A DNA stretch of 64,000 nucleotides. It comes from Rhodospirillales bacterium (lineage in GTDB: Bacteria; Pseudomonadota; Alphaproteobacteria; ATCC43930; CGMCC-115725). The notes beneath the pieces were generated by a model. It ran no database searches, had not been told where the DNA came from, and worked only from the letters and a program-made list of their open reading frames with translations. The stretch covers positions 1-64,000 of the forward strand of contig JAQGIC010000135.1 in assembly GCA_028288725.1 (NCBI GenBank), given 5' to 3'. Within the stretch, counting starts at the first letter, position 1; each line of letters opens with the position of its first letter. The translations under genes and the position numbers were made by a program. Positions 1-64,000 of the stretch are shown piece after piece.

Positions 1-189
1 TATTCCTGGCGCCTGGTCCTGGCCCCGGAGCCGATCATGGACTACGTCGTCGCCCATGAGGTCGCCCATCTGGCCGAGATGAACCACAGCACCCGCTTCT
101 GGCGCGTGGTCGCCCAACTGTCGCCCGAGTTCGACGACGCGCGCGCCTGGCTGAAGCGCAACGGGCCGCAGCTGCTGCGTTACGGGTGA
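1..189 (+). CDS. YgjP-like (DUF45) zinc metallopeptidase, C-terminal fragment
   Basis: The open frame enters from the left edge and ends at TGA 187-189, leaving the last 62 residues. It contains HEVAHL (codons 19-24), the HExxH zinc-binding motif, followed by H-S-T-R-F-W, which matches the C-terminal end of the YgjP/DUF45 family where the third zinc ligand lies in a N-H-S-x-x-F-W segment. Members are cytosolic SprT-like putative metalloproteases of about 230 residues, so roughly three quarters of the gene lies outside the window. Codon usage is strongly GC-rich, unlike the DNA immediately downstream. Confidence 0.85.
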   Translation, partial: YSWRLVLAPEPIMDYVVAHEVAHLAEMNHSTRFWRVVAQLSPEFDDARAWLKRNGPQLLRYG

Positions 190-593
190 CGCGCCTGCGG
201 TTCGAAGTCCATTCGCCAGCGAAGGCAATGGCCATGTTGGGTGGACTCCGGTCTGGCCGGCTTCGGGCGTCGGTGCAAAATAGCGGACATTCGTCTCCCG
301 TTAAGGATTTTCGGACGTCTGCCGAACACTGTCGGGGGTGTGTCGATGGCAGGCATCCGAAAATCCTTAACGAAAGCGGCCGTATGAGGTCAAAGGCCGC
401 ACCTCAGACAGGGCACCCGGTCCTCCAGATCGTCAAGCCCTCTTCGCGGCCCGATCGGAAAGGGGCAGCCGGGCTGCCCGCCGAAATGACGGCCCACGCC
501 CAATTAATCGAGACATCTAAAGCGAGAGGTCGCTGCTGGACCGTTGCATCTTGTGATAGTGTTTGTCGGCGGGTAACAGCTGAGGCGGGCAAG
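190..593. other. intergenic, left flank of the islet
   Basis: No gene is supported here. The frame of the downstream nuclease gene stays open back to 186, but no ribosome-binding site or conserved protein sequence is seen before 594. The stretch holds the 17-bp inverted repeat at 299-372. Base composition falls from the GC-rich chromosomal background to a mixed composition that persists to about 3380. Confidence 0.5.
299..372. repeat. perfect 17-bp inverted repeat (hairpin or element ends)
   Basis: CGTTAAGGATTTTCGGA at 299-315 is exactly reverse-complementary to 356-372. The 40-bp interior has a further short complementarity (CTGCC near 319 against GGCAG near 348). It lies just after the metallopeptidase gene and before the nuclease pair. 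There is no T-tract typical of an intrinsic terminator. A small non-autonomous element, a regulatory cruciform or an island edge are all possible. Confidence 0.75.
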
Positions 594-1136
594 ATGTTTT
601 TCGATACCTATGGGCCCTATGATCTGGCACGAGATGGCAGGGAAATTCCGGCGAAGCAGCCGGATATGTGGGCCGAGATCCGCGCCCACTCCAAGCAATA
701 CGACTACCCAGAGAAAGGGCTGGAGAGTGCCATCGGTTGTTATGCATTCGGCTTGAAGAACGGCACAAACTACAAGCCCTGGTACATCGGGATGACGGTG
801 GCAAAGCGGGGATTCCGAGGGGAAATCCTTCAGCCACACAAGTTGGCCCACTACAACACGGTCGTCGGCAGCAAGAAAGGCACGCCAGTTATGTTCCTGT
901 TTCCGCTTTTGACCGGCAATTGGCACTTCAGCCGAGACCGTGGCGACAGCGTGCCCCTGGTCCGCTGGGTCGAGAAAATGCTGTTCGGCATCGCCTTAAC
1001 GAGGAACCCTGAGTGCCGAAATCAGCGAGATACAAAATTTCTGCGCAATGTCGAAGTCCGTGGTGTCTTCAATAGTAGGCAGCCCGGCCGTTCGAGCGAA
1101 GCAATGCAAGCTGTGCGCAGCATGCTTGGTGCCTGA
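594..1136 (+). CDS. GIY-YIG-like endonuclease family protein
   Basis: This 180-residue protein shows GIY-YIG hallmarks. G-C-Y at 48-50 stands for the first strand and W-Y-I-G-M-T at 63-68 for the YIG strand. An arginine follows at 75 (G-F-R-G-E), the probable metal-binding glutamate is E127 in R-W-V-E-K-M-L-F, and an R-N-P-E-C-R-N segment (137-143) is typical of the family C-terminus. The frame is open upstream, but 594 is the first start giving the conserved region and fits a compact cytosolic nuclease. It ends 3 nt before an HNH gene, implying an operon. No database search was possible, so the assignment rests on motif spacing; the biological role is unknown. Confidence 0.6.
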   Translation: MFFDTYGPYDLARDGREIPAKQPDMWAEIRAHSKQYDYPEKGLESAIGCYAFGLKNGTNYKPWYIGMTVAKRGFRGEILQPHKLAHYNTVVGSKKGTPVMFLFPLLTGNWHFSRDRGDSVPLVRWVEKMLFGIALTRNPECRNQRDTKFLRNVEVRGVFNSRQPGRSSEAMQAVRSMLGA

Positions 1137-1139
1137 CCA

Positions 1140-1895
1140 GTGTCCGATTTATTCAAAGCGTCGATCCGTGAGGACCTCTGGCATCGGAATGCGCCAAGAT
1201 CTCGCCCGGTTCGCCCCGGATATTACGACCAATTGCTCATGTGCTGCGCGTGCGGTCGGCTTCTTCCCCAGGATTCCTTCGATTTGGAACACCTCGTTCC
1301 GCAACAGGTGGTCAAACGGGATCCCGCTGTCGTAAAAACGAACCCTTTGACCCCTGTCAATACCCGGTCAGGAAATCTTCTGCTCTGCAAGGAGCCGCTC
1401 AGGATTAAGGGGAAGGTTTGCTATAGGAATGGCTGCAATAGCTGGAAAGGTCGTGTCTTCGACCATGCGCTCAACGATCTCGTCGGAGGCACCGGACTGA
1501 AGGCCGAACGATGCACGCAAATCCATATCATCGCGGCTTTGTCCCTGGCCTACTTGGCGATGGTCGCCGAATTTGGCTTCATCGTCACCTTGATGCCGAG
1601 CGGTCGATTGATGCGGGAGCAGTTTTTTATGCCCAGAAAGTTCCACCGGGCGCTGCCCGTTAATTGCCAGATGATCCTCGCCGGGAGAGTGCCGATCGAA
1701 TCGCCGGGCGCTCCCCTGTGGTCGAAGCCATTTTCCTTCGGCTTCGACCGGCCCGGAATCTGCTCTGTCGGAATTCGGAACATCGCCTTAGGGGTGCCGG
1801 TCTCTCGCGACCCCAGGGTGCCTTTCTCTCAGCACCTTCGGATAGTTCCCAGCCGATACAAGCTGCGACCGGATTTCCATACGGTGTTTAGGTGA
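1140..1895 (+). CDS. HNH endonuclease family protein
   Basis: The product has 251 residues and a GTG start (1140) 3 nt after the stop of the GIY-YIG-like gene, so it is probably translationally coupled. A zinc-stabilised HNH core is visible: C35-x2-C38, then D-L-E-H-L-V-P (48-54) carrying the general-base histidine, then N-L-L-L-C (79-83), C94, and G-C-N-x-x-K-G (98-104). The C-terminal 130 residues have no domain I recognise and may bind DNA or a partner. Two different nuclease folds in one operon inside a compositionally distinct islet suggest an accessory, possibly defensive, function. That role is inference. Confidence 0.65.
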   Translation: MSDLFKASIREDLWHRNAPRSRPVRPGYYDQLLMCCACGRLLPQDSFDLEHLVPQQVVKRDPAVVKTNPLTPVNTRSGNLLLCKEPLRIKGKVCYRNGCNSWKGRVFDHALNDLVGGTGLKAERCTQIHIIAALSLAYLAMVAEFGFIVTLMPSGRLMREQFFMPRKFHRALPVNCQMILAGRVPIESPGAPLWSKPFSFGFDRPGICSVGIRNIALGVPVSRDPRVPFSQHLRIVPSRYKLRPDFHTVFR

Positions 1896-2303
1896 CCATC
1901 AACTCGGCAAGATGTGATGGAATCAGAGGACTTCCTGCGCTTTTGTCGAGGAACTAGTCCGTGATCATCGCGCCATGATGGTGGCGGCGTATCGACCGGG
2001 CATGCGCACGTCCTATGGCAGGCAAGCCGATGTCTGCAATGTGGCGACACGAATTTTCGTCTAAACGTCTTTGATGGGTCGATTCCTGCCGATCGCCGTG
2101 ACATCGACGGGCGCAATCCATTGAGGGTGATATGGCTTGTCGGGTTGCGGGCAAGTCAAAGTTATAAGCGGTCACTCGCATCGTCGTCTTGGTGGCAGGC
2201 GCACGTGCCGTCTGGGCAAGGATTTCGACGTAATGCCGTTGTTCAGGTCTACTGCAACTGTCTATGGTTGAAGAGGGTTTGCTGATCGCGAGGGAATAGA
2301 ATC
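1896..2303. other. intergenic region
   Basis: I see no convincing gene. The short open frames have no ribosome-binding site and no recognisable protein features. It contains the first copy (2075-2090) of a 16-bp direct repeat whose second copy is at 2880-2895. Confidence 0.5.
2075..2090 (+). repeat. 16-bp direct repeat, copy 1
   Basis: TGGGTCGATTCCTGCC occurs here and again at 2880-2895 in the same orientation, flanking the LprI-like gene. Neighbouring bases differ, so the identity is limited to the 16 bp. Confidence 0.6.
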
Positions 2304-2786
2304 ATGCCGTGGTGGTTCACCTTTGCCCGCCCGCTCAAATGTAGAAGGGGTTGGCCGCCGCACCTCGTGCTCTGGCTGGCCGCCGTAGCATGCTCAATTT
2401 CGACCTCAGCGTTTGCCAACCGCGATTGCTCCGGATTCTCCGGAGCGGACGAGAGCGCCTGCCTAATGAAAGGCACTGCGAAAGCCGAAGCAACCATGCG
2501 CAGGAATTATGACCGCGCTATTGATGCAGCGAAGGCAATGTTGGATTCGGAATTGAAGGATCCGGCGATGGGGATTCACCCCGATTTTCGTGCGCAGGTC
2601 GCGGAGGACCAGAAGAGGTGGAAATCCTGGGCAGAGCACGAATGCGGTTCGGAAGGTGACTTTATCATGGGTACAGGAGGAACGCTGATTGAGATAGAAT
2701 GCCGGAAGAGGTTAGCGCTTGATCGAACGAGGATGTTGAATGCTTTCACGCAACAGTTTCAAAGTCTTACGCCACAAAATAAATAA
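2304..2786 (+). CDS. secreted LprI/DUF1311-family protein
   Basis: The product has 160 residues. The N-terminus has basic residues followed by a hydrophobic stretch (about 20-36) ending A-F-A-N, a likely signal peptide. The mature part has the DUF1311 (lysozyme-inhibitor LprI N-terminal) layout: D-C near 42, a second Cys near 53, a helix with R-R-N-Y-D-R-A, then A-E-D-Q-K-R-W-K-S-W...E-C, a G-G-T pair and a final C-R-K-R-L motif, giving two potential disulfides. Family members are periplasmic or envelope proteins; some inhibit lysozyme, but most are untested. It is flanked by the 16-bp direct repeats and has no operon partner. Confidence 0.7.
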   Translation: MPWWFTFARPLKCRRGWPPHLVLWLAAVACSISTSAFANRDCSGFSGADESACLMKGTAKAEATMRRNYDRAIDAAKAMLDSELKDPAMGIHPDFRAQVAEDQKRWKSWAEHECGSEGDFIMGTGGTLIEIECRKRLALDRTRMLNAFTQQFQSLTPQNK

Positions 2787-2879
2787 CTGAGACCGATCCT
2801 ATACCTGTCACAGTCATGATTTTATCACTGCTAAACGACTGATTTCGGGAAGCCTCGTGATCCGGCTGTACGCCCTACT

Positions 2880-2895
2880 TGGGTCGATTCCTGCC
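2880..2895 (+). repeat. 16-bp direct repeat, copy 2
   Basis: Second exact copy of TGGGTCGATTCCTGCC (first at 2075-2090), located 94 bp after the LprI-like gene and just beyond the 3' end of the next gene on the minus strand. Confidence 0.6.
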
Positions 2896-2907
2896 GCACA
2901 AGAGCTG

Positions 2908-3276
2908 CTACGCGAAACGCGATTCCCAAGGCATCAAATCGAAGACGGCACGCTCAAAATCAAATCCAGTCGTCGCGACGTTGGCGTTACAATACCCCTC
3001 GATCACGGAGAGCCGACCGTCTTCTAGGAAAACGATGAAGCCCATGCCGTGCTCGATTCCGAGCACATCCCCATAGGCTCCACTTAATGGAGAACTTTCG
3101 ATCAACGGCGGCGACGACGGATCGACGCGGAGCGTTGAAAAGAAACCTGCGCCGCTGTTATTGAAGGAACCGACCTGCGCCGAGGCGATTTGGAAACGGA
3201 GGGCTTCGAGCGAGCGGACATACTGCCCCGCCGTGATGTCCAAAACGGCTTTCTCGATCTTCCATAGAGGCCTCAT
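2908..3276 (-). CDS. hypothetical protein
   Basis: This 122-residue protein is not one I recognise. It has a mixed alpha/beta composition with no membrane segment, starting M-R-P-L-W-K-I-E-K-A-V-L. A glycine/acid-rich centre (S-G-A-Y-G-D-V-L-G-I-E-H-G) is followed by a strand-rich segment (G-F-I-V-F-L-E-D-G-R-L-S-V-I-E-G-Y) resembling small immunity or SUKH-like folds only in general appearance. It ends 12 nt from the 16-bp repeat copy at 2880. Its GC content matches the islet rather than the chromosome. Length and codon bias support a real gene; the function is open. Confidence 0.5.
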   Translation of the reverse strand: MRPLWKIEKAVLDITAGQYVRSLEALRFQIASAQVGSFNNSGAGFFSTLRVDPSSPPLIESSPLSGAYGDVLGIEHGMGFIVFLEDGRLSVIEGYCNANVATTGFDFERAVFDLMPWESRFA

Positions 3277-3383
3277 ATCGCCACTTTATCGAAGTTGTTG
3301 CACGTCTGCTATCAGGGCAGCGCCCATCTGGATCGAGCGACCGCCCTGGGTCGACTGCGGTCTTTGATTTACGGTCCTGCCCC

Positions 3384-3791
3384 TCACCGACCATGCCAAG
3401 GCTCCCCCTCCGGCCGGATCAGCGCCTCCGGCAAAAGGTGCCAGGCCTTATGGATCTTCCAGGCCTGGTTCATGGTCAGCTTGCGCTTGCCGCTGAGCAA
3501 TTCCGACGCGCGCGAGCGCGAGCCCAGCACATGGGCGAGGTCGGCCTGGATCAGTTTGCGGTTGCGCATGAAATGGCGGATCGCCTCCAGCGCGGTCGGT
3601 TTCAGCAGGCGCAGCTCGCGCGCCTCATAGGCCTCGACCAGATCCAGCAACAGATCCAGGCGCAGCGCCAGATAGGTGCCGGTCTTGGGCACGGCGGCCC
3701 GGTGACGCTCGATTTCGTCGACCACCTTCAGATAGGTCTGCTGGTCGCGGATCGCCCGGATGTCGCCTATGTCCTTCATCACGTCGCCCAT
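3384..3791 (-). CDS. HigA-type HTH transcriptional regulator (orphan antitoxin-like)
   Basis: The product has 135 residues. The start at 3791 is chosen because GGGAGGT lies 4 nt upstream; the frame remains open further upstream only because it runs through a repeat array. The C-terminal half carries an Xre/HigA helix-turn-helix (I-Q-A-D-L-A-H-V-L-G-S-R-S-R-A-S-E-L-L then S-G-K-R-K-L), diagnostic of COG5499-type HigA antitoxins. The N-terminal half is the helical toxin-binding or dimerisation region. HigA normally pairs with an adjacent HigB RelE-fold mRNA interferase. No such gene lies on either side, so it may act purely as a DNA-binding regulator. The 22-bp palindromic array begins 52 bp upstream of its start and is a natural candidate operator. 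Confidence 0.75.
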   Translation of the reverse strand: MGDVMKDIGDIRAIRDQQTYLKVVDEIERHRAAVPKTGTYLALRLDLLLDLVEAYEARELRLLKPTALEAIRHFMRNRKLIQADLAHVLGSRSRASELLSGKRKLTMNQAWKIHKAWHLLPEALIRPEGEPWHGR

Positions 3792-3843
3792 TTTACCTCC
3801 CGCCTCTCCGCCGCCTGCGATCCCGCCGCTCCGGTCCCTGGAT

Positions 3844-4000
3844 GGGAACGGCACGATCCCGCCCTGGGAACCGTTGCTTCCCAGCGTGGGAACGGCTTGT
3901 TCCCCAACCGGGAAGGGTTTGTTCCCTGCTTGGGAAAAAACCCGGTCCCACCCGGGGAACATCTTGTTCCCAGGACGGGAGAAGTTCCCGGACTGGGAAC
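3844..4000. repeat. 22-bp tandem array of palindromic GGGAAC...TTCCC units
   Basis: Eight units start at 3844, 3866, 3888, 3910, 3932, 3955, 3977 and 3995, so the period is 22 bp apart from one 23-bp and one 18-bp step. A typical unit is GGGAAC, six variable bases, then TTCCC or GTTCCC, then a 4-5 bp linker, so each unit is itself an inverted repeat and the array reads alike on both strands. Linkers and loops vary while the GGGAA/TTCCC arms are kept, implying selection on the arms. Units sit in phase on about two helical turns. The array occupies the upstream region of the HigA-like gene. It resembles iteron or multi-operator arrays; it is not CRISPR, because there are no separate unique spacers. 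Confidence 0.85.
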
Positions 4001-4134
4001 GAGCCGGACGGCGCCAGCGTCCATCCGTCCGGGCCCGACGCCCGATCGTCCACCGAACCGAGGCCTCATGCCTGCCGGAAAAAATCGCGTGATCCAAAGG
4101 GCTTGCGACCTCGACGCCAACCTACCACGACGCC

Positions 4135-4150
4135 TGTTCCACGTGAAACA
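4135..4150. other. parS-like chromosome partition site
   Basis: TGTTCCACGTGAAACA differs at one base from the palindromic ParB-binding consensus TGTTTCACGTGAAACA. Such sites nucleate ParB spreading and cluster near oriC in most bacteria. It is intergenic, 135 bp beyond the palindromic array. No parB gene is in the window, and the ParA-like gene at 34198-34839 is not adjacent. The match is strong for a 16-mer; binding is inferred. Confidence 0.7.
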
Positions 4151-4544
4151 AAACAAGAACAAAATTTGAGCCGGAGAAAAATTGTCCGGCAGCCTGCGAA
4201 TGGCCGCCGAGTGTCCATTGGGGATGGGGTGGGGCTAACGCCGCTTCTGGGGATCTTCGGCCAAATCGCTCGGCCCCCGATTCGGGTCGAAGCGGTCTCC
4301 GCTTGGCAGGCTGGCCCGAGCTTTGATCCCAAGCAGAATTGATGAATTACCGTTTCAAATCCCTTGCCGTTATTCCCGCGCAAGCGGGAATCAGGCGCAA
4401 ACCGAAGGTTTGTCGCCCGAGTGGCAGAGATCTGTCACTTGCCCTGGATTCCCGCCTGCGCGGGAATGACGGATGATTTAATCCGACAGCCACGGGAAGG
4501 GTTGGCTGTGGGGGCGTCAAGGGTATGGGACAAGCAGAACCCGC
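4151..4544. other. intergenic region with a REP pair
   Basis: No gene is seen. The stretch after the parS-like site is A-rich for about 25 bp and then GC-rich. It contains an inverted pair of REP-like palindromes (4368-4472) downstream of the convergently transcribed PBP1A gene. Confidence 0.5.
4368..4472. repeat. REP/BIME element, copy 1
   Basis: Two REP-like palindromes face each other: TATTCCCGCGCAAGCGGGAA near 4371-4390, and ATTCCCGCCTGCGCGGGAAT followed by GACGG ending at 4472. The outer ends read CCGTTATTCCCGC and GCGGGAATGACGG. The same core recurs at 36093-36123 and 52312-52396. Confidence 0.75.
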
Positions 4545-6635
4545 TTACCGCGGATCGTGCCCCTGGGGCACGTAGGACGGCAGCGCCACCGGCGTATTGG
4601 TCGGCGTGATCTTGGTCGCCTGCTCCAGGACCCGCATGAAGCCGGCCGTGTCCGGCTCTTCATTGACGGCGATGGGCACGCCGTCCTCGCCCGGGCCCGT
4701 CGTCAGCGGCCGGATCGGCTGGCCCTTCAAAGCCGCGCTCATGAAATCGTGCCAGGCGTGGGCGGGCAGCGAGCCGCCGGTGACCTTGACCATCGGCGAC
4801 GCGTCGTCGTTGCCGAACCAGACGCCGGCGACCAGGTCGGCGGTATAGCCCATGAACCAGGCGTCGCGGTAATCCGAGGTCGTACCGGTCTTGCCCGCGG
4901 CCGGACGGCCGATCGCGGCCGCCTTGCCGGTGCCGTGCTGGATCACGCCTTGCAGCATGCGGTCCATGTCGGCGACGACCTGCGCCTGGATGATCCGGCC
5001 CTTGGTATTCTGCTGGCGCTGGTAGAACACCTTGCCCTTGGCGTCGCGGATGGCGGCGATGCCGTAGGGCCAGACCGCATAGCCGCCGTTGGCGAGCGTC
5101 GAATAGGCCGTGGTCAGCTCGATCAGCGAGACCTCGCCGGTGCCGAGCGCCAGGCTGGCGTCCTCGTTCAGGTCGCTGGTGATGCCCATCCGGTGGGCCG
5201 TGGCGATGACGTTGCGGATGCCGACCTTCTGGCCGACCTGGGCCGCGATCGTGTTCAGCGATTCGGCGACCGCCTCGGCCATGGTCACGTCGCCCAGATA
5301 GCGATTCTCGAAATCGTGCGGCTGCCAATTGCCGATCCGGGTCGGACCGTCGTTGAAATGATCGTCGGGCCGCAGACCCTTTTCCAGCGCGGTCAGATAG
5401 ACGAACGGCTTGAACGACGAGCCGGGCTGGCGCACGGCCTGGACCGCGCGGTTGAACTGGCTCGCCTGATAGTCCCGGCCGCCGACCATGGCGCGGATGG
5501 CGCCGTCGGGCGACATGGCGATGAGCGCCGCCTGGCTCGCCGCCGCCTTGGCGCCGTCCTTGGCCAGGATCGCCTCGAGCGCGCCCTCGGCCGCCAATTG
5601 CATCTTGGGATCGAGCGTGGTCACGACCGTGATGTCGCCCGACAGGCCGAAGGTCGCCGCCTGGTCCTGGACCCAATCGGCGTAATAGCGCATGCCCGGC
5701 CGCGTGATCGGCACGGCATTGAGCACGAAGCTCTGCTTCTGGATCGTGCTGGCCTCGTCCGCACTGAGATAGCCGGCCGCGACCATGTTGGTCAGCACCT
5801 GGGCCGTGCGCGTCGCGGCCCGCGCCTGGTCGCGCGCCGGGCTGAACCGGGTCGGCGCCTTCAACAGGCCCGCGAGCAGCGCGCATTCATAGGGGGACAA
5901 TCGCCGCGCCGATTTGCCGAAATAGCGCCGCGAGGCGGCGTCGACACCCCAGGTGCCGGCACCGAAATAGACGCGGTTCAGATAGATTTCGAGCAGCTGA
6001 TCCTTGGTGAAATGGCGTTCGAGCCAGACCGCCAGCACCGCCTCCTGCACCTTGCGCAGCAGGGTCTTGTCGGGTGTCAGGAACAGGTTCTTGGCGACCT
6101 GCTGGGTGATGGTGCTGCCGCCCTGGACCATCTGGCCCGACCGGAGGTCGACGAAGATCGCGCGCGCGATGCCGAGAGGATCGATGCCGAAGTGATGGTA
6201 GAAGCGCCGATCCTCGGTCGCGATCACCGCTTCGGGCAACGCCTTCGGCAGATCGGTGAGTTTCAGCTCCTCGCCATAGAGATCGCCGTAGGTCGCGATC
6301 AGCGATTCGTCGGCGGCGCGCAGCGTGATGCTGGGGTGATGCGCGGCCTGGGCCAGTTGCGAGGTATCGGGCAGGGTCGACGCCGCCCAGGCGATCAGAA
6401 GCCCGGCGCCGATGCTGCCCCAGACGAGCCCCAGCAGCCCCAGGCGCAGGCCCACGCGCACCGCCGCCCTCCGCCAGCCGGGCGGTTGGGGCGACCTGGC
6501 CGCGGGCTTTGCTGCCCGTCGCGGCTTCGGTGCTTCGCGCTTCGGCTCTCTGCCGGACAGCGGCGGTCTGTCGTTCGGCGTCACGCGCACAGGATGGGGA
6601 CTCCGATAATCACCGAAAATTTCCTCGACCGGCAT
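4545..6635 (-). CDS. mrcA: penicillin-binding protein 1A (class A PBP)
   Basis: The 696-residue bifunctional murein synthase begins with a basic, proline-rich cytoplasmic tail and a single membrane anchor (about 56-80). The GT51 glycosyltransferase follows, with the catalytic-Glu segment A-T-E-D-R-R-F-Y-H-H-F-G near 140 and G-G-S-T-I-T-Q-Q-V-A-K-N. The transpeptidase has the S-x-x-K nucleophile in P-G-S-S-F-K-P-F near 405, S-L-N, and K-T-G-T in A-G-K-T-G-T-T-S-D near 590. It polymerises and crosslinks peptidoglycan in the periplasm. At about 700 residues it is shorter than E. coli PBP1A and lacks the OB-like insertion, as is common in alphaproteobacteria. A long open frame on the opposite strand is a high-GC shadow. 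Confidence 0.95.
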   Translation of the reverse strand: MPVEEIFGDYRSPHPVRVTPNDRPPLSGREPKREAPKPRRAAKPAARSPQPPGWRRAAVRVGLRLGLLGLVWGSIGAGLLIAWAASTLPDTSQLAQAAHHPSITLRAADESLIATYGDLYGEELKLTDLPKALPEAVIATEDRRFYHHFGIDPLGIARAIFVDLRSGQMVQGGSTITQQVAKNLFLTPDKTLLRKVQEAVLAVWLERHFTKDQLLEIYLNRVYFGAGTWGVDAASRRYFGKSARRLSPYECALLAGLLKAPTRFSPARDQARAATRTAQVLTNMVAAGYLSADEASTIQKQSFVLNAVPITRPGMRYYADWVQDQAATFGLSGDITVVTTLDPKMQLAAEGALEAILAKDGAKAAASQAALIAMSPDGAIRAMVGGRDYQASQFNRAVQAVRQPGSSFKPFVYLTALEKGLRPDDHFNDGPTRIGNWQPHDFENRYLGDVTMAEAVAESLNTIAAQVGQKVGIRNVIATAHRMGITSDLNEDASLALGTGEVSLIELTTAYSTLANGGYAVWPYGIAAIRDAKGKVFYQRQQNTKGRIIQAQVVADMDRMLQGVIQHGTGKAAAIGRPAAGKTGTTSDYRDAWFMGYTADLVAGVWFGNDDASPMVKVTGGSLPAHAWHDFMSAALKGQPIRPLTTGPGEDGVPIAVNEEPDTAGFMRVLEQATKITPTNTPVALPSYVPQGHDPR

Positions 6636-6817
6636 AGCACGAAGGCTTGAAACACCGCATGCTCTCCCATGCCGATCACCGGATTTTGGTAACAGAGTTT
6701 GGCAGGATTGCGGTCGATGTTGCCGCCGCGTTGCGGGGGCTGTAGGGAGAACGCTGACGGGGTGCCTGTATTCCCGCGCGACGCCCGCGACGCGCGATTC
6801 TTCAGCAATGCAGATGT

Positions 6818-7996
6818 ATGGACGTTGACGTGCCTGGGAGTGGGACCATCGAGCCGGACGAAATTGCGCCGACGGAACTGACCGGCCCCGACCAGCTCGG
6901 CCGCGTCGAACCCCATATCGAGCCCGAACCGCATTTCACGATCACGCCCGAAGATCTGATCGAGAGCCACGCCCCGGTGTCGCCCGTCGATCGGTACTGG
7001 ATTCGCCGCGCGCTGATCTTCGCCATCCTGTTCCACGCCGTGCTTCTGGTGTTGCTGCTGTTCGCCGGCGGCCGTGGCGGCAACGGCGTGCCGCAACAGC
7101 CGATTCCGGTGCAGCTCGTGTTGTTGCCGCCGCCGGATCAACCCGCGGTATCGCCACCCCCGCCTCCACCGCCGCCGCCTCCGCCGCCGCCGCCTCCCCC
7201 GCCACCACCGCCACCACCGCCGCAGAAATCGCCGCCCCCGCCTCCGCCGCCTCCGCCACCACCGACCGGGCGGCTGGCGTCGGCCGATCTCGGGCAGACC
7301 AAGGCCGACGATCAGGCCAAGGCCAAGTCCGACGACCAGGCCGCCGGCGAGCAGAAGGCCAAGCAGGGCGCGTCGGGTCCCGAGGCAGGCCAGACCGAAC
7401 CGGACAAGCAGCAGAGCGAGGCCGGCCGGACCAAGCCGCAGGAAGCGGAGCAAAAGGAGAGCGAGGCGCCGGAGCAGGAAGCGCCGAAGGAGGCGCGCGA
7501 GCAGATGGCCGCCGCCGGCGCCGTGCCGCCGCCGCCGCCCAAACCCGCGCCGCCGACCGACAAGCTGAAAGGTCCGGAGCCCAAGCCGTCACCGCATCCT
7601 CAGCTGAAGATCGGCGGCAATCTGGCACCGACACCGCGGCCGGAAGCGCCGTCCCATGTCGAATCCAAGTCGGCCAAGCTGCCGGGGCCGGATGCGACCG
7701 AGGACGAATACATCAAGTATCTCGACACGGTCATGAACGAGCATGCCTACACCGTTCCGGGCCTGCTGCAGCCGGGCAACCCAGGCTTCATGGTGCTCGA
7801 CGTGGTGATCCGCAAGAACGGCGTCATCGTCTGGGCGACGATCCGTCAATCCTCGGGCAACCCGACGCTGGACGCCCGGGTCCGCGCCGCGATCGAGGGC
7901 ATCGGCCGCTTCGCGCCGGTGCCGGACTATATCCGGAAAGATACGATCACGGTGACAAAGGGGCTGCCCTTCCAGCCTCAACGCCAGCCGGGCTAG
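6818..7996 (+). CDS. TonB family energy transducer with long polyproline linker
   Basis: The product has 392 residues. An acidic cytoplasmic N-terminus of about 65 residues is unusually long for TonB. One membrane helix follows (about 66-84, A-L-I-F-A-I-L-F-H-A-V-L-L-V-L), with the histidine typical of TonB anchors. Next come an almost pure proline tract (about 108-150), a long E/K/A/Q-rich spacer, and a TonB C-terminal domain (about 290-392). TonB transmits ExbBD proton-motive energy to outer-membrane receptors. No exbB, exbD or receptor gene lies nearby, so the partner complex is encoded elsewhere. It is divergent from PBP1A and may alternatively serve an envelope-stabilising Tol-like role. 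Confidence 0.8.
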   Translation: MDVDVPGSGTIEPDEIAPTELTGPDQLGRVEPHIEPEPHFTITPEDLIESHAPVSPVDRYWIRRALIFAILFHAVLLVLLLFAGGRGGNGVPQQPIPVQLVLLPPPDQPAVSPPPPPPPPPPPPPPPPPPPPPPPQKSPPPPPPPPPPPTGRLASADLGQTKADDQAKAKSDDQAAGEQKAKQGASGPEAGQTEPDKQQSEAGRTKPQEAEQKESEAPEQEAPKEAREQMAAAGAVPPPPPKPAPPTDKLKGPEPKPSPHPQLKIGGNLAPTPRPEAPSHVESKSAKLPGPDATEDEYIKYLDTVMNEHAYTVPGLLQPGNPGFMVLDVVIRKNGVIVWATIRQSSGNPTLDARVRAAIEGIGRFAPVPDYIRKDTITVTKGLPFQPQRQPG

Positions 7997-8081
7997 ACCG
8001 CGAACATTTTGCACCTGGCAATCGTTCATTAGGAGCTTTGACGCTATCGTCGATCGCTCGCCAGCATCGAGGGACGAAGCC

Positions 8082-8789
8082 ATGACCAAGGACGCGGCGC
8101 TCCCCGGTGTTTCCGGCGGCGGGGTCAGCATTCCCGATCAGTTCGCCGCCGTGGCCCGCACGCCCGGCGCCACTGGTGGGCATGACTTCGCGGCCCTGCT
8201 CGCGCAGGTCGCCGGCGAGAGCGCCTTCAAGCCCCATGCGGTCAATAAGCAGACCGGTGCCGCGGGCCCGTTTCAGTTCGTCAAGAACACCTGGCTGTCG
8301 CTGCTGAAGGATCACGGCCGGGCGTTGGGCGTGAAGCCCGATCTGCTGGCCCAGATCAAGACCGACGCCCATGGCCGCCTGACCATTGCCGATCCGGCTG
8401 CCCTCAAGGAAGTGCTCGACCTGCGCCATGACATCGGCCTGTCGGCGAAGATGGCGGCCAAGTATCTGGATGAGAACAAGACGCATCTCAGCCACATGCT
8501 GCATCGGGAGCCCAGCGAGGCCGAGGTGCAGATCTCGTTCATTCTGGGGCCGACCGGCGCCGCCCATCTGATCAGTGCCGCCAAGAGCAATCCCGAGACA
8601 CCGGTCGACGAGATCGTGCCGAAGGCGGTCGCGGCCAATCGCACGCTGTTCCACGATCATCAGGGCAAGATCCTGAGCGCTGGCCAGGCCGTCGCCCATC
8701 TGGCGGCGCGCTATCGCGCCGACAAGGCGAAGTTCGCGGCCTACACGACACCTGTCACCCAGCCGAAGGCGAGCAAGATCGAGGCCTAG
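8082..8789 (+). CDS. lytic transglycosylase-like (SLT-fold) protein
   Basis: The product has 235 residues. An A-G-E-S-A-F-K-P-H-A-V-N segment (44-55) carries the likely catalytic glutamate E46, and G-A-A-G-P-F-Q-F (59-66) matches the second SLT motif (G-x-x-Q-F), so it should cleave glycan strands of peptidoglycan. There is no obvious signal peptide: the N-terminus is polar and glycine-rich, as in some flagellar or export-associated murein hydrolases that are secreted by other routes. The C-terminal half is helical and unassigned. Its position between TonB-type genes supports an envelope role; the substrate is inferred from motifs only. Confidence 0.65.
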   Translation: MTKDAALPGVSGGGVSIPDQFAAVARTPGATGGHDFAALLAQVAGESAFKPHAVNKQTGAAGPFQFVKNTWLSLLKDHGRALGVKPDLLAQIKTDAHGRLTIADPAALKEVLDLRHDIGLSAKMAAKYLDENKTHLSHMLHREPSEAEVQISFILGPTGAAHLISAAKSNPETPVDEIVPKAVAANRTLFHDHQGKILSAGQAVAHLAARYRADKAKFAAYTTPVTQPKASKIEA

Positions 8790-9111
8790 CCTCGCGCGAA
8801 TTCAGCGCCCCGCAAACCGCGCCTTTGGGGGCTTTGCTTTCGCATTTAGTTACAATTTTATATAATTCCCGACCAGCCAAGTCGGCAAGCCGGATTTCGG
8901 CGAGAATTCTCCGTCTATTCTGGTGACCTCATCTGTCCGGGCGATCGATGCACTTGACTTTGCTTTCCCCGGCCGTGAAAACTACTTCTAAATAATTCGG
9001 CTGCTAATTTGTGGTCGAACCAGCCTTCCCTGAAACCAAATCAGAGGGATCGCGGCGGGCTCCGTCCTTGCGAGGGCGTTTGGCCGCTCTTCCCATGGAA
9101 ACCGATACGCC
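8790..9111. other. intergenic region
   Basis: A possible weak hairpin (GCCCC near 8806 with GGGGGC near 8827, followed by TTTGCTTT) may terminate the transglycosylase transcript. The rest is AT-richer and probably carries the promoter of the next gene; no gene is seen. Confidence 0.4.
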
Positions 9112-9471
9112 ATGCACATGAAGGCCCATGCGCTCCGCGCCTCGCTTTTGGCGCTCGCCCTCGCCACCGTCGCCGGCTCCGCCGTCGCGCAGGAAGCCCC
9201 GGCGGACTACGTCAGCAAGGTCAACGATATGATCCATAAGGCCGTGGTCTATCCGCGCCTCGCCAAGATGCGCGAGCAGGAAGGCACCGTCGGATTCACG
9301 GTCAAGATCGATGGCGCCGGCGCCGTGGCCGACGCGGCCGTCGAGGCGACGTCCGGCAACACCACGCTCGACAATGCGGCCCTGGAAGCGGCCAAGAGCG
9401 CCGCCCCTTTCCCGGCCCCGCCGGGCGGCGGTGCGCTGGTCCACCTGAAGGTCGCCTTCGCCCTCAAGTAA
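9112..9471 (+). CDS. periplasmic TonB C-terminal-domain protein
   Basis: The product has 119 residues; an alternative start at 9118 lies only two codons in. A clear Sec signal peptide (A-S-L-L-A-L-A-L-A-T-V-A-G-S-A-V-A-Q-E) is cleaved after V-A-Q or A-V-A. Almost all the rest is a TonB-type C-terminal domain (V-V-Y-P-R-L-A-K-M-R-E-Q-E-G-T-V-G-F-T, then D-A-A-V-E-A-T-S-G-N). It has no inner-membrane anchor after processing and so cannot transduce ExbBD energy itself. It may bind receptor TonB boxes or peptidoglycan as a soluble modulator. A strong terminator follows at 9491-9526. Confidence 0.7.
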   Translation: MHMKAHALRASLLALALATVAGSAVAQEAPADYVSKVNDMIHKAVVYPRLAKMREQEGTVGFTVKIDGAGAVADAAVEATSGNTTLDNAALEAAKSAAPFPAPPGGGALVHLKVAFALK

Positions 9472-9490
9472 TCGGGTTCGATGGAAACAG

Positions 9491-9526
9491 AAACGGCGCG
9501 GAAGAATTCTCTTCCGCGCCGTTTTC
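9491..9526. terminator. bidirectional intrinsic terminator
   Basis: A GC-rich stem (ACGGCGCGGAAG paired with CTTCCGCGCCGT) closes a short loop and is flanked by AAA on the left and TTTTCGTT on the right. It lies between the convergent TonB-domain gene and the chemoreceptor gene and can serve both. Confidence 0.9.
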
Positions 9527-9549
9527 GTTCAGATCGTCCCTGCCCGCGT

Positions 9550-11241
9550 TCAGGCGGCGCGGATCTGGTCCAGGAAGCGGGTGATTTCCGTCCGCAGGAT
9601 GTCCGACTGACGGCCGAGTTCGCCGGCCGCGTTCAGGACTTCGCCGGCGGCGGCACCGGTCTCGCCGGCACCGGCGCTGACGCGGCTGATGTTGGCCGAC
9701 ACGTTGCTGGTACCGCTCGCCGCCTCGACGGTGTTTTGCTTGATGCCCTGGGTCGTGGCGCCCTGCTGCTCCACGGCCGCCGAGATCATGGTCGAGATGT
9801 CGCTGATCTCGGTGATGGTGCCGCCGATATGGCTGATGGCGCCGACCGCCTCCTGCGTCGCCTTCTGGATCTCACCGATCTGCTGGGCGATATCGTCGGT
9901 GGCGCTGGCGGTCTGGGCCGCGAGATTGCGCACTTCGCTTGCCACCACGGCGAAGCCCTTGCCGGCCTCGCCGGCGCGTGCCGCCTCGATCGTGGCATTC
10001 AAGGCCAGCAGCTTGGTCTGCGCCGCGATATGGCCGATCAGCTGCATGACGTCGCCGATCTTCTGCGCGGCCCCCACCAGGCCCTGGATGGTCTGGTTGG
10101 TCCGGTTGGCCTCGTCGACCGCCTTGCGGGCGATCTGGCTCGACAGATCGACCTGACGGCTGATCTCGCTGACCGAGGAGGCCAGCTCGCCCGTGGCGCT
10201 CGCAACGCTTTCCACATTCGCCGAGGCCTGCTGCGCGGCCTGATCGACCGCGTCCGCCTGGTGGCTGGTCTCGGTCGCGGTCTGCGACATGGTCTGCGAT
10301 GCCGCCCGCATGCGGGCGGCGGCGTCTGACAGGGCCGAGATCTCACGCTCGATCGCTTTCGCGAACTCGCCGATATGGCTTTCCATCCGAAGCTGGCGCT
10401 GTTCCTTGGCCGCCTTCTCTTCGCTCTGCTCGGTCGACAGCGCTTCGGCCTTTTCCATATTGTTGCGGAACACGCCGATGGCGCGCACCATCATGCCGAT
10501 TTCGTCGTGCCGTTCGGCGCCGTCGAGCGTCACGGTCAGATCATTTTGCGACAGGCGCCCCATGATGCCGACGATCTTCAGGATCGGCTTCAAAACCGAG
10601 GCATCGAAGAAGTAGGTCCCGAAGGCGCACAGCAGCAGGGCGGCGCCGACGGCGGTCAGTAGGACCCATTCGGTCGAAGTCGCGGTTTGTTCCGCCGCGG
10701 TGGCGCCCTCGTCGCCGTAGCGCACGTTGAGATCGACCAGACCGGCCAGCGCCTTGCGCACCGCGTCGAACGCCTTGCCACCGTGATCGCGATAGGCGGT
10801 GACGGTCTTCTCGTCGTCATTCTTGCGCGACGCGATGTTCAACTCGGCATTGGCGGCGAGGTAGTCGTCCCAAGCCGTCGAAAATTGCTGGTAGGAGGAC
10901 TTTTCGTCCGGCGTCGTCAGCAAGATTTCTATGGAGCTGCGGAGCTGCTTCATATCGGCGAGCGCGGCATTCTCGGTGGCTTCGATCGCATCCATCGCCT
11001 TGGCATCGACGGCCAATACATGTTCCGCCTCAAGAATGCGGTGGCGCTGGAACGTATCGGTCATCTTCCCCAGAAGCTGGGTCGTCGGCAGGACATTGAC
11101 CCGAACATTGGATGTTGCGGCAGCGATATCGCCCAACCGAAGGACCGCGAGGATTGCCATGACCGTCAGCACGACGAACAAAGATCCGAACACCAATCTG
11201 ACCTTGTATTTAATAGTCAGGCTGGAAATGACACTGCTCAT
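9550..11241 (-). CDS. methyl-accepting chemotaxis protein
   Basis: The product has 563 residues. TM1 spans about 13-33, a helical periplasmic ligand domain of the four-helix-bundle type about 35-190, and TM2 about 192-214. A HAMP linker and the cytoplasmic MA signalling domain follow; its hairpin tip sequence ([13 protein letters not shown]) is clearly present. It signals to CheA/CheW. No C-terminal CheR-docking pentapeptide is present (the end is F-L-D-Q-I-R-A-A). AAGGAAA precedes the ATG. No che genes adjoin, so it is an orphan receptor; the ligand is unknown. Confidence 0.93.
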
Positions 11242-11482
11242 GCCGCTTTCCTTGAAGTTGCTGCAATTTCAGGGATTTATCGTTTAGGAAAACCTACAGA
11301 CGCAGTCTATTCACGTTACATTGCCCGTAATATACACAGCGCCTAAGAATTGGCCATACGTTTCGCTTGAAACTAGTCGTCTGACAACAGCAGACCAATG
11401 ACAGAATCTTGCGAGTTCGCCGCCGTTTTGATCACGGAGATAGGCATATGATGCAACCTGGGGCGGCGGGGCCCCTTGAAAG

Positions 11483-11504
11483 ATAGTTTGGTAGACCTAA
11501 CTAT
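11483..11504. promoter_or_regulatory. palindromic operator upstream of marR
   Basis: ATAGTT at 11483-11488 and AACTAT at 11499-11504 form an inverted repeat with a partly symmetric centre (TGGTAGACCT). It ends immediately before ATG 11505. Position and symmetry suit autoregulation by the MarR protein encoded downstream. Confidence 0.6.
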
Positions 11505-11996
11505 ATGATCTTGCCCCGGCAGATTGGAAACGCGTTGTCCACCGACCCCGAAAATCCGAAAACATCGACCAATCTCGCGGAAGCGCTGGCGCCGGCCCTG
11601 CTTCGCCTGGTGCGACAATTCCGCGCAGGCATCCATACCGCCGGCCTGTCCCCGGCACAGACCATGCTGCTGAAACGGCTGCAGGAGCGACCGGGTATCG
11701 GCGTCAGCGAATTGGCCGAGGCCGAGCGCATCCGGCGCCCGACCATCAGCGCCCTCCTGAAGCAGCTGGAATGGGACGGGCTGATCGAACGGATGCCACG
11801 CGACGCGCCGGATCGCCGGCGCGTCGGTTTCCGCATCACGCCGCTCGGCAACGCTCAAGTCGACATCGTGCGCCAGCAATGGACCGACTGGCTGGCCAGC
11901 CGGCTCGACGAATTGCCGCCTGCCGGCCGCGACGCGCTCGCCGCCGCCCTGCCCCATCTCCGCGCCATGAGCGCGTATCCGGACCCGTCCCTATGA
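11505..11996 (+). CDS. MarR family transcriptional regulator
   Basis: The product has up to 163 residues with a winged helix (about 60-115): G-V-S-E-L-A-E-A-E-R-I-R-R-P-T-I-S-A-L-L-K-Q-L-E and the D-A-P-D-R-R wing typical of MarR. ATG 11505 abuts the operator and has no ribosome-binding site, so either the mRNA is leaderless or the TTG at 11535, preceded by GGAAACGC, is the true start. The stop overlaps the MFS start as ATGA (11993-11996), so it probably represses itself and the exporter until a small ligand binds. Confidence 0.88.
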   Translation: MILPRQIGNALSTDPENPKTSTNLAEALAPALLRLVRQFRAGIHTAGLSPAQTMLLKRLQERPGIGVSELAEAERIRRPTISALLKQLEWDGLIERMPRDAPDRRRVGFRITPLGNAQVDIVRQQWTDWLASRLDELPPAGRDALAAALPHLRAMSAYPDPSL

Positions 11997-13522
11997 GCGC
12001 GCAAACCACGGACGCGTCCGACCAGACCCGGCTCCGCACGATTCTGACCGGCCTGATGCTGGTGCTGACGCTGGCGGCGCTCGACCAGAACATCGTCGCG
12101 ACCGCGTTGCCGCGCATCGTCAGCGATCTGGGCGGCGTCTCGCACCTGTCCTGGATCGTGACCTCCTACGTGCTGGCCTCGACCATCACCATGCCGCTCT
12201 ATGGCAAGCTCAGCGATCAATACGGCCGCAAGCCGCTGTTCTACGCGGCGATCGGCATTTTTATGGCTGGATCGGTTCTGGCGGCGCTGGCCCAGACCAT
12301 GAACCAGCTCATTCTCTATCGGGCGATCCAGGGACTTGGCGCCGGCGGGCTGTTCCCGCTGGCCCAGACCACGATCGGCGACGTGGTCAGCCCGCGCGAG
12401 CGCGGCCGCTACCAGGGCCTGTTCGGCGCGGTCTTCACCGGCTGCAGCGTCGCCGGCCCGGTGCTGGGCGGCGTCATCACCGACACGCTGTCCTGGCACT
12501 GGATCTTCTACGTCAATCTGCCGGTCGGTGCGGCGGCCCTGGGTTTCATCTCCGTCGGATTGCGCCGGCCGGCGGCGGCGATCCATCACCGGATCGACTA
12601 TGGCGGTGCCGCACTGATCGCGCTCGGCACGACCGGTCTGCTGCTGGTGCTGAGCCTGGGCGGTGCCAGCTACGACTGGGCCTCGCCGCAGATCATCGGC
12701 TGCGCCATCGCCGCGATGGTCAGCATCCCGCTGTTCATCTGGCAGGAACGGCGCTCGGCCGAACCGGTCATGCCGCTGCACCTGTTCGGCAACAAGACCG
12801 TTCTCTTGTCCTGGACCGTGCTGGCGCTGGCCTTCACCGGCATGAGTGCGGCAACCGTGTTCTTTCCGCTGTTCTTCCAGCTGGTGCTGGGCGTCGCGCC
12901 GGCGAATTCCGGCCTGCTGACCGGGCCGTTGATGCTGGGCATCGTGACATCGTCGGTCATCGGCGGCCGCCTGGTCACCAGGACCGGGCGCTACAAGAGA
13001 CTGCCGGTCGCCGGGCTCGCGGCGGCGACCCTCGCCTTTCTCGGCCTCGGCTGGGGCGCCATGGCGGGCTACGGCGTGGCATTGATGGAGCCGTTGCTGA
13101 TCGTGCTCGGCCTGGGCCTGGGCCTGGTGATGCCGACCATGACCGTGGCGCTGCAGAACGCGGCGGACCCGCGCGACATGGGGGTCGCCACCGCGACCTC
13201 GGCCTTCTTCCGCTCGCTGGGCTCGGTCATGGGCGTGGCCTTGTCCGGCGGCATTCTGGCGGCGCACCTGAAATCCCTGCTGGCGGCGAGCGCGCTCACC
13301 GGCCAGCTCGATGCGCCCACGCTGCTGTCGTCGGGCGTGCAGCAGATCGCCCATATGCCGGCGGCGCTCGGCCTCGCCGTCACCGGCTTCTACCGAACGG
13401 CGATCGGCGCCACCTTTCTGGTCGGGGGCGCCATCATCGGCTTGGCCTTCCTGGTGGTGCTGTTCCTGCCGGAACTGCCGCTCAAGACCGCGCTCGCCAA
13501 GCCCGCACCGCGGGGGGACTGA
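11993..13522 (+). CDS. MFS multidrug exporter, DHA2 (14-TM) family
   Basis: The product has 509 residues, starting at ATG 11993 in a 4-bp overlap with the upstream marR. It is hydrophobic throughout, with about 14 predicted helices. A motif-A loop (G-K-L-S-D-Q-Y-G-R-K-P) and a motif-C-like glycine-rich helix (A-G-P-V-L-G-G-V-I-T-D) are those of EmrB/QacA-type drug/proton antiporters. No EmrA-type adaptor is encoded nearby, so it probably works alone in the inner membrane. The marR-MFS operon is a classic ligand-inducible efflux unit; the substrate is unknown. Confidence 0.92.
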   Translation: MSAQTTDASDQTRLRTILTGLMLVLTLAALDQNIVATALPRIVSDLGGVSHLSWIVTSYVLASTITMPLYGKLSDQYGRKPLFYAAIGIFMAGSVLAALAQTMNQLILYRAIQGLGAGGLFPLAQTTIGDVVSPRERGRYQGLFGAVFTGCSVAGPVLGGVITDTLSWHWIFYVNLPVGAAALGFISVGLRRPAAAIHHRIDYGGAALIALGTTGLLLVLSLGGASYDWASPQIIGCAIAAMVSIPLFIWQERRSAEPVMPLHLFGNKTVLLSWTVLALAFTGMSAATVFFPLFFQLVLGVAPANSGLLTGPLMLGIVTSSVIGGRLVTRTGRYKRLPVAGLAAATLAFLGLGWGAMAGYGVALMEPLLIVLGLGLGLVMPTMTVALQNAADPRDMGVATATSAFFRSLGSVMGVALSGGILAAHLKSLLAASALTGQLDAPTLLSSGVQQIAHMPAALGLAVTGFYRTAIGATFLVGGAIIGLAFLVVLFLPELPLKTALAKPAPRGD

Positions 13523-13990
13523 TCAGGCCTCTTCGTCGTCGCCCGCACCCAGATTGACGCGCATCTGGCTCAGCACACGGCGAAAGCAGGCGACGTCTTC
13601 GGCACTGACGCCGGCGAGCGCGGTTTCATTGATTTGCCGTGCATAGGGCAGCAGCACGTCCCGCAGCGCCCGGCCCTCGTCGGTCAGATAGATATTGACC
13701 TTGCGCTTGTCCGTCGTGTTGCGCACGCGGCGCACCAGATTGCGCTCTTCCATATTGCGTAGCGCCGTGGCCGTGGTCGGCTCCATCATCTCGATGCGCT
13801 GGCTCAGCTCCCGCTGGGTGAGGCCGTCCTCTTCCCACAGGATGCGCAGAAAATACCACATGCCGATCGTGACACCGCGGGGCGTGATCTCGGCCTGCAC
13901 GGCGCGCGCGAACGACCGATGCGTCATGCGCAGCAGATAGCCCGCGCTGTCCTCCAGCGGAAACGAGATGCCCGGCGTTTTCTCGTCCAT
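13523..13990 (-). CDS. MarR family transcriptional regulator
   Basis: The product has 155 residues. Start 13990 (M-D-E-K-T-P-G) gives the usual MarR length; the open frame upstream runs through the divergent promoter. The winged helix has G-L-T-Q-R-E-L-S-Q-R-I-E-M-M-E-P-T-T-A-T-A-L-R-N-M-E and the wing T-T-D-K-R-K. Its stop abuts the stop of the convergent exporter gene. It is divergent from the dioxygenase gene, with a 13-bp palindrome between them (14117-14129), so it most likely regulates that pair. Confidence 0.88.
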   Translation of the reverse strand: MDEKTPGISFPLEDSAGYLLRMTHRSFARAVQAEITPRGVTIGMWYFLRILWEEDGLTQRELSQRIEMMEPTTATALRNMEERNLVRRVRNTTDKRKVNIYLTDEGRALRDVLLPYARQINETALAGVSAEDVACFRRVLSQMRVNLGAGDDEEA

Positions 13991-14116
13991 ACACGTTCCC
14001 TGGCTTGAGCGTCCCCAATCCCGCGATGCGATACCTGAATGCGTGCCCAGATACCAGCGCGACATCCTTGGCGGACGGGTTGCGATCGGGCGGCGGAGGG
14101 TCCACATTCCACTCCT

Positions 14117-14129
14117 TGTTGCCGCAACA
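14117..14129. promoter_or_regulatory. MarR-type palindrome in the divergent promoter
   Basis: TGTTGC-C-GCAACA is a perfect 13-bp palindrome, 17 bp upstream of the dioxygenase start and 127 bp upstream of the divergent marR start. TTGC...GCAA symmetry is common in MarR operators. Confidence 0.6.
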
Positions 14130-14145
14130 TGGGTTCGATACCGCG

Positions 14146-15018
14146 ATGGTCGCCCCTTTCGAAATCCGTCCGTTCAATGAAGTCCTGGGTGCCGAAGTCG
14201 TGGGCTTCGACATGCGCGTGCCGCTCGCCGATGCCGAGTTCGATCAGATCAGCAAGGCGTTCGACCGGCATTCGGTCCTGGTGTTCCGCGATCAGCAGCA
14301 GCTCGATCCCGCCAGCCATATCGCCTTCAGCCGCCGCTTCGGGCCGCTCGAGATCCATGTCCAGAAGAAGTTCCTGCTGGCGGGCCATCCGGAGCTGCTG
14401 ATCGTCTCGAACGAGTTCCGCGACGGCGAGCCGATCGGCCTGGTCGATGCCGGCAAATATTGGCATTCGGACCTATCCTACAAGCCGGAGCCCAGCATGG
14501 GCTCGCTGCTCCATTCGCGCACGCTGCCGGCCGAAGGCGGCGACACGCTGTTCGCAACCCAGCACGCCGCCTATGACGCGCTGCCGGCGGCCATGCAGGC
14601 GCGGCTGGGTCCGCTGACGGCCGAGCACAGCTATCTCGCCCGCAATGCGGCCCAGCGGGCCAAAAGCACGCTCCGCCCCGATCTGACCGAAGCGGAGAAG
14701 CAGACGGTGCTGCCGACGGTGCATCCCGTCATCCGCGTCCATCCCGGCACCGGCCGCAAGGCGCTGTTCGTCAGCGAAGGCTTCACCACGCATATCGTGG
14801 AGCTGCCCGAGGACGAGAGCCGCGATCTGCTGGCCGAGATCCACGCCCATCAGACCCAGGACCGGTTCATCTATCGCCACCATTGGGTCGATGGCGATCT
14901 GGTCATGTGGGACAATCGCGCGGTCATGCATCTGGCGACCGGCTGCCCGCCCGACATGGCGCGCACGCTCTACCGCACCACGATCCGCGGTCCGGTCCCG
15001 GTCGGGCCGGCCCCCTGA
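14146..15018 (+). CDS. TauD/TfdA family Fe(II)/2-oxoglutarate dioxygenase
   Basis: The product has 290 residues. The first in-frame ATG giving the family N-terminus (F-E-I-R-P-F-N-E-V-L-G-A-E-V) is 14146. The iron triad is visible: H107-x-D109 in W-H-S-D-L-S-Y, and the distal H262 in A-V-M-H-L-A; R277 in L-Y-R-T-T-I-R-G is the likely 2-oxoglutarate carboxylate ligand. The family oxidises taurine, 2,4-D, alkylsulfonates, phosphonates and related acids. The stop overlaps the start of the next gene (TGATG), so the two enzymes are co-translated. The substrate is not deducible. Confidence 0.88.
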   Translation: MVAPFEIRPFNEVLGAEVVGFDMRVPLADAEFDQISKAFDRHSVLVFRDQQQLDPASHIAFSRRFGPLEIHVQKKFLLAGHPELLIVSNEFRDGEPIGLVDAGKYWHSDLSYKPEPSMGSLLHSRTLPAEGGDTLFATQHAAYDALPAAMQARLGPLTAEHSYLARNAAQRAKSTLRPDLTEAEKQTVLPTVHPVIRVHPGTGRKALFVSEGFTTHIVELPEDESRDLLAEIHAHQTQDRFIYRHHWVDGDLVMWDNRAVMHLATGCPPDMARTLYRTTIRGPVPVGPAP

Positions 15019-15539
15019 TGGCGACCGCCCTCGTCGTCATCGACGTGCAGGAAGCGATGTTCCGGCAAGCTGCCCCGCCGCACGACGGACCCGGCGTGGT
15101 CGGCCGCATCGCCGGCCTGCTGGAGCGCGCCCGCGCCGACCGGGTCCCGGTCTATTTCGTCCGGCATGACGGCGGCCCCGGCGACGATTTCGCGCGCGGC
15201 AGCGCCGGCTGGCAGATCCACGCCCCGATCGCGCCGTTGCCGGGCGAGCCGATCGTCGAGAAGACCCATCCGAGCGCGTTCCAGGACACCGATTTCGACG
15301 CACGGCTGAAGCAGGCCGGCATCGACCGGCTGGTGATCTGCGGCATGCAGTCGGAATATTGCGTCGACAGCACGACCCGGGCCGCCTACGGCCTGGGCTA
15401 CAAGGCCGTGGTGGTGTCGGACGCGCATACGACCTTCGACAGCAGAATCCTGACCGGGGCCCAGATCCAGGCGCACCACACCCATACGCTCGGCAGCAGC
15501 TTCGCGAAGTGCGTGCCGGCGGCCGAGGTCGCGTTCTGA
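15018..15539 (+). CDS. isochorismatase-like cysteine hydrolase
   Basis: This 173-residue protein has the Asp-Lys-Cys triad of the superfamily: D9 (V-V-I-D-V-Q), K82 (E-K-T-H-P-S-A-F) and C115 (M-Q-S-E-Y-C-V-D-S-T). The family includes nicotinamidase, N-carbamoyl hydrolases and isochorismatases. The H-A-P-I-A-P and H-P-S-A-F signatures fit amidase-like members rather than true isochorismatase. ATG 15018 overlaps the dioxygenase stop, suggesting that the oxidised product, possibly an amide or carbamoyl compound, is hydrolysed next. The stop is followed at once by a palindromic element. Confidence 0.85.
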   Translation: MATALVVIDVQEAMFRQAAPPHDGPGVVGRIAGLLERARADRVPVYFVRHDGGPGDDFARGSAGWQIHAPIAPLPGEPIVEKTHPSAFQDTDFDARLKQAGIDRLVICGMQSEYCVDSTTRAAYGLGYKAVVVSDAHTTFDSRILTGAQIQAHHTHTLGSSFAKCVPAAEVAF

Positions 15540-15550
15540 ATCAAATATTT

Positions 15551-15584
15551 TAGAGCCTGATCCGATCAGAAAATCTGATCAGTT
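15551..15584. repeat. TAGAG palindromic element (type B, short copy)
   Basis: TAGAGCCTGATCCGATCAGA is followed by a complementary TCTGATCAG segment. It lies between convergent genes and overlaps the TGA stop of the minus-strand oppA gene (15579-15581). It is preceded by AATCAAATATTT, the same tail seen beside the other copies (49569-49620, 61169-61220). Confidence 0.7.
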
Positions 15585-17153
15585 ATCGAACGAGAACCAG
15601 CGGCTTTGCGGATAGGGCCGGTCATCGACCCAGCCCATGAGATGCGCATTGACGAGCATGACGATCGAATTGACCTGGCTCGGAATGCCAGGAACATCGT
15701 CGGCGATGCGTCGTTCGGCCCTCTGATAGAGGTTCCGGCGTTCCTCGGGGTCGAGCGTCACGCCCGCCCGATCCAGAAGCGCGTCGACCGCAGGATTGGA
15801 ATATTGCGAGTAGTTGTCCGACCAACCGGTCCTGAAGCGAATAAGAAAATCAAAAGGATCTTCGATCGTCGACGAATTACCGAGCACCGTCATTTCATAG
15901 TCGCCGCGCTTGATCCGCTGCAGGTAGACCTGGAATTCCTCAGCCTCGATCGTCGCCTCGACGCCGAGCGCCGCTTTCCACATGTGGGTGGCGGCAAGCA
16001 GTTCGGTCCTGGTGTCCTCATAGCGGGAATACTGGACCACGAACTTGAATGGATGCCCCGGCCCGAAACCCGCTTCGGCATAGAGCTGACGCGCTAGGGT
16101 CAACCGCCTTTCCATCGTCATATCCGCGTAGAAGACCTGCTGCGGCGTATAATTCGGCACCGTCGGCGGCACCCAGCTGTCGCCGACGCGCTGCTCTTGC
16201 GGCAGCAGTTTCTCGACCACGACCCGTGGATCATAGGTGAGCGCAAGCGCCTGGCGCAGAAGCTTGTTCGCGGCGAACGGCCCGGTCGTCATGTTGAACG
16301 CGAAGGTATGGATCCAGTTGGCAAGCCCGATATGGAGCCGCGCCCCGTCGGTCCGCCGGACCGCCGGCAAGTCACGGTTCGGCACACGGACATAATCCAG
16401 TTCGCCGCCGCGAAAGCGCCGGAGCGCGCCTTCCTCGCCGCCGTCGATCACGACATGCTCTACTTCGTCGATCCCGACTGATCCCCGAGCCCAATAGCTG
16501 GCGTTTTTGGTCACGATGATCTTGCTTAAGGGTACCCACGCCGTGAGCACGAACGGACCGTTTGAGACCATATGGCCGGGCTGCGTCCAGTCCCTGCCCC
16601 ATCGCTCGATCGTCGCCCGATGCACGGGAAAGGCTGGAGGATCGGCACATTGCACGAGAAACAACGGCGATGGCTTGGCCGTTACCGCTCTGAGCGTATG
16701 GGCGTCGATCGCTTCAACCGCCAGTAAGGTGATGTCCTTCGTCGTGCCGGCATTGATTTCGCGCCCATTGACCAGTTCGTCGATGGGCGTAACCGAGGCG
16801 GCGCCGTTGGTCGGATCGATGATCCGCCCCCATGCATAGACGAAATCGTCGGCCGTGACCGGATCACCGTTGGACCAGCGCGCGTCCGTTCGCAGGTGGA
16901 AGATGTAGGTGACACCATCCTCGGCCCGCTCCCAGCGTTCCGCCACGCCCGGAACGATGTTGCCGTGCTGGTCGAGAGCGACCAGCCCCTCGAACAGGTC
17001 GTTCTCGACGGCGGAGGCCGGACCGCTACCGCCCTTCAGCGGGTCGAGGCTTTCCGGCTCGACCTCGCTCGGGCGATGCAGGATCTGCGCGGCCTCGGCC
17101 GGCAGCGACAGCAGACAGACCATTGCCACCAACAGGCGGCCGTTTCGGCCCAT
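15579..17153 (-). CDS. peptide/oligopeptide ABC transporter substrate-binding protein (OppA family)
   Basis: The product has 524 residues. A Sec signal peptide (about 1-22, ending A-E-A-A) precedes a family-5 solute-binding domain. The N-terminal E-P-E-S-L-D-P-L and D-L-F-E-G-L-V segments, then W-S-N-G-D-P-V-T-A-D-D-F-V-Y-A-W, are hallmarks of OppA/MppA. It binds peptides or similar solutes in the periplasm. No permease or ATPase genes lie beside it, so it is an orphan binding protein that must use a transporter encoded elsewhere or act in sensing. Its stop codon lies inside a palindromic repeat. Confidence 0.9.
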   Translation of the reverse strand: MGRNGRLLVAMVCLLSLPAEAAQILHRPSEVEPESLDPLKGGSGPASAVENDLFEGLVALDQHGNIVPGVAERWERAEDGVTYIFHLRTDARWSNGDPVTADDFVYAWGRIIDPTNGAASVTPIDELVNGREINAGTTKDITLLAVEAIDAHTLRAVTAKPSPLFLVQCADPPAFPVHRATIERWGRDWTQPGHMVSNGPFVLTAWVPLSKIIVTKNASYWARGSVGIDEVEHVVIDGGEEGALRRFRGGELDYVRVPNRDLPAVRRTDGARLHIGLANWIHTFAFNMTTGPFAANKLLRQALALTYDPRVVVEKLLPQEQRVGDSWVPPTVPNYTPQQVFYADMTMERRLTLARQLYAEAGFGPGHPFKFVVQYSRYEDTRTELLAATHMWKAALGVEATIEAEEFQVYLQRIKRGDYEMTVLGNSSTIEDPFDFLIRFRTGWSDNYSQYSNPAVDALLDRAGVTLDPEERRNLYQRAERRIADDVPGIPSQVNSIVMLVNAHLMGWVDDRPYPQSRWFSFDN

Positions 17154-17209
17154 GGCTACTCTCTCCCCGAACGATCAACCCGGGGGAGAGCATGCCAGCC
17201 GGCGTTGCA

Positions 17210-18469
17210 TCACGCCATCGCGGGTATCGTAAAACGTTTCTCCGGATGCATGGTGAAGGCGAGCCCCGCCCCGGCCAGCATCAGCATCATCGAGCACAGG
17301 AACGGCAGATCCCAATTGCCGGTCTGGTCGATCATCCAGCCGCCGATGACGGGCGACACGATCGCCGCCAGGGCCGAACCGCTGTTCATGATGCCGCTGG
17401 CCGTGCCGGAATATTCCGGCGCGATATCCATCGGGATCGCCCACATCGGGCCGATGGTGAGCTCGGCGAAGAAGAAGCCCGAGGACAGGCAGATGACCGA
17501 CACGGTCAGATCATGGATGAACAGCATCGGCAGCATCGAGCATAGCGCACCGACCATGCCGATCACGACCATGTTGCGCCGCGCCTTCGTCACGCTGCCG
17601 GTCCTGCGCAGGATCCGGTCGCTGAGCCAGCCGCCCAGACTGTCGCCCAGCACGCCCGCGGCGAAGACGCTGGAGGCGAACAGCGCCGAGCTCGTCAGCT
17701 TCATATTGTAGCTGTGCAGGAAATAGGACGGGATCCAGCTGAGGAACAGCCACAGCGTCCAGCCATAGCAGAAATAGACGATCGTCACCGGCGCCATGCG
17801 GGCGACCAGCGGTCCCCACGGCACCTTTGGCGTCTGCTTCTGCGCGCCGAACGGCGGCAGCCGGTCCAGCTCCGCCTGGGTGATCGACGGATGGGAGCGC
17901 GGATCGTCGCGGAAATACATCAGCCAGACCACGACCCATAGAAAGCTGAAGCACCCCAGCACGATGAACGACCCGCGCCAGCTGGTCAGCCCGATCAGCA
18001 AGGCCACCAGCGGCGGGGTGATGGTGTTGCCGAGGCGCGAGAAGGCGTGGGTGATGCCCTGCGCCCAACCGCGATCCTCGACCGAGACCCAGTTGGCCAT
18101 GGCGCGGGTCGCGGTCGGGAATGTGGCGCCCTCGCCGAAGCCTAAGAAGAAGCGCGCGATCACCAGGCTGACCAGACCGCCGGCGAAGCCGGTCGCGATC
18201 GTGGCGCCCGCCCAGATCAGCGCGCAGAGCGTCAGCGTCTTGCGCGCGCCGAACCGGTCGCTGAGCCAGCCGCCGAACACCTGGAACAGCAGATACGGGT
18301 AGGCGAAGGCGGAGAAGACGAAGCCCACCTGGGTATTGCTGAGGCCGAGCTCGGTCTTGAACGAGTCGGCCGCGGTGCTGACGTTCACCCGATCGATATA
18401 GGTTATGAAATACATCAGGCACAGCAGGGCCAAAACCCCGCGCGTAGCGCCGACCCGCGATCCGGCCAT
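17210..18469 (-). CDS. MFS transporter, ACS (anion:cation symporter) family
   Basis: The product has 419 residues with about 12 hydrophobic helices. The ACS-type N-terminus (Y-F-I-T-Y-I-D-R-V-N-V-S-T-A) and G-G-W-L-S-D-R-F-G-A-R-K loop are clear. Relatives carry organic anions such as glucarate, galactonate, tartrate or phthalate in symport with protons. It is transcribed in the same direction as the OppA gene downstream and the aminotransferase upstream, so it may import a precursor for that catabolic gene. The substrate is inferred only at class level. Confidence 0.88.
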   Translation of the reverse strand: MAGSRVGATRGVLALLCLMYFITYIDRVNVSTAADSFKTELGLSNTQVGFVFSAFAYPYLLFQVFGGWLSDRFGARKTLTLCALIWAGATIATGFAGGLVSLVIARFFLGFGEGATFPTATRAMANWVSVEDRGWAQGITHAFSRLGNTITPPLVALLIGLTSWRGSFIVLGCFSFLWVVVWLMYFRDDPRSHPSITQAELDRLPPFGAQKQTPKVPWGPLVARMAPVTIVYFCYGWTLWLFLSWIPSYFLHSYNMKLTSSALFASSVFAAGVLGDSLGGWLSDRILRRTGSVTKARRNMVVIGMVGALCSMLPMLFIHDLTVSVICLSSGFFFAELTIGPMWAIPMDIAPEYSGTASGIMNSGSALAAIVSPVIGGWMIDQTGNWDLPFLCSMMLMLAGAGLAFTMHPEKRFTIPAMA

Positions 18470-18556
18470 GTCCGTTTCCTTCCCTAGTGTCTTTAGGCTT
18501 GCCCGTTCGGGCTTGAGCTTTTTGATTCGGGCGCGAACGATCGCCCCTGGAACGCG

Positions 18557-19735
18557 CTAGGCCTCGGCCAGCGTCTCCTTCAGATGCCCCAACGCCGCCG
18601 CGATGCCGCCGGCCTGGTGCGGCACGCCGCCGAGACTGAGGCCCATCTCGACGCCGGCGAGCGTGCCGGCCAGCATCAGATCGTTGAAATGGCCCAGATG
18701 GCCGATGCGGAAGATCTTGCCCTTGAGCTTGCCAAGGCCCTGGCCCAGCGACATGTCGAGCTTGGTGAGAATGACGTCCCGCAGCTTGTCGGCGTCGTGG
18801 CCGTCCGGCATCAGCACGCCGGTCAGCACCGGCGATTGCTCGGACGCATTGACCGCCAGCACCTCAAGCCCCCAGGCGCGCACGGCCCGGCGCGTCGCCT
18901 CGCCATGGCGGCGGTGGCGCGCGAAGACATTGTCGAGCCCTTCCTCGTTCAGCATCCGGAGCGCCTCGCGCAGGCCGTAGAGCAAGGTGGTCGCCGGCGT
19001 ATAGGGAAAGAAGCCCTGGGCGTTCGGCCCCATCATCTCGTCCCAGCGCCAATAGGAGCGCGGCAGCCGGTTCTGCTTCGATGCCGCCATCGCCTTGTCC
19101 GAGATCGCGTTGAAGCTCAAGCCCGGCGGCAGCATCAGGCCCTTCTGCGATCCGGACACGGTGACGTCGACACCCCATTCCTCATGCCGGTAATCGACCG
19201 AGCCCAGCGACGAGATCGTATCGACCATCAGCAGCGCCGGATGGGACACGCGGTCGATCGCGCGGCGGACCGCCGCGATATCGCTGGTGACGCCGGTCGA
19301 GGTCTCGTTATGCACGACCATGACCGCCTTGAAGCGATGGGCCTTGTCCTCGGCCAACCGGGCCTCGACCGCCGCGGCATCGACGCCACGGCGCCAGTCG
19401 GTCGCGAAGAACTCGACCTCGATCCCGAGCTTCTCGGCCATCGTCTTCCACAGCGAGGCGAAATGGCCGGTCTCGACCATCAGTACCGTATCGCCCGGCG
19501 ACAGGGTGTTGACGATCGCCGCCTCCCACGCGCCGGTCCCGGACGCCGGGTAGATGATGACCGGGCCCGACGTCTTGAACACGGCTTTGCAGCCGGCCAG
19601 CACTTCGCGCCCCAGCACCTGGAACTCGGGGCCGCGGTGGTCCAGCACCGGCATGTCCATGGCGCGCAGCACCCGGTCTGGTACGGTGCTCGGGCCCGGG
19701 ATCTGGAGAAAATGGCGGCCGGTGTGCAGGGTCAT
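18557..19735 (-). CDS. serine-glyoxylate aminotransferase family (class V PLP enzyme)
   Basis: The product has 392 residues, starting at ATG 19735 (M-T-L-H-T-G-R-H-F-L-Q-I-P-G-P-S). The PLP lysine is K198 in V-S-G-S-Q-K-G-L-M-L-P-P-G-L, and the cofactor Asp is in L-L-M-V-D-T-I-S-S-L-G (about 168-178). The N-terminal P-G-P-S-T-V-P and N-E-T-S-T-G-V are typical of the AGXT/SgaA group (EC 2.6.1.45/2.6.1.44), which interconverts serine plus glyoxylate and hydroxypyruvate plus glycine. A phosphonate-specific relative cannot be excluded. It is divergent from a GntR regulator with two palindromes between them. Confidence 0.88.
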   Translation of the reverse strand: MTLHTGRHFLQIPGPSTVPDRVLRAMDMPVLDHRGPEFQVLGREVLAGCKAVFKTSGPVIIYPASGTGAWEAAIVNTLSPGDTVLMVETGHFASLWKTMAEKLGIEVEFFATDWRRGVDAAAVEARLAEDKAHRFKAVMVVHNETSTGVTSDIAAVRRAIDRVSHPALLMVDTISSLGSVDYRHEEWGVDVTVSGSQKGLMLPPGLSFNAISDKAMAASKQNRLPRSYWRWDEMMGPNAQGFFPYTPATTLLYGLREALRMLNEEGLDNVFARHRRHGEATRRAVRAWGLEVLAVNASEQSPVLTGVLMPDGHDADKLRDVILTKLDMSLGQGLGKLKGKIFRIGHLGHFNDLMLAGTLAGVEMGLSLGGVPHQAGGIAAALGHLKETLAEA

Positions 19736-19748
19736 GATTCGGTTTCCG

Positions 19749-19823
19749 ATTGCATGCAATCCAAGCCCGCAGTGTTTCATGCCGAGAAAGGCCCTGCAAG
19801 CGACGATTCCATTTTGCATGCAA
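19749..19823. promoter_or_regulatory. paired TTGCATGCAA operators
   Basis: ATTGCATGCAAT at 19749-19760 and TTGCATGCAA at 19814-19823 are perfect palindromes 63-65 bp apart (about six helical turns). They lie in the divergent promoter between the aminotransferase and the FCD-type GntR gene. FCD GntR regulators typically bind 10-14 bp palindromes of this kind, and paired sites suggest looping or control of both promoters. Confidence 0.75.
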
Positions 19824-19860
19824 TTTTGCGCCGCAGCGAAACGCGTGTTAGCATCAGCGC

Positions 19861-20559
19861 ATGAACGAGAGCCATCCGCCCCTGCCCGCCAACAGCCAGC
19901 CCGTCACGCTCCATGACGGGCTCTTGGGCCGCCTGCGCGACATGATCATCGAGGGCGAACTCGCCCCCGGCACGCGGCTGCGCGAGCGGGAATTGACCGA
20001 ATGGCTGGGCGTATCGCGCACGCCGCTGCGCGAGGCGCTCAAAGTGCTGGCGGCGGAACGGCTGATCGAACTCACGCCCAACCGCGGCGCCCGGATCGCC
20101 AGCCTGACCGAGGACGAGATCCAGCATATGTTCGAGCTGATGGGCGCGTTCGAGGCGCTGGCCGGCCGCCTGGCCGCCACCCGCGCCTCGGAGGCCGACC
20201 TGCTGGAGCTGCAGGCGATGCATCTGCAGATGCGCGCCCATTATGTTCGCAAGGATCTGCCGGCCTATTTCCGGCTCAATCAGGCGATCCATCGCCGCAT
20301 CGTCGCCGCGGCCGGCAATCCGATGCTGGCCCAGTCCTACGACCAGTTGGCCGGGCGTATCCGCCGCCCGCGCTTTCTGGCCAGCCAATGGAGCGCCCAG
20401 CGCTGGGCCCAGGCGATCGAGGAACATGAGGGCATCATGGCAGCGCTCGCCGCCCGCGACGGCGCGCTGCTGGCGCGCCTGCTCGAAGACCACCTGGCGC
20501 ACAAGGCCGAGGCGCTGCTGAAGCACTTGCCGGAGGTCCCGGCCGAAGCCGTCGGTTAA
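19861..20559 (+). CDS. GntR family regulator, FCD subfamily
   Basis: The product has 232 residues. The winged helix (about 20-85) has D-M-I-I-E-G-E-L-A-P-G-T-R-L-R-E-R-E-L and V-S-R-T-P-L-R-E-A-L-K-V-L. The helical FCD ligand domain carries the usual metal-binding histidines (F-R-L-N-Q-A-I-H-R and E-E-H-E-G-I). Such proteins sense carboxylate metabolites. It is divergent from the serine-glyoxylate aminotransferase; the paired TTGCATGCAA palindromes between them are its likely targets, so it probably controls the aminotransferase and perhaps the permease beyond it. Confidence 0.88.
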   Translation: MNESHPPLPANSQPVTLHDGLLGRLRDMIIEGELAPGTRLRERELTEWLGVSRTPLREALKVLAAERLIELTPNRGARIASLTEDEIQHMFELMGAFEALAGRLAATRASEADLLELQAMHLQMRAHYVRKDLPAYFRLNQAIHRRIVAAAGNPMLAQSYDQLAGRIRRPRFLASQWSAQRWAQAIEEHEGIMAALAARDGALLARLLEDHLAHKAEALLKHLPEVPAEAVG

Positions 20560-20603
20560 CCTGCGACGGGGCAATCGATGACCAGGCCCCCGGGGATTTC
20601 AAA

Positions 20604-21491
20604 TCACCGGGGATTGTCGACGTTCGGCGTGACCGCCGCCGACTGCGGCTTCGTTTCGGGAACCCCCCGCCGCTCTGTCCCGTGCTGTATCAGGGCGAGC
20701 CGCGCATGCATCAGGCCGAGCCGGCCCTTGAAGACGATCTCGACCGGCACCGGCGGTTCGTCCGGCAGGACATGGGCCAGCCAGAATTCCGCATCGCTGC
20801 CCGACATGTATTTCGAAGGATCGGTCGGATAGCCGCCGATCCTGACGAGATCGAGGTGGCAATGCAGCGCCGGCCCGGCGTAAAATCCATAGCCCTCGGG
20901 CACCACGACCTCTTGGCCACGCCCGCTGAATTTGAGATCGAAGCGTCGCCGACCGTCGAAGATCTTCATCTGATGGACGCAGCTTTCGTCCTTGCCCAGT
21001 TCGGCCGCGAAACCATAAAGCGCGGTCAGAAGGTCCCGCGTCCCCGCAATCGCGTCAGCCGGAATTGGCGTCAAAGCCTCGCCGTTGCTGCCCGGTTCGG
21101 GCACGGCCATCACCCGCGACGGTCCATGATCGTCATATTCGATCCGGGTCCGCTTTTCGCCTTCGTTGCCGTCGGAATGGCTGACATAGACCTCCGGCAC
21201 CGGCGTGCCGTCCGGCAACACGCGGCCGTGGCTCGACGAGACGACGTAGCCGCTGCCGAGCAGGCTCAGCATGCCGCGGGTTCGACCGGAGAAATCCACG
21301 GCATAATGGTCGCCGGTCGTCCGGACGTCGAACTCGAAGCTCATGATCGTCAGGCCGCCCAGGCTGAGATCGTAGGAGAGATCGAGCGGCGTAGCATCGG
21401 CGGCGAAAGCCGTCGTCCCGGACGCGGTGGCGAGCGCCGCCGCCGTCAGCAGACCGATGCTCCACCCGGTTCCCGACCGACCCAGACCCAT
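20604..21491 (-). CDS. DUF3108 domain periplasmic protein
   Basis: The product has 295 residues. Start 21491 is chosen because AGGAGG lies 7 nt upstream; in-frame starts further upstream lack such a site. A signal peptide with core I-G-L-L-T-A-A-A-L-A-T-A ends T-A-F-A-A. The mature part is a DUF3108 beta-rich domain (L-D-L-S-Y-D-L-S-L-G-G-L-T-I-M, then R-D-L-L-T-A-L-Y and C-x9-F-D-G-R-R-R-F-D-L). Family members are uncharacterised envelope proteins of proteobacteria, often monocistronic as here. No interaction partner is evident. Confidence 0.75.
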   Translation of the reverse strand: MGLGRSGTGWSIGLLTAAALATASGTTAFAADATPLDLSYDLSLGGLTIMSFEFDVRTTGDHYAVDFSGRTRGMLSLLGSGYVVSSSHGRVLPDGTPVPEVYVSHSDGNEGEKRTRIEYDDHGPSRVMAVPEPGSNGEALTPIPADAIAGTRDLLTALYGFAAELGKDESCVHQMKIFDGRRRFDLKFSGRGQEVVVPEGYGFYAGPALHCHLDLVRIGGYPTDPSKYMSGSDAEFWLAHVLPDEPPVPVEIVFKGRLGLMHARLALIQHGTERRGVPETKPQSAAVTPNVDNPR

Positions 21492-21629
21492 CCAGCCGCC
21501 TCCTCGCATTCGTTTCCGAAAAGCCCCGTCCATGCCTCGCCTGCGGGCCTGACCCGCACCGCGACCGGCGCCATCCATGCTTGACAGATGCGGCCGGTGC
21601 CGCCTAAAACCCGCGACCGTTGCGAGGAT

Positions 21630-21705
21630 GGGCGCGTAGCTCAGCGGTAGTAGCACTTGCTTCACACGCAAGGGGTCACAGGTTCAAATCCTGTCGCGCC
21701 CACCA
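21630..21705 (+). tRNA. tRNA-Val (anticodon CAC)
   Basis: The acceptor arms GGGCGCG (21630-21636) and CGCGCCC (21695-21701) pair and are followed by A and an encoded CCA. The anticodon stem CTTGC/GCAAG encloses TTCACAC, giving CAC (valine, GTG codons). The T-loop GGTTCAAATCC is canonical. Confidence 0.95.
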
Positions 21706-21951
21706 TCCTCGCCCCTTACCCGCTTCGAGTCCATTTTGCGCTGCAGGGCTAAGCCCCTGGTCCGGCGCGTTTTCGGTTCTGCGGCCTCGCACATCCGAAG
21801 CGCGAAGGCAGAACTTCGAATTGTAAACGCCCAACGGCCCCATGAGATCCAGGCCCCTGCTCACGGCTTGGTTGTCAAACCGGCTCAACTCACGTGTGGT
21901 CGCAGCGCGCACGGTCTTCCAGGTTGCTTTTACACCGAGGAGGATCTTGCA

Positions 21952-22776
21952 ATGCCGCTCGAAACTATTACAGAACCCGTCCGCTTTACCGAAGAACTCC
22001 GCGTTCAATTCGGACCCAAGCGCGAAATTGGCCAGTTTCTCTTGCAGGGAGATCGCATGCTCTCGGAGATGGGGGTGCGACTATACGTCTCGCACGATTT
22101 GCGAAGACTTTACGACATCAACCGCCGGCACCTGGACAGTTGGGCGCCTTTGATGCCGGTCTTTCACCCGGCACAGGCCGGTGTTCGCGCGGGATGCGCT
22201 TTCCTGTTCGAACTCCAGGACGCGAAGGGCGATGTCGTCGCCACTCAGGTCTCCCGCCTGCTCGATCTCACCGGCTCGACCCTGAAGTCCGAGTTGGAGC
22301 AGCTGAGCCTTTTCTATCGCGATCCGGCCAGTCAGGCCGGCCCGAACGAGCGAATCGAAGTCACCGCCCCCATGGCGAGCGAGATCACCGGCCGGGTCGG
22401 CCTGTCTGGGGGGCTTTGGTATCGGCCGGACTGGCGCGGCAAGGGCCTGTCGCAGGTCATGCCGCGCATGACCAGGACCTTCGCCTACACGAACTGGGAC
22501 ACCGACTACACGATATCGTTCGTCGAGCAGCCGCCGATCGACCACGGCATTCTGCAGCTATACGGCCTGCCGGTCAGCCAGCCTTGGATCAAGGTCCGCG
22601 ACAGCTACCGGCTGGAAGTCGATCTGCAGCTGACCTGGCGTCCCAAATCCGAAATCGCGGGCGATGTCGCGGGCTACCTGGCCGATCTCAACAAACGCCG
22701 CGACCGGGTGAGCGACGTGCCGGAAACCCAGAATTCGCCCGAGCTGGTGCGCCAGGGCAGCAGAAGGCGTTCGTAG
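21952..22776 (+). CDS. hypothetical protein, possibly GNAT-fold
   Basis: The product has 274 residues, with start 21952 preceded by GAGGAGG. I do not recognise a named family. The C-terminal half has features reminiscent of acyltransferases: a strand then G-L-S-G-G-L-W-Y-R-P-D-W-R-G-K-G-L-S-Q-V-M-P, resembling the R-G-x-G-x-A acetyl-CoA loop of GNAT proteins, followed by D-T-D-Y-T-I-S-F-V-E-Q. It lies alone after tRNA-Val, and its last 103 bp are antisense to the end of the next gene. Confidence 0.55.
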   Translation: MPLETITEPVRFTEELRVQFGPKREIGQFLLQGDRMLSEMGVRLYVSHDLRRLYDINRRHLDSWAPLMPVFHPAQAGVRAGCAFLFELQDAKGDVVATQVSRLLDLTGSTLKSELEQLSLFYRDPASQAGPNERIEVTAPMASEITGRVGLSGGLWYRPDWRGKGLSQVMPRMTRTFAYTNWDTDYTISFVEQPPIDHGILQLYGLPVSQPWIKVRDSYRLEVDLQLTWRPKSEIAGDVAGYLADLNKRRDRVSDVPETQNSPELVRQGSRRRS

Positions 22777-23531
22777 CGCGAAATCATCGGCAGCCCGTTG
22801 GGCGGACGGATCACCGCTTCGACCAGATCGAGCCGCGCCGCCGACTGGCTGACGACCTCGTAATACGGTTTGGACGACCATTGACCGAATCTGTTGTCGG
22901 GTTGATCGCACAGGTCGCGGCCCAGCAGACCTGCGATATCATTCTGTGAATAGCACAGGATATTGCTGGGCCAGTCCTGGACGATCGCCTGATCACGCCC
23001 TTTGAGGCTGACCAGCAGATGCCCTCCCTGAAAGCCGCCGACACGCTTCAGCGGTTCGAAATCGCGCGGCAGGCGGCCGTGGCTGCGGGTCCAGGCCGTG
23101 AGGGCCTCGCACATCCGCCGCCGCTTGACATGGCGCAGCCGGCCAAGATCCAGCCGCTCGAGGATGAAGCTCGCGCGCGGGCTTTCGCCCGGCGTCGTGC
23201 CCCTGAGGAAATCCAGGCGCGCGATGATATCATTGGTATTGTACAGGACCTCGGCCGGCTCGCCCGCAAGCTCATGCTCGATCACCATGCGCGCGATGCG
23301 ATGCTGCACCACCAGGCGCACCACCCGTTCGAAACAGGCCTTGGTGAACAGATCCGCCCGCAGCTTCAGCCGAACGCCGTTATGGTGCGGCTTGAACAGA
23401 ACGAAGCCCAGATTGCGGACCGCGTAATTCGACAGATCGAAATCGGCTTGCGGATAGTCCAGCACCCACCGCAAGTCGCCCGGATGCAGCAGTTCTCCGG
23501 TGTCGGAGACGAAAACGCCCAGCGTGAACAT
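22674..23531 (-). CDS. hypothetical protein with C-terminal PAS-like domain
   Basis: The product has about 285 residues with ATG 23531; a TTG three codons earlier is possible. The last 100 residues look PAS-like (Y-Y-E-V-V-S-Q-S-A-A-R-L-D-L-V-E-A-V-I-R, then L-P-M-I-S-R-Y-E-R-L-L-L-P-W), a form common in alphaproteobacterial sensory proteins of unknown function. No effector domain is fused. The gene overlaps the convergent neighbour by 103 bp at the 3' end. The N-terminal 180 residues are unassigned. Confidence 0.6.
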   Translation of the reverse strand: MFTLGVFVSDTGELLHPGDLRWVLDYPQADFDLSNYAVRNLGFVLFKPHHNGVRLKLRADLFTKACFERVVRLVVQHRIARMVIEHELAGEPAEVLYNTNDIIARLDFLRGTTPGESPRASFILERLDLGRLRHVKRRRMCEALTAWTRSHGRLPRDFEPLKRVGGFQGGHLLVSLKGRDQAIVQDWPSNILCYSQNDIAGLLGRDLCDQPDNRFGQWSSKPYYEVVSQSAARLDLVEAVIRPPNGLPMISRYERLLLPWRTSSGEFWVSGTSLTRSRRLLRSAR

Positions 23532-23686
23532 GGCTGACAATCCGCAGCAGAAGGTGCGCTCATTTTTTTATCGCATGATTCGAGATCCGCGCGGAACAAC
23601 AAAGGCCGTTCGTACAACGGCTTGCCACTGGACAGTGGGGCGGTGACGGGCCAAAGATCGGCCAATGGCCAACAAAAAGGCCCCCG

Positions 23687-24247
23687 ATGACCGACGATCG
23701 ATATGCCTCCGTTCTGACGCTCGTCCGCTGTCTGGCGGGTGGAAACCCGCTCGATACGCGTGACGCGGTGCTGCGCGAGGCATTCCTGCAACTGCGTCAG
23801 ACCTCCTCCGCCATCGAGGCCGATCGGCTCGATCAGATGATCTGGCAGCGCTGGGGCGATGCCGGCACGCGGCAGGCGCGGCAGTTGCTGAGCGAGGCCT
23901 CGAAGGCGCTGGCGCTGGGCGATGTCGCGCCGGCGATGTTGCTGCTGAATCGCGCCGTGGCCCTGGACCCAGGCTTCGCCGAGGCCTGGAACCGACGGGC
24001 GACGGTTCTGTTCATGAACGGCCGCCACCTGCAGTCGATCGCCGATATCGAGCACGTCCTGGTGCTGGAACCCCGCCATTATGGCGCGCTCGCCGGCCTG
24101 GGTCAGATCCTGCTGCGACTCGAGGAGCCGGAGGGTGCGCTCATCGCGTTCGAGGCGGCGCTGGCGATCAATCCCCATCTCGACCGCATCCGCCGCCTGG
24201 CGATCCAACTGCGGCGCACGGAACGCCCGACGCCGCTGCTCGATTGA
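23687..24247 (+). CDS. TPR repeat protein
   Basis: The product has 186 residues. Three or so tetratricopeptide helices pairs are visible from about 70 on: A-L-G-D-V-A-P-A-M-L-L-L-N-R-A-V-A-L-D-P, then A-E-A-W-N-R-R-A-T-V-L-F and A-L-A-G-L-G-Q-I-L-L-R-L-E-E-P-E-G-A-L-I-A-F-E-A-A-L-A-I-N-P. There is no signal peptide, so it is probably a cytosolic protein-binding scaffold. The gene ends 27 nt before mscL and may be cotranscribed with it. Confidence 0.8.
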   Translation: MTDDRYASVLTLVRCLAGGNPLDTRDAVLREAFLQLRQTSSAIEADRLDQMIWQRWGDAGTRQARQLLSEASKALALGDVAPAMLLLNRAVALDPGFAEAWNRRATVLFMNGRHLQSIADIEHVLVLEPRHYGALAGLGQILLRLEEPEGALIAFEAALAINPHLDRIRRLAIQLRRTERPTPLLD

Positions 24248-24274
24248 ACCCCTTTACCGAAGAGAGGCCGCGGC

Positions 24275-24685
24275 ATGCTGAATGAATTCAAGAAATTCGC
24301 CGTTCGGGGCAATGTCATCGACCTCGCCGTCGGCATCATCATCGGCACGGCCTTCACCGCGATCGTGAGTTCGCTGGTGAACGATCTGCTGATGCCGCCG
24401 CTGGGCATGGTCATCGGCGGCATCGATTTCTCGGATTTCTTCGTGACCCTCAAGGGCGGCGGCCATAACACGCTCGCCGCGGCCAAGGCGGCCGGCGACG
24501 TCACGATCAACTACGGACTGTTTCTGAATGCGATCATCAAGTTCCTGATCGTCGCCCTCGCCGTGTTCCTGCTGGTGCGCTGGATCAACAAGCTGGCGGG
24601 CCCGAAGGAAGAGTCCGGCCCGCCGGCGCCGACGAAAAGCGAGCTGCTGCTGACCGAGATCCGCGATCTGCTGAAGCAGAAATAA
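24275..24685 (+). CDS. mscL: large-conductance mechanosensitive channel MscL
   Basis: The product has 136 residues of typical MscL form. An N-terminal amphipathic helix ([13 protein letters not shown]) leads into TM1 ([14 protein letters not shown]), with the glycine-rich gate. A periplasmic loop, TM2 ([15 protein letters not shown]), and a charged C-terminal helix follow (L-L-T-E-I-R-D-L-L). It releases solutes from the cytosol on hypo-osmotic shock. Large hairpins follow the stop codon. Confidence 0.97.
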
Positions 24686-24741
24686 CTGGTGGTCCGATCC
24701 TCGCGCTTGCTTCCCAAGCGTTAGGTGAATCGGTCCACCAG
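24686..24741. terminator. nested hairpin after mscL
   Basis: CTGGTGGTCCGAT (24686-24698) pairs with 24729-24741 with one mismatch, and an inner CGCTTG/CAAGCG hairpin sits between them. It begins directly after the mscL stop. There is no T-tract, so it is a transcript-end structure or palindromic repeat rather than a proven intrinsic terminator. Confidence 0.55.
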
Positions 24742-24754
24742 ATTAATGGGTTGT

Positions 24755-24796
24755 GATAAAATCAGACGGAAGGATCCGTCTGATTTTATCCACTAG
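24755..24796. repeat. TAGAG palindromic element (16-bp perfect stem)
   Basis: GATAAAATCAGACGGA (24755-24770) pairs perfectly with 24775-24790 around a 4-base loop, followed by CACTAGAG. The CTA at 24793-24795 is the stop codon of the minus-strand LysR gene. The TAGAG border matches the other palindromic units at 15551, 34129, 49569, 60150, 61106 and 61169. Confidence 0.75.
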
Positions 24797-25656
24797 AGCG
24801 ACGCCGCCGCGACATGGCTGAGAAAGCGCGTCACGGCGGTCGAGGCGAAGCCGTCGCGTCGGCGCACCAGATGGGTCGGCACCATCGCGTCGGCGGGCGG
24901 CAACGCATGGATCGCGACGCGGCCGGCCCGCTGCCAGGGCTCGGCCACGCCACGCGGCAGCATCGTGATGCCCAGGCCCGCGGCGACGCAGCCCAGAATG
25001 CCGTCGATCGTGCCGAATTCCATCACGCGCAAACTCCCGCCCTCGGCCGCGACCAGTCGCTCCAGACGGGCCCGGTAAGCGCAGCCGATGCGCAGCACCA
25101 GGGTCTTGATCCGGCAACCGGCAAGGGCCGCCAGCCCCGACGCGTCGGGCGGCGTGATCAGGACCAGTTCCTCGGTCACAACCACCCGGCTTTCCAGATC
25201 GTCGCCCTCGATCGGCGCTGGGACGAAGGCAAGATCGACCCGGCCGGCGCGCACCGCGACCAGCAGTTCGGCAGCGGTGCCGGTTTCGATCGATAGATCG
25301 ACCGCCGGATAGGCCTTGGAAAAGCTTGCAAGCAGGCCCGGCAGGCGCAAGGCCGCCGTGGTTTCCAGCGATCCCAGGCGTAGCGGGCCGTTGGCCGTGC
25401 CGTCGTCGCGCATCGCCGCCCCCGCCTCGCCCACCAGCACGGCGATCCGCTCGGCATAGGGCAGCAGGCGCAGGCCGGCCGGCGTCAGCGTGATCCCGCC
25501 CCGCCCCCGGTCGAACAGCGCGCCGCCCAGCCGTGCCTCCAGCCGGCGGATCCGCTGCGTCACGTTCGACTGCACGGTTCCCAGCATCTCGGCCGCGCGC
25601 GTCATGCTGCGGGTGAAGGCGACGGCCCGGAAGGTCGCGAGATCGGTCAGATCCAT
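24793..25656 (-). CDS. LysR family transcriptional regulator
   Basis: The product has 287 residues. The N-terminal helix-turn-helix (F-T-R-S-M-T-R-A-A-E-M-L-G-T-V-Q-S-N-V-T-Q-R-I-R-R-L-E) and L-F-D-R-G-R-G-G-I-T-L-T-P-A-G are standard LysR. The effector domain (about 90-287) includes L-R-L-G-S-L-E-T-T-A and G-L-G-I-T-M-L-P. It is divergent from the nitronate monooxygenase gene and probably activates it in response to an unknown small molecule. The stop codon lies inside a palindromic element. Confidence 0.9.
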   Translation of the reverse strand: MDLTDLATFRAVAFTRSMTRAAEMLGTVQSNVTQRIRRLEARLGGALFDRGRGGITLTPAGLRLLPYAERIAVLVGEAGAAMRDDGTANGPLRLGSLETTAALRLPGLLASFSKAYPAVDLSIETGTAAELLVAVRAGRVDLAFVPAPIEGDDLESRVVVTEELVLITPPDASGLAALAGCRIKTLVLRIGCAYRARLERLVAAEGGSLRVMEFGTIDGILGCVAAGLGITMLPRGVAEPWQRAGRVAIHALPPADAMVPTHLVRRRDGFASTAVTRFLSHVAAASL

Positions 25657-25755
25657 GATGCATCTCTTTTCATGATCACGATTATAATATCAAATCATTT
25701 TCCATGATGGTCGACCAGCGCTAACCTGTTCGGCATGCAAAAGGGAGTGCCGCCG

Positions 25756-26820
25756 ATGTCCGCTGAATTCGCCCGCTGGCTTGGGATCGCGCATGCGATC
25801 ATTCAGGCGCCGATGGCCGGCAATGGTTCGACGCCGGCCATGACGGCGGCCGTCTCCGCCGCCGGCGGTCTGGGCTCGATCGGAGCCGCCTATCTGAGCT
25901 TGGAGGCGCTCGCGGCCGAGGTGGCCGAGGTGCGCGGCCGGACCGATCGTCCCTTCGCCATCAACCTGTTCGCCGACAGCGCCACCCCGCCCGGTGCGGC
26001 CGATCCCGCCCCTATGCTGGCGCTGATTGCCCGCCATCACGCCGTGCTCGGGCTGGAGCCGCCTGCGCTGCCGAGCGTGCCGGCCAATCCGCTCGCGGCG
26101 CAGTTGGACGCGGTACTGACCCATCGCCCGGCCGTGCTCAGCTTCACCATGGGGATGCTGTCGCCGGCCGATATCGCGCGTCTGAAACAGGCCGGCATCA
26201 AGACCATGGGCACGGCCACCACCGTCGCCGAAGCCAGGGCGCTCGAAGCCACCGGCGTCGATGCGATCATCGCGCAGGGCAGCGAGGCCGGCGGCCATCG
26301 CGGCACGTTCCTTGGGTCCTACGAGGCCGCCATGATCGGCACGCTCGCCCTGGTGCCGCAGATCGTCGATGCGGTCGCCATCCCGGTGGTCGCCGCCGGC
26401 GGCATCATGGATGGTCGCGGCATCGTCGCCGCCGAGGCGCTGGGTGCCGGTGCCGTCCAGATGGGCACCGCGTTCCTGACCACGACAGAAAGCGGCATTC
26501 ACGAGAACTACAAGGCGGCACTCATCTCTGCCGCCGACAGCGCCACCGCGATCACCTATGCTTTTTCCGGCCGGCCGGCGCGCGGCCTCAGAAACGCGTT
26601 CCTCATCGATGGCGAGGCGCATCGCGACCAGATCCTGTCGTTTCCGCTGCAGAACGCCGCGACCCGGCCGATGCGCCAGGCGGCCGCACGCCAGGGCGAT
26701 ATCGACCGCCTGTCGCTGTGGAGCGGTCAGGCCCCGTCGTTGGGCCGCCGCCTCGGCTCGGCCGATCTGGTCCGCCGACTGGTGGCCGAAGCGGCCGAGG
26801 TGCGCGCCCGGCTCGGCTGA
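25756..26820 (+). CDS. nitronate monooxygenase (2-nitropropane dioxygenase family)
   Basis: The product has 354 residues. ATG 25756 is chosen because AGGGAG lies 9 nt upstream; an in-frame ATG at 25735 has no such site. The FMN-dependent TIM barrel has I-I-Q-A-P-M-A-G at the N-terminus, the catalytic-histidine motif G-S-E-A-G-G-H-R-G-T-F and the FMN phosphate loop V-V-A-A-G-G-I-M-D-G-R-G. Such enzymes oxidise alkyl nitronates to carbonyl compounds and nitrite. It is divergent from a LysR gene, its likely regulator. Confidence 0.9.
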   Translation: MSAEFARWLGIAHAIIQAPMAGNGSTPAMTAAVSAAGGLGSIGAAYLSLEALAAEVAEVRGRTDRPFAINLFADSATPPGAADPAPMLALIARHHAVLGLEPPALPSVPANPLAAQLDAVLTHRPAVLSFTMGMLSPADIARLKQAGIKTMGTATTVAEARALEATGVDAIIAQGSEAGGHRGTFLGSYEAAMIGTLALVPQIVDAVAIPVVAAGGIMDGRGIVAAEALGAGAVQMGTAFLTTTESGIHENYKAALISAADSATAITYAFSGRPARGLRNAFLIDGEAHRDQILSFPLQNAATRPMRQAAARQGDIDRLSLWSGQAPSLGRRLGSADLVRRLVAEAAEVRARLG

Positions 26821-26939
26821 AACCCCAAAAGCGTCACAAAATCCCGCTACAGATCGCGATATAACGCGACCGCGCAGTCGGTGCCGTGCTAGAGGCTGCG
26901 GCCTTCCCCCAGATTTGCACAATTCGTTCGACCTTCGCC

Positions 26940-26968
26940 TTGACAGGACGGAGGCCGATCCGTATTTG
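26940..26968 (+). promoter_or_regulatory. sigma-70-type promoter of groES-groEL
   Basis: TTGACA (26940-26945), a 17-bp spacer, then TATTTG (26963-26968). The start of transcription would fall at or beside the CIRCE element that begins at 26970. Confidence 0.65.
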
Positions 26969-26969
26969 C

Positions 26970-26996
26970 CTAGCACTCATCGGGGGAGAGTGCTAA
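26970..26996. promoter_or_regulatory. CIRCE operator (HrcA-binding site)
   Basis: CTAGCACTC, nine bases, then GAGTGCTAA matches the CIRCE consensus TTAGCACTC-N9-GAGTGCTAA with only the first base changed. It overlaps the likely transcription start of groES-groEL, so HrcA repression is expected. Confidence 0.92.
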
Positions 26997-27044
26997 CACC
27001 TCTGCCGAGATCATTCTCATTAAGCTTTCCCAAGGAGCGACCCC

Positions 27045-27335
27045 ATGAAATTCCGTCCGCTGCACGACCGCGTTGTGGTCAAGCGTATCGAGCAGGAAGG
27101 CAAGTCCAAGGGCGGCATCATCATCCCCGATACGGCCAAGGAAAAGCCGCAAGAGGGTGAAGTGATCGCAGTCGGCCCCGGCGCCCGTGACGAAGCCGGC
27201 AAGATCCACGCGCTCGACGTCAAGGTCGGCGACCGTGTTTTGTTCGGCAAGTGGTCGGGCACCGAGATCAAGATCGACGATGTCGATTATCTCGTCATGA
27301 AGGAGTCGGACATCGTGGGCGTGATCGCGGCCTGA
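27045..27335 (+). CDS. groES: co-chaperonin GroES
   Basis: The product has 96 residues of full-length Gro[15 protein letters not shown] at the start, the mobile loop [17 protein letters not shown] (with E-Q rather than double E), and [12 protein letters not shown] near the end are canonical. It caps the GroEL ring in the cytosol. AAGGAG precedes the ATG, and the gene is first in a CIRCE-controlled operon with groEL 51 nt downstream. Confidence 0.98.
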
Positions 27336-27386
27336 GGCTGACGAACCACCCGATTGTCCCGGAAACTCTATTCAAGGAATCGATAA

Positions 27387-29036
<1,650 letters not shown>

Positions 29037-29075
29037 TTCGAAGTCAGCCGTTCGAGAACGCTTAGTCGAATGCGA

Positions 29076-29112
29076 GCGCCGCGGGCCGAAAGGTCCGCGG
29101 CGTTCTGCTTTG
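29076..29112 (+). terminator. intrinsic terminator after groEL
   Basis: CGCCGCGG pairs with CCGCGGCG around a GAAA-type loop, followed by TTCTGCTTT, starting 40 bp after the groEL stop. Confidence 0.8.
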
Positions 29113-29201
29113 CCCGGCCGCTTTTCCCTTGTACCGCGCCGGCGCCGGCACGATCTCTAGGAGCGAGACCGCGACAGCCCCATCGTTTTCCCAGGGAATT
29201 C

Positions 29202-29726
29202 ATGCCCCTTCTGCTCCGCCTGCGCGATCTCCTCTTCCGTCTGCTGACCCCGTTCGCGATCGTCGTCTTCCTGATCGAGGATCTGCTGATCCGGCGACTG
29301 GGGCGGCAATTGGGCCGCCTCGCCGGCTGGCCGCCGATCGCCCGGGCCGAAGCCTGGGCCGCCCGCCTGCCGCCCTATGGCGCGCTGGCGCTGTTCCTGC
29401 TGCCCTCGACCCTGATCGTGCCCGAGAAGCTGTTCGTGATCTGGCTGCTCCATAGCCACCAGTACTGGCTGGCGATCGGCGTGCTGATCGGCGCCAAGCT
29501 GTTCGCGACCGCCGTGGTCGGCCGGATCCTGTCGATCTGTCATCCGACCCTGTCTCAGCTGGGCTGGTTCCGCCGTGCCGACGATTGGGTCCGCCTGACC
29601 CGCAACCGGATCCACGGCGCCATCAGGAACACCCGGCTGTGGCAGACGAGCGAGCGGTTGAAGAAACGGATCGCCGACTGGGCGCCGTTCGCCCAGCGCC
29701 GCAGCAAGGCGACGCGCGCGCCTTAA
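29202..29726 (+). CDS. hypothetical inner-membrane protein
   Basis: The product has 174 residues, with start 29202 preceded by CAGGGAATTC. Two or three hydrophobic helices are visible (L-L-T-P-F-A-I-V-V-F-L-I near 15-27, G-A-L-A-L-F-L-L-P-S-T-L-I-V near 60-73, and Y-W-L-A-I-G-V-L-I-G-A-K-L near 87-99). The tail is basic and helical (R-L-K-K-R-I-A-D-W). I do not recognise a characterised family. It stands alone between groEL and a molybdoenzyme gene. Confidence 0.6.
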   Translation: MPLLLRLRDLLFRLLTPFAIVVFLIEDLLIRRLGRQLGRLAGWPPIARAEAWAARLPPYGALALFLLPSTLIVPEKLFVIWLLHSHQYWLAIGVLIGAKLFATAVVGRILSICHPTLSQLGWFRRADDWVRLTRNRIHGAIRNTRLWQTSERLKKRIADWAPFAQRRSKATRAP

Positions 29727-29819
29727 AATCTTCTCGCACCCGCGGCCACGAAGAGGTGGCACCGGCCGTCCCCGCCGCCTATGTTAAGCATGCTAAGCAT
29801 GTAAGGGAGCGGGGACGTC

Positions 29820-32159
29820 ATGGGTCAGTTCGGCATGGGGCAGTCGGTACGACGCTCCGAAGACCAGCGTTTCATCACCGGCCACGGCCGCTATACCGAC
29901 GATATCAACCTGCCGCACCAGGCCTACGCTTATGTGCTGCGCTCGCCGCACGCCTCGGCAAGGATCACCCGCATCGACGTCAGCGCGGCGCTGGCGGCGC
30001 CGGGCGTAATCGGCGTACTGACCGGCAAGGATCTCGAGGCCGACGGCATCGGCCCGATCCCCTGCACCGCGCCCATCACCAGCATCGACGGTTCGCCCGG
30101 CAAATACCCGCCCCATCCGGCGCTGGTGACCGATCGGGTCCGCCATGTCGGCGATCAAGTCGCCCTCATTGTCGCCTCGAGCGCGACCGAAGCGCGCGAC
30201 GCGGCCGAACTGGTCGAGGTCGACTACGATATGCTGCCGGCGATCGCCGATACGGGTTCGGCGCTCGATGACGGCAAGCCGCTGGTCTGGGACGATATCC
30301 CGAACAATCTCTGCTTCGACTGGCAGATGGGCGACAAACCCGCGACCGAAGCCGGCTTCGCCAAGGCGAAGCGGGTCGCCAAGATCGATCTGATCAACAA
30401 CCGCATCATCGTCGCCTCGATGGAGCCGCGCAACGCGCTGGGCCATTACGACCAGGGCGAGGATCGCTATACGCTCTACACTTCCAGCCAGGGCTCCCAC
30501 ACGCTGCGCAAGCTGCTGTCGGGCGCGGTGCTGAACGTGCCCGAAGCCAAGATCCGGGTCGTGACGCCCGACGTCGGCGGCGGCTTCGGCATGAAGCTGT
30601 TCCTTTATCCCGAACAGGTTCTGGTGCTGTGGGCCTCGAAAAAGCTGGGCATGCCGATCAAATGGTCGGGCGAGCGCGGCGAGGCGTTCCTGAGCGACAC
30701 CCATGGCCGCGATCACGTGACCCATGCCGAAGTGGCAATGGACGAGGACGGCAAATTCCTGGCCTGGCGCTTCGAGACGACCGCCAATCTGGGCGCGTAT
30801 CTGTCGAACTACGGTCCGTTCATTCCGACCGCGGCGGGTTCGGGCATGCTGGCCGGCGTTTATGCGACCCCTGCCCTCTATGTCCGGGTCAAGGGCGTGT
30901 TCACCCATACCACCCCGGTCGATGCCTATCGCGGCGCCGGACGGCCGGAAGCGGCCTATGTGGTCGAGCGGCTGGTCGACAAGGCGGCGCGCGAGCTGGG
31001 CATCGCCCCGGAGGAACTGCGCCGGCGCAACTTCATCCGACCGGAACAGATGCCGTTCCGCACCGCCGGCGGCCTGACCTACGACAGCGGCGACTTCGCG
31101 AAGAACATGGAAGACGCGCTGAAGAATATCGACCAGGCCGGGCTGCCCGCCCGCAAGGCCGAAGCGGCCAGGCGCGGCAAGCTGCGCGGCCTCGGCATCG
31201 CCTGCTATATCGAACAGTGCGGCGGCGGCTCCGACGAGATGGCGGAACTGCGCTTCGATCCGTCGGGCGGCATCACCCTGCTGATCGGCAGCCAATCCTC
31301 GGGCCAGGGCCACCAGACCGCCTACGCCCAGATCGTCGCCGATGGGCTGGGCATTCCGTTCGAGCAGGTCCGCGTCGTCCAGGGCGATACCGATACGGTC
31401 TCGTTCGGCCGCGGCACCGGCGGCTCGCGCTCGCTGCCGGTCGGCGGCGCGGCGACCAGCCTCGCGGTCAACAAGGTGATCGAGCGCGGCCGCAAGATCG
31501 CGGCGCACCAGTTGGAAGCGGCCGAGGCCGATATCGAGTTCAAGGACGGCACCTTCACCATCGCCGGCACGGACCGGAAGCTCGACATCATCGCCGTGGT
31601 GAAATCGGCCTTCATGGGCAAGGTGCCGCCGGGCATGGAAGGCGGCTTCGACGAGACCGCGCGCTGGACTCCGCCGGCCGGGACCTTCCCGAACGGCACC
31701 CACGCGGTCGAGGTCGAGATCGACCCGGAGACCGGCGTCACCGACATCCTGCGTTATGTGGTGGTCGATGATTTCGGCAATGTCGTGAACCCGATGCTGC
31801 TCGAAGGCCAGGTCCATGGCGGCGTCGGCCAGGGCATCGGCCAGGCGATGCTGGAAGGCGTTGTCTATGACGCGGAGTCCGGCCAGCTCGTTACCGGCTC
31901 GTTCATGGATTACGCCATGCCGCGCGCGACCCATCTGCCCGATATCGAGTTCTCCTACAATGTCGTGCCGTGCAAGACCAACCTCCTGGGCCTGAAGGGC
32001 GCCGGCGAGGCCGGTGCCATCGGCGCGCCGCCAGCCTTCATCAACGCGCTGGTCGACGCGCTCAGCCCCTTGGGCATCGCGCATGTCGATATGCCGGCGA
32101 CGCCGCTCAGCCTGTGGCAGGCGATCCAGTCCGCCCGCACCGCCAAAGCCGCAGAATAG
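29820..32159 (+). CDS. xanthine dehydrogenase-family molybdopterin-binding subunit (CoxL-like, form II)
   Basis: The product has 779 residues. The molybdenum-cofactor subunit has G-R-Y-T-D-D-I at the N-terminus, G-G-G-F-G-M-K (about 258), A-Y-R-G-A-G-R-P-E-A (the form-II active-site loop, not the A-Y-R-C-S-F-R of true CO dehydrogenase), Q-S-S-G-Q-G-H and the catalytic-glutamate motif K-G-A-G-E-A-G-A-I-G near the C-terminus. Such enzymes oxidise aldehydes, purines or N-heterocycles. The FAD (CoxM) and iron-sulfur (CoxS) subunit genes that usually adjoin are absent, so partners must be elsewhere. The gene runs into cysQ 10 nt later. Confidence 0.9.
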   Translation: MGQFGMGQSVRRSEDQRFITGHGRYTDDINLPHQAYAYVLRSPHASARITRIDVSAALAAPGVIGVLTGKDLEADGIGPIPCTAPITSIDGSPGKYPPHPALVTDRVRHVGDQVALIVASSATEARDAAELVEVDYDMLPAIADTGSALDDGKPLVWDDIPNNLCFDWQMGDKPATEAGFAKAKRVAKIDLINNRIIVASMEPRNALGHYDQGEDRYTLYTSSQGSHTLRKLLSGAVLNVPEAKIRVVTPDVGGGFGMKLFLYPEQVLVLWASKKLGMPIKWSGERGEAFLSDTHGRDHVTHAEVAMDEDGKFLAWRFETTANLGAYLSNYGPFIPTAAGSGMLAGVYATPALYVRVKGVFTHTTPVDAYRGAGRPEAAYVVERLVDKAARELGIAPEELRRRNFIRPEQMPFRTAGGLTYDSGDFAKNMEDALKNIDQAGLPARKAEAARRGKLRGLGIACYIEQCGGGSDEMAELRFDPSGGITLLIGSQSSGQGHQTAYAQIVADGLGIPFEQVRVVQGDTDTVSFGRGTGGSRSLPVGGAATSLAVNKVIERGRKIAAHQLEAAEADIEFKDGTFTIAGTDRKLDIIAVVKSAFMGKVPPGMEGGFDETARWTPPAGTFPNGTHAVEVEIDPETGVTDILRYVVVDDFGNVVNPMLLEGQVHGGVGQGIGQAMLEGVVYDAESGQLVTGSFMDYAMPRATHLPDIEFSYNVVPCKTNLLGLKGAGEAGAIGAPPAFINALVDALSPLGIAHVDMPATPLSLWQAIQSARTAKAAE

Positions 32160-32169
32160 AACGGGGCAA

Positions 32170-32943
32170 ATGACCGAACTTGATTTGAAGCCCCTGCTCG
32201 CGGCGGCGATCGAGGCCGCCATCGAAGCCGGCCGCGAGATCCTCGAGGTCTACGCCGGCGAGATCGCGGTCGATCAGAAGCGCGATCTGTCGCCGGTGAC
32301 GCTCGCCGACGGCAGGGCCGAGGCGGTCATCCTGCGCCACCTGGCCGCAGCCTCGCCCGATATCCCGATCATTTCCGAGGAACAGGCCGAAGCCCAGGGC
32401 CTGCCCGCCGCCGCGGCCGACCGGTTCTGGCTGGTCGACCCGCTCGACGGCACCAAGGAATTCATCAAGCGCAACGGCGAGTTCACGGTGAATATCGCGC
32501 TCGTCGAGCATGGCCGGCCGATCCTGGGCGTGGTCGGCATTCCGGTCCGGGGACTGATCTATGCCGCCGCCGGGTCCGGCACCGCCCATCGCCGCGACCC
32601 TGACGGCACGCTGGTGCCGATCGAGGCCCGCGCCTGCCCGGCCGAGGGCGCCACGGTCACCTCCAGCCGGTCCCACGCCACCAACGACGAATTGGACCGC
32701 CTGCTTGGCTCCCGCAAGGTCGCGGAACGCAAGACCGCCGGCAGCGCCCTGAAATTCTGCATGCTCGCCGAGGGTGCGGCCGATCTCTACCCGCGCATGG
32801 GGCCCACCATGGAATGGGACACCGCCGCCGGCCATGCCGTGCTGGAAGCCGCCGGCGGGCGGATGACCCGGCTCGACGGCACGCCGTTCCTCTACGGCAA
32901 GCCGGGGTTTCTCAACCCTGGCTTTCTCGCCGAAGGGCGTTAA
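32170..32943 (+). CDS. cysQ: 3'(2'),5'-bisphosphate nucleotidase CysQ
   Basis: The product has 257 residues, starting at ATG 32170. The inositol-monophosphatase superfamily metal sites are clear: I-S-E-E-Q-A, D-P-L-D-G-T-K-E-F and E-W-D-T-A-A-G-H-A-V. The G-T-K-E-F variant is typical of CysQ, which hydrolyses PAP to AMP in sulfate assimilation. The gene follows the molybdoenzyme gene by 10 nt, and its stop overlaps the convergent glycosyltransferase stop by 4 bp. Confidence 0.9.
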   Translation: MTELDLKPLLAAAIEAAIEAGREILEVYAGEIAVDQKRDLSPVTLADGRAEAVILRHLAAASPDIPIISEEQAEAQGLPAAAADRFWLVDPLDGTKEFIKRNGEFTVNIALVEHGRPILGVVGIPVRGLIYAAAGSGTAHRRDPDGTLVPIEARACPAEGATVTSSRSHATNDELDRLLGSRKVAERKTAGSALKFCMLAEGAADLYPRMGPTMEWDTAAGHAVLEAAGGRMTRLDGTPFLYGKPGFLNPGFLAEGR

Positions 32944-34094
32944 GGCGCGACCAGCGCGAACAGCGTCTCCAGCCGCGACCGCCAAGTGTGGCCCGCGGCA
33001 TAGACCGGCCGCGACGCGGCCACGATGCGATCGAGGCGCTGGGGGTCGGCGAGGAGGCCGGTGACCTCGCCGATGATCTCGCCCAGATCGCCATGTCGCG
33101 GCAAAAGCAGAATGTCGCGGCCATGGACGAAATCGCGTTCCAGGTAGCGGCTGGCGTCGGTCAGGACGGCGGCGCCTTCCGCCATGGCGTACCAGATCCG
33201 TTCATGGGCGCCGTCCGGAAACTTGTTGGTGCAGTTGAGCACGATCCGGCTGCGGGCCATCAGCCGCCGGATCTCGGCGAAATCGTCGATAAAGCCCAAA
33301 TGGGTGATATGGGGCCGGTCCCGGAGCGGCGCCGGCAGATCGGCACTGACCACGGCGATGCGGACGTTGCCGGGCAGCGCCGCCAGAATGGCGCAGCGGC
33401 GATTCATCTCCGAGATCGTCAGGATCCGGCTGATGGTCGTGCACAGCACATCCGCCTGCATCTGGCGTCCGACGTCGATGCCGTGATGGGCGGCGACGGC
33501 GACGAACAGCGGCAGAACCGGCTCGCCCCGGTCGAGCAAGGCCACCGTCTCGAAGATCACGTCGGCGACGACGGTCGGCACGGTTGGATTGGCCGCGAGC
33601 CAGCCGTCCCGCTCGAGCGGCTCCGCCAATCCGCCCGAGAACAAGACATCGATATCGCGATCGGCCATCGCCGTCGGAGCCGAAACCGGCTCGACGCCGG
33701 CATGGGGCAGGAAGCCGGAGCGGAACGGCAGGCCGAATGCCTTGGCCGCCGCCAGATGACTGTCATCGACCCAGCCGAGCACCACATCGTCCGGCGCCGC
33801 ACCGACCAGATCGCCCAATCGCGAACAGGGGTGGTCGACCATCCAGGAGAATTTGCGGATGCCGGCCGGCAATTTGCATTTCTGATTGCCGTCGATCGTA
33901 AAGAACGGGCGGCGGTCCTGGGCGGCGCGCCTCAGAAAGTCCGGGCCATCTTCGACCATGACCAACTCGGACTCGAAGCCTGCGGCGCAGATCGCCTGAT
34001 GCAGGTCGGTCAAGGTCGACCGTGCCCAACCGGCGGCGCCGGTGCCCGTCATCACGAAGGTCCGAACATACGGGAAAGACGGCGGCAGATGCAT
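32940..34094 (-). CDS. glycosyltransferase, CgeB/family-1 type
   Basis: The product has 384 residues. A Rossmann-like N-terminal half has S-W-M-V-D-H-P, typical of CgeB-type proteins. The C-terminal half carries the glycosyltransferase pattern F-P-D-G-A-H-E-R-I-W-Y-A-M-A-E-G-A-A-V-L-T-D and R-D-I-L-L-L-P. A cytosolic nucleotide-sugar-dependent transferase acting on a cell-surface polymer is likely. It has no operon partner and a palindromic unit lies just upstream of its start. The acceptor is unknown. Confidence 0.65.
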   Translation of the reverse strand: MHLPPSFPYVRTFVMTGTGAAGWARSTLTDLHQAICAAGFESELVMVEDGPDFLRRAAQDRRPFFTIDGNQKCKLPAGIRKFSWMVDHPCSRLGDLVGAAPDDVVLGWVDDSHLAAAKAFGLPFRSGFLPHAGVEPVSAPTAMADRDIDVLFSGGLAEPLERDGWLAANPTVPTVVADVIFETVALLDRGEPVLPLFVAVAAHHGIDVGRQMQADVLCTTISRILTISEMNRRCAILAALPGNVRIAVVSADLPAPLRDRPHITHLGFIDDFAEIRRLMARSRIVLNCTNKFPDGAHERIWYAMAEGAAVLTDASRYLERDFVHGRDILLLPRHGDLGEIIGEVTGLLADPQRLDRIVAASRPVYAAGHTWRSRLETLFALVAP

Positions 34095-34128
34095 GGGACG
34101 TACCGGGAAGCGAGGACCTGAACGACCC

Positions 34129-34172
34129 TAGAGCAAGATGAGATTGCCCGTCATCGAATCTTGCGCGAAGAG
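34129..34172. repeat. TAGAG palindromic element (type C)
   Basis: TAGAGCAAGATGAGATT is followed by TCGAATCTTGC, an imperfect inverted repeat with a TAGAG border. It lies between the glycosyltransferase promoter and the 3' end of the ParA-like gene. Confidence 0.55.
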
Positions 34173-34197
34173 TGTCATCCGATCCGAACTGTCCGAG

Positions 34198-34839
34198 CTA
34201 TCCGCCGATCCAGCGCAGCACTTCGCGGGCGATCTTGCCGACCTCGCGCGCGGCCACCGTTCCCGGCGCATGTTCGGCAATGCCGAGGCCGGCCGCCATG
34301 CTCATGGCGAGACTGCCGCGATTGCCGAGCCGGGCCGTCGCCAGATCGGCTTTGACCTGGCCCAGGGCCGCCACCATGTCCTCGGTCAGCAGACTGCGCG
34401 ACGGCACCCGGTTCATGACCAGCAGGACCGGTACCTTTTCCGCCGCCGCGAGTTCGACGGTGGGCTTGGTCGCCCAGACGTCGAGCGGGCTCGGTTGGAC
34501 CGGGATCACCACCAGATTGGCGGCGCGCACGGCGATCTTGGCGTCGGTCTGGGCGTGCGGCGGGCTATCGACCACGATCAGCGAATATTCACGCTTCAGC
34601 CGGTCGATCTCGGCGCTCGCCCGCCAGCCGGTGATCTGGGTCAGGTCGACGCCAGTCTTGCCCTTGCCGAAATGCGCCTCGCGCAGCGCGAACCATTGGG
34701 TCAGGCTGCCCTGCGGGTCGATATCGACCAGCGCCACCTTCTCGCCCAGCTGATGCCAGGCGAGCGCCAGATGGGCCGCCAGCGTGGTCTTGCCGGCGCC
34801 GCCTTTTTGCTGCGCGATCGTGATGACCCGTGCCGCCAT
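34198..34839 (-). CDS. ParA family partitioning-type ATPase
   Basis: The product has 213 residues. ATG 34839 is chosen because the protein then begins [19 protein letters not shown], with the deviant Walker A lysine (K-G-G-A-G-K-T). The A' motif [12 protein letters not shown] and Walker B-like V-V-D-S-P-P follow. It is short and has no N-terminal DNA-binding domain, like chromosomal ParA-like proteins that position chemotaxis arrays, plasmids or other cargo. No parB neighbour exists, and the parS-like site is 30 kb away. It is divergent from a diguanylate cyclase gene. Confidence 0.88.
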
Positions 34840-35052
34840 GGTCGAACCGCTCCACCATTGATTTTGCAACGCAATATAGTGGGCACGCGCGGCCCGCGCC
34901 CGCAAGACCCACGGTACCCCGGGCCGGGCAGCGTCCGGTGCAGGCACCCGATACCGCATTGTCCATCGTATAACGCCCGGACCCATGGCATTCTGTCGGC
35001 CGGAACGCGAGTTCGAGGATGGGGCCTCGCGGGGGGCTGCACGGAAGTTTTT

Positions 35053-36087
35053 ATGGACATACAGAGTTCGGGCGCCGACCGGTCTTGGGAGTTTTTCGAG
35101 GCGGCACGGGCTCATATGGCGCGGCAAGCCCACCCGGCGACGCCGCGCGTCTATGAAGTTTGGTATGCCTACGTGTCACGCCAGGAGGTCGAACTGGTCG
35201 AGCGGCTGGACCATGCCTTGGCCTTGGCCCATGCGGTACCGCTCGCCCTGATCGAGGCGCTGCACGAGGAATTCTTCGCGCGCGAGCGCCAGACCGAGGT
35301 CGTGCGCCAGACCGGCGAGAAACTGTCGAACGAACTGACGCGCATCCTGCAGATGCTGGCCAATGCCGGCCGGGACACGTCGAGCTTCGCCGACGCGCTG
35401 GAAAAGATCGCGGCACGCCTGCCGGCCGACGGCGAGTTGCGCAAGATCGTCGATACGATCGTGCTGGCAACCCGGCATATGGAGGCCAAGACCCGCCGCC
35501 TCGAGGCGGAGATCGAACGCTGCTCGACCGAGATCCGCACGCTGCGCCAGGGACTGGATGCCTCCAAGCGCGAGGCCATGACCGATCCGCTGACCGGCCT
35601 CTATAACCGCCGCGCGTTCGAAGAGCGGCTGCGCCTGGCCGCGGCCCATTCGATGGAAACCGATACCGAGATGGCCCTGCTGCTGTCCGACATCGATAAT
35701 TTCAAGCAGCTCAACGACACCTGGGGCCATCAGATCGGCGACGCCGTCATTCAGCTGGTGGCTTCGAGCATGAAGGAAGGACTCCCGCCCGGATCGATCG
35801 CCGCGCGCTACGGCGGCGACGAGTTTGCCGCCGTGCTGCCGGGCGTGTCGATCGCGGAGGCCGAGGCCATCGCCGACAAGACGCGCGAACTGGTCGCGAG
35901 CAAGCGCCTGAAGGATAGTATGACCGGCAAGCCGATCGGCCATATGTCGGTCTCGATCGGCGTCGCCGGCTATGTGCTGGCCGAACGCCTGGAAGAGCTT
36001 GTCTGGCGCGCCGACAAGGCGCTGTACGACGCCAAGGACGCGGGGCGCAACCGGGTCAAGACCAGGTGGGTGCCCGGGAACAAGTAA
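35053..36087 (+). CDS. diguanylate cyclase (GGDEF protein)
   Basis: The product has 344 residues. An N-terminal helical region (about 1-165) of unknown type, with a coiled-coil-like stretch before the catalytic domain, leads into a GGDEF domain (about 175-340): [22 protein letters not shown], and the intact active site R-Y-G-G-D-E-F. The inhibitory R-x-x-D I-site is replaced (P-P-G-S), so product feedback is probably weak. There is no signal peptide or membrane helix; it is cytosolic and presumably responds through the N-terminal region. It makes c-di-GMP. Confidence 0.92.
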
Positions 36088-36092
36088 CCCAT

Positions 36093-36123
36093 CCGTCATT
36101 CCCACCTGCGCGGGGGATGACGG
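36093..36123. repeat. REP-like palindrome, single copy
   Basis: CCGTCATTCCCACCTGCGCG is followed by GGGGATGACGG; the ends CCGTCAT and ATGACGG pair. It is related to the elements at 4368-4472 and 52312-52396 and sits just after the diguanylate cyclase stop, where it could shape the transcript end. Confidence 0.7.
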
Positions 36124-36147
36124 CCGAATAAATCGGCCGACCGAGTT

Positions 36148-36672
36148 TCAACCTCTTTCCTTCTGCGACCGCAGCAATGGCGCCTTCAAGGCGTGGCGAA
36201 CCCAGTCGGGCGTCCGGTCGCCGCCCATGACGGCGTCGGCCAGCGCATCGTCGAAGCCGTTGCGGAACTGCATATCGAGCGTGTCGCCCACGCCGGTCGG
36301 CACGTTCATGTGTTTCAACTGCATGCTGCGGAATGGCCTGGCGGTCTTGGAGACGCCGGTCTGGAACGCCCGACGGCCCCGCATATAGGCGAGACCCAGC
36401 AGGGTCCACAGGCCGTGCCCCTCGAAGCGCGAGCCCTCGCCGTCGGCAACCTCGGCCGGATCGAAGATATCGGAACCGATCTTGGGCGCCACGCCGGTAT
36501 CGTCGTCGTCGTCGATCGCATCGACCGCCGTTTCCCAGTCCTCGAAATTCCAGGCCGACGTGTTGCCGGCCGAGAAATTGAAGCCGCGGCGCAGGATGAC
36601 GATGAATTCGGACAGGTTCTCGCTGGGCCGCGCGACCGGGTGATGCAGATGGTCCTTGGCGGAAACGCTCAT
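36148..36672 (-). CDS. hypothetical protein
   Basis: The product has 174 residues and the ATG is preceded by GGGAGGAGAG. The composition is soluble, with an acidic tract D-D-D-D-D near 55-59 and a central G-L-W-T-L-L-G-L-A-Y-M-R-G-R-R-A-F segment. I do not recognise a family. It is convergent with the diguanylate cyclase gene and upstream (minus-strand sense) of nothing obvious. Codon use and the ribosome-binding site support a real gene. Confidence 0.6.
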   Translation of the reverse strand: MSVSAKDHLHHPVARPSENLSEFIVILRRGFNFSAGNTSAWNFEDWETAVDAIDDDDDTGVAPKIGSDIFDPAEVADGEGSRFEGHGLWTLLGLAYMRGRRAFQTGVSKTARPFRSMQLKHMNVPTGVGDTLDMQFRNGFDDALADAVMGGDRTPDWVRHALKAPLLRSQKERG

Positions 36673-36755
36673 CAGAACTCTCCTCCCGATGCCCCCATTG
36701 GCGGGGGTCTCTCGCTACCAACGCCGTAATCCTACGCCGAACGCCCCCCTGACGG

Positions 36756-37682
36756 CTATGCTTCCAACTTGATCCAGGTCAGCTCGTGCTTGTTATGGAA
36801 CAGGTGCAGCACGCGCGAGCCCGGAATGGCGGCGAAGGCGCGCGCCGTCTCGTGATCGGTCTCGGCCTGAAACTTGATTGTGCAGATGAAATTGCGCACC
36901 AGCCCGCTCGCGAGCCAGGTCTCGACCAGGCGCAGCAGCCGGGCCGGATAGCAGATCACGTCGCTGCACAGGAAATCGATCGGGCCGACCTCTTCCGGCT
37001 TCAGCGCGAAGGCGCTCTGCTGGCGCTGCGTCACCCGCGGCAAGGCGGCGATGGCCGGATCCAGCGGCGCCTTGTCGATGCTCAGCACGTCGGCCCCCAA
37101 CTGCTGCAGCACCCAGGTCCAGCCGCCGGGGCTGGCGCCCAGGTCGAGACACCGATCGCCGGGACCGGGATAGCGCCGGGCCACGGTCAGCGCCTCCCAC
37201 AGTTTCAGGTAAGCACGATTGGGCGGTGCCTCTCTATTTTCGACGAAGAGCGCCTCGCCGTGGCGGAAGGGACTCGTGGACACGGCCGAGGCCAGCATCA
37301 GATCGGGCTCAAGCAAGGTCCAGGAGCCGAAGGGGGCGAGCGGGACCGGCGTCGGAAAGACCAGCGGCTTGATGCCGACATGGGGCAGAAGATCCTGGAT
37401 CAGCTGGGCCCGGCGGAAATGCGCCAGCGGCCACAGGCCCCAATTGCGCTGACGCGCCTTCAGCGCGCGGGCGCCATCCTTGATCGAGGCGATCGGAATG
37501 CGTTCGACCTGCGGCCAGATGTTCTGCGCCCAGGCCGCCGGCCGGACCGGGCCGGGCGCCAGAACCAGCCGGTCGTGGATTTCGACGCCGGGACCGAGTT
37601 CCTCCAGCAGCGGATCGAGGAAGCCGTCGGCGGCGAGATAGGCGGTCAGCGGATCGGTGTCGGGCGGGCTCATACCCGTCAT
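36756..37682 (-). CDS. RlmM-like SAM-dependent 2'-O-methyltransferase
   Basis: The product has 308 residues. The C-terminal half is an FtsJ/RrmJ-type Rossmann methyltransferase: the SAM loop C-L-D-L-G-A-S-P-G-G-W-T-W-V-L, then S-I-D-K-A-P-L-D, the C-S-D-V-I-C-Y-P loop with catalytic Asp, and F-I-C-T-I-K-F-Q with catalytic Lys. These match the RlmM family, which methylates C2498 of 23S rRNA in E. coli. The N-terminal half (about 1-150) is the THUMP-like substrate domain, somewhat shortened. Targeting of rRNA is inferred from the family. Confidence 0.8.
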   Translation of the reverse strand: MTGMSPPDTDPLTAYLAADGFLDPLLEELGPGVEIHDRLVLAPGPVRPAAWAQNIWPQVERIPIASIKDGARALKARQRNWGLWPLAHFRRAQLIQDLLPHVGIKPLVFPTPVPLAPFGSWTLLEPDLMLASAVSTSPFRHGEALFVENREAPPNRAYLKLWEALTVARRYPGPGDRCLDLGASPGGWTWVLQQLGADVLSIDKAPLDPAIAALPRVTQRQQSAFALKPEEVGPIDFLCSDVICYPARLLRLVETWLASGLVRNFICTIKFQAETDHETARAFAAIPGSRVLHLFHNKHELTWIKLEA

Positions 37683-37726
37683 ATACAGGGTTGGACCGGG
37701 CGACAGAACCGGTTCCGTCGCAACCG

Positions 37727-38110
37727 TTAGGCTTGCGTCGTGAGCAGTTTTTCGACCGTCGCGATGAAATCGTCCGGCGCGAACGGCTTCCGCAGGGTGG
37801 CCGAGGCGCCGAGGGCGGCGGCGGCGCGCAGATAGTCGCCCGCGTTGCCGATCGTGGCACTGCCGGAAATCGCCAGAATCGGCACCCCGCGATTGATCCG
37901 ACGGATGGCGCCGATCGTCTCGATGCCTTCCTGCTCCGGCATCACGATGTCGGTCACGACGAGATCGAAGCTCTGTTTCGTGAAAAGGGCGAGACCGGCG
38001 CGACCATCCATAGCCTGAAGCAAACTATGACCATTCGCTTCCAGTATTTCCGCGACGAGCGATCGGATGGTCGGATCGTCATCGATCACGAGCACGCGCG
38101 CCATCGACAT
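37727..38110 (-). CDS. single-domain response regulator
   Basis: This 127-residue CheY-like receiver has V-L-V-I-D-D-D-P-T-I-R (acidic pair and loop), the phosphoacceptor Asp in D-L-V-V-T-D-I-V-M-P-E and the conserved Lys in L-R-K-P-F-A-P-D-D. There is no output domain. GGGGGAGG precedes the start. It is upstream of, and in the same strand order as, a double-receiver protein and a CheX phosphatase, forming a signalling cluster. Confidence 0.9.
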   Translation of the reverse strand: MSMARVLVIDDDPTIRSLVAEILEANGHSLLQAMDGRAGLALFTKQSFDLVVTDIVMPEQEGIETIGAIRRINRGVPILAISGSATIGNAGDYLRAAAALGASATLRKPFAPDDFIATVEKLLTTQA

Positions 38111-38198
38111 TCCTCCCCCTGAATTAGTTCAACTCCTATTTGAAGTTGATTACTGAGCACAAGTCAACGTCCGGAACGCGCGACCGGGTCCGCCCCGA

Positions 38199-38948
38199 TC
38201 AGCCTCGGGCCGCCACGAACCGATCGACGATCGCGGCCAATTGGTCGGCCGAGAACGGCTTCAGGATATAGTCGTTGGCGCCGAGCGCCTTGGCCTCCGA
38301 CACGGCCGTCGCCGAAGCGTCCGAGGTCAGCATGGTGATATGGGTTTCGGGCGAGCGCTTGCGAATGCGGATCAGCGCCTCCATGCCGGTCTGGTTCGGC
38401 ATGTGAATGTCCAGGAACACGAGATCGGCCGGACGCGCTTCGATCATCGCCGCCGCCTGGGCGCCGTCCTCGGCCTCGCGGATGCGGAAGACATGGGGCA
38501 GGCTGTTGAGCGAGCGGCGCACGATCGAGCGGATCGAGCGGGCGTCGTCGGCCACCAGCACGTGGATCGGCTTCGGTTCCTGGGCCATCCGCTCGATCAC
38601 CAGCTTGGTCAGGCGCGCGGATTCGAACGGCTTGGCGATGAAGCCGTCGGCCTTCAGATCCTTGGCCTTCACCACCGTATCGAGCGAGCTTTCGGCGGTC
38701 AGCATCACGACATAGGCATTCGGGTCGAAAGCCTTGATCGCACCCAGCGCCCCGATACCGTTCAGGCCCGGCATGGTGATGTCCATGAAGACGAGATCGG
38801 CCAAATGCTGCTTGTAGAGCTGGACGGCGCTCTCGCCATCGCCCGCTTCGATGATTTGAATGCCGCGCGGCAAGGTGCCCAGCGCGTTTTTCATAATCGT
38901 CCGCACACTGCGCGAATCATCGACGATCAGAACGGTAAAGCCCGGCAC
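38199..38948 (-). CDS. double-receiver response regulator
   Basis: The product has 249 residues. GTG 38948 is chosen because AGGAG lies 7 nt upstream. It has two complete receiver domains and no output domain: first T-V-L-I-V-D-D-S-R-S-V-R with D-L-V-F-M-D-I-T-M-P and F-I-A-K-P-F; second V-L-V-A-D-D-A-R-S-I-R with D-L-V-F-L-D-I-H-M-P and Y-I-L-K-P-F. Each keeps its Asp and Lys, so both may be phosphorylated. A tandem receiver pair without output suggests phosphate buffering or relay, next to a CheX-like phosphatase. Confidence 0.9.
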   Translation of the reverse strand: MPGFTVLIVDDSRSVRTIMKNALGTLPRGIQIIEAGDGESAVQLYKQHLADLVFMDITMPGLNGIGALGAIKAFDPNAYVVMLTAESSLDTVVKAKDLKADGFIAKPFESARLTKLVIERMAQEPKPIHVLVADDARSIRSIVRRSLNSLPHVFRIREAEDGAQAAAMIEARPADLVFLDIHMPNQTGMEALIRIRKRSPETHITMLTSDASATAVSEAKALGANDYILKPFSADQLAAIVDRFVAARG

Positions 38949-39122
38949 AATCTTACTCCTGCGGCCGCTTTGCGGCCCTAAATCGATCCGGCCGCTCGAT
39001 CGAGCCAACCGTCATGCCTCGGGCGCGATCAAGGAGGACCGACCCAAACAGCCAACCCCAATTTCCTCACGCCTGCTCGATGGTTTCCGACAGCGGCCGA
39101 CGGGATTTTTCGGCTTCGAAAA

Positions 39123-39581
39123 TCATGAATCCTCGACCTTGATGATGCGGATGCGCAGGGGCGCGTCCTCGATCGTGAAATCCAGCTCCATCGCGACCCG
39201 TGCGCCGGGGATGGTCAGGTGGAAATGATCGCCGGTCGCGACCATCGGCAGCGAGATCTGCGTGTCGGGCGGCAGCTGATGCTTCAGACGACCGGCCATC
39301 ATGTTGGCCAGCTCGCCGACCACGTCGCTGATGTCCTCGGGCTGGGGATCGTCCAGCTGCAGGGCCGTGCGGGTCACGGACACGCCCAGGCTGACCGGCA
39401 AGGTCACGACGATGCCGCCGTACCAGGAGCCCTTGACCGTGACGCAACCCGACACCGAGGTTTCCGGCACCAGGTCGGCCGGCTCGCCGAACCGAGGCAC
39501 CAGCTCGACGCCCAGGAAGCCCCGCCAGACCTCGATCGCCAGGTCGATCGCCTCTTCCGTCGTGATCCCCAAATCCGACAT
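39123..39581 (-). CDS. CheX/CheC-family CheY-P phosphatase-like protein
   Basis: The product has 152 residues. The CheX signature is visible in E-D-I-S-D-V-V-G-E-L-A-N-M-M-A-G, where the E and N are the pair that dephosphorylates receiver aspartates. It is flanked by V-S-G-C-V-T-V-K-G-S-W-Y-G-G-I on one side and strand-rich segments on the other, as in the two-fold pseudo-symmetric CheX fold. It is upstream of the double-receiver gene on the same strand. Removing phosphate from those receivers is the simplest reading. Confidence 0.8.
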   Translation of the reverse strand: MSDLGITTEEAIDLAIEVWRGFLGVELVPRFGEPADLVPETSVSGCVTVKGSWYGGIVVTLPVSLGVSVTRTALQLDDPQPEDISDVVGELANMMAGRLKHQLPPDTQISLPMVATGDHFHLTIPGARVAMELDFTIEDAPLRIRIIKVEDS

Positions 39582-39721
39582 GCGTGCCTACCTTGTTCCT
39601 CCGGACACACAAGCCTTGCCCGACGATAGTAAAGAATTCTTTGAGCCTGGTACCGGCTCGGGGCAAACTCCCGTTCCCATTCACCACCGAGATCGCTTGT
39701 TCATGTCGACCGCCAGCCATC

Positions 39722-40684
39722 ATGTCTACTGAAGATCCGGCAACGATCGAGCCGTCCGGCATCGACTCGGCGGTCGAGCATCTGCGGAACGGCCGGCTGG
39801 TCGCATTTCCGACCGAGACGGTCTATGGCCTGGGCGGCGATGCGACCAGCGATCTGTCGGTCACCCGTATCTTCGCGGCCAAGGAACGGCCGCGCTTCAA
39901 TCCGCTGATCATTCACCTGCCCGACGTCGCCGCCGTGCGCAATCTCGTCGTGTTCGACGACCGGGCGAAGCGGCTGGCCGATCTGTTCTGGCCTGGCGCC
40001 CTTACCCTGGTGCTGCCGCGCCGGCCCGATTGCCGGGTCAGCCTGCTGGCCAGCGCCGGGCTCGATAGTCTGGCCGTGCGCATTCCGGCCCACCCGCTGG
40101 CCCAGCAGCTGCTGCGCGCCGTCGGCCGGCCGATCGCGGCCCCCAGCGCCAACCGGTCGGGACGGGTCAGCCCGACCACCGCCGCCCATGTCCGGGACGA
40201 ACTGGCCGACCGGGTCAGCCTGATCCTGGACGGCGGTCCCTGCCGGGTCGGACTCGAATCGACCGTGCTCGATCTGACCGGCGAAATGGCGTGTCTGCTC
40301 CGGCCAGGCGGCCTCGCCCAAGCCGCGATCGAGGCGGCGATCGGACCGGTCATGCGGGCCCAGCCGATCGCCGATGGCGCGGTGCGCTTGGGACCCGGCA
40401 TGATGACCAGCCATTATGCGCCGGGTCTGCCGGTGCGGCTGGAGGCGACCGACGCCCGGCCGGGCGAGGCGTTTCTGGCATTCGGCGCCCCACCCGCCGG
40501 GATCGTTCCGGCTCTGCAACTATCGGTCGACGGCGACCCGGTGGAGGCGGCGCAGCATCTGTTCGCGGCATTGCGCGCGCTCGACCGGCCCGAGTTTACC
40601 GGGATCGCGATCATGCCGATCCCCGAAGACGGCCTCGGCGCCGCCATCAACGACCGGCTGCGCCGCGCCGCGGCCCCGCGCTAA
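39722..40684 (+). CDS. L-threonylcarbamoyladenylate synthase (Sua5/YciO/YrdC)
   Basis: The product has 320 residues, starting at ATG 39722. The N-terminal TsaC domain has the R-N-G-R-L-V-A-F-P-T-E-T-V-Y-G-L-G-G motif, K-E-R-P-R-F-N-P-L-I-I-H, and P-S-A-N-R-S-G with the basic catalytic residues. The C-terminal extension (about 200-320) is the Sua5 domain, so this is the long form. It makes the precursor of t6A37 in ANN-decoding tRNAs from threonine, bicarbonate and ATP. It is followed by the FAD-oxidoreductase gene 52 nt later. Confidence 0.93.
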   Translation: MSTEDPATIEPSGIDSAVEHLRNGRLVAFPTETVYGLGGDATSDLSVTRIFAAKERPRFNPLIIHLPDVAAVRNLVVFDDRAKRLADLFWPGALTLVLPRRPDCRVSLLASAGLDSLAVRIPAHPLAQQLLRAVGRPIAAPSANRSGRVSPTTAAHVRDELADRVSLILDGGPCRVGLESTVLDLTGEMACLLRPGGLAQAAIEAAIGPVMRAQPIADGAVRLGPGMMTSHYAPGLPVRLEATDARPGEAFLAFGAPPAGIVPALQLSVDGDPVEAAQHLFAALRALDRPEFTGIAIMPIPEDGLGAAINDRLRRAAAPR

Positions 40685-40736
40685 AGTCCGATCCATGCTA
40701 GATTCCAAAAAAATGAAGATGGGTGAGGAGACGTCC

Positions 40737-42176
40737 ATGGCCGAGGTTCTCGACCGGATCAAGCAAGTGGTCGGGCCGCAGGGCTGGCTGGGTGACGCGA
40801 CCGACATCGAGCCGTACGAGCTGGAATGGCGCGGCCTCTATCGCGGCAAGACCACGCTCGTCGTGCGTCCGGCCAATACCGAACAGGTTGCCGAAGTGGT
40901 CCGGCTCTGCGCCGAAGCCCAGTTGCCGATCGTGCCCCAGGGCGGCAATACCGGCCTGTGCGGCGGTGGTGTCCCGAACGAGGACGGCCGCAACATCGTG
41001 CTGGCGCTGGGCCGCATGAACAAGGTCCGCGCGGTCGATCCGGCCAATTTCACCATCACGGTCGAGGCCGGCGCCATCCTGGCGGACATCCAGCGGATCG
41101 CGGCCGAGCACGACCGGCTGTTCCCGTTGAGCCTGGGCGCCGAGGGCACCTGCCAGATCGGCGGCAACCTGTCGACCAACGCCGGCGGCGTGCAGGTGCT
41201 GCGCTACGGCAACACGCGCGAGCTGACGCTGGGCCTGGAGGTCGTGCTGCCGGACGGGCGGATCTGGGACGGCCTGCGCACGCTCAGGAAGGACAATACC
41301 GGCTATGACCTGAAGCAGCTTTTCGTCGGCGCCGAGGGCACGCTGGGCATCATCACGGCGGCGACCCTGCGCCTGTTCCCGAAGCCGCACGCGAGCGCCA
41401 CCGCGTTCGTGGCGCTGCCCGACGTCGATGCGGTCATGCGCCTGTTCGGCCAGGCCCGCGCCGCGACCGGCGATCAATTGACCGCGTTCGAGTTGATCCC
41501 GCGCATCGGGCTCGACATGGCGATCGCCCATGTGGGCGGCGTGGTCGACCCGTTGGAGCAACCCTACGAGAATTATGTGCTGATGGAGGTCTCGACATCC
41601 AGCCCGCACGCCGACGTGGCGGCGACACTGGAAGGCCTGCTGGAGGAAGCGCTCGAAGCCGGCACGGTCATCGACGGCACGATCGCCGCCAGTGCCGCCC
41701 AGCGCAACGCATTCTGGCTGATCCGCGAAGGCATGGTCGAGGGCCAGCGGTTCGAAGGCGGCTCGATCAAGCATGACATCGCCGTCCCGGTCGCTTCCGT
41801 CGCGGAGTTCCTGAAATCGGCGATCGCCGCCGTCACCGAACGGCTGCCGACGATCCGGCCGGTCGCGTTCGGCCATTGCGGCGACGGCAACATCCATTTC
41901 AACCTCAGCCAGCCGCTGGGCGCCGACAAGGAGGCGTTCATGGCGCGCTGGGAGGAATTCAACGAAATCGTCCATGGCATCGTCGCCCGCCTGCACGGCT
42001 CGATCAGCGCGGAGCACGGCATCGGCCGCCTGAAGCGGGAAGAGCTGACGCACTACAAGGCGCCGCTCGAACTCGAACTGATGGCGCGCGTGAAGAACGC
42101 GCTCGATCCGCAGCACATCATGAACCCCGGCAAGGTCGTCGCAGAAGCGGCCTTCAACGCCCTCAAGCAAGGCTGA
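40737..42176 (+). CDS. FAD-binding oxidase, GlcD/D-lactate or D-2-hydroxyglutarate dehydrogenase family
   Basis: The product has 479 residues. ATG 40737 is chosen because GAGGAG lies 6 nt upstream; earlier in-frame ATGs lack it. A vanillyl-oxidase-type FAD domain (P-Q-G-G-N-T-G-L-C-G-G-G and G-A-E-G-T-L-G-I-I) is followed by the GlcD C-terminal cap with G-H-C-G-D-G-N-I-H-F-N and E-H-G-I-G-R-L-K. The H-C-G-D-G-N-x-H motif binds metal or substrate in D-lactate and D-2-hydroxyglutarate dehydrogenases. It transfers electrons from a D-2-hydroxy acid to ETF or quinone. The neighbouring acyl-CoA dehydrogenase begins 6 nt on. Confidence 0.9.
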   Translation: MAEVLDRIKQVVGPQGWLGDATDIEPYELEWRGLYRGKTTLVVRPANTEQVAEVVRLCAEAQLPIVPQGGNTGLCGGGVPNEDGRNIVLALGRMNKVRAVDPANFTITVEAGAILADIQRIAAEHDRLFPLSLGAEGTCQIGGNLSTNAGGVQVLRYGNTRELTLGLEVVLPDGRIWDGLRTLRKDNTGYDLKQLFVGAEGTLGIITAATLRLFPKPHASATAFVALPDVDAVMRLFGQARAATGDQLTAFELIPRIGLDMAIAHVGGVVDPLEQPYENYVLMEVSTSSPHADVAATLEGLLEEALEAGTVIDGTIAASAAQRNAFWLIREGMVEGQRFEGGSIKHDIAVPVASVAEFLKSAIAAVTERLPTIRPVAFGHCGDGNIHFNLSQPLGADKEAFMARWEEFNEIVHGIVARLHGSISAEHGIGRLKREELTHYKAPLELELMARVKNALDPQHIMNPGKVVAEAAFNALKQG

Positions 42177-42182
42177 CCCGAA

Positions 42183-43976
42183 ATGATCCCCTACAATCCC
42201 CCGCTCGCCGACATGCGGTTCGCGCTCGAGCACGTGGTCGATCTCGAAGCGCTCTCCGCCCTGCCCGGCTGCGAAGGCGCCGATCCGGATACGGTCGCGG
42301 CCGTGCTGGAAGAGGCGGCGAAGCTCGCCCGCGACGTGCTGGCGCCGATCAACATGAGCGGCGACCACGAGGGCAGCGTGGTCGAGAACGGCGTCGTGCG
42401 CACGCCCAAGGGCTTCAAGGAGGCCTATCGCACCTATGTCGAGGGCGGCTGGAACAGCCTGCCGTTCGAGGAGGAATTCGGCGGCCAGGGTCTGCCGGTC
42501 GTGGTGGCGCTCGCGGTCGCCGAGATGTGGAATTCGGCCAACATGGCCTGGGCGCTCTGCCCGCTGTTGACGGTCGGCGCGATCGAGGCGCTGCTGCGCC
42601 ACGGGACGAAGGACCTGCAGGAGACCTATCTGCCGAAGCTGGTGTCGGGCGAATGGACCGGCACCATGAACCTGACCGAACCGCAAGCGGGCTCCGACGT
42701 CGGCGCGCTCAGGACCAAGGCGGTCAAGGACGGCGACCATTATCTGATCACGGGCCAGAAGATCTTCATCACCTATGGTGAGCATGACATGGCCGAGAAC
42801 CTGATCCATCTGGTTCTGGCCCGCCTGCCCGGCACGCCGCCCGGCACACGCGGCATCTCGCTGTTCCTGGTGCCGAAGTTCCTGGTCAAGGAGGACGGCA
42901 GTCTGGGCGACCGTAACGACGTGCGCTGCGTCAGCCTGGAGCACAAGCTGGGCATCCATGGCAGCCCGACCGCGGTGCTCGCCTATGGCGACAATGGCGG
43001 CGCCGTCGGCTACCTGATCGGCGAAGAGAACAAGGGCATGGAGTGCATGTTCACGATGATGAACAACGCCCGCCTGAACGTCGGTCTGCAGGGCGTCGCC
43101 ATCTCCGAGCGAGCCTATCAGCAGGCGCGCGACTATGCGAAGACCCGCATCCAGGGCCGCACCATGACCGGCGGCAAGAGCGAGAGCCCGCTGCCGATCG
43201 TCTATCACCCGGACGTCAAGCGCATGCTGCTCGCGATCAAATCGCGCACCGAGGCGGCGCGGGCACTGGCCTATTTCACGGCGGGCCAGATCGACCGCGC
43301 GCGCCACCTGCCCGAGGAAGCCGACCGGACCAAGGCCCAACTGCTGGTCGATCTGCTGATCCCGCTGGTCAAGGCCTGGTCGACCGATCTCGGCGTCGAG
43401 AACAGCTCGCTCGCGGTCCAGGTCTATGGCGGCATGGGCTTCATCGAGGAGACCGGCGTCGCCCAGCATTTCCGCGACGCGCGCATTCTGCCGATCTACG
43501 AAGGCACCAACGGCATCCAGGCGATGGATCTGCTCGGCCGCAAGCTGATGCGCGACCAGGGCGCCGCCGCCGGCGCCTTCATCGCGCTGATGCGCGAGTT
43601 GGACGCCCCGCTGGCCGAACAGTCGGGCGACGATCTGGCCGTGCTGCGCCGCAGTCTGGCCGCCGGCCTCGACGCGGTCGAAGCGGCCACGAAGCTGCTG
43701 GTCGAAAGCTTCGCGGCCGATCCGGCGCGCGCGGCCGCGGGCTCGGTGCCATACCTGAACCTGTTCGCGACGGTCGCCGGCGGCTGGCTGCTGGACAAAC
43801 AGGCTTTGGCCGCCCAGGCGCAGCTATCGCAGGGATCGGGCGATGCCGGATTCAACGAGGCGAAGCTGATGACGGCCCGCTTCTTCGCCGAACATTATCT
43901 GACCCCCGCCGCCGCGCAGCTGAGCGCCATCGGCGGCGGCGCCACCGTCGTGGCGTTCGATCCGGGGCAGTTTTAA
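42183..43976 (+). CDS. acyl-CoA dehydrogenase, long form with C-terminal extension
   Basis: The 597-residue protein is about 200 longer than typical acyl-CoA dehydrogenases, matching the DmdC (methylthiopropanoyl-CoA) and related 600-residue class. The FAD-binding segments M-N-L-T-E-P-Q-A-G-S-D and I-T-G-Q-K-I-F-I-T-Y, and the catalytic-glutamate region Y-E-G-T-N-G-I-Q (about 440), are present; the C-terminal 130 residues are the extra helical domain. It probably oxidises a medium or branched acyl-CoA and passes electrons to ETF. It lies in an operon with the GlcD-like gene. Confidence 0.9.
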   Translation: MIPYNPPLADMRFALEHVVDLEALSALPGCEGADPDTVAAVLEEAAKLARDVLAPINMSGDHEGSVVENGVVRTPKGFKEAYRTYVEGGWNSLPFEEEFGGQGLPVVVALAVAEMWNSANMAWALCPLLTVGAIEALLRHGTKDLQETYLPKLVSGEWTGTMNLTEPQAGSDVGALRTKAVKDGDHYLITGQKIFITYGEHDMAENLIHLVLARLPGTPPGTRGISLFLVPKFLVKEDGSLGDRNDVRCVSLEHKLGIHGSPTAVLAYGDNGGAVGYLIGEENKGMECMFTMMNNARLNVGLQGVAISERAYQQARDYAKTRIQGRTMTGGKSESPLPIVYHPDVKRMLLAIKSRTEAARALAYFTAGQIDRARHLPEEADRTKAQLLVDLLIPLVKAWSTDLGVENSSLAVQVYGGMGFIEETGVAQHFRDARILPIYEGTNGIQAMDLLGRKLMRDQGAAAGAFIALMRELDAPLAEQSGDDLAVLRRSLAAGLDAVEAATKLLVESFAADPARAAAGSVPYLNLFATVAGGWLLDKQALAAQAQLSQGSGDAGFNEAKLMTARFFAEHYLTPAAAQLSAIGGGATVVAFDPGQF

Positions 43977-43985
43977 ACAGTCTCC

Positions 43986-44729
43986 TTATTCGGCGGAACG
44001 GACCGTTGCCTCCCCGAACGGATCGATCCCGCGGATACGGACCAGATCGGCGGCCGAATGCTCCAAGAGCAGCACGGCCGCCGCACGCGCCGCCTCCGGA
44101 TCGCGCCGTTCGATCGCCTCGACCACGTCGCGGTGCTCGACCAGGCTACGCGGACGATGGTCGCCGGTCGCCGCGATGGTCAGGCTGGGACTGAGCGTGA
44201 TTTCGAACATCTGCGCGATCGGCCAGAAGAACTCGTTGCGCGTCGCGAAATAGATGCCCTTGTGAAAGGCGATGTCGGCCGCGACGAACGCCTCGTTGGT
44301 TCTGGCCGTAGCCATGCCTTCGTAGGCCGCGCGCAGCCGTGCCCGGTCTTCCGCGGTCGAGGTGCTCGCCGCTATGGCGGTCGCCGCCGGCTCGACTGCG
44401 TTGCGCAACTGGAACAGCTTGATCAGATAACTATCGACGTTGGTCGTCTGCAATTGCCAGCGCAGCACGTCCGGATCCAGGTGATTCCATTCCTCGGGCA
44501 ACCGGACCCGCGTGCCGCTTTTCGCCCGGGATTCAACCAGCCCCTTACCCGTCAGCATGCGGATCGCCTCGCGCACGACAGTCCGGCTGACATCCAGCAT
44601 TTCGCAGATCCGCATTTCGGACGGCAGGGCATCGCCCGGTACGATTTCGCCGCGCATGATGCTGAGGCCGATGCGGTCGGCGACCTGGCTATGGACGTTT
44701 CGCCGCAGCGAGCCGGTGGTCTTGAACAT
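43986..44729 (-). CDS. GntR family regulator, FadR/FCD subfamily
   Basis: The product has 247 residues. The winged helix has G-D-A-L-P-S-E-M-R-I-C-E-M-L-D-V-S-R-T-V-V-R-E-A-I-R-M-L. The FCD domain has E-E-W-N-H-L-D-P-D-V-L-R-W and histidines at F-H-K-G-I and E-H-R-D. The Leu-Asp-Pro-Asp-Val-Leu-x-Trp segment is characteristic of DgoR/GalR-type regulators of hexonate catabolism, consistent with the sugar-acid operon it faces. The likely operator TTGTCAGACAA lies 25 bp upstream of its start. Confidence 0.9.
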   Translation of the reverse strand: MFKTTGSLRRNVHSQVADRIGLSIMRGEIVPGDALPSEMRICEMLDVSRTVVREAIRMLTGKGLVESRAKSGTRVRLPEEWNHLDPDVLRWQLQTTNVDSYLIKLFQLRNAVEPAATAIAASTSTAEDRARLRAAYEGMATARTNEAFVAADIAFHKGIYFATRNEFFWPIAQMFEITLSPSLTIAATGDHRPRSLVEHRDVVEAIERRDPEAARAAAVLLLEHSAADLVRIRGIDPFGEATVRSAE

Positions 44730-44753
44730 GATTCTCTTCTGCCCGGAGCTTGC

Positions 44754-44764
44754 TTGTCAGACAA
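44754..44764. promoter_or_regulatory. FadR-family operator
   Basis: TTGTC-A-GACAA is a perfect 11-bp palindrome that fits the TNGTNNNACNA pattern of FadR-subfamily GntR sites. It lies in the divergent promoter between the regulator and the TRAP operon. Confidence 0.72.
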
Positions 44765-44846
44765 ATCTAGTCATACATTATGCCTAGATGCTTAGCATCA
44801 AACGAGAGAGAAGCGGGCGCTAGACCTGCTCCGGTGGAGGAAACAA

Positions 44847-45878
44847 ATGACGGTTCAGGCCCTCAGTCGTCGTACCTTGCTCAAATCATCCGCATTGCTA
44901 TCGGCGGGCGTCCTTTGCGCGCCGGCCCTGATCGGACGCGCCCAGGCGGCGACGGTGAAACTCAAGCTGTCGTCGACCCAGGCGAACGATCCGAAATACG
45001 CCAACGGCCGGGTCTACTACGACAATCTGGTCAAAAATCTAAAAGCCAACGGCCTGGGCGAGCAGATCGAGGTGGCGTTCTTTCCCGACAATCAGCTGGG
45101 CCAGGAAATCGATGTCATCAATTCGGTGAAGCTGGGCGTCATCGACCTGATGATCTCCGGCTCGTCGATCTCGGCCAATCTGGTACCGCTGGTCGGCACG
45201 TTCGATCTGGGTTATCTGTTCGACAGCTTCGCGCAGCAGACCCAGGCGTTCGACGCCGGTGCCGCGAAGCCGATCGAGGCGGCCCTGCTGAAGGACGCCA
45301 ACATCCATATCCTGGGCTGGGCCTATAATTTCGGCTCGCGCAGCGTGCTGGCGCGCAAGGCGATCAATACGCCGGACGATTTGGCCGGGCTGAAGATCCG
45401 CACTTTGCCCAACCCGATCATCACCGAATGCATCCGCATGATGGGCGCCGCTGCGACGCCGCTGGCGTTCGGCGAAGTCTATACAGCACTCCAGGCCGGC
45501 GTGCTCGACGGCTTGGAACATGATCCGCCGACCATGCTGGCCAGCAAGTTCTACGAGACGGCGAAGTTCTACTCGCTGACCCAGCACAACTTCTCTCCGC
45601 TCGCGATCTATTTCAGCGAGACGACCTTCAAGCGGATGGAGCCGAAGCTGCGCGAAGGCTTCCTCGACGCCGCCACCAAGGCGGCGGCGGACACGCGCGT
45701 CCATGGGCTGGCGGTCGAGACCGAGGCGCTGCAGGTGCTGGCCGAAAAGGGCGTCACGATCATCCACTGCGACAAGGAGCCGTTCCGCAAGCGCGTGCTC
45801 CCGCAAACCGACGCGTTCGTGAATGCACGACCGGAGGCGAAGCCGATCGTCGATGCGATCCGCGCGACCCGGGCCTGA
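44847..45878 (+). CDS. dctP: TRAP transporter solute-binding protein DctP
   Basis: The product has 343 residues. A twin-arginine signal (S-R-R-T-L-L-K-S-S-A-L-L-S-A-G-V-L) ends A-Q-A-A, so it is exported folded. The DctP fold shows K-L-S-S-T-Q-A-N-D-P-K-Y-A-N-G, then the carboxylate-binding Arg region G-L-K-I-R-T-L-P-N and F-G-E-V-Y-T-A-L-Q-A-G-V-L-D-G. It is first in an operon with the fused permease (start overlapping its stop), a hydroxyacid dehydrogenase and a lactonase-like gene. The ligand is probably a hexonate, uronate or similar acid. Confidence 0.93.
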   Translation: MTVQALSRRTLLKSSALLSAGVLCAPALIGRAQAATVKLKLSSTQANDPKYANGRVYYDNLVKNLKANGLGEQIEVAFFPDNQLGQEIDVINSVKLGVIDLMISGSSISANLVPLVGTFDLGYLFDSFAQQTQAFDAGAAKPIEAALLKDANIHILGWAYNFGSRSVLARKAINTPDDLAGLKIRTLPNPIITECIRMMGAAATPLAFGEVYTALQAGVLDGLEHDPPTMLASKFYETAKFYSLTQHNFSPLAIYFSETTFKRMEPKLREGFLDAATKAAADTRVHGLAVETEALQVLAEKGVTIIHCDKEPFRKRVLPQTDAFVNARPEAKPIVDAIRATRA

Positions 45879-47737
45879 TGTCGGTCTCCATGCCGAGGAC
45901 GATCCACAGCAGCGGTTCGCTGATCGTATCGCTGCTGTGGCTCACGGATACGGTCGCCGCGCTGATGCTGCTGGCGGATCTGATCGTGGTGTGCGGGTCG
46001 GTCGTTGCCCGCTCGCTGTTCAACGCGCCGGTCGAATGGGCCGACGACGTGGCGCGCGGGCTGATGGTCGGCTCGAGCTTCTTCGGAGCGGCCAGTGCGC
46101 TCGCCCGGCTGGAGAATCCCGGCGTCGCCTTCTTCGTCGACAAGCTGCCGCCCTATCCGCGGCAACTGGTCGACGCGATCGGCGCGCTGCTCGTCGTCGT
46201 GGTGTCGGGCGCGGTCGCGTATAACGCGATCCAGCTCGGCCTGTTCACCACGGGGCAGACCACCGGCTCCGGCCTGCCGCTGCAGCTGACCTTCTATCCG
46301 ATGAGCGTCGGCGCATTGTTCATGACGCTGTTCGCGCTCGACCAGTTCCGGCGCCGCTCGCTCGCCGACATGGCGATCGGGCTCGCGATCCTGGGCGTCG
46401 TGGTGGCGCTCTATCTGGGTTGGGACGCGGTCTCGCCCGATACCGTGCCCGGCTCCGGCACGCTGATGCTGATGGGCTTCGTCGTGACCTTGTGCGGCGG
46501 CCTGCCGATCGGCTTCGCGATCGCGCTCGCGGCCTTGCTGTTCATCTGGGTCGAAGGCACCTTGCCCGGCGTGATCTTCGCCCAGCAGATGGCGCGCGGC
46601 ATCGATAATTTCGTGCTGCTGGCGATCCCGTTCTTTATCCTGGTCGGCTATCTGATGGAGGCGAACGGCATGTCCGTGCGCCTGATCGAGCTGCTGCAGC
46701 GCCTGGTCGGCCGCATGCGCGGCGGCCTCAACGTCGTCATGGTGACCGCCATGGTGATGTTCTCCGGCATTTCCGGCTCCAAGATGGCGGATGTGGCGGC
46801 GGTGGGCTCGGTGCTGATCCCGGCGGCACGCCGGTCCGGCCAGAAGCCCGGCAGCGCCGTGGCCCTGCTCGCCGCCTCCGCCGTGATGGCCGAGACGATC
46901 CCGCCCTGCATCAACCTGATCATCCTGGGCTTCGTCGCCAACCTGTCGATCGGCGGGCTGTTCATGGCCGGGCTGCTGCCGGCCGGGCTGATGGCGCTGG
47001 TGCTGATCGCGGTCTCGATCCTGTTCGGCAAGAAGACCCCGCCGGCCCTGATCGAGACCGGGCCCCGCCGGTCGCTCGTCAGCCTGTGGGGCGGCGGTGC
47101 CGCGTCGCTGGGGCTGATCCTGATGATCTTCGTGGGCTTCAAGAGCGGCTTTGCCACGGCGACCGAGATCTCGGCCTTCGCCGCCCTCTATGCGATCATC
47201 ATCGGCGGGCTGGTGTTCCGCGAGCTGGGGCCGCGCTCGGCCGCCCGCAGTTTCGTCCAGGCGGCGACCCGCTCGGGCCTGGTGCTGTTCATCGTCGCGG
47301 CGGCACAGGCGCTGGCCTTCGTTCTGACGCTGGAACAGGTGCCGCATATGGTCGGCGAGGCCATGATCGCGCTGTCCCAGAGCGGCGGCACCTGGCTGTT
47401 CATGGTCATGTCGATCGTAATCCTGATGCTGATGGGTTCGGTGCTGGAGGGTGCCGCGGCGCTGATCATCTTCGGACCGCTGCTGCTGCCGGTCGCGACC
47501 AAACTGGGCGTCGACCCGTTGCATTTCGGCGTGGTGCTGGTGATCTCCATGGGCATCGGCCTGTTCGCGCCGCCGCTCGGCCTCGGGCTCTACGGCGCCT
47601 GCCTGATCGGCAACGTCCCGATCGAGAGCACGGTGAAGCCGATCCTGGGCTATCTGGGCTTGCTGTTCCTGTGCCTGCTGATCATCGCCTTCGTGCCGGC
47701 GATCAGCACGGTCCTGCCGCGCGCCTTCGGCTATTGA
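45878..47737 (+). CDS. dctQM: TRAP transporter fused DctQ-DctM permease
   Basis: The product has 619 residues. The start overlaps the dctP stop (TGATG at 45876-45880). The N-terminal part (about 1-165) is DctQ-like with four hydrophobic helices; the remainder is the 12-helix DctM, with L-C-G-G-L-P-I-G-F-A-I, then G-I-S-G-S-K-M-A-D-V-A-A and L-G-L-G-L-Y-G-A-C. It uses the sodium gradient to import acids delivered by DctP. The fusion replaces two separate genes, as in several alphaproteobacterial sugar-acid systems. Confidence 0.93.
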   Translation: MSVSMPRTIHSSGSLIVSLLWLTDTVAALMLLADLIVVCGSVVARSLFNAPVEWADDVARGLMVGSSFFGAASALARLENPGVAFFVDKLPPYPRQLVDAIGALLVVVVSGAVAYNAIQLGLFTTGQTTGSGLPLQLTFYPMSVGALFMTLFALDQFRRRSLADMAIGLAILGVVVALYLGWDAVSPDTVPGSGTLMLMGFVVTLCGGLPIGFAIALAALLFIWVEGTLPGVIFAQQMARGIDNFVLLAIPFFILVGYLMEANGMSVRLIELLQRLVGRMRGGLNVVMVTAMVMFSGISGSKMADVAAVGSVLIPAARRSGQKPGSAVALLAASAVMAETIPPCINLIILGFVANLSIGGLFMAGLLPAGLMALVLIAVSILFGKKTPPALIETGPRRSLVSLWGGGAASLGLILMIFVGFKSGFATATEISAFAALYAIIIGGLVFRELGPRSAARSFVQAATRSGLVLFIVAAAQALAFVLTLEQVPHMVGEAMIALSQSGGTWLFMVMSIVILMLMGSVLEGAAALIIFGPLLLPVATKLGVDPLHFGVVLVISMGIGLFAPPLGLGLYGACLIGNVPIESTVKPILGYLGLLFLCLLIIAFVPAISTVLPRAFGY

Positions 47738-47748
47738 GAGAGACGAAG

Positions 47749-48729
47749 ATGCTGAAACTGCTGCTGACCCACACGCCGCACATGCGACGGCATTATTACG
47801 GCGAGCGGGCTCTGGCCGCGCTCGGCGAGCTGGTCGAGGTGCGCCTGCACGAGAGCGATGCGGCGCTGGGCGCGGCCGAACTGGTCGCCGCGGCGCGCGA
47901 CGTCGATATCATCCTGGCCGACCGGATGACCGCGGCACCGGGCGAGATCTTCGCGCAATTGCCGAATCTCAAGGCGCTGCTGCGCTGCGCGGTCGATATC
48001 CGGAACATCGACCTCGAAGCCGCCTCGGCGGCCGGCGTGCTGGTCACCCGGGCCACGCCCGGCTTCGTCGCCTCGGTCTGCGAGCTGGCCATCGGCTATC
48101 TGGTCGATCTGTCGCGCGGCATCTCGCGCGCGACCGCGGCGTATCAGGCCGGCCGGACGCCCGAGGCGCACATGGGCCGGCAATTGGCCAGCAGCACGCT
48201 CGGCATCATCGGCTATGGCGCGATCGGCCGACAGTTGGCACCGATCGCGCTGGCGCTCGGCATGGAGGTGTTGATCGCCGATCCCTATGCCACGGTCGAG
48301 GATGCACGGTTCGCCCAAGTTGGCTTCGACGACCTGCTGGCCCGGTCGGACTATGTCCTGTGCCTGGCGGTCGCGACCGAGGAGACCGAAAACCTGATGG
48401 ATGCCAAGGCCTTCGGCCGTATGAAGCCGTCGGCCTATTTCCTGAACGTCTCGCGCGGCAATCTGGTCGATGAGACCGCACTCGCAGCCGCGCTGTCCGA
48501 CGGCACGATCGCCGGCGCCGCCCTCGACGTCGGCCGGGCACCGGACCAGATGCCGACACCGGCGCTGGCCCGGCTGCCGGGCGTCATCGCCACGCCCCAT
48601 ATCGGTGGGCTGACCCCGTCGGCTATCGAACACCAGGCGCTCGATACGGTCGGACAGGTCGCGGCACTGGTTCGGGGCGAAGTGCCGCCGGGTGCCGTCA
48701 ACCACGACCGCTGGATCCGACGGATCTGA
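47749..48729 (+). CDS. D-2-hydroxyacid dehydrogenase family protein
   Basis: The product has 326 residues, starting at ATG 47749. The Rossmann motif is L-G-I-I-G-Y-G-A-I-G-R-Q-L. The active-site Arg is in N-V-S-R-G-N-L-V-D-E and the catalytic His in A-T-P-H-I-G-G-L-T. The usual catalytic Glu in D-V-F-x-x-E-P is replaced: the loop reads D-V-G-R-A-P-D-Q-M-P, leaving an Asp at best. Activity may be altered or the acid replaced. It is in the TRAP operon, where it may oxidise or reduce a keto/hydroxy acid. Confidence 0.85.
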   Translation: MLKLLLTHTPHMRRHYYGERALAALGELVEVRLHESDAALGAAELVAAARDVDIILADRMTAAPGEIFAQLPNLKALLRCAVDIRNIDLEAASAAGVLVTRATPGFVASVCELAIGYLVDLSRGISRATAAYQAGRTPEAHMGRQLASSTLGIIGYGAIGRQLAPIALALGMEVLIADPYATVEDARFAQVGFDDLLARSDYVLCLAVATEETENLMDAKAFGRMKPSAYFLNVSRGNLVDETALAAALSDGTIAGAALDVGRAPDQMPTPALARLPGVIATPHIGGLTPSAIEHQALDTVGQVAALVRGEVPPGAVNHDRWIRRI

Positions 48730-48740
48730 GGAGCAGCATC

Positions 48741-49571
48741 ATGCCCGCATCCCCCCGCCTGCTCGCGCCGGCGAACGCCTGCGATTGCCATATCCACATC
48801 TATGATCCGACCAGGCCGGTCGCGCCGACCGCCGCGAGCCCCGGCCCCGCCTGGGCCGATGTCGAGGCTTATCGTGCGATCCAGCGGCGACTTGGCCTGA
48901 CCCGCGCGATCGTCGTGCAATCGACCGCCTACGGCACCGACAACAGCTGCGCGGAAGACGCCATCGCGGCCCTGGGGCCCAAGGATACGCGCGGCGTGGC
49001 GGTCGTCGGCCCCGACGTCACCGAGGCCGAATTGCAGCGGCTGACCGATGCCGGCATGCGCGGCGCGCGGTTCCAGATGCTGCCGGGCGGTGCGCTGCCG
49101 TGGGAGGCCCTGGAGCCGGTCGCGGCCAAGATCGCGGCGTTCGGCTGGCATATCCAGCTGCAGATGGACGGTCGTCTCCTGGCCGAGCGCGAGGCTCAGT
49201 TGAACCGGCTGCCCGGAACGCTCGTCATCGATCATGTCGGCAAATTCCTGGAACCGGTGACGGTCGACCATCCGGGCTTCCGGACGTTGCTGCGCCTCAT
49301 CGACGGCGGCCGGACCTGGCTGAAGCTCGCGGCCGCCTATGAGGTGTCGAAGACCGGGGCGCCGCTCTATGCCGATGTGGGCGATCTCGCGAAAGCGGCG
49401 GCCAGGGCGGCACCCGAGCGGATGATCTGGGCCAGCAACTGGCCCCATGTCTCGGTCAAGGACCTGCCGGATGACGCGGCCCTGCTGGACCTTCTGCTGG
49501 ACTGGGCGCCGGACGCCCGCGTGCGCCAGCGTATCCTGGTCGACAACCCGGCCGAGGTTTACGGCTTCTAG
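48741..49571 (+). CDS. amidohydrolase-superfamily lactonase (LigI / D-galactarolactone isomerase type)
   Basis: The product has 276 residues. The TIM-barrel amidohydrolase begins D-C-H-I-H-I-Y-D-P and has V-I-D-H-V-G-K-F (His) and W-A-S-N-W-P-H, the set seen in LigI (2-pyrone-4,6-dicarboxylate lactonase) and galactarolactone isomerase. Both act on lactones of dicarboxylic acids. With a hexonate-type GntR regulator and a TRAP importer, a galactarate or lactone pathway is plausible but not proven. It ends in TAG within a palindromic element (49569-49571). Confidence 0.8.
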   Translation: MPASPRLLAPANACDCHIHIYDPTRPVAPTAASPGPAWADVEAYRAIQRRLGLTRAIVVQSTAYGTDNSCAEDAIAALGPKDTRGVAVVGPDVTEAELQRLTDAGMRGARFQMLPGGALPWEALEPVAAKIAAFGWHIQLQMDGRLLAEREAQLNRLPGTLVIDHVGKFLEPVTVDHPGFRTLLRLIDGGRTWLKLAAAYEVSKTGAPLYADVGDLAKAAARAAPERMIWASNWPHVSVKDLPDDAALLDLLLDWAPDARVRQRILVDNPAEVYGF

Positions 49572-49620
49572 AGCCTGATCCGATCAAACCGACCCGGTTT
49601 GATCGGTGAACCAGTCTCCA
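49569..49620. repeat. TAGAG palindromic element (type B)
   Basis: TAGAGCCTGATCCGATCAAA is followed by a central CCGACCCGG and the complementary TTTGATCGGTGAACCAG-TCTCC. In reverse complement it nearly matches the copy at 61169-61220. The TAG at its left edge is the stop codon of the amidohydrolase gene. An ATTATTTGATTTA tail follows and overlaps the stop of the next minus-strand gene. Confidence 0.8.
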
Positions 49621-49630
49621 ATTATTTGAT

Positions 49631-49978
49631 TTACAGCGCCGAGCTGTTCAGGCTTTCGACCACGGCGGGGCGATCGAGACCGCCGTCGCGGTCCTCAGTC
49701 GGCAAGCTGACCAGCCGCAAGGCCGTCTGATGGCGGGCCTGGGCGCCGCCCAGCCGGGCCGCGAGTGCCCGGATCGTCCGGCTGCCCGTCGTGATACAGA
49801 GGAACGGCATCAGCCCATGGACGAAGCAGGCGCAGCCGCCGATCAGCATGGTGAGCCCGGTGCGCGAGGCGAACCGCAGATGCTCGAAATAGGTCTCGCC
49901 GACCGAAGCCGGATGTTCGGTAAAATGACGCAGCATGGCCGCCACCCCATAGGACAGGATTCGAAGAAACGATCCCAT
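49631..49978 (-). CDS. DUF6356-like small membrane-associated protein
   Basis: The product has 115 residues. It begins M-G-S-F-L-R-I-L-S-Y-G-V-A-A-M-L-R-H-F-T-E-H-P-A-S-V-G-E-T, followed by a hydrophobic helix (T-G-L-T-M-L-I-G-G-C-A-C-F-V-H-G-L-M-P-F-L) and T-T-G-S-R-T-I. H-F-x-x-H-P-x-S-V-G-E-x-Y is a conserved pattern of this small family, sometimes labelled capsule biosynthesis though its function is unknown. Its stop is inside the tail of a repeat element. Confidence 0.7.
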   Translation of the reverse strand: MGSFLRILSYGVAAMLRHFTEHPASVGETYFEHLRFASRTGLTMLIGGCACFVHGLMPFLCITTGSRTIRALAARLGGAQARHQTALRLVSLPTEDRDGGLDRPAVVESLNSSAL

Positions 49979-50284
49979 GAACGAGCCTTTCTGTCCAGAC
50001 GGCGGCTTGCCATCGGACTCGGGCCGTTAAATAATTACAGAATTCGTTTCGAATATTGGACGAATTAACACACGGTCCGTGCGATACGCTTCCGGCATGA
50101 TCGATGTTTTGCGAGTCGGCCCCGTAGATGGCGATCCTTGTACGCGCCTGCTGCTGCAAACGACTGCCAAGACCGATAAGATTCGCCTAAAAGTTAGTTA
50201 CAGCACCAAATGTTTGCTTGCCGCCATTTTCACTTGCACCGTACAGTAACCGCGTTGCGACAAGGCACGTCCTTTCGGATTGAG
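49979..50284. other. intergenic region
   Basis: Divergent promoter region between the DUF6356-like gene and the PAS-like gene; AT-rich around 50030-50075 and 50170-50220. No gene or strong motif is seen. Confidence 0.4.
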
Positions 50285-50809
50285 ATGACCCCCGTCCCCG
50301 TTTCCGTGACCGTCAAAGAACTGAGCGTGGCCCCGCCACCGGCTTGGTTTCAGCCGTTGCTGAGCTACTGGGAACAAAAGCGCGCAGGGGACCGATTGCC
50401 GGCCCGGGCCGATATCGACCCGGTCGATCTGAAGTCGCTGCTCGGTTGGCTGAGCCTGGTCGACGTCCGACCGACCGGCCAGCGCTTTCAGCTCAGGCTG
50501 TTGGGCAGCGCGCATCCGCCCCGCGCCTTCGGCCCGCGGCATGGCCAGGATATTTCGGCAATGCAGCCGGAAGCCTATCGCGATGCGGTCACGGCGCAAT
50601 ATGAGACGGCGCTCGCCCGCCGCGCCCCGACCCTGCATGAAAACGTCCTGAGCTTCGGCAGCTATCGTTTCCGCTACCAGCGCATCGCCCTGCCGCTCGC
50701 CAAGGATCACGTGACGCCGGACATGCTGATGGTGGCGTCGCTGCTCGACCCGGCGGAGCATGGCCGGTTCTTCGCGGCCTATGAGCAGGCGACCTCCGGT
50801 CGGGCTTAA
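50285..50809 (+). CDS. PAS-domain protein (PAS_5-like)
   Basis: The product has 174 residues with ATG 50285; the frame is open to 50210 but has no better start. The layout L-L-S-Y-W-E-Q-K-R-A-G-D-R-L-P-A-R-A-D-I-D-P is typical of the PAS_5 family found in many alphaproteobacteria. It is followed by L-V-D-V-R-P-T-G-Q-R-F-Q-L-R-L-L-G and F-R-Y-Q-R-I-A-L-P-L-A. No output domain is fused. It probably senses a small ligand or redox state and works through a partner. Its end overlaps the next gene's stop by 4 bp. Confidence 0.75.
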   Translation: MTPVPVSVTVKELSVAPPPAWFQPLLSYWEQKRAGDRLPARADIDPVDLKSLLGWLSLVDVRPTGQRFQLRLLGSAHPPRAFGPRHGQDISAMQPEAYRDAVTAQYETALARRAPTLHENVLSFGSYRFRYQRIALPLAKDHVTPDMLMVASLLDPAEHGRFFAAYEQATSGRA

Positions 50810-52302
50810 GGCCCGCAGGCGCCGTCGATGGCGTAGAGCTGGAACTGCGGCAATTCGTAGAGCGGCGTCAGGCACGCAAGAGCCAAGGCGGGCACCGGCC
50901 GGCGATCGACGAGGACGAGCGCGCCATAATGCCCCAGCACGGCCAGGGACCGGGTGCGCTTGTCCTGATCGGTACCGGTCAGCCCGTCCCACAGCGCGTC
51001 CGGCTCCGACTGGGCCGCCAACGCGTCGAACGCCGGCGTCAGCGCCAGCGGCTGCTGACCGGCATAGGTGAATTCGGTCGGCACGAAGGCATCGGCCGAA
51101 ATGATTGCATAGGTCGGCAGATGAAGCAGCGGCAGGTCGCCGGCACCGACCGCGCCCGGACCGCTCGCGACCGCCAGCCGGGTGCCGCGCGGCAGCCGGT
51201 CGAACGCAGCCAGGATCGGCCGGTAGACCCGGTCGGCCCGGATCCAGGCCTGCTCGACCATTCCCATCCGGGCCACGAACAGCAGCAGCAGCGCAGCACC
51301 GACCGCCCCGCCGGCGCGGCGCGACCAGCCGACCGGGCGACTGGCGGCGACCAGCAGCAGGAACAGCATGACCGGCAGCCGGTGATCGACGCCGCTACCG
51401 CCCAGGAGCCGCGCCGGCATGACCAGATAAACGCCCCCCAGCACGGCCAGCGCCGTGCCCAGGCGCCGGTCGAGCACTAGGTGATGCCGCCGGAAGCCCC
51501 AGCCCAGCGCCAGCACCAGAAGCGCGAACCCGGCGATATCGAACGGCCGGCTATAGTCGTCGAACACGCTGAACAGCAGATCGAATTTCCGGAGCGGGTT
51601 GGCCCAGGCCAGGCCGCCGCCGTCGCCGGGCCCCGGTCGCCAGGCGGCGAGCCACAGCAGAACCGGCGGCAGCAACGGCAGCAGCATCGCGCCGAAGGGA
51701 CGGACAAAGCCCCGCCAGCGTCGCGCCCGCAGCGCCTCCAGTTCGACGCCGCCGATCATCAAACCCAGCAGACCGAACGCGACCAGATGGCAGAAATAGG
51801 CGATCAGCGCCGCAGCGGCGACGGCCCAGAACCGCCGGATCGGTCGATCGGCCAGCCAGAGCCAGGCGGCGAGCCCGATCAGCGCCACGCCGAGCCCGGC
51901 CAGATAATTGACGAAGCCCCAGAGCAGGATGCGGTTATAGAGCAGCAGAAACCCGGCGAGCGGCCACAGCGACCACGCGCGCGAGGCCGCGCGATGCACC
52001 AGCACCACGCCGGCGGCCATCAGCGCCAGCGCCAGCCCGACGAACAGCCGCCCGGCGACATCGAGCGGCAGGACGCGGCCCAGCATCGGCACCACCGCGT
52101 CCATCGCCAGGTTGGGCAGCAGGCTCCAGCGGATTTCATAGGCCCGAGCGAGATCCGCCGATGCCCCGCCGTCGAGCAGGATGTGCATGCGGGCCAGATG
52201 ATTCGGATAATCCAGCAACGGCGGCACGCGCACGCTCGCAAGCGGCGCGAGCGCCAGCAACAGCAGCAGGACGAACCCGGCCGCGACCTTGCGGGCGCTC
52301 AC
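50806..52302 (-). CDS. polytopic membrane protein, glycosyltransferase-C-like
   Basis: The product has 498 residues with about 11 hydrophobic helices. The first extracytoplasmic loop has L-L-D-Y-P-N-H-L-A-R-M-H, an acidic loop after TM1 like that in GT-C lipid-linked sugar transferases. The C-terminal 120 residues are periplasmic. No signature family is recognised with confidence. It lies 124 bp downstream of a dolichol-phosphate-mannose-synthase-like gene on the same strand, with a REP element between them, which supports joint action on a lipid-linked sugar. Confidence 0.6.
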   Translation of the reverse strand: MSARKVAAGFVLLLLLALAPLASVRVPPLLDYPNHLARMHILLDGGASADLARAYEIRWSLLPNLAMDAVVPMLGRVLPLDVAGRLFVGLALALMAAGVVLVHRAASRAWSLWPLAGFLLLYNRILLWGFVNYLAGLGVALIGLAAWLWLADRPIRRFWAVAAAALIAYFCHLVAFGLLGLMIGGVELEALRARRWRGFVRPFGAMLLPLLPPVLLWLAAWRPGPGDGGGLAWANPLRKFDLLFSVFDDYSRPFDIAGFALLVLALGWGFRRHHLVLDRRLGTALAVLGGVYLVMPARLLGGSGVDHRLPVMLFLLLVAASRPVGWSRRAGGAVGAALLLLFVARMGMVEQAWIRADRVYRPILAAFDRLPRGTRLAVASGPGAVGAGDLPLLHLPTYAIISADAFVPTEFTYAGQQPLALTPAFDALAAQSEPDALWDGLTGTDQDKRTRSLAVLGHYGALVLVDRRPVPALALACLTPLYELPQFQLYAIDGACGP

Positions 52303-52311
52303 CGTACTTTT

Positions 52312-52396
52312 CCGTCATTCCCGCGAAAGCGGGATTCCAGGGTCGCCGGAGCCATCTCGTGGTTGCCCTGGCTTCCCGCTTTCGCGGGAATGACGG
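52312..52396. repeat. REP/BIME element, copy 3 (23-bp perfect arms)
   Basis: The 23 bp at 52312-52334, starting CCGTCATTCCCGCGAAAG, are exactly reverse-complementary to 52374-52396; an inner CCAGGG/CCCTGG pair extends the arms. It has the same core as the elements at 4368-4472 and 36093-36123 and lies between two minus-strand genes. Confidence 0.85.
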
Positions 52397-52426
52397 GGAT
52401 TTCGAGCATCGTTCGACGATCGGTCG

Positions 52427-53581
52427 CTATTTGCGCTTCCAGGTCACGACCGACGAGACGGCGTAGTTCCAGACGCTGCCGATCGCCGCGCCGGCGATGC
52501 CGGCCAACCACCAGGACGAGCTGTTGCTGGCGAACAGATAGTTCGCGACGCCGACATTGCCGGCATAGCCCACGCCGCAGACCAGCGCGAAGGTGACCAG
52601 CCCCTTGAGGAAGTCCCAGCCCTTCAGTCGGCGGTCGCTGTAGGTCAGGAAATTATTCAGCGTGAAATTGCCGATCATGGCGAGGCCGGCCGCCAGCCCC
52701 TGGGACACCGCGAACGAGAGATGCGCGATATTGAGCGCCAGACCCAGGATCACCAGATGAGCCACGACACCGACGCCGCCGACGATGCTGAACAGCACGA
52801 AGCGGACCGGAATGTACGGACCGATCAGCTTGTCGGCCAGCAAGACCAGATACTCCCAGGCGACAAAGGCATCGAGCTTGCTCTCCCCGGTGTGGCGGAG
52901 GCGGAATTCGTACGGCAGTTCCTTGAGCCTGAGCGGTTTCGGCGAGGAGGCCAGCAGATCGACCAGGATCTTGAATCCCACCGCCGACATCGAGCGCACC
53001 GCCCGATCGAACGCGTCGCGCCGGATCATGAAGAAGCCGCTCATCGGGTCGGCGATCTGGGTCTTCAACACCAGCCGGCCGAGCCGGGTCGCGAGCCCGC
53101 TGATGTTGGCCCGCCGCTTGTTCCAGTCGCCCAGGCCGCCGCCCTCGATATAGCGCGAGCCGACCACCAGATCGTACGGCTCGTGCTTCAGGCAGGCCAG
53201 CATGGCCGGCAACAGCGCTTCATCATGCTGCAGGTCGGCGTCCATGACCGCGACGAGCGGTGCCTGGCTGGCCTGGATACCCTCGATGCACGCCGAGGAC
53301 AGGCCCCGGCGGCCGATGCGATGCAGGCAGCGCACGCGGCCGTCGGCGAGCGACAGGCGCCGGACCTCGTCGCGCGTGCCGTCGGTCGAGTCATCGTCGA
53401 CGAAGATCGCCTCCCAGGCCACCCCCGCCAGCACCCGGTCCAGGCGTCCGACCAGCTCGGCGACGTTGCCGCGCTCGTTCATGGTCGGAATGACGAGGGT
53501 CAGCTCCGGGCCGGCCTGCAACGGGCGAGCCGGCTCGGCGGCCGCGCCCACCGCCACAGAAGATCCAACGTCCAACGCCAT
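52427..53581 (-). CDS. polyprenyl-phosphate sugar transferase fused to GtrA domain
   Basis: The product has 384 residues. ATG 53581 is chosen for the GGGAG spaced 5 nt upstream; an ATG ten codons earlier is possible. The family-2 glycosyltransferase (L-T-L-V-I-P-T-M-N-E-R-G-N-V, D-D-D-S-T-D-G-T and the metal site V-M-D-A-D-L-Q-H-D-E) resembles dolichol-phosphate mannose synthase (about 25-240). A four-helix GtrA domain follows (about 250-384). It charges a polyprenyl phosphate with a sugar and may flip it across the inner membrane for the GT-C-like partner downstream. Confidence 0.88.
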   Translation of the reverse strand: MALDVGSSVAVGAAAEPARPLQAGPELTLVIPTMNERGNVAELVGRLDRVLAGVAWEAIFVDDDSTDGTRDEVRRLSLADGRVRCLHRIGRRGLSSACIEGIQASQAPLVAVMDADLQHDEALLPAMLACLKHEPYDLVVGSRYIEGGGLGDWNKRRANISGLATRLGRLVLKTQIADPMSGFFMIRRDAFDRAVRSMSAVGFKILVDLLASSPKPLRLKELPYEFRLRHTGESKLDAFVAWEYLVLLADKLIGPYIPVRFVLFSIVGGVGVVAHLVILGLALNIAHLSFAVSQGLAAGLAMIGNFTLNNFLTYSDRRLKGWDFLKGLVTFALVCGVGYAGNVGVANYLFASNSSSWWLAGIAGAAIGSVWNYAVSSVVTWKRK

Positions 53582-53953
53582 CACCGCTCCCGGCTCCGTC
53601 ATCCCGAACATACCGTCATGGCCCTAGATATAGGATGAAATCAGCCGACTTCGCCACCCCGCCGCGCGCGCATCGGGATCAGCGAGGAAACCTATGGTGC
53701 CATCCGGGGACATGCTGAGACGGCACGCGGGCAATAGCGCGCCGGGGTATTCTATCGCGGCCATGAAGATGCCCGTTGAGGCGTGAGGCACGCCGGTGGC
53801 CGGGAGGCGGGCGATCCTGTCGGAAATACGGCGGGTGGCCGACCTGTAGATCGGTCACCCTGAAGGACCGTTCAATTGTCGCGGTGGACGCTTGCGGATT
53901 ATTCCCGCGAAGGTGTCAGCATCCGGACCGCCGGAATGCCAGGTGCGATGGAA
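53582..53953. other. intergenic region
   Basis: Nothing of substance is seen. A 30-codon frame at 53694-53786 preceded by GAGGAAACCT is noted but lacks any other support. Confidence 0.4.
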
Positions 53954-54259
53954 TCAGCGTGAACCGCCGCTCGGCTTGTTCTGCCCAGCCGGGTTCGTTT
54001 GAGGGTTGCGCAGGCGATCCTGATCGGACATGCCGCTGCCTTGCTGTGGCGCGTTGGGCTGATGGCCGGTCGCTTGGGTGCCCTGGTCCTTCTGGCCGGT
54101 TCCCTTGCCGCCTTCACCCTTGGAAGCACCACTGCCTTGCTGGGCCGAGCCGGGCTGCTGGGCGGTCGCTTGTGTGCGGTCGCCCTGTTTTTCGTCACGC
54201 TTGCCGCTGCCCATCTGTGGGTTTGCCGGATTGCCGGACGTTTTGTTGTCGTCAGCCAT
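53954..54259 (-). CDS. low-complexity hydrophilic protein
   Basis: The product has 101 residues and the start is preceded by GGAGAAATACT. It is almost entirely Gly, Gln, Ser, Lys, Asn, Asp and Pro, with repeated Q-Q-G-S-G or Q-P-G-S-A-Q-Q-G-S-G segments and no hydrophobic core, so it is probably disordered. There is no signal peptide. Such proteins are often stress-induced hydrophilins, which would fit the stress-related genes that follow, but no homology can be claimed. Confidence 0.6.
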   Translation of the reverse strand: MADDNKTSGNPANPQMGSGKRDEKQGDRTQATAQQPGSAQQGSGASKGEGGKGTGQKDQGTQATGHQPNAPQQGSGMSDQDRLRNPQTNPAGQNKPSGGSR

Positions 54260-54661
54260 AGTATTTCTCCTAATCGTATTGTGATTGGATCAAATATTCT
54301 GTCTAGACATCGAACAGATGGTTATGAATAATCTCAGTTCAACGCACAATTATTTCAAAAAACTGCGGAAAATCTATAATATCTATCAATAATCCATTGC
54401 GATAAACCGCCGATTTCCCTCTATTTTATGATCATTTATCGCGCAAAACATGGCGCGAAATGGCGCCCGCTTATTTCAACGGCTTGCGCTACTAAGGGCG
54501 CCACTCTCTTGCGGGCGGATTGTGCGGCTCCTTGGTACACCGGGAGCGTCTGGCAAGGCTTCATCCAGCACCACCATTGCCATCGTTTGGTGTACCAAAC
54601 GAGCACTTGAAAGTCCGCAGAAACCCTCAGGATATTGAGGCGCCTAGCTTTTTTGGGCGGC
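54260..54661. other. AT-rich intergenic region beside tRNA-Thr
   Basis: The first 180 bp are AT-rich; no gene is convincing. A CGTTTGGT-GT-ACCAAACG inverted repeat lies at 54584-54601, and GGTACACC at 54535-54542 is complementary to its core. The position, beginning where the 3' end of a tRNA lies, is typical of integration sites, though no integrase gene is seen. Confidence 0.5.
54584..54601. repeat. 8-bp-arm inverted repeat near tRNA-Thr 3' end
   Basis: CGTTTGGT (54584-54591) and ACCAAACG (54594-54601) are exact reverse complements around GT, 61 bp from the tRNA-Thr 3' end. Confidence 0.6.
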
Positions 54662-54736
54662 TGGTGCCGGATGCAGGATTTGAACCCGCGACCTTCGGTT
54701 TACAAAACCGCTGCACTACCCCTGTGCTAATCCGGC
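54662..54736 (-). tRNA. tRNA-Thr (anticodon TGT)
   Basis: On the minus strand the acceptor GCCGGAT pairs with ATCCGGC, followed by A and an encoded CCA. The anticodon arm CGGTT-TTGTAAA-CCG gives TGT (threonine, ACA codons). The T-arm GGTTCAAATCC is canonical. Confidence 0.95.
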
Positions 54737-54808
54737 CCGCCAGCCTCATTCGAGTACGTACCTACCACGGCTCCGGCGGAGAGGCCAAGCGGCTCTCGCT
54801 CGGGGGCG

Positions 54809-55318
54809 TTATGCGCTGGGGGCCGCCTGGATGGTCGCCAGGTTCGGAAACAGAGCCGCGCCATGGGCGTGCAGCATGACCGCCATCAGATCCCAGGGCG
54901 CGATCTTGGGCAGCGCCTGGGCCTCGGCCGCGGTGAACAGGCCCTTGCCGGCCCCCTCGGTCTGCACCATGGCCGCCAGATCGGCCGCGGTGAAGGCAAC
55001 GGCGAAGAAATGCATGCGCCACAGCCGGTCGACCGGCCGTGTATTGAGCGCCAATCCGGCGAGCGGCGTCACCAGGGGCGCGCGGAAGCCCAGTTCCTCC
55101 TCCAGCTCGCGCACCATCGCCGCGGCCGGCGCCTCGCCCGGATCAAGGCTCCCGCCGAACAGGGCCCAGTGGCCAGGCATATGGATAGTCGGCTTGTCGT
55201 CGCGCAGCTGCAGCAGATATCGGCCGTCGGGACCGACCAGCACGGCGGCGGCGACCTCGCGATCGGGCGTGCGGGCCAGCGGAAGTGCCAGCGGGGCGGA
55301 CGATGCCATGGAACCCAT
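54809..55318 (-). CDS. NUDIX hydrolase
   Basis: The product has 169 residues. Two starts are possible, 55318 and 55309; neither has a strong ribosome-binding site. The Nudix box is complete: G-G-S-L-D-P-G-E-A-P-A-A-A-M-V-R-E-L-E-E-E-L-G-F. It cleaves nucleoside diphosphates linked to another moiety; the substrate is not deducible. It is monocistronic. Confidence 0.85.
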   Translation of the reverse strand: MGSMASSAPLALPLARTPDREVAAAVLVGPDGRYLLQLRDDKPTIHMPGHWALFGGSLDPGEAPAAAMVRELEEELGFRAPLVTPLAGLALNTRPVDRLWRMHFFAVAFTAADLAAMVQTEGAGKGLFTAAEAQALPKIAPWDLMAVMLHAHGAALFPNLATIQAAPSA

Positions 55319-55512
55319 CCGATGATTTGAGGGAAGGAGGACACGGGGAAGACCGAGGAAATTTAGCAGATTCTTCGGCCCTTGTGCCGTCGTTCGACAG
55401 CGCGGCAAAAAGCCGTTCCCCGCGAAGCGCCGATCCATAAATACCGCAAACGACGGGAACTCGCGTTACTCTGGTGTGTTTTTCGGGTTTTGGATCACAA
55501 AGGAGGACAACC

Positions 55513-55746
55513 ATGCCCCGCTATCGCGTGGATATCCTGAACAGGCGAGGTCAAGCCTGCTTCCACGCCGAGATCACCCAGCAGAACGACGAGGCCGCGG
55601 CCCTTGCGGCACCGACCCTGTGGCCCGGGAGACGGTTGGAGATCTGGGAAGGGAGCCGGCGTGTGGCACTGCTCGACACGGCGCAAGCGCCGTCGGATCT
55701 TCCGCACAGGGCATGCCGGCCGGCACTTCCGACCCTTTTTTTATGA
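55513..55746 (+). CDS. small conserved-type hypothetical protein
   Basis: The product has 77 residues and the ATG is preceded by AGGAGG. The start M-P-R-Y-R-V-D-I-L-N-R-R-G and the W-P-G-R-R-L-E-I-W-E-G-S-R-R-V segment resemble a group of short proteins seen in many alphaproteobacteria, with no function known. A soluble single-domain fold is likely. Confidence 0.6.
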   Translation: MPRYRVDILNRRGQACFHAEITQQNDEAAALAAPTLWPGRRLEIWEGSRRVALLDTAQAPSDLPHRACRPALPTLFL

Positions 55747-55795
55747 ACTTCTAACCAATCGACCTCATAACGGGCGTCGCAGAGACGGAGCCCAG

Positions 55796-55960
55796 ATGAC
55801 GGACGAAGAACGGCGTATACTCTTAGCTTGGTGGAGGAACATGATGCATGAGCACGAAGCGGCCAACCGGCTGGTGGAAGCCGCCGCGTGCCGACGCGAG
55901 ATCTCCAGGCTCGATCCGGCGCCAGTGATGTCCAGGCGTTACGGGCGGGGAGCATCGTAG
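55796..55960 (+). CDS. small hypothetical protein
   Basis: The product has 54 residues, M-T-D-E-E-R-R-I-L-L-A-W-W-R-N-M-M-H-E-H, a mostly helical charged protein. GGAG precedes the ATG. It is 49 nt after the previous small gene and may share its transcript. Support is moderate; no homologue is known to me. Confidence 0.4.
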   Translation: MTDEERRILLAWWRNMMHEHEAANRLVEAAACRREISRLDPAPVMSRRYGRGAS

Positions 55961-55966
55961 GCTTCC

Positions 55967-56182
55967 TCAAACGCCGAGATCGCCATCCCGCTCCAGCTCT
56001 TCCTCGAAAGCATCGGCCGGCGCCCTCGCCCGCCGTCCGATTCGATAAAGCTCACCCGTTGCGATTGCCGTGCCTCTGCCGCAGGTCCGCCAGCAGCCCC
56101 GTTCCAAGAGGGCGACCTCCGGTTCGCTGTCGGCGGAAACCTGAACCCAATAGCGCCCATCTTCGAACCCGTGCGGGGCCAT
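55967..56182 (-). CDS. small hypothetical protein
   Basis: The product has 71 residues. Start 56182 is chosen for GGGAGAG 5 nt upstream. M-A-P-H-G-F-E-D-G-R-Y-W-V-Q-V-S-A-D-S-E-P-E-V-A has the strand-rich W-V-Q-V and R-G-C-W-R-T-C-G pattern of short domains found in several alphaproteobacterial proteins. No function is known. Two GC-rich hairpins lie upstream (56262-56304). Confidence 0.5.
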   Translation of the reverse strand: MAPHGFEDGRYWVQVSADSEPEVALLERGCWRTCGRGTAIATGELYRIGRRARAPADAFEEELERDGDLGV

Positions 56183-56261
56183 CGCATCTCTCCCGTCGCA
56201 AAAGACCGCCGGCGCCCCCATCAGGGAAGAAGCGGGCGCCGGCGGCTGTCTACTGCGCAGC

Positions 56262-56304
56262 CCCGGGAGGAACACTCCCGGGACACTCAGCGTCGCGTAC
56301 TGAG
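56262..56304. repeat. two adjacent hairpins
   Basis: CCCGGGAG (56262-56269) pairs with CTCCCGGG (56275-56282); CTCAG and CTGAG at about 56286-56304 form a second stem. They lie 3' of the Gly-rich gene on the minus strand, where they could end its transcript, but there is no T-tract. Confidence 0.45.
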
Positions 56305-56379
56305 CGATCTACAACAGCCGGGCCCGCGCTCCGGTTCGCCCGCTGCTGCCGCTCCTCAGGCGCCAGGGGGAAAGACCGG

Positions 56380-56802
56380 CTATTGCTTGCCGCTCGTACC
56401 GCTGCCGCCCGGATTTCCGCCTGTGGCGCCCGTCGCCGGCGGTTGACTTACGCCATTCCGTGAGTTTGTGCCGTCCGGGCCGGGTCCGCTCGTCATTGGA
56501 CTGGGGGACTGAGAACTCGGATCGACCGTCCCGGTCGAGCCGTTCGAATTCATGCCGCCGCCGTTGATGCCACCGCTATCGCCCGGATTGGTCGAGCCGA
56601 CGGACCCGCTGGTGCCGGGTCCGCTCGACGCACCGCCGGCACTGCCCGAGCCGGCAGCCCCGGAACCGGCGCTGCCGGTCCCGCCCGCACCGCCGCCGCC
56701 GGCTCCTGCGCCGCCCCCGCCGCCGCCGCCGCCAGCCGCCAAGGCGACCGACGCGCCGGCCATGAGAATTGCCGCCGTTGCGGCTAGTATCGTCGTCTTC
56801 AT
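56380..56802 (-). CDS. secreted glycine/serine-rich protein
   Basis: The product has 140 residues. Start 56802 follows GGAGG by 6 nt. A signal peptide (K-T-T-I-L-A-A-T-A-A-I-L-M-A-G-A-S-V-A-L-A) is followed by a run of eight glycines and then repeated G-S-A-G-G or G-A-A-G-S segments. It is probably disordered and envelope-associated. No defined domain is present. Confidence 0.7.
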   Translation of the reverse strand: MKTTILAATAAILMAGASVALAAGGGGGGGGAGAGGGGAGGTGSAGSGAAGSGSAGGASSGPGTSGSVGSTNPGDSGGINGGGMNSNGSTGTVDPSSQSPSPMTSGPGPDGTNSRNGVSQPPATGATGGNPGGSGTSGKQ

Positions 56803-57032
56803 TCGCGTCCTCCTGCGAGTTGTCTCCTGCTCGAACAAGAGCCCAACGGCAGCCCGGTTCCATGCCCGGCGAGGAAGAGAATGTCGCACGCCGATCCGCT
56901 TGAGACCGGCGCCGCGTTCTGAGCGACGGGGGAGATCGACGCCGGTGAGACTGCAGGAGCCTCTCGGCCCGATATGCGTGACCGGTTTTGCGCGATGAAA
57001 TCAGGGTCGAGGGCGTCGACTGTTTCAGATCG

Positions 57033-59732
57033 CTACACCGAACGGTTCTCTCTTCCAAGGCGCTTGATCGCGGCGTCGAGCGGCTGCTCCGCATCGCAAT
57101 ATTCCGCCCATGCCTTTGTCTTTTCCAGCAACCGCGGCACGGTCCGGAGCGTGTAGGCCTTGGGGTCGAGGGCCGCGTTGACCTGGGTCCAGGTCAGCGG
57201 CATCGACACCGTGGCACCGGCACGCGCCCTGGGTGAGAGCGGCGCCACGGCGGTGGCCATGCGGTCGTTGCGCAGATAGTCGAGAAAGATTTTTCCGCCT
57301 CGCAACTTCTTGGCCATATTCACCACGAAACGGTCGGGGCTTTCTTTGGCGAGACGACGGCAAACCTCCTGGGCGAAACTCTTTGCCTCCGGCCAGGTCG
57401 GCGTTTTGCGCTTCGCCGAAGCCAGCGGCGTCACGACATGCAGCCCTTTTCCGCCCGTGGTTTTGCAAAAGCTCACCAGTCCCAGCCGGTCCAGGATTTC
57501 GCGCATTTCCTTGGCCGCCGCGACGACGGACGAGAACGGCACGTCCGGCCCCGGGTCCAGATCGAATACCAGGCGCCCGGGCACTTCGGGCTGGCCCGGC
57601 TGGCAATTCCAGGGATGCAGTTCGAGTGCCGCGGACTGGGCAAGCGCGGCGAGGGCCTCGATCCTGTCGACCTGAACATACGGCTTGCGGTCGCCGAACA
57701 CCTCCACGAGGTTCAGCAGGTTCGACATCCCCGGCGAACCGTGTCGCTGGAAGAACTGCTGGCCCGCAAACCCGTCGGGCGCCCGGATGATCGAGCAGGG
57801 CCGGCCTTTGATATGCGGCATCAGCCACGAGCCCACGGCCTCGTAGTAGCGGGCAAGGTCGAGCTTGGTCACCGGCTCGCCGTCGCCCGCGTCCGGCCAG
57901 AACGGCTTGTCGGCGTGCGACAGGGCGACGCCCATGACGACGGCCTTCGCCCCCTGGCCGCGGTGCCTGCGAGCCGATACCGATGGCTTCGCGGCCTCGT
58001 CGACATCGGGCACGGCCGTCGTCTTGGCGGGCGCGGGCTCCTCCGCCTCGACTTCCTCGGCGGGTTTGTCCTCCCGCAGCCCCTTGAACGACGCCTGGCG
58101 GACCATGCCGTCGCCCGTCCATCCGGCAAACTGGATCTCCGCCACAAGGTCAGGCGTCACCCAGTTCGTCGTCGAGGTTTTCCGGGGTGCCCCGATCCCG
58201 GTGAATGGCGATGTGTCCGATGCGACAGCCTTCAGGCGCGGCAACAGCGCCCTCACCTTGGCCTCGCCATAGCCGGTGCCGACCTTGCCGACATAGACGA
58301 GATGATCGCCGCTATGGACGCCGACCAGCAGCGAACGGAAGGCACCGTTGGTGGTTTGCCAGCCGCCGATGACGACCTCGTGGCCCGCCCGGCACTTCGA
58401 TTTCACCCAGGTTTCGGTCCGGCCGGACCGGTATGCGGCATCCAGCCGCTTGCTGACGATGCCTTCCAGCGACAGCTTGCACGCCGAACGCAGCACGGCG
58501 TCGCCGCCGGTCTCGAAATGCTCGACGTACCGGATGAGCGCCGCCGTGTCCGGCAGGGACCGGGCCAGCAGGCGTTGCAGACGATCCTTCCTTTGCGACA
58601 GGGGCAGCGGGCGTAGATCGCTGTCGGCGTCGAACAGCAGGTCGAAGGCGTAGAATACGAGATCGTCGGTTTGCTGCTCGGATAGGGCCGCCTGCATCGC
58701 CGCGAAGTCCGGCGCGCCGATGTCGTCCAGGGCCACGATCTCACCGTCGATGATGCAGTCCGACAGCACCGCGGCCTCCCGCGAGATCGCCTGAAACCTG
58801 GCCGTCCAGTCCAGCCCCTTTCGCGTCTTCACCGTCACCTTGCCGTCTGCGACGCGAAGCTGAATGCGATAGCCGTCGAATTTGATTTCGTGAAGCCACC
58901 CTTCGTCGGACGGCGGGCGTTCCCGAATCTGACAAAGCTGAGGCTTGATGAAGTCGGGCATCGTGCTCGCCGCAGCCGGGCGCATGGTCGTCCTGGCTGT
59001 CGTCGCGGGGACCTTGCGCCTGTTCCGCTCGTCGGCAGCATGGCCATGGCTACTGTCCCAAACGGCGCTCGGGTCGGCCGCCGCTTTGGCCGCGAGCATG
59101 AACGGTTTCGGACCGCGTCCTTTGCCTTCTGCGATCTGAGCCATAGACCGGTCCGATGCGATGGAGCGGTCCTCAGCCAACAGGGCATCGGCATCGCCTT
59201 CCCGGGCTTCTTCGTCGCGATGCTTGATCAGCAGCCAGTTGGTCCGCTTGCCTCCGGTGCGGTCCCACTTCATGCGGACCAGAACCCAGCTGCCATGCAG
59301 GCGCTCGCCGTCGAGCGAAAATTTAAAGTCGCCGTCCTTCAAGGCCTGCTCGGGCGACTTGCCGCCTTCCGGCACCCAGTAGCCCCGGTCCCAAAGCTGA
59401 ACCGTGCCGCCGCCATATTCACCTTTGGGGATCGTGCCCTCGAAATCGCCGTAGTCGAGCGGGTGGTCCTCGACCTCGACCGCCAGGCGCTTGTCATGGG
59501 GATCGAGCGACGGCCCCTTGGTCACAGCCCACGACTTGAACACCCCATCGAGTTCCAGGCGGAGATCATAGTGCAGCCGGGTGGCATCGTGCTTCTGGAT
59601 GACGAACCTGCCGCGGTTGGACGGCTTGATCGCCGTGGCACCGCTCGGTTCGGCCGTCTTCTCGAAATCACGCTTCGATCGATAGGTCGAAAGCTTCTGG
59701 TTTTCGGCCACGACGGTCCTCTGTCGGTTCAT
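57033..59732 (-). CDS. ligD: multifunctional DNA ligase D (NHEJ)
   Basis: The product has 899 residues in the order PE-LIG-POL. The 3'-phosphoesterase has [13 protein letters not shown] (about 47-59) and [10 protein letters not shown]. The ATP-dependent ligase has the K-F-D-G-Y-R nucleotidyl lysine (about 284) and the E-G-I-V-S-K-R motif. The primase-polymerase has [16 protein letters not shown] and the G-G-K-G-L-H-V-V motif. With Ku it repairs double-strand breaks, adding nucleotides and cleaning 3' ends. It heads the repair district, with Ku genes downstream of the divergent CsbD-like gene. Confidence 0.97.
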
Positions 59733-59864
59733 TTCGTCACGGCGAACAACCCTCGGGAGGCGCCTTTGGTTCTGACCTGTGCGACGGCTGCCTGTTTGTC
59801 ACAGGAACCTCCGCGCCTTCGACGGTTTCCATACGGGCAACTTCTCTCTGCGGGGGATACCGAG

Positions 59865-60116
59865 ATGGACGAGGACATCATCACCGGCGGCATCGAACGG
59901 GCGGCCGGACGCGCTGAGCGCGTTGCGGGGGCCCTTGCCGGCGATCCGAAGACAGAGATCCACGGCGCCACGCGCGAATTGGGCGGAGCGACCCGCCAGG
60001 CGATCGGCGAAACCAAGGACCGGATCCGGCGCACCGTCGGTGGAAACTCGGCGATGCCGTTTCTGGCCGGGGCCAGCATCGGCCTGATCGTCGGGCTGTT
60101 TCTCACGCGCCGATAG
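59865..60116 (+). CDS. CsbD-like small stress protein with C-terminal membrane helix
   Basis: The product has 83 residues. A ribosome-binding GGGGGA lies upstream of ATG 59865. The helical, charged N-terminal half (A-A-G-R-A-E-R-V-A-G-A-L-A-G-D-P-K-T-E, G-A-T-R-E-L-G-G-A-T-R-Q-A-I-G-E-T-K-D-R-I) resembles CsbD/YjbJ stress proteins. The C-terminal M-P-F-L-A-G-A-S-I-G-L-I-V-G-L-F-L is a membrane helix, like DUF883-type proteins. It stands between ligD and ku. Confidence 0.6.
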   Translation: MDEDIITGGIERAAGRAERVAGALAGDPKTEIHGATRELGGATRQAIGETKDRIRRTVGGNSAMPFLAGASIGLIVGLFLTRR

Positions 60117-60149
60117 GTCGGAACCGGAAGCTTTTCCATGGGGTTGGCC

Positions 60150-60200
60150 AGAGCGCGATGATATGAGGCCCAATCGGCCTCATATCTGGATCGCCCTCTA
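60150..60200. repeat. TAGAG-type palindromic element (type A)
   Basis: AGAGCGCGATGATATGAGGC is followed by a complementary GCCTCATATCTGGATCGC and CTCTA, then CATCAAATAAT. It is nearly identical to 61106-61157, so the first ku gene lies between two copies. Confidence 0.8.
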
Positions 60201-60232
60201 CATCAAATAATCAGCGCATCGGGAGGCGGTCT

Positions 60233-61093
60233 ATGACGGCCAGGGCGAATTGGAAAGGTTTCTTGAAGATCGGCGAGCTGAGCTGCCCGGTAGCATTGTT
60301 CACCGCCGCGTCCCAATCCGAGCGCATCGCCTTTCACACGCTGAACCGCAAGACCGGCAACCGGGTGCACCGGCAGTTCGTCGATGGCGAAACCGGAAAG
60401 CCGGTCGAGCGCGAGGACCAGGTGAAGGGATATGAAGTCTCCCAGGGCGAGTACGTCGTATTCGAGCCGGACGAGATCGCGGCCGTCGTACCGGAGAGCG
60501 ACAAGACGCTGAAGGTGGAGCGCTTCATCGCTTGCGGCGACATCGACGACGTCTATTTCGACCGGCCCTACTATCTGGCGCCGAGCGATCCGGTGGCTGT
60601 TCAGGCCTTCAACTTGATCCGCGATGGGATGAAGCAGAAAAAGGTCGCCGCCTTGGCACGGACTGTGCTCTTTCGACGCGTTCGAACGCTGCTCATCCGC
60701 GCTCATGACAAGGGGTTGATCGCGACCACGCTCAATTTCGATTACGAGGTGCGGTCCTCGGATGAGGCGTTCGAGGATGTTCCGAAGCGCAAGATCCAAG
60801 GCGAGATGCTCGATCTCGCCAAGCACATCATCGAAACGAAACAGGGCGAGTTCGATCCGTCGAAGTTCGACGACCGATACGAATCCGCGCTGGCCGAACT
60901 GGTGAAGGCCAAGCTCGCAGGCAAGCCCTTGCCGAAGCCGAAGGCGCCGAAGCCGACCAAGGTCGTCGATCTCATGGAGGCCCTGCGACAAAGCGCGGGG
61001 GCACGTGCGGAGAAAACCCCGCCCGCTAAGGGAACGGCGAAGAAAGCGGCTTCCAAGAAGGCCGCGGCCACGCCGCATCGCAAAGCCGGCTGA
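60233..61093 (+). CDS. ku: Ku protein (NHEJ end-binding)
   Basis: The product has 286 residues. The Ku core reads [17 protein letters not shown], then [12 protein letters not shown] and Y-Y-L-A-P. It ends in a long lysine/alanine-rich tail ([10 protein letters not shown]). Homodimeric Ku threads onto DNA ends and recruits LigD. The tail is more basic than that of the second Ku, suggesting different DNA or ligase interactions. It is flanked by type-A palindromic elements. Confidence 0.95.
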
Positions 61094-61105
61094 CGAGGCG
61101 GCGAC

Positions 61106-61157
61106 TAGAGCGCGATGATATGAGGCCTGCTCGGCCTCATATCTGAATCGCACTCTA
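61106..61157. repeat. TAGAG palindromic element (type A)
   Basis: TAGAGCGCGATGATATGAGG, then complementary CCTCATATCTGAATCGCACTCTA, a symmetric unit of 52 bp, followed by AATCAAATAT and immediately a type-B unit. It lies between the convergent ku genes. Confidence 0.85.
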
Positions 61158-61168
61158 AATCAAATATT

Positions 61169-61220
61169 TAGAGACTGATTCACCGATCAAACCGAGCCGG
61201 TTTGATCGGATCAGGCTCTA
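61169..61220. repeat. TAGAG palindromic element (type B)
   Basis: TAGAGACTGATTCACCGATC, then AAACCGAGCCGGTTT and the complementary GATCGGATCAGGCTCTA. Its right edge (CTA at 61218-61220) is the stop codon of the minus-strand ku2 gene. In reverse complement it nearly matches 49569-49620. Confidence 0.85.
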
Positions 61221-62024
61221 GCGACCTCTCGGGCGCTTCTGATCGGCGGCAATGCTCTTGCGAAGGGCGTCCATGATGTTGACGACATTCGTCGGCCGCT
61301 CCTCAGCCGATGGTTTCGCCTTGGACGGGCGCTTGCCCTTCTTTTTCGCTGTGATCAGGTTGATGAGCTGGGCCTGCACCGGGTCGCCCAGGAGGCTCGG
61401 GTCCCAGGGGACGGTCTTTTGGTCGATCAGCTCCGAGACGAGGGAGACGAGCTGCAGCTCCAGTTTCTCAGCCTTGATGCCGGCGAAATAGGCTGCCGGA
61501 TCTCGCACCTCGTCGCCATAGCGCAACGTCCATAGCACGATGCCACGGTCGCGGGGCTCCAGCATGACGGAGCGCTCCCGCCGGTACAGCACCAGACGTG
61601 AAATGCCGACCGTATCGGTCGCTGCCATCGCCTCGCGGATGACCGAGAATGCTTCCTCGCCGACAGGGTCGTTCGGGGACAGATAGTGTGGGGTGTCGTA
61701 CCAGATCCATTCGATGGATTCGCGCGGCACGAACATCTCGATATTGATCGTGCGGGTACTTTCCAGCCCGACGGCATCGAGTTCGTCGTCCTCCAGCATG
61801 ACGAACTCATTGTCGCCCCGCTCGTAGCCCTTGACCTGGTCCTCTTCGTCGACCGGCTTGCCGGAGACGGCATCGACGTAGCGGCTGACGACGCGATTGC
61901 CGGTCGTCCGATTCAGCGTGTGAAAGCGGACCCTCTCGGTCTCGGAGGTGGCCGGGGTCATCGCGACCGGACAGGTTACGAGCGAAAGCTTCAAGTAGCC
62001 TTTCCAGAAGGACCGCGGGGCCAT
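61218..62024 (-). CDS. ku: second Ku protein
   Basis: The product has 268 residues, starting at ATG 62024 (M-A-P-R-S-F-W-K-G-Y-L-K-L-S). It has the same Ku core (V-T-C-P-V-A-M-T-P, F-H-T-L-N-R-T-T-G-N-R-V, Y-L-S-P-N-D-P) but differs widely from the first copy, and its tail is shorter, with K-K-K-G-K-R-P-S-K. Alphaproteobacteria often carry several ku genes that form homodimers or heterodimers. It is convergent with the first ku and uses the stop codon inside the repeat between them. Confidence 0.95.
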   Translation of the reverse strand: MAPRSFWKGYLKLSLVTCPVAMTPATSETERVRFHTLNRTTGNRVVSRYVDAVSGKPVDEEDQVKGYERGDNEFVMLEDDELDAVGLESTRTINIEMFVPRESIEWIWYDTPHYLSPNDPVGEEAFSVIREAMAATDTVGISRLVLYRRERSVMLEPRDRGIVLWTLRYGDEVRDPAAYFAGIKAEKLELQLVSLVSELIDQKTVPWDPSLLGDPVQAQLINLITAKKKGKRPSKAKPSAEERPTNVVNIMDALRKSIAADQKRPRGR

Positions 62025-62082
62025 GACATGTCCGCTCGTTGTTACTCCAGCGGGGAATCCGGGCTTTCGCCCGGACCTTTCC

Positions 62083-62700
62083 TTAGATCGTCGACCGATC
62101 GCGAAGGCGTCGCTCCTCCGCCAGTTGCTCCTCTGTGTAGGCAGGGGCATTTTCATCGAAGCGGGTCCAACCGCCCGCGCGATAGAGCTGCCCGCGCGAG
62201 CGCGGATCGACCTCGCGGTACTTTTGCAGAATGTTCTCTGCGACCGCAACGAGCGGCTCTTCGACCCTCACCGTAACGAGTGTGCCGCCGCGACGGACGC
62301 CTTCGGCATAGACATGGGCGTCCTGTTCGGCCACGCCGTTGCCGATCAACGCCCCGATCAGACCGCCGCCGGCGCCGCCGACCGCCGCCCCGCCGACGGC
62401 TCCCACCGCGGTCGCGACCAGCCAGCCAGCCGCCACGACGGGCCCGACGCCCGGGATCGCCAGCATCCCAAGGCCCGCCAACGCGCCGCCGGCGCCGCCG
62501 ACAACTGCGCCGAGGGCGGCACCGGCCCCCGCGCCCGGTCCGGCCTCGTTGCCTTCCTTTACCTTGACGCGATCTCCGGCCGCGGTGTGGTTCGCCACGA
62601 TACTGATCTGATCATGGGTAATCCCGGCCGCTTCCAGTTCCCGAACAGCGCCTTCGGCGTCGTCATAGGAATCAAACAGCCCCGTAAGCGTGCGAATCAT
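62083..62700 (-). CDS. stress protein with YflT/general-stress N-terminal and glycine-zipper region
   Basis: The product has 205 residues. The N-terminal 60 residues (T-L-T-G-L-F-D-S-Y-D-D-A-E-G-A-V-R-E-L-E-A-A-G-I) match the general-stress-protein-17M/YflT domain. A long glycine-zipper segment (about 75-125, G-A-G-A-G-A-A-L-G-A-V-V-G-G-A-G-G) could insert in a membrane. A second half-domain follows (R-R-G-G-T-L-V-T-V-R-V), and the tail is charged. Location near NHEJ and other stress genes fits a stress role. Confidence 0.75.
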   Translation of the reverse strand: MIRTLTGLFDSYDDAEGAVRELEAAGITHDQISIVANHTAAGDRVKVKEGNEAGPGAGAGAALGAVVGGAGGALAGLGMLAIPGVGPVVAAGWLVATAVGAVGGAAVGGAGGGLIGALIGNGVAEQDAHVYAEGVRRGGTLVTVRVEEPLVAVAENILQKYREVDPRSRGQLYRAGGWTRFDENAPAYTEEQLAEERRLRDRSTI

Positions 62701-62731
62701 GTTGATCCTCCCAGAATAGCGCGAGCTAGGC

Positions 62732-63058
62732 CTATTGATTGACGATGTTGCCCTGGTAATCGACGGCGACGCTGACTGACTTGCCGTCCTTGGTCGCCGT
62801 GCCGCGCCAGACCGACTGATCGTCCTTCTTCAATCCGCTGACGGCCGAATAGCCGTGCTTTTCCAAACGTTCCCTCGCCTGCGCCTCAGTGAAGCTGTTC
62901 TTGCCGGCGACCGGCGCGGCTGCGGTCCGGCTGTCGTCGTTGCCGTGCGTGACGGCCGGCGGGGTGGTCGAGCTGTTGTTGGGCGTGGTCTGGGCCGATG
63001 CGACGCCCGCGCCGATAATCGCGAGGCCGATGACCGCGCCCGAAAGGAAGTGCCTCAT
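62732..63058 (-). CDS. small secreted PepSY-like protein
   Basis: The product has 108 residues. Start 63058 follows GGAGG. A signal peptide (L-S-G-A-V-I-G-L-A-I-I-G-A-G-V-A-S-A) precedes a T/S/N-rich linker and a compact C-terminal domain: S-F-T-E-A-Q-A-R-E-R-L-E-K-H-G-Y, then W-R-G-T-A and V-S-V-A-V-D-Y-Q-G-N. That pattern, a helix then a strand with D-x-x-G-x-I, is PepSY-like. It is an envelope protein of unknown function, frequent near stress genes in this group. Confidence 0.65.
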   Translation of the reverse strand: MRHFLSGAVIGLAIIGAGVASAQTTPNNSSTTPPAVTHGNDDSRTAAAPVAGKNSFTEAQARERLEKHGYSAVSGLKKDDQSVWRGTATKDGKSVSVAVDYQGNIVNQ

Positions 63059-63412
63059 GTTTTCCTCCACTAGCATTTTCTGCATATCCAAGGGCCGAGC
63101 GTGCGTTTGGTTGCTCGGCTTCCGCACTTGATGCGGAGCCGATCGCGCGGCGAGGCCCGGCCGAGGGGAAACCCTCCGGCCGGCCGACGTCGGCATTTGG
63201 TGATTTGGTCATGGTGCGGCCACCGGGGACCCGCGCCGAGATCGGCTCCGCCGACCTGATCGGTCTCAGGGTGGGACGCCGTGCGGACGGGCCGCGAACA
63301 AAACGTCTGACGGCCAACTTTGATCAAGTCCGACAGCAGTCTGACGTTCGCACGTTCCAAACACAAAAGCCGCAGAACCTAGGGTTTCTGCGGCTTTGTA
63401 CAACGGTTCGGA
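63059..63412. other. intergenic region
   Basis: Contains the promoter region of the minus-strand PepSY-like gene and, at 63365-63397, the terminator of tRNA-Lys; otherwise nothing recognisable. Confidence 0.45.
63365..63397 (-). terminator. intrinsic terminator downstream of tRNA-Lys
   Basis: AAGCCGCAGAA pairs with TTCTGCGGCTT around CCTAGGG. On the minus strand the stem is followed by TTTTGTGTTT, immediately 3' of the tRNA. Confidence 0.85.
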
Positions 63413-63488
<76 letters not shown>

Positions 63489-63663
63489 CCCGAACCGAGG
63501 CCGGGGATGTAGCAAACACCGGCAGCCCTGTCGAGAAGATTGCGACGCATAGGCGCCATCTCCCTGCGGAAGAGCGAAAGCCGTTGCGGAACCTTCGCGT
63601 CCGCGCCAGCGGTTACCGCAGCGAGTTATGATGGCCGGGATCAATCCGGCCAGGAGTTGAAGC

Positions 63664-63969
63664 ATGCGCAGAAGCGCCCTGATCCTGTCCCTGATCGTCG
63701 GAGCCTTGCCGCTGGGCGCCGCCCATGCCGAAGACACGCCCGCGGTCGAACAGGCGCGCGAGGACGGCCGCGCGGTCGGCCAAGGCACGCGGGACACCGC
63801 CGTTGCGGTCGGCAACGGCGTCGAAACCACGGCGACCAAAGTCGGCCACGGCATTCGCGACACCGCGATCCAGGTCGGCCACGGTGTCGAGAACGCGGCC
63901 CACGCGGTCGGTGCCGGTGTCGAATCCGGCTGGAATTCCTTGACCGGCAAGGACGACCGGGCCCACTAA
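63664..63969 (+). CDS. secreted 11-residue-repeat protein (LEA-like repeats)
   Basis: The product has 101 residues. A signal peptide (A-L-I-L-S-L-I-V-G-A-L-P-L-G-A-A-H-A) precedes a helical region containing five consecutive 11-residue units from residue 38: V-G-Q-G-T-R-D-T-A-V-A, V-G-N-G-V-E-T-T-A-T-K, V-G-H-G-I-R-D-T-A-I-Q, V-G-H-G-V-E-N-A-A-H-A, V-G-A-G-V-E-S-G-W-N-S. The 11-mer period resembles group-3 LEA or apolipoprotein-like amphipathic helices, suggesting membrane or protein protection in the periplasm. That role is inferred from the repeat length. Confidence 0.65.
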   Translation: MRRSALILSLIVGALPLGAAHAEDTPAVEQAREDGRAVGQGTRDTAVAVGNGVETTATKVGHGIRDTAIQVGHGVENAAHAVGAGVESGWNSLTGKDDRAH

Positions 63970-64000
63970 ATCTTCATGTCCGTTCCTTGCCGTCTTTGCG

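Follow-up and report, generated by a model that had tools for sequence, protein, structure and literature searches.

Adjacent genes for a predicted divergent GIY-YIG-fold protein and an HNH-type protein in a variable locus of low GC in a Rhodospirillales bacterium

The two genes and their low-GC surroundings

Two adjacent genes, here called A and B, lie near the left end of the window, by which we mean the whole 64,000-nt stretch of DNA that was analysed; its base 1 is the first base of the contig, and readable DNA starts there. The genes and the features around them are listed in Table 1. A sequence-only reading of this DNA had described two neighbouring genes 3 nt apart, the second with a GTG start, and this was borne out: the TGA stop of A occupies 1134–1136 and the GTG of B begins at 1140, and the start points of both genes are the same as in the relatives of each. 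GC content at codon positions 1 to 3 is 0.556, 0.439 and 0.683 in A and 0.574, 0.450 and 0.681 in B, and the high third-position values are the pattern of coding sequence in a GC-rich genome.

Table 1. Positions in the window of the two genes and of the features around them
Feature	Coordinates	Strand	Description
Gene A	594..1136	+	180 aa; divergent stand-alone protein of predicted GIY-YIG fold; likely active-site residues Y50, Y64, K83, Y87, E127, N143
Gene B	1140..1895	+	251 aa, GTG start; HNH-type protein, HNH core at residues 35-104
Low-GC islet	200..3330		contains A, B and two more small genes
Inverted repeat	299..372		25-nt arms, 24-nt spacer

The lower GC that had been noted for the genes relative to their surroundings was confirmed, at 56.4% for A and B together versus 65.1% across the window; out of 1254 sliding windows as long as the pair, only 21 are as low. 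The islet is broader than the 594–1895 first assigned to it, with 56.0% GC over its full extent and the starts of the 40 lowest sliding windows all within 251–2301. In a genome of the same genus (G010) the flanking ygjP-like and penicillin-binding-protein genes have matches but positions 190–4601 have none in the fetched stretch, which marks the islet as variable DNA. A gene for an LprI-type (lysozyme inhibitor) protein lies within the islet at 2304–2786 (PF07007, E 9e-7). To its right, the protein of a helix-turn-helix gene on the minus strand (3384–4097) matches the first 120 positions of the PADLOC PD-Lambda-2_B profile at E 4e-22; directly before its likely start is an array of TTCCC...GGGAA palindromes at a spacing of ~22 nt (3835–4000), and no partner toxin was identified for it. 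A tRNA scan found no tRNA close to the islet, and a promoter and terminator scan gave a count not above that of shuffled sequence. A methyltransferase, which would mark a type II restriction-modification system, was not among the six open reading frames of window positions 1–4097 in a Pfam scan, a segment bounded on the left by the contig start.

The inverted repeat that had been reported next to the genes is real, with arms at 299–323 and 348–372 that are 92% complementary and a predicted RNA fold of −48.5 kcal/mol (z −7.1), but it does not appear to be part of a cassette with them. It is present in a single copy in the genome, allowing up to 2 mismatches, and no Rfam family was found at its position (one sub-threshold row fell elsewhere). 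Since no inverted repeat with a 12-nt perfect seed was found within 600 nt of the gene in any of the 19 related loci examined, it is probably unrelated to A and B. Elsewhere in the window, at 52312–52396, is a further long inverted repeat, this one perfect and with little spacer, where 14-nt seeds starting at 52312–52321 pair with seeds starting at 52383–52374.

Gene A and the GIY-YIG superfamily

The protein of gene A carries G48-C49-Y50, Y64-I65-G66, R75 and E127, with GCY instead of GIY as its first box. At E 1 it had no match among the Pfam, NCBIfam and PADLOC models, and a PHROGs match at E 0.25 was dismissed as chance-level. Sequence searches of solved structures with A and B gave nothing convincing. 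The Pfam GIY-YIG model (PF01541) has one match in this genome, in a long UvrC-type open frame that is not A.

The AlphaFold model of A has a mean pLDDT of 86.8 and the order strand (48–56), strand (59–68), helix (81–93), strand (97–106), helix (120–137). When it was compared with 997 chains in VIA-align, 14 GIY-YIG structures ranked first with Z from 7.2 to 4.5, followed by DNA polymerase IV at 4.5; all of these values are below 8, where a score can stem from a common arrangement, and the GIY-YIG case for A therefore depends on the ranking plus the conserved residues. The GIY-YIG structures topping the list include the plant Grx N-terminal domain, T4 EndoII (which shares the top Z of 7.2), UvrC, PD-T4-3 (Z 6.0) and Eco29kI; we take the Grx domain, and likewise structure 2lwf, to have the GIY-YIG fold. 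Foldseek returned nothing at E ≤ 0.001 from the PDB, where UvrC stood at ranks 16, 19 and 24 with TM by target of 0.43–0.47, or from viral proteins, where several of the rows listed are named GIY-YIG or homing endonuclease. In profile comparison A scored 14.1% (P 0.0019) against a mixed GIY-YIG set with the GIY and YIG boxes aligned, and only 2.0% against UvrC alone. By sequence profiles alone A would not be joined to GIY-YIG, which counts against the explanation we favour below. Going by the structure model, A is a very divergent GIY-YIG-fold protein, a branch missed by Pfam, NCBIfam, PADLOC and PHROGs.

Conservation was counted over 19 aligned full-length members, omitting the partial members L013 and L050. 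G48, Y50, Y64, G66, G96, E127, N138, N143, G157 and G165 are found in all 19, E77 in 18 and K83 in 17, and position 87 is Tyr or Phe in 18, while R75 is Arg in just six. The motifs named in the sequence-only reading thus stood for the YIG at 64–66 and for E127, but R75 is not conserved. Instead, K83 probably replaces the catalytic arginine in this family: a low-confidence extension of the mixed GIY-YIG alignment places it opposite that residue, and Y87 follows four residues on, as Y43 of UvrC (a residue number named in the titles of matched structures) follows what we take to be its catalytic arginine, Arg39. The UvrC arginine presumably sits in the helix at whose start A carries K83. A central arginine is part of the superfamily definition in the section of PMC1564403 consulted, and the remaining superfamily marks, the GIY/YIG boxes and the C-terminal glutamate, are all present in A. 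We found no paper on lysine in place of the GIY-YIG catalytic arginine among open-licence PMC papers, and the probable Arg-to-Lys change would make A a probe of the role of the conserved arginine in the superfamily.

We propose that A is a single-domain member of this undescribed GIY-YIG branch, in which the tyrosine pair Y50/Y64 and a metal-binding E127 would cut DNA and K83 would work where most GIY-YIG enzymes have arginine. It is also conceivable, but very unlikely, that A is a DNA-binding GIY-YIG protein with weak or no catalytic activity, or that it is a phage nuclease acting on host DNA in the manner of T4 endonuclease II. The low count for R75 and the lack of a conserved arginine in its place are consistent with a dead enzyme, and the shared top score of T4 EndoII and the six relatives on phage-like contigs are consistent with a phage nuclease. 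On the other hand, a dead enzyme would be expected to lose its active-site residues, and both tyrosines, E127 and N143 are invariant and K83 nearly so; and the twelve other full-length members found off viral contigs argue against a phage nuclease.

Compared with the GIY-YIG (URI) superfamily, which includes the UvrC N-terminal domain, T4 endonuclease II, Eco29kI and Hpy188I, A is alike in its order of strands and helices, its top structural matches and its conserved Tyr, Tyr-x-Gly, Glu and Asn, and differs in the GCY first box, the apparent K83 for Arg and a sequence that falls below PF01541 detection. Defence nucleases with this fold include CMoRE and SNIPE (PMC10952713, in the part consulted). 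CMoRE (PD-T4-3) is described in the available sections of PMC12923530 as a single-gene, 5hmC-directed nuclease that carries a GIYxY-YIG motif and, at its C terminus, a sensing domain. Like CMoRE, A is encoded by a single gene and has the predicted GIY-YIG fold, but it has F52 at the position of the third tyrosine (Phe in 17/17 members), so the GIYxY-YIG motif is absent, and it has no room for a C-terminal sensing domain. SNIPE (PD-lambda-1) is membrane-anchored and has a membrane segment and DUF4041 ahead of its GIY-YIG nuclease, according to the portion of PMC13190303 consulted; A, at 180 aa, has no membrane segment (best 19-residue hydropathy 0.90) and no Pfam domain. Judged by the marks given in these excerpts, the CMoRE- and SNIPE-specific features are absent from A, and what is new here is a variant of known nuclease kinds.

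Gene B and the HNH nucleases

Gene B encodes C35xxC38, E50-H51, N79, C83 and C99-N100xxK103, with a 15-residue stretch between C83 and C99, and so has the HNH core pattern CxxC ... D/E-H ... N ... C ... C-N-xx-K. When a profile of the three B-family members was compared with a set of HNH proteins taken from related genomes, the match scored 89.6% (P 1.9e-6), as against P 0.45 and 0.25 in two cross controls. All three proteins retain the core residues, except that N79 is Leu in the relative from a Komagataeibacter plasmid (L012). These results uphold the HNH zinc core that had been recognized in B from its sequence and, with the structural matches of A, the prediction of two nucleases of different folds.

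No Pfam or NCBIfam model matched B at E 1. PADLOC PtuB matches it weakly (E 5e-4) over the 39 residues 30–68, and the relatives of B weakly match HNH_5 (E 0.0047 and 0.012). B has the HNH core in common with HNH endonucleases such as Septu PtuB (PF01844, HNH_5), and differs in the stretch between C83 and C99 and in its C-terminal part. No PtuA-type ATPase, the mark of Septu, was found beside B among the open reading frames scanned, its neighbour being A. The structure model of the whole protein has a pLDDT of 35.7, too low to read the beta-beta-alpha-metal fold of HNH proteins from it. Residues 130–148 are hydrophobic (19-residue hydropathy 2.08) and may form a helix that lies buried or in a membrane. 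The searches with B also gave LRRC8C rows (E 0.019), which were discounted as probable matches to a hydrophobic segment. We propose that B would cut by the HNH mechanism, and its separate C-terminal region probably binds the target.

Only two relatives of B were found. One is on the Komagataeibacter conjugative plasmid (34–37% identity), next to PDC-S35, a TIR candidate defence gene, and a large gene whose annotation is type III restriction helicase. The other is on a prophage-like viral contig (51%), where genes named by eye include integrase-like and repressor-like ones. Among whole genomes, B was found in 1/39 of the family and, by profile, in 1/385 of the class, itself both times. Another hit with B among the class genomes (L017, E 6e-4) was dropped; it falls in a 2-oxoglutarate-dehydrogenase-like frame (named by eye).

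Distribution, pairing and neighbourhoods

Relatives of A were found at seven loci in assembled genome contigs (61–30% identity), on six IMG/VR viral (phage-like) contigs and in three plasmid records, two of them fetched, and as named in the database records the family spans several phyla. Among whole genomes, A is present in 1/39 of its family (itself), 4/385 of its class and, by profile, 3/398 of its phylum, the last two counts including itself; another family gave 2/199, one of them already known (the other, G900, was treated as the same as one plasmid relative and counted once). A search of phage records for relatives of A or B found none.

The sequence-only reading had proposed a possibly undescribed two-nuclease system, to be supported by recurrent pairing and refuted if the genes never co-occurred elsewhere. 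Every frame of at least 40 codons in 18 + 2 other A loci was scanned with the B and HNH profiles. A relative of B was found in 0/20 of these loci (weakest rows L021 at E 0.089 and L025 at E 0.65), no match to the HNH set was better than E 0.43, and conversely a relative of A was found in 0/2 other B loci. Some flanks are short (6 kb at L009, 8 kb at L021, and A at the edge in L050) and the genome-contig search recovers close relatives only, so rare A-B pairs could have escaped. Within the searchable sequence there was no co-occurrence, and a recurrent two-gene system of A and B is not supported.

The 3-nt spacing suggests co-expression, which counts against the explanation we favour, and A and B are probably co-transcribed in this genome owing to that spacing and not as one machine. 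It seems improbable that they make up one two-component defence system, expressed from one mRNA, in which one nuclease nicks or senses and the other completes the cut. The spacing, the GTG start and the common islet all fit such a system, as does a GIY-YIG-like frame of another kind ~1.1 kb from the Komagataeibacter relative of B, but that frame is on the opposite strand in a separate gene row and is frame-broken, the pairing counts are zero in both directions, and the closest relatives of A (57–61% identity) have neighbours that differ from those of A here. The frame (L012:9300–10077, minus strand), which also neighbours PDC-S35 and the restriction helicase gene, has a match to the GIY-YIG set at E 5.7e-4 but a marginal one to A (E 0.04). 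The passages of PMC10853773 consulted name nucleases of both the GIY-YIG and the HNH kind in the vicinity of Dnd modification genes, and we found no GIY-YIG and HNH defence pair in the parts seen of open-licence PMC papers. There is also a slim chance that the A family is an undescribed single-gene anti-invader system, carried by prophages and in defence islands and with lysine for the catalytic arginine, that has here captured B as a translationally coupled second cutter, the two acting together. The locus is a caution that a gene spacing of 3 nt is no proof of a system.

The neighbours of the A relatives include AbiU/AIPR (L005), SIR2 (L006), PDC-S11 with an AAA ATPase and McrC (McrBC; L007), PDC-M65B and PDC-S39 (L011), a MazF-like toxin (L008), the conjugation gene TrbI (L002), resolvase-like genes (L021 and L022), phage Mu F (L023) and an IS-type integrase (L026). 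As a controlled count, the two nearest called genes on either flank of A at 12 non-viral loci, 48 proteins in all, were compared with 48 proteins from 12 arbitrary 12-kb regions. At E 1e-10, PADLOC matches covered 35 families in the A set and none in the control (0/48 proteins), and true-looking defence or candidate defence matches occurred at 4/12 non-viral A loci (L005, L006, L007 and L011) versus 0/12 control regions; gene calls were rough, and the control was small and drawn mostly from other genomes. Rows for DpdF, PsyrT, BrxH and Cas3-like proteins at L008 were left uncounted, as they probably reflect one RecQ-type helicase (named by eye). Together with the islet that has no match in the same-genus region, these neighbours agree with the link to defence or mobile elements drawn in the earlier reading.

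HNH, like GIY-YIG, is a fold of homing endonucleases, and homing enzymes usually carry an extra DNA-binding domain. A, and perhaps B, could be a free-standing selfish nuclease of this type that spreads by cutting alleles without it, which we consider unlikely. In its favour, GIY-YIG is named as a homing-endonuclease fold in the section of PMC1564403 consulted, and the relatives of A occupy scattered positions, some on phage-like contigs and one between ruvA and ruvB. However, the scanned A proteins showed no additional DNA-binding domain, there is no recurring target gene, and the neighbours include defence genes with none in the control.

The explanation we favour, at about an even chance, is that A and B are unrelated and independently mobile DNA endonuclease genes that are neighbours in a variable locus of low GC, where they would have been brought together by chance. 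Each would act on incoming DNA, protecting a mobile element or the host against other elements, and the genes would be carried by prophages and plasmids and in defence islands. As phage-like contigs are among its carriers, A may also serve the phage itself or act in homing. With its defence neighbours and its phage-like contigs, the A family is a candidate for phage-challenge testing. Plainly housekeeping neighbours at some non-viral A loci, such as ruvA-ruvB, count against the favoured explanation. The A relative between these two genes (L027:8335–8871, minus strand), seen in one genome only, starts 14 nt after ruvA and overlaps the start of ruvB by 4 nt.

Follow-up and report, generated by a model that had tools for sequence, protein, structure and literature searches.

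Eight tandem palindromes upstream of an orphan HigA-type gene are very probably operators of an antitoxin-like repressor

The window (the whole stretch of 64,000 nucleotides that was analysed) carries an orphan HigA-type gene on the minus strand and, upstream of its start codon, a tandem array of palindromic units (Table 1), which was delineated by motif search and by reading the letters directly. Eight units with a 22-bp period had been predicted to start at 3844, 52 bp from the gene. All eight cores were found, but the array begins about 10 bp earlier (3833) with 43 bp between its first core and the HigA ATG. Each of the eight units has the core TCCC-N5-GGGA with a spacer of always 5 bp; the unit consensus is GTTCCC-N5-GGGAAC, and the linkers between units vary. 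The successive spacings are 22, 22, 22, 22, 23, 22, and 18 bp, and the predicted period of 22 bp (2.1 helical turns) thus holds for all but the last unit, which is off-phase with a step of 1.7 turns. The suggested placement of the units on one face of the helix is plausible at such a period. The unit had also been described as GGGAAC...GTTCCC arms around a variable loop. The arms are indeed conserved, but the register is another one: the invariant element is TCCC-N5-GGGA, and the supposed unit with its loop is the linker between neighboring units and intact at few places only.

Table 1. Features of the HigA-type locus and the upstream array (positions in the window).
Feature	Position	Strand	Core start	Sequence	Basis and remarks
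Orphan HigA-type antitoxin/repressor gene	3384..3791	-			135 aa; recognition helix GSRSRASELL; homology, PDB match, predicted fold
Shine-Dalgarno sequence	3796..3801	-		GGGAGG	Read directly; before ATG at 3789-3791
Operator unit 1 (putative)	3833..3849	.	3835	GGTCCCTGGATGGGAAC	Motif search and column conservation
Operator unit 2 (putative)	3855..3871	.	3857	GATCCCGCCCTGGGAAC	Motif search and column conservation
Operator unit 3 (putative)	3877..3893	.	3879	CTTCCCAGCGTGGGAAC	Motif search and column conservation
Operator unit 4 (putative)	3899..3915	.	3901	GTTCCCCAACCGGGAAG	Motif search and column conservation
Operator unit 5 (putative)	3921..3937	.	3923	GTTCCCTGCTTGGGAAA	Motif search and column conservation
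Operator unit 6 (putative)	3944..3960	.	3946	GGTCCCACCCGGGGAAC	23 bp after unit 5
Operator unit 7 (putative)	3966..3982	.	3968	GTTCCCAGGACGGGAGA	Motif search and column conservation
Operator unit 8 (putative)	3984..4000	.	3986	GTTCCCGGACTGGGAAC	Half-site complementarity 6/6; 18 bp after unit 7

Judged by sequence and predicted fold, the gene product is an E. coli-type HigA antitoxin. Its homologs share 33-45% identity with it and are mostly the second gene of a HigBA pair; searches identified them in 49 alphaproteobacterial species out of 385 and, at the level of the phylum, in 76 of 398 species (best identity 45%). The homologs are usually preceded by HigB, and those on plasmids are mostly annotated as HigA family antitoxin beside HigB. 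The alignment with HigBA-linked homologs covers residues ~8-128, which include the helical N-terminal part as well as the HTH. A sequence search of the PDB matched E. coli and S. flexneri HigA (residues 60-123, E-value 2e-4), and for the predicted fold the best Foldseek hits were E. coli HigA (6jq4, 6kml, 6kmq) and S. flexneri HigA with E-values of 1e-4 to 2e-3 and moderate TM scores of 0.42-0.46. Pfam and NCBIfam gave only weak HTH/HigA matches that missed both curated cut-offs (HTH_3, 21.3 bits vs. a cut-off of 23; TIGR02607, which we take to model another HigA type, 15.1 vs. 47.7). The protein is divergent, with the fewest conserved C-terminal positions among 64 homologs, and the putative DNA-reading residues G90, S91, R92, R94, E97, and R103 are retained. 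No close viral homologs were found.

The absence of a toxin partner, claimed in the original prediction, was confirmed: six-frame searches of positions 2400-4600 revealed neither a HigB open reading frame nor a remnant of one, which rules out a decayed toxin gene there, and no match to PF09907 (HigB_toxin) was present anywhere in the genome. The downstream open reading frame at 2908-3276 was considered as a replacement partner and rejected; it belongs to no family, has no plasmid match, and in 384 other genomes has only two relatives, both distant. The same flanking genes enclose other genes in the sister species of the same genus, which has neither the HigA gene nor the array; this makes an accessory insertion probable and rules out an island common to both species. 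The variable region spans positions 190-4500, from the end of a metallohydrolase gene to a penicillin-binding protein gene, and its content is wholly different in the sister species.

The significance of the motif was assessed against shuffled sequence and by pattern searches of the window and the genome. TCCC-N5-GGGA occurs eight times in the region, compared with a mean of 0.04 over 5000 dinucleotide shuffles, none of which had more than 2, and every one of the eight occurrences in the 64-kb window falls inside the array. Genome-wide there are 46 occurrences vs. 55 of a reversed control pattern, and the motif is therefore at chance level outside the array. The search of the genome for the same unit that had been proposed accordingly returned no second array; the tandem array is unique in the genome, and its locus holds the genome's only such HigA gene. 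Tandem arrays of at least three such units were absent from the 384 other species among the 385 alphaproteobacterial species searched, and no relatives more than 46% identical to the HigA protein were found for a comparison of unit numbers. Within the array the core letters are invariant (64 of 64), while the spacer and linker columns agree with the consensus at 52%. Because the half-sites are invariant beside drifting spacers, minisatellite drift, the simple explanation that the original prediction had set against its own reading, is excluded. The wider possibility that the array lacks a function, being either a minisatellite or a dispersed repeat between genes like those of Prevotella or cyanobacteria, draws on the many 22-bp TTCCC-N5-GGGAA arrays in Prevotella chromosomes; with a single array here, the motif otherwise at chance level, and unvarying half-sites, its probability is practically nil, and we ruled out the dispersed-repeat reading.

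Among the matches listed, most of which are from Prevotella, many Prevotella contigs carry such arrays, with three to six units that are mostly intergenic and several per genome; one Prevotella MAG has at least five such loci among the matches listed. On a plasmid of Picosynechococcus PCC 7003 (positions 240-840), an orphan HigA-like gene lies downstream of ~110 bp tandem repeats with CCCC-N5-GGGG palindromes, and a related plasmid of PCC 7002 keeps higB at the place of these repeats. This plasmid was set aside as a parallel case, its units being part of ~110 bp direct repeats that resemble dispersed cyanobacterial repeats.

If the units are operators of the HigA protein, the same palindrome is expected in the higBA promoters of its relatives, and the comparison with relatives rests on this reasoning. 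A weight matrix was built from the units of the window's array only and applied to whole loci of relatives, where the region upstream of higA was defined as higB plus its promoter. The highest-scoring site anywhere in the locus fell in this region for 29 of the 39 relatives (expected, 6.8; p = 9e-15) and, in a second, later-drawn set, for 15 of 28 loci (expected, 4.9; p = 2e-5). CCC-N5-GGG was present in 42 of 65 higBA promoter regions vs. 7.4% of 489 control windows; other spacer lengths (0-4 and 6-12) occurred in 3-12% of promoter regions, none comparably enriched. Two plasmid HigBA operons that were read afterwards contain GTTCCC-N5-GGGAAC as well. In 29 of 46 relatives the left half-site is a TTGNTC-like -35 hexamer, usually followed 17 bp on by a TAnnnT-like hexamer; the operator of these relatives thus overlaps the promoter, as expected of a repressor site. 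The proposed search of relatives for the same unit therefore recovered the palindrome, its 5-bp spacer, and its half-sites in higBA promoters. The array itself combines the CC-N7-GG palindrome, the CCC-N5-GGG core, and half-sites fitting the class of the recognition helix, by which HigA operators are recognized.

The half-sites also vary with the recognition helix of the cognate HigA, whose classes (RASE/RASD vs. RV) were assigned by hand. TTCC half-sites accompany 18 of 23 HigA proteins of the RASE/RASD class and 2 of 22 of the RV class (Fisher's exact test, 3e-6), with other triplets in 20 of 22 RV-type cases. The helix of the window's HigA, GSRSRASE, belongs to the RASE class, and the half-sites of the array are TTCC. 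The pairs observed upstream of higB were RASE with TTCC, RVYE with GTCC, and RVAE with CTCC, ATCC, or GCCC. This points to a simple recognition code for the HigA family, in which RASE would specify TTCC and RV-type helices other triplets, all on the CCC-N5-GGG frame, and which could serve to predict where higBA promoters lie and which antitoxins might cross-talk.

The motif on its own is undiagnostic, since Prevotella and phage initiator genes carry similar arrays that are not associated with HigA; no HigA relative was found near the viral and Prevotella array loci that were fetched. The case for HigA sites is made by the comparison with relatives, by half-sites of full length, and by the HigA gene next to the array. 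The viral arrays bear on another reading that had been offered, in which the array is a remnant replication origin with iterons for a phage or plasmid initiator and adjoins HigA by coincidence. Tandem TCCC-N5-GGGA triplets at 20-24 bp were present in 60 viral contigs, and all seven arrays tested lay within initiator genes of the lambda O-like or DnaD-like type, for which reason they are probably origin iterons. The iterons of lambda-type phage origins are tandem near-palindromic units at about two helical turns, and they resemble the array in this and in their TCCC...GGGA arms but differ in lying inside the initiator gene. By contrast, two open reading frames tested that run across the array gave no PHROG match, an initiator gene was not noticed in the vicinity, the adjoining gene is HigA-like, and the full six-base half-sites together with the helix class fit HigA operators. 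A remnant origin is thus not supported, and we consider it quite improbable.

Since the higBA promoters of relatives share the palindrome, the spacer, the half-sites, and the match to the helix class, the array units are very probably HigA operators. The architecture CCC-N5-GGG is common to the array and to alphaproteobacterial and other proteobacterial higBA members, and operons of E. coli-type HigA (5ifg, 6jq4, 6kml; S. flexneri 5ycl) resemble the locus in the sequence and fold of the antitoxin and in having a palindromic operator. They differ from it in layout. The operons of relatives contain the toxin and a single operator, or a pair of operators spaced by 25-27 bp, adjoining the start of higB, whereas the locus studied here is devoid of the toxin and has eight units at 22 bp that adjoin the HigA start codon. 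The array is therefore unusual for a HigA promoter, as had been remarked from the outset.

The suggestion of an operator array serving as an autoregulatory platform is strongly supported by this comparison. The likely reading is that the HigA-type repressor has eight operators in tandem next to its gene, that it controls this gene, and that the toxin was lost and the operator amplified. Each unit would be the site of one dimer, with its two half-sites read by the helix GSRSRASE, and a stack of dimers spaced by roughly two turns of the helix would repress transcription of the HigA gene, probably cooperatively, such that the repressor would hold itself at a low and sharply set level. The locus would then descend from a toxin-antitoxin operon of the higBA type that had one or two operators, as is usual. 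This operon would have lost its toxin gene, and tandem duplication would have multiplied the operator; we infer the order of these two events, and selection on the half-sites would have kept the array. HigA binding, repression, cooperativity, and the position of the promoter are likewise what we infer from the letters of the locus and its relatives.

Multi-operator autoregulation has precedents among antitoxins. YefM-YoeB and Kis-Kid have paired palindromes (reviewed in PMC4803016) and resemble the array, for which binding is predicted, in having several palindromic antitoxin-bound sites upstream of their own gene; they have two sites, however, compared with eight sites and no toxin as corepressor here. 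In the HigBA system of A. baumannii the toxin acts as corepressor with HigA (PMC5906591). The locus may represent an antitoxin that outlived its toxin and gained a regulatory platform far larger than in any relative examined, and it makes testable the idea that operator amplification can substitute for the toxin as corepressor.

The units could also be HigA operators that serve mainly as a sink titrating HigA, or that act on a target other than its own promoter. Eight sites are far beyond the need of steric repression, a search for sigma-70-like promoters near the array found none on the HigA strand, and several units have -35-like TTG flanks on the plus strand, directed away from HigA. The last two observations, like the divergence of the HigA protein, also speak against the preferred reading of self-repression. 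We nevertheless regard this as unlikely, given that the array lies directly upstream of the HigA start codon, like the operators of relatives upstream of higB, and that the genome has no other above-chance sites to control. A further suggestion was that of a structured 5' leader in which each unit forms an RNA hairpin. The minus-strand leader folds at -125.6 kcal/mol (z-score -5.4), but any array of inverted repeats folds well by construction, and the minimum-energy fold pairs distant units instead of forming one hairpin per unit. The arms never co-vary (always TCCC/GGGA in the eight units), and the operators of relatives are placed in the promoter. The leader reading thus failed to find support and appears extremely improbable, while autoregulatory HigA operators remain the preferred explanation.

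A perfect parS-like site (TGTTCCACGTGAAACA) is situated at positions 4135-4150, 135 bp from the array. It is one of three in the genome, and the other two are on another contig, in a region aligning with the parA-parB-mnmG locus of the sister species. In a relative of the same family the gene of the flanking penicillin-binding protein lies ~50 kb from the parS cluster, and the window may therefore lie in the origin region. Any link of the parS-like site with the array is speculation. Equally speculative, and of very low probability, is the idea that the toxin-free HigA and its eight-site array form a nucleoprotein structure that does more than autoregulate, e.g., by organizing or marking the origin region. 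Positions 4360-4475 of the window contain a REP-like pair of CCCGC...GCGGG palindromes, an element with dozens of copies in the genome of the sister species.
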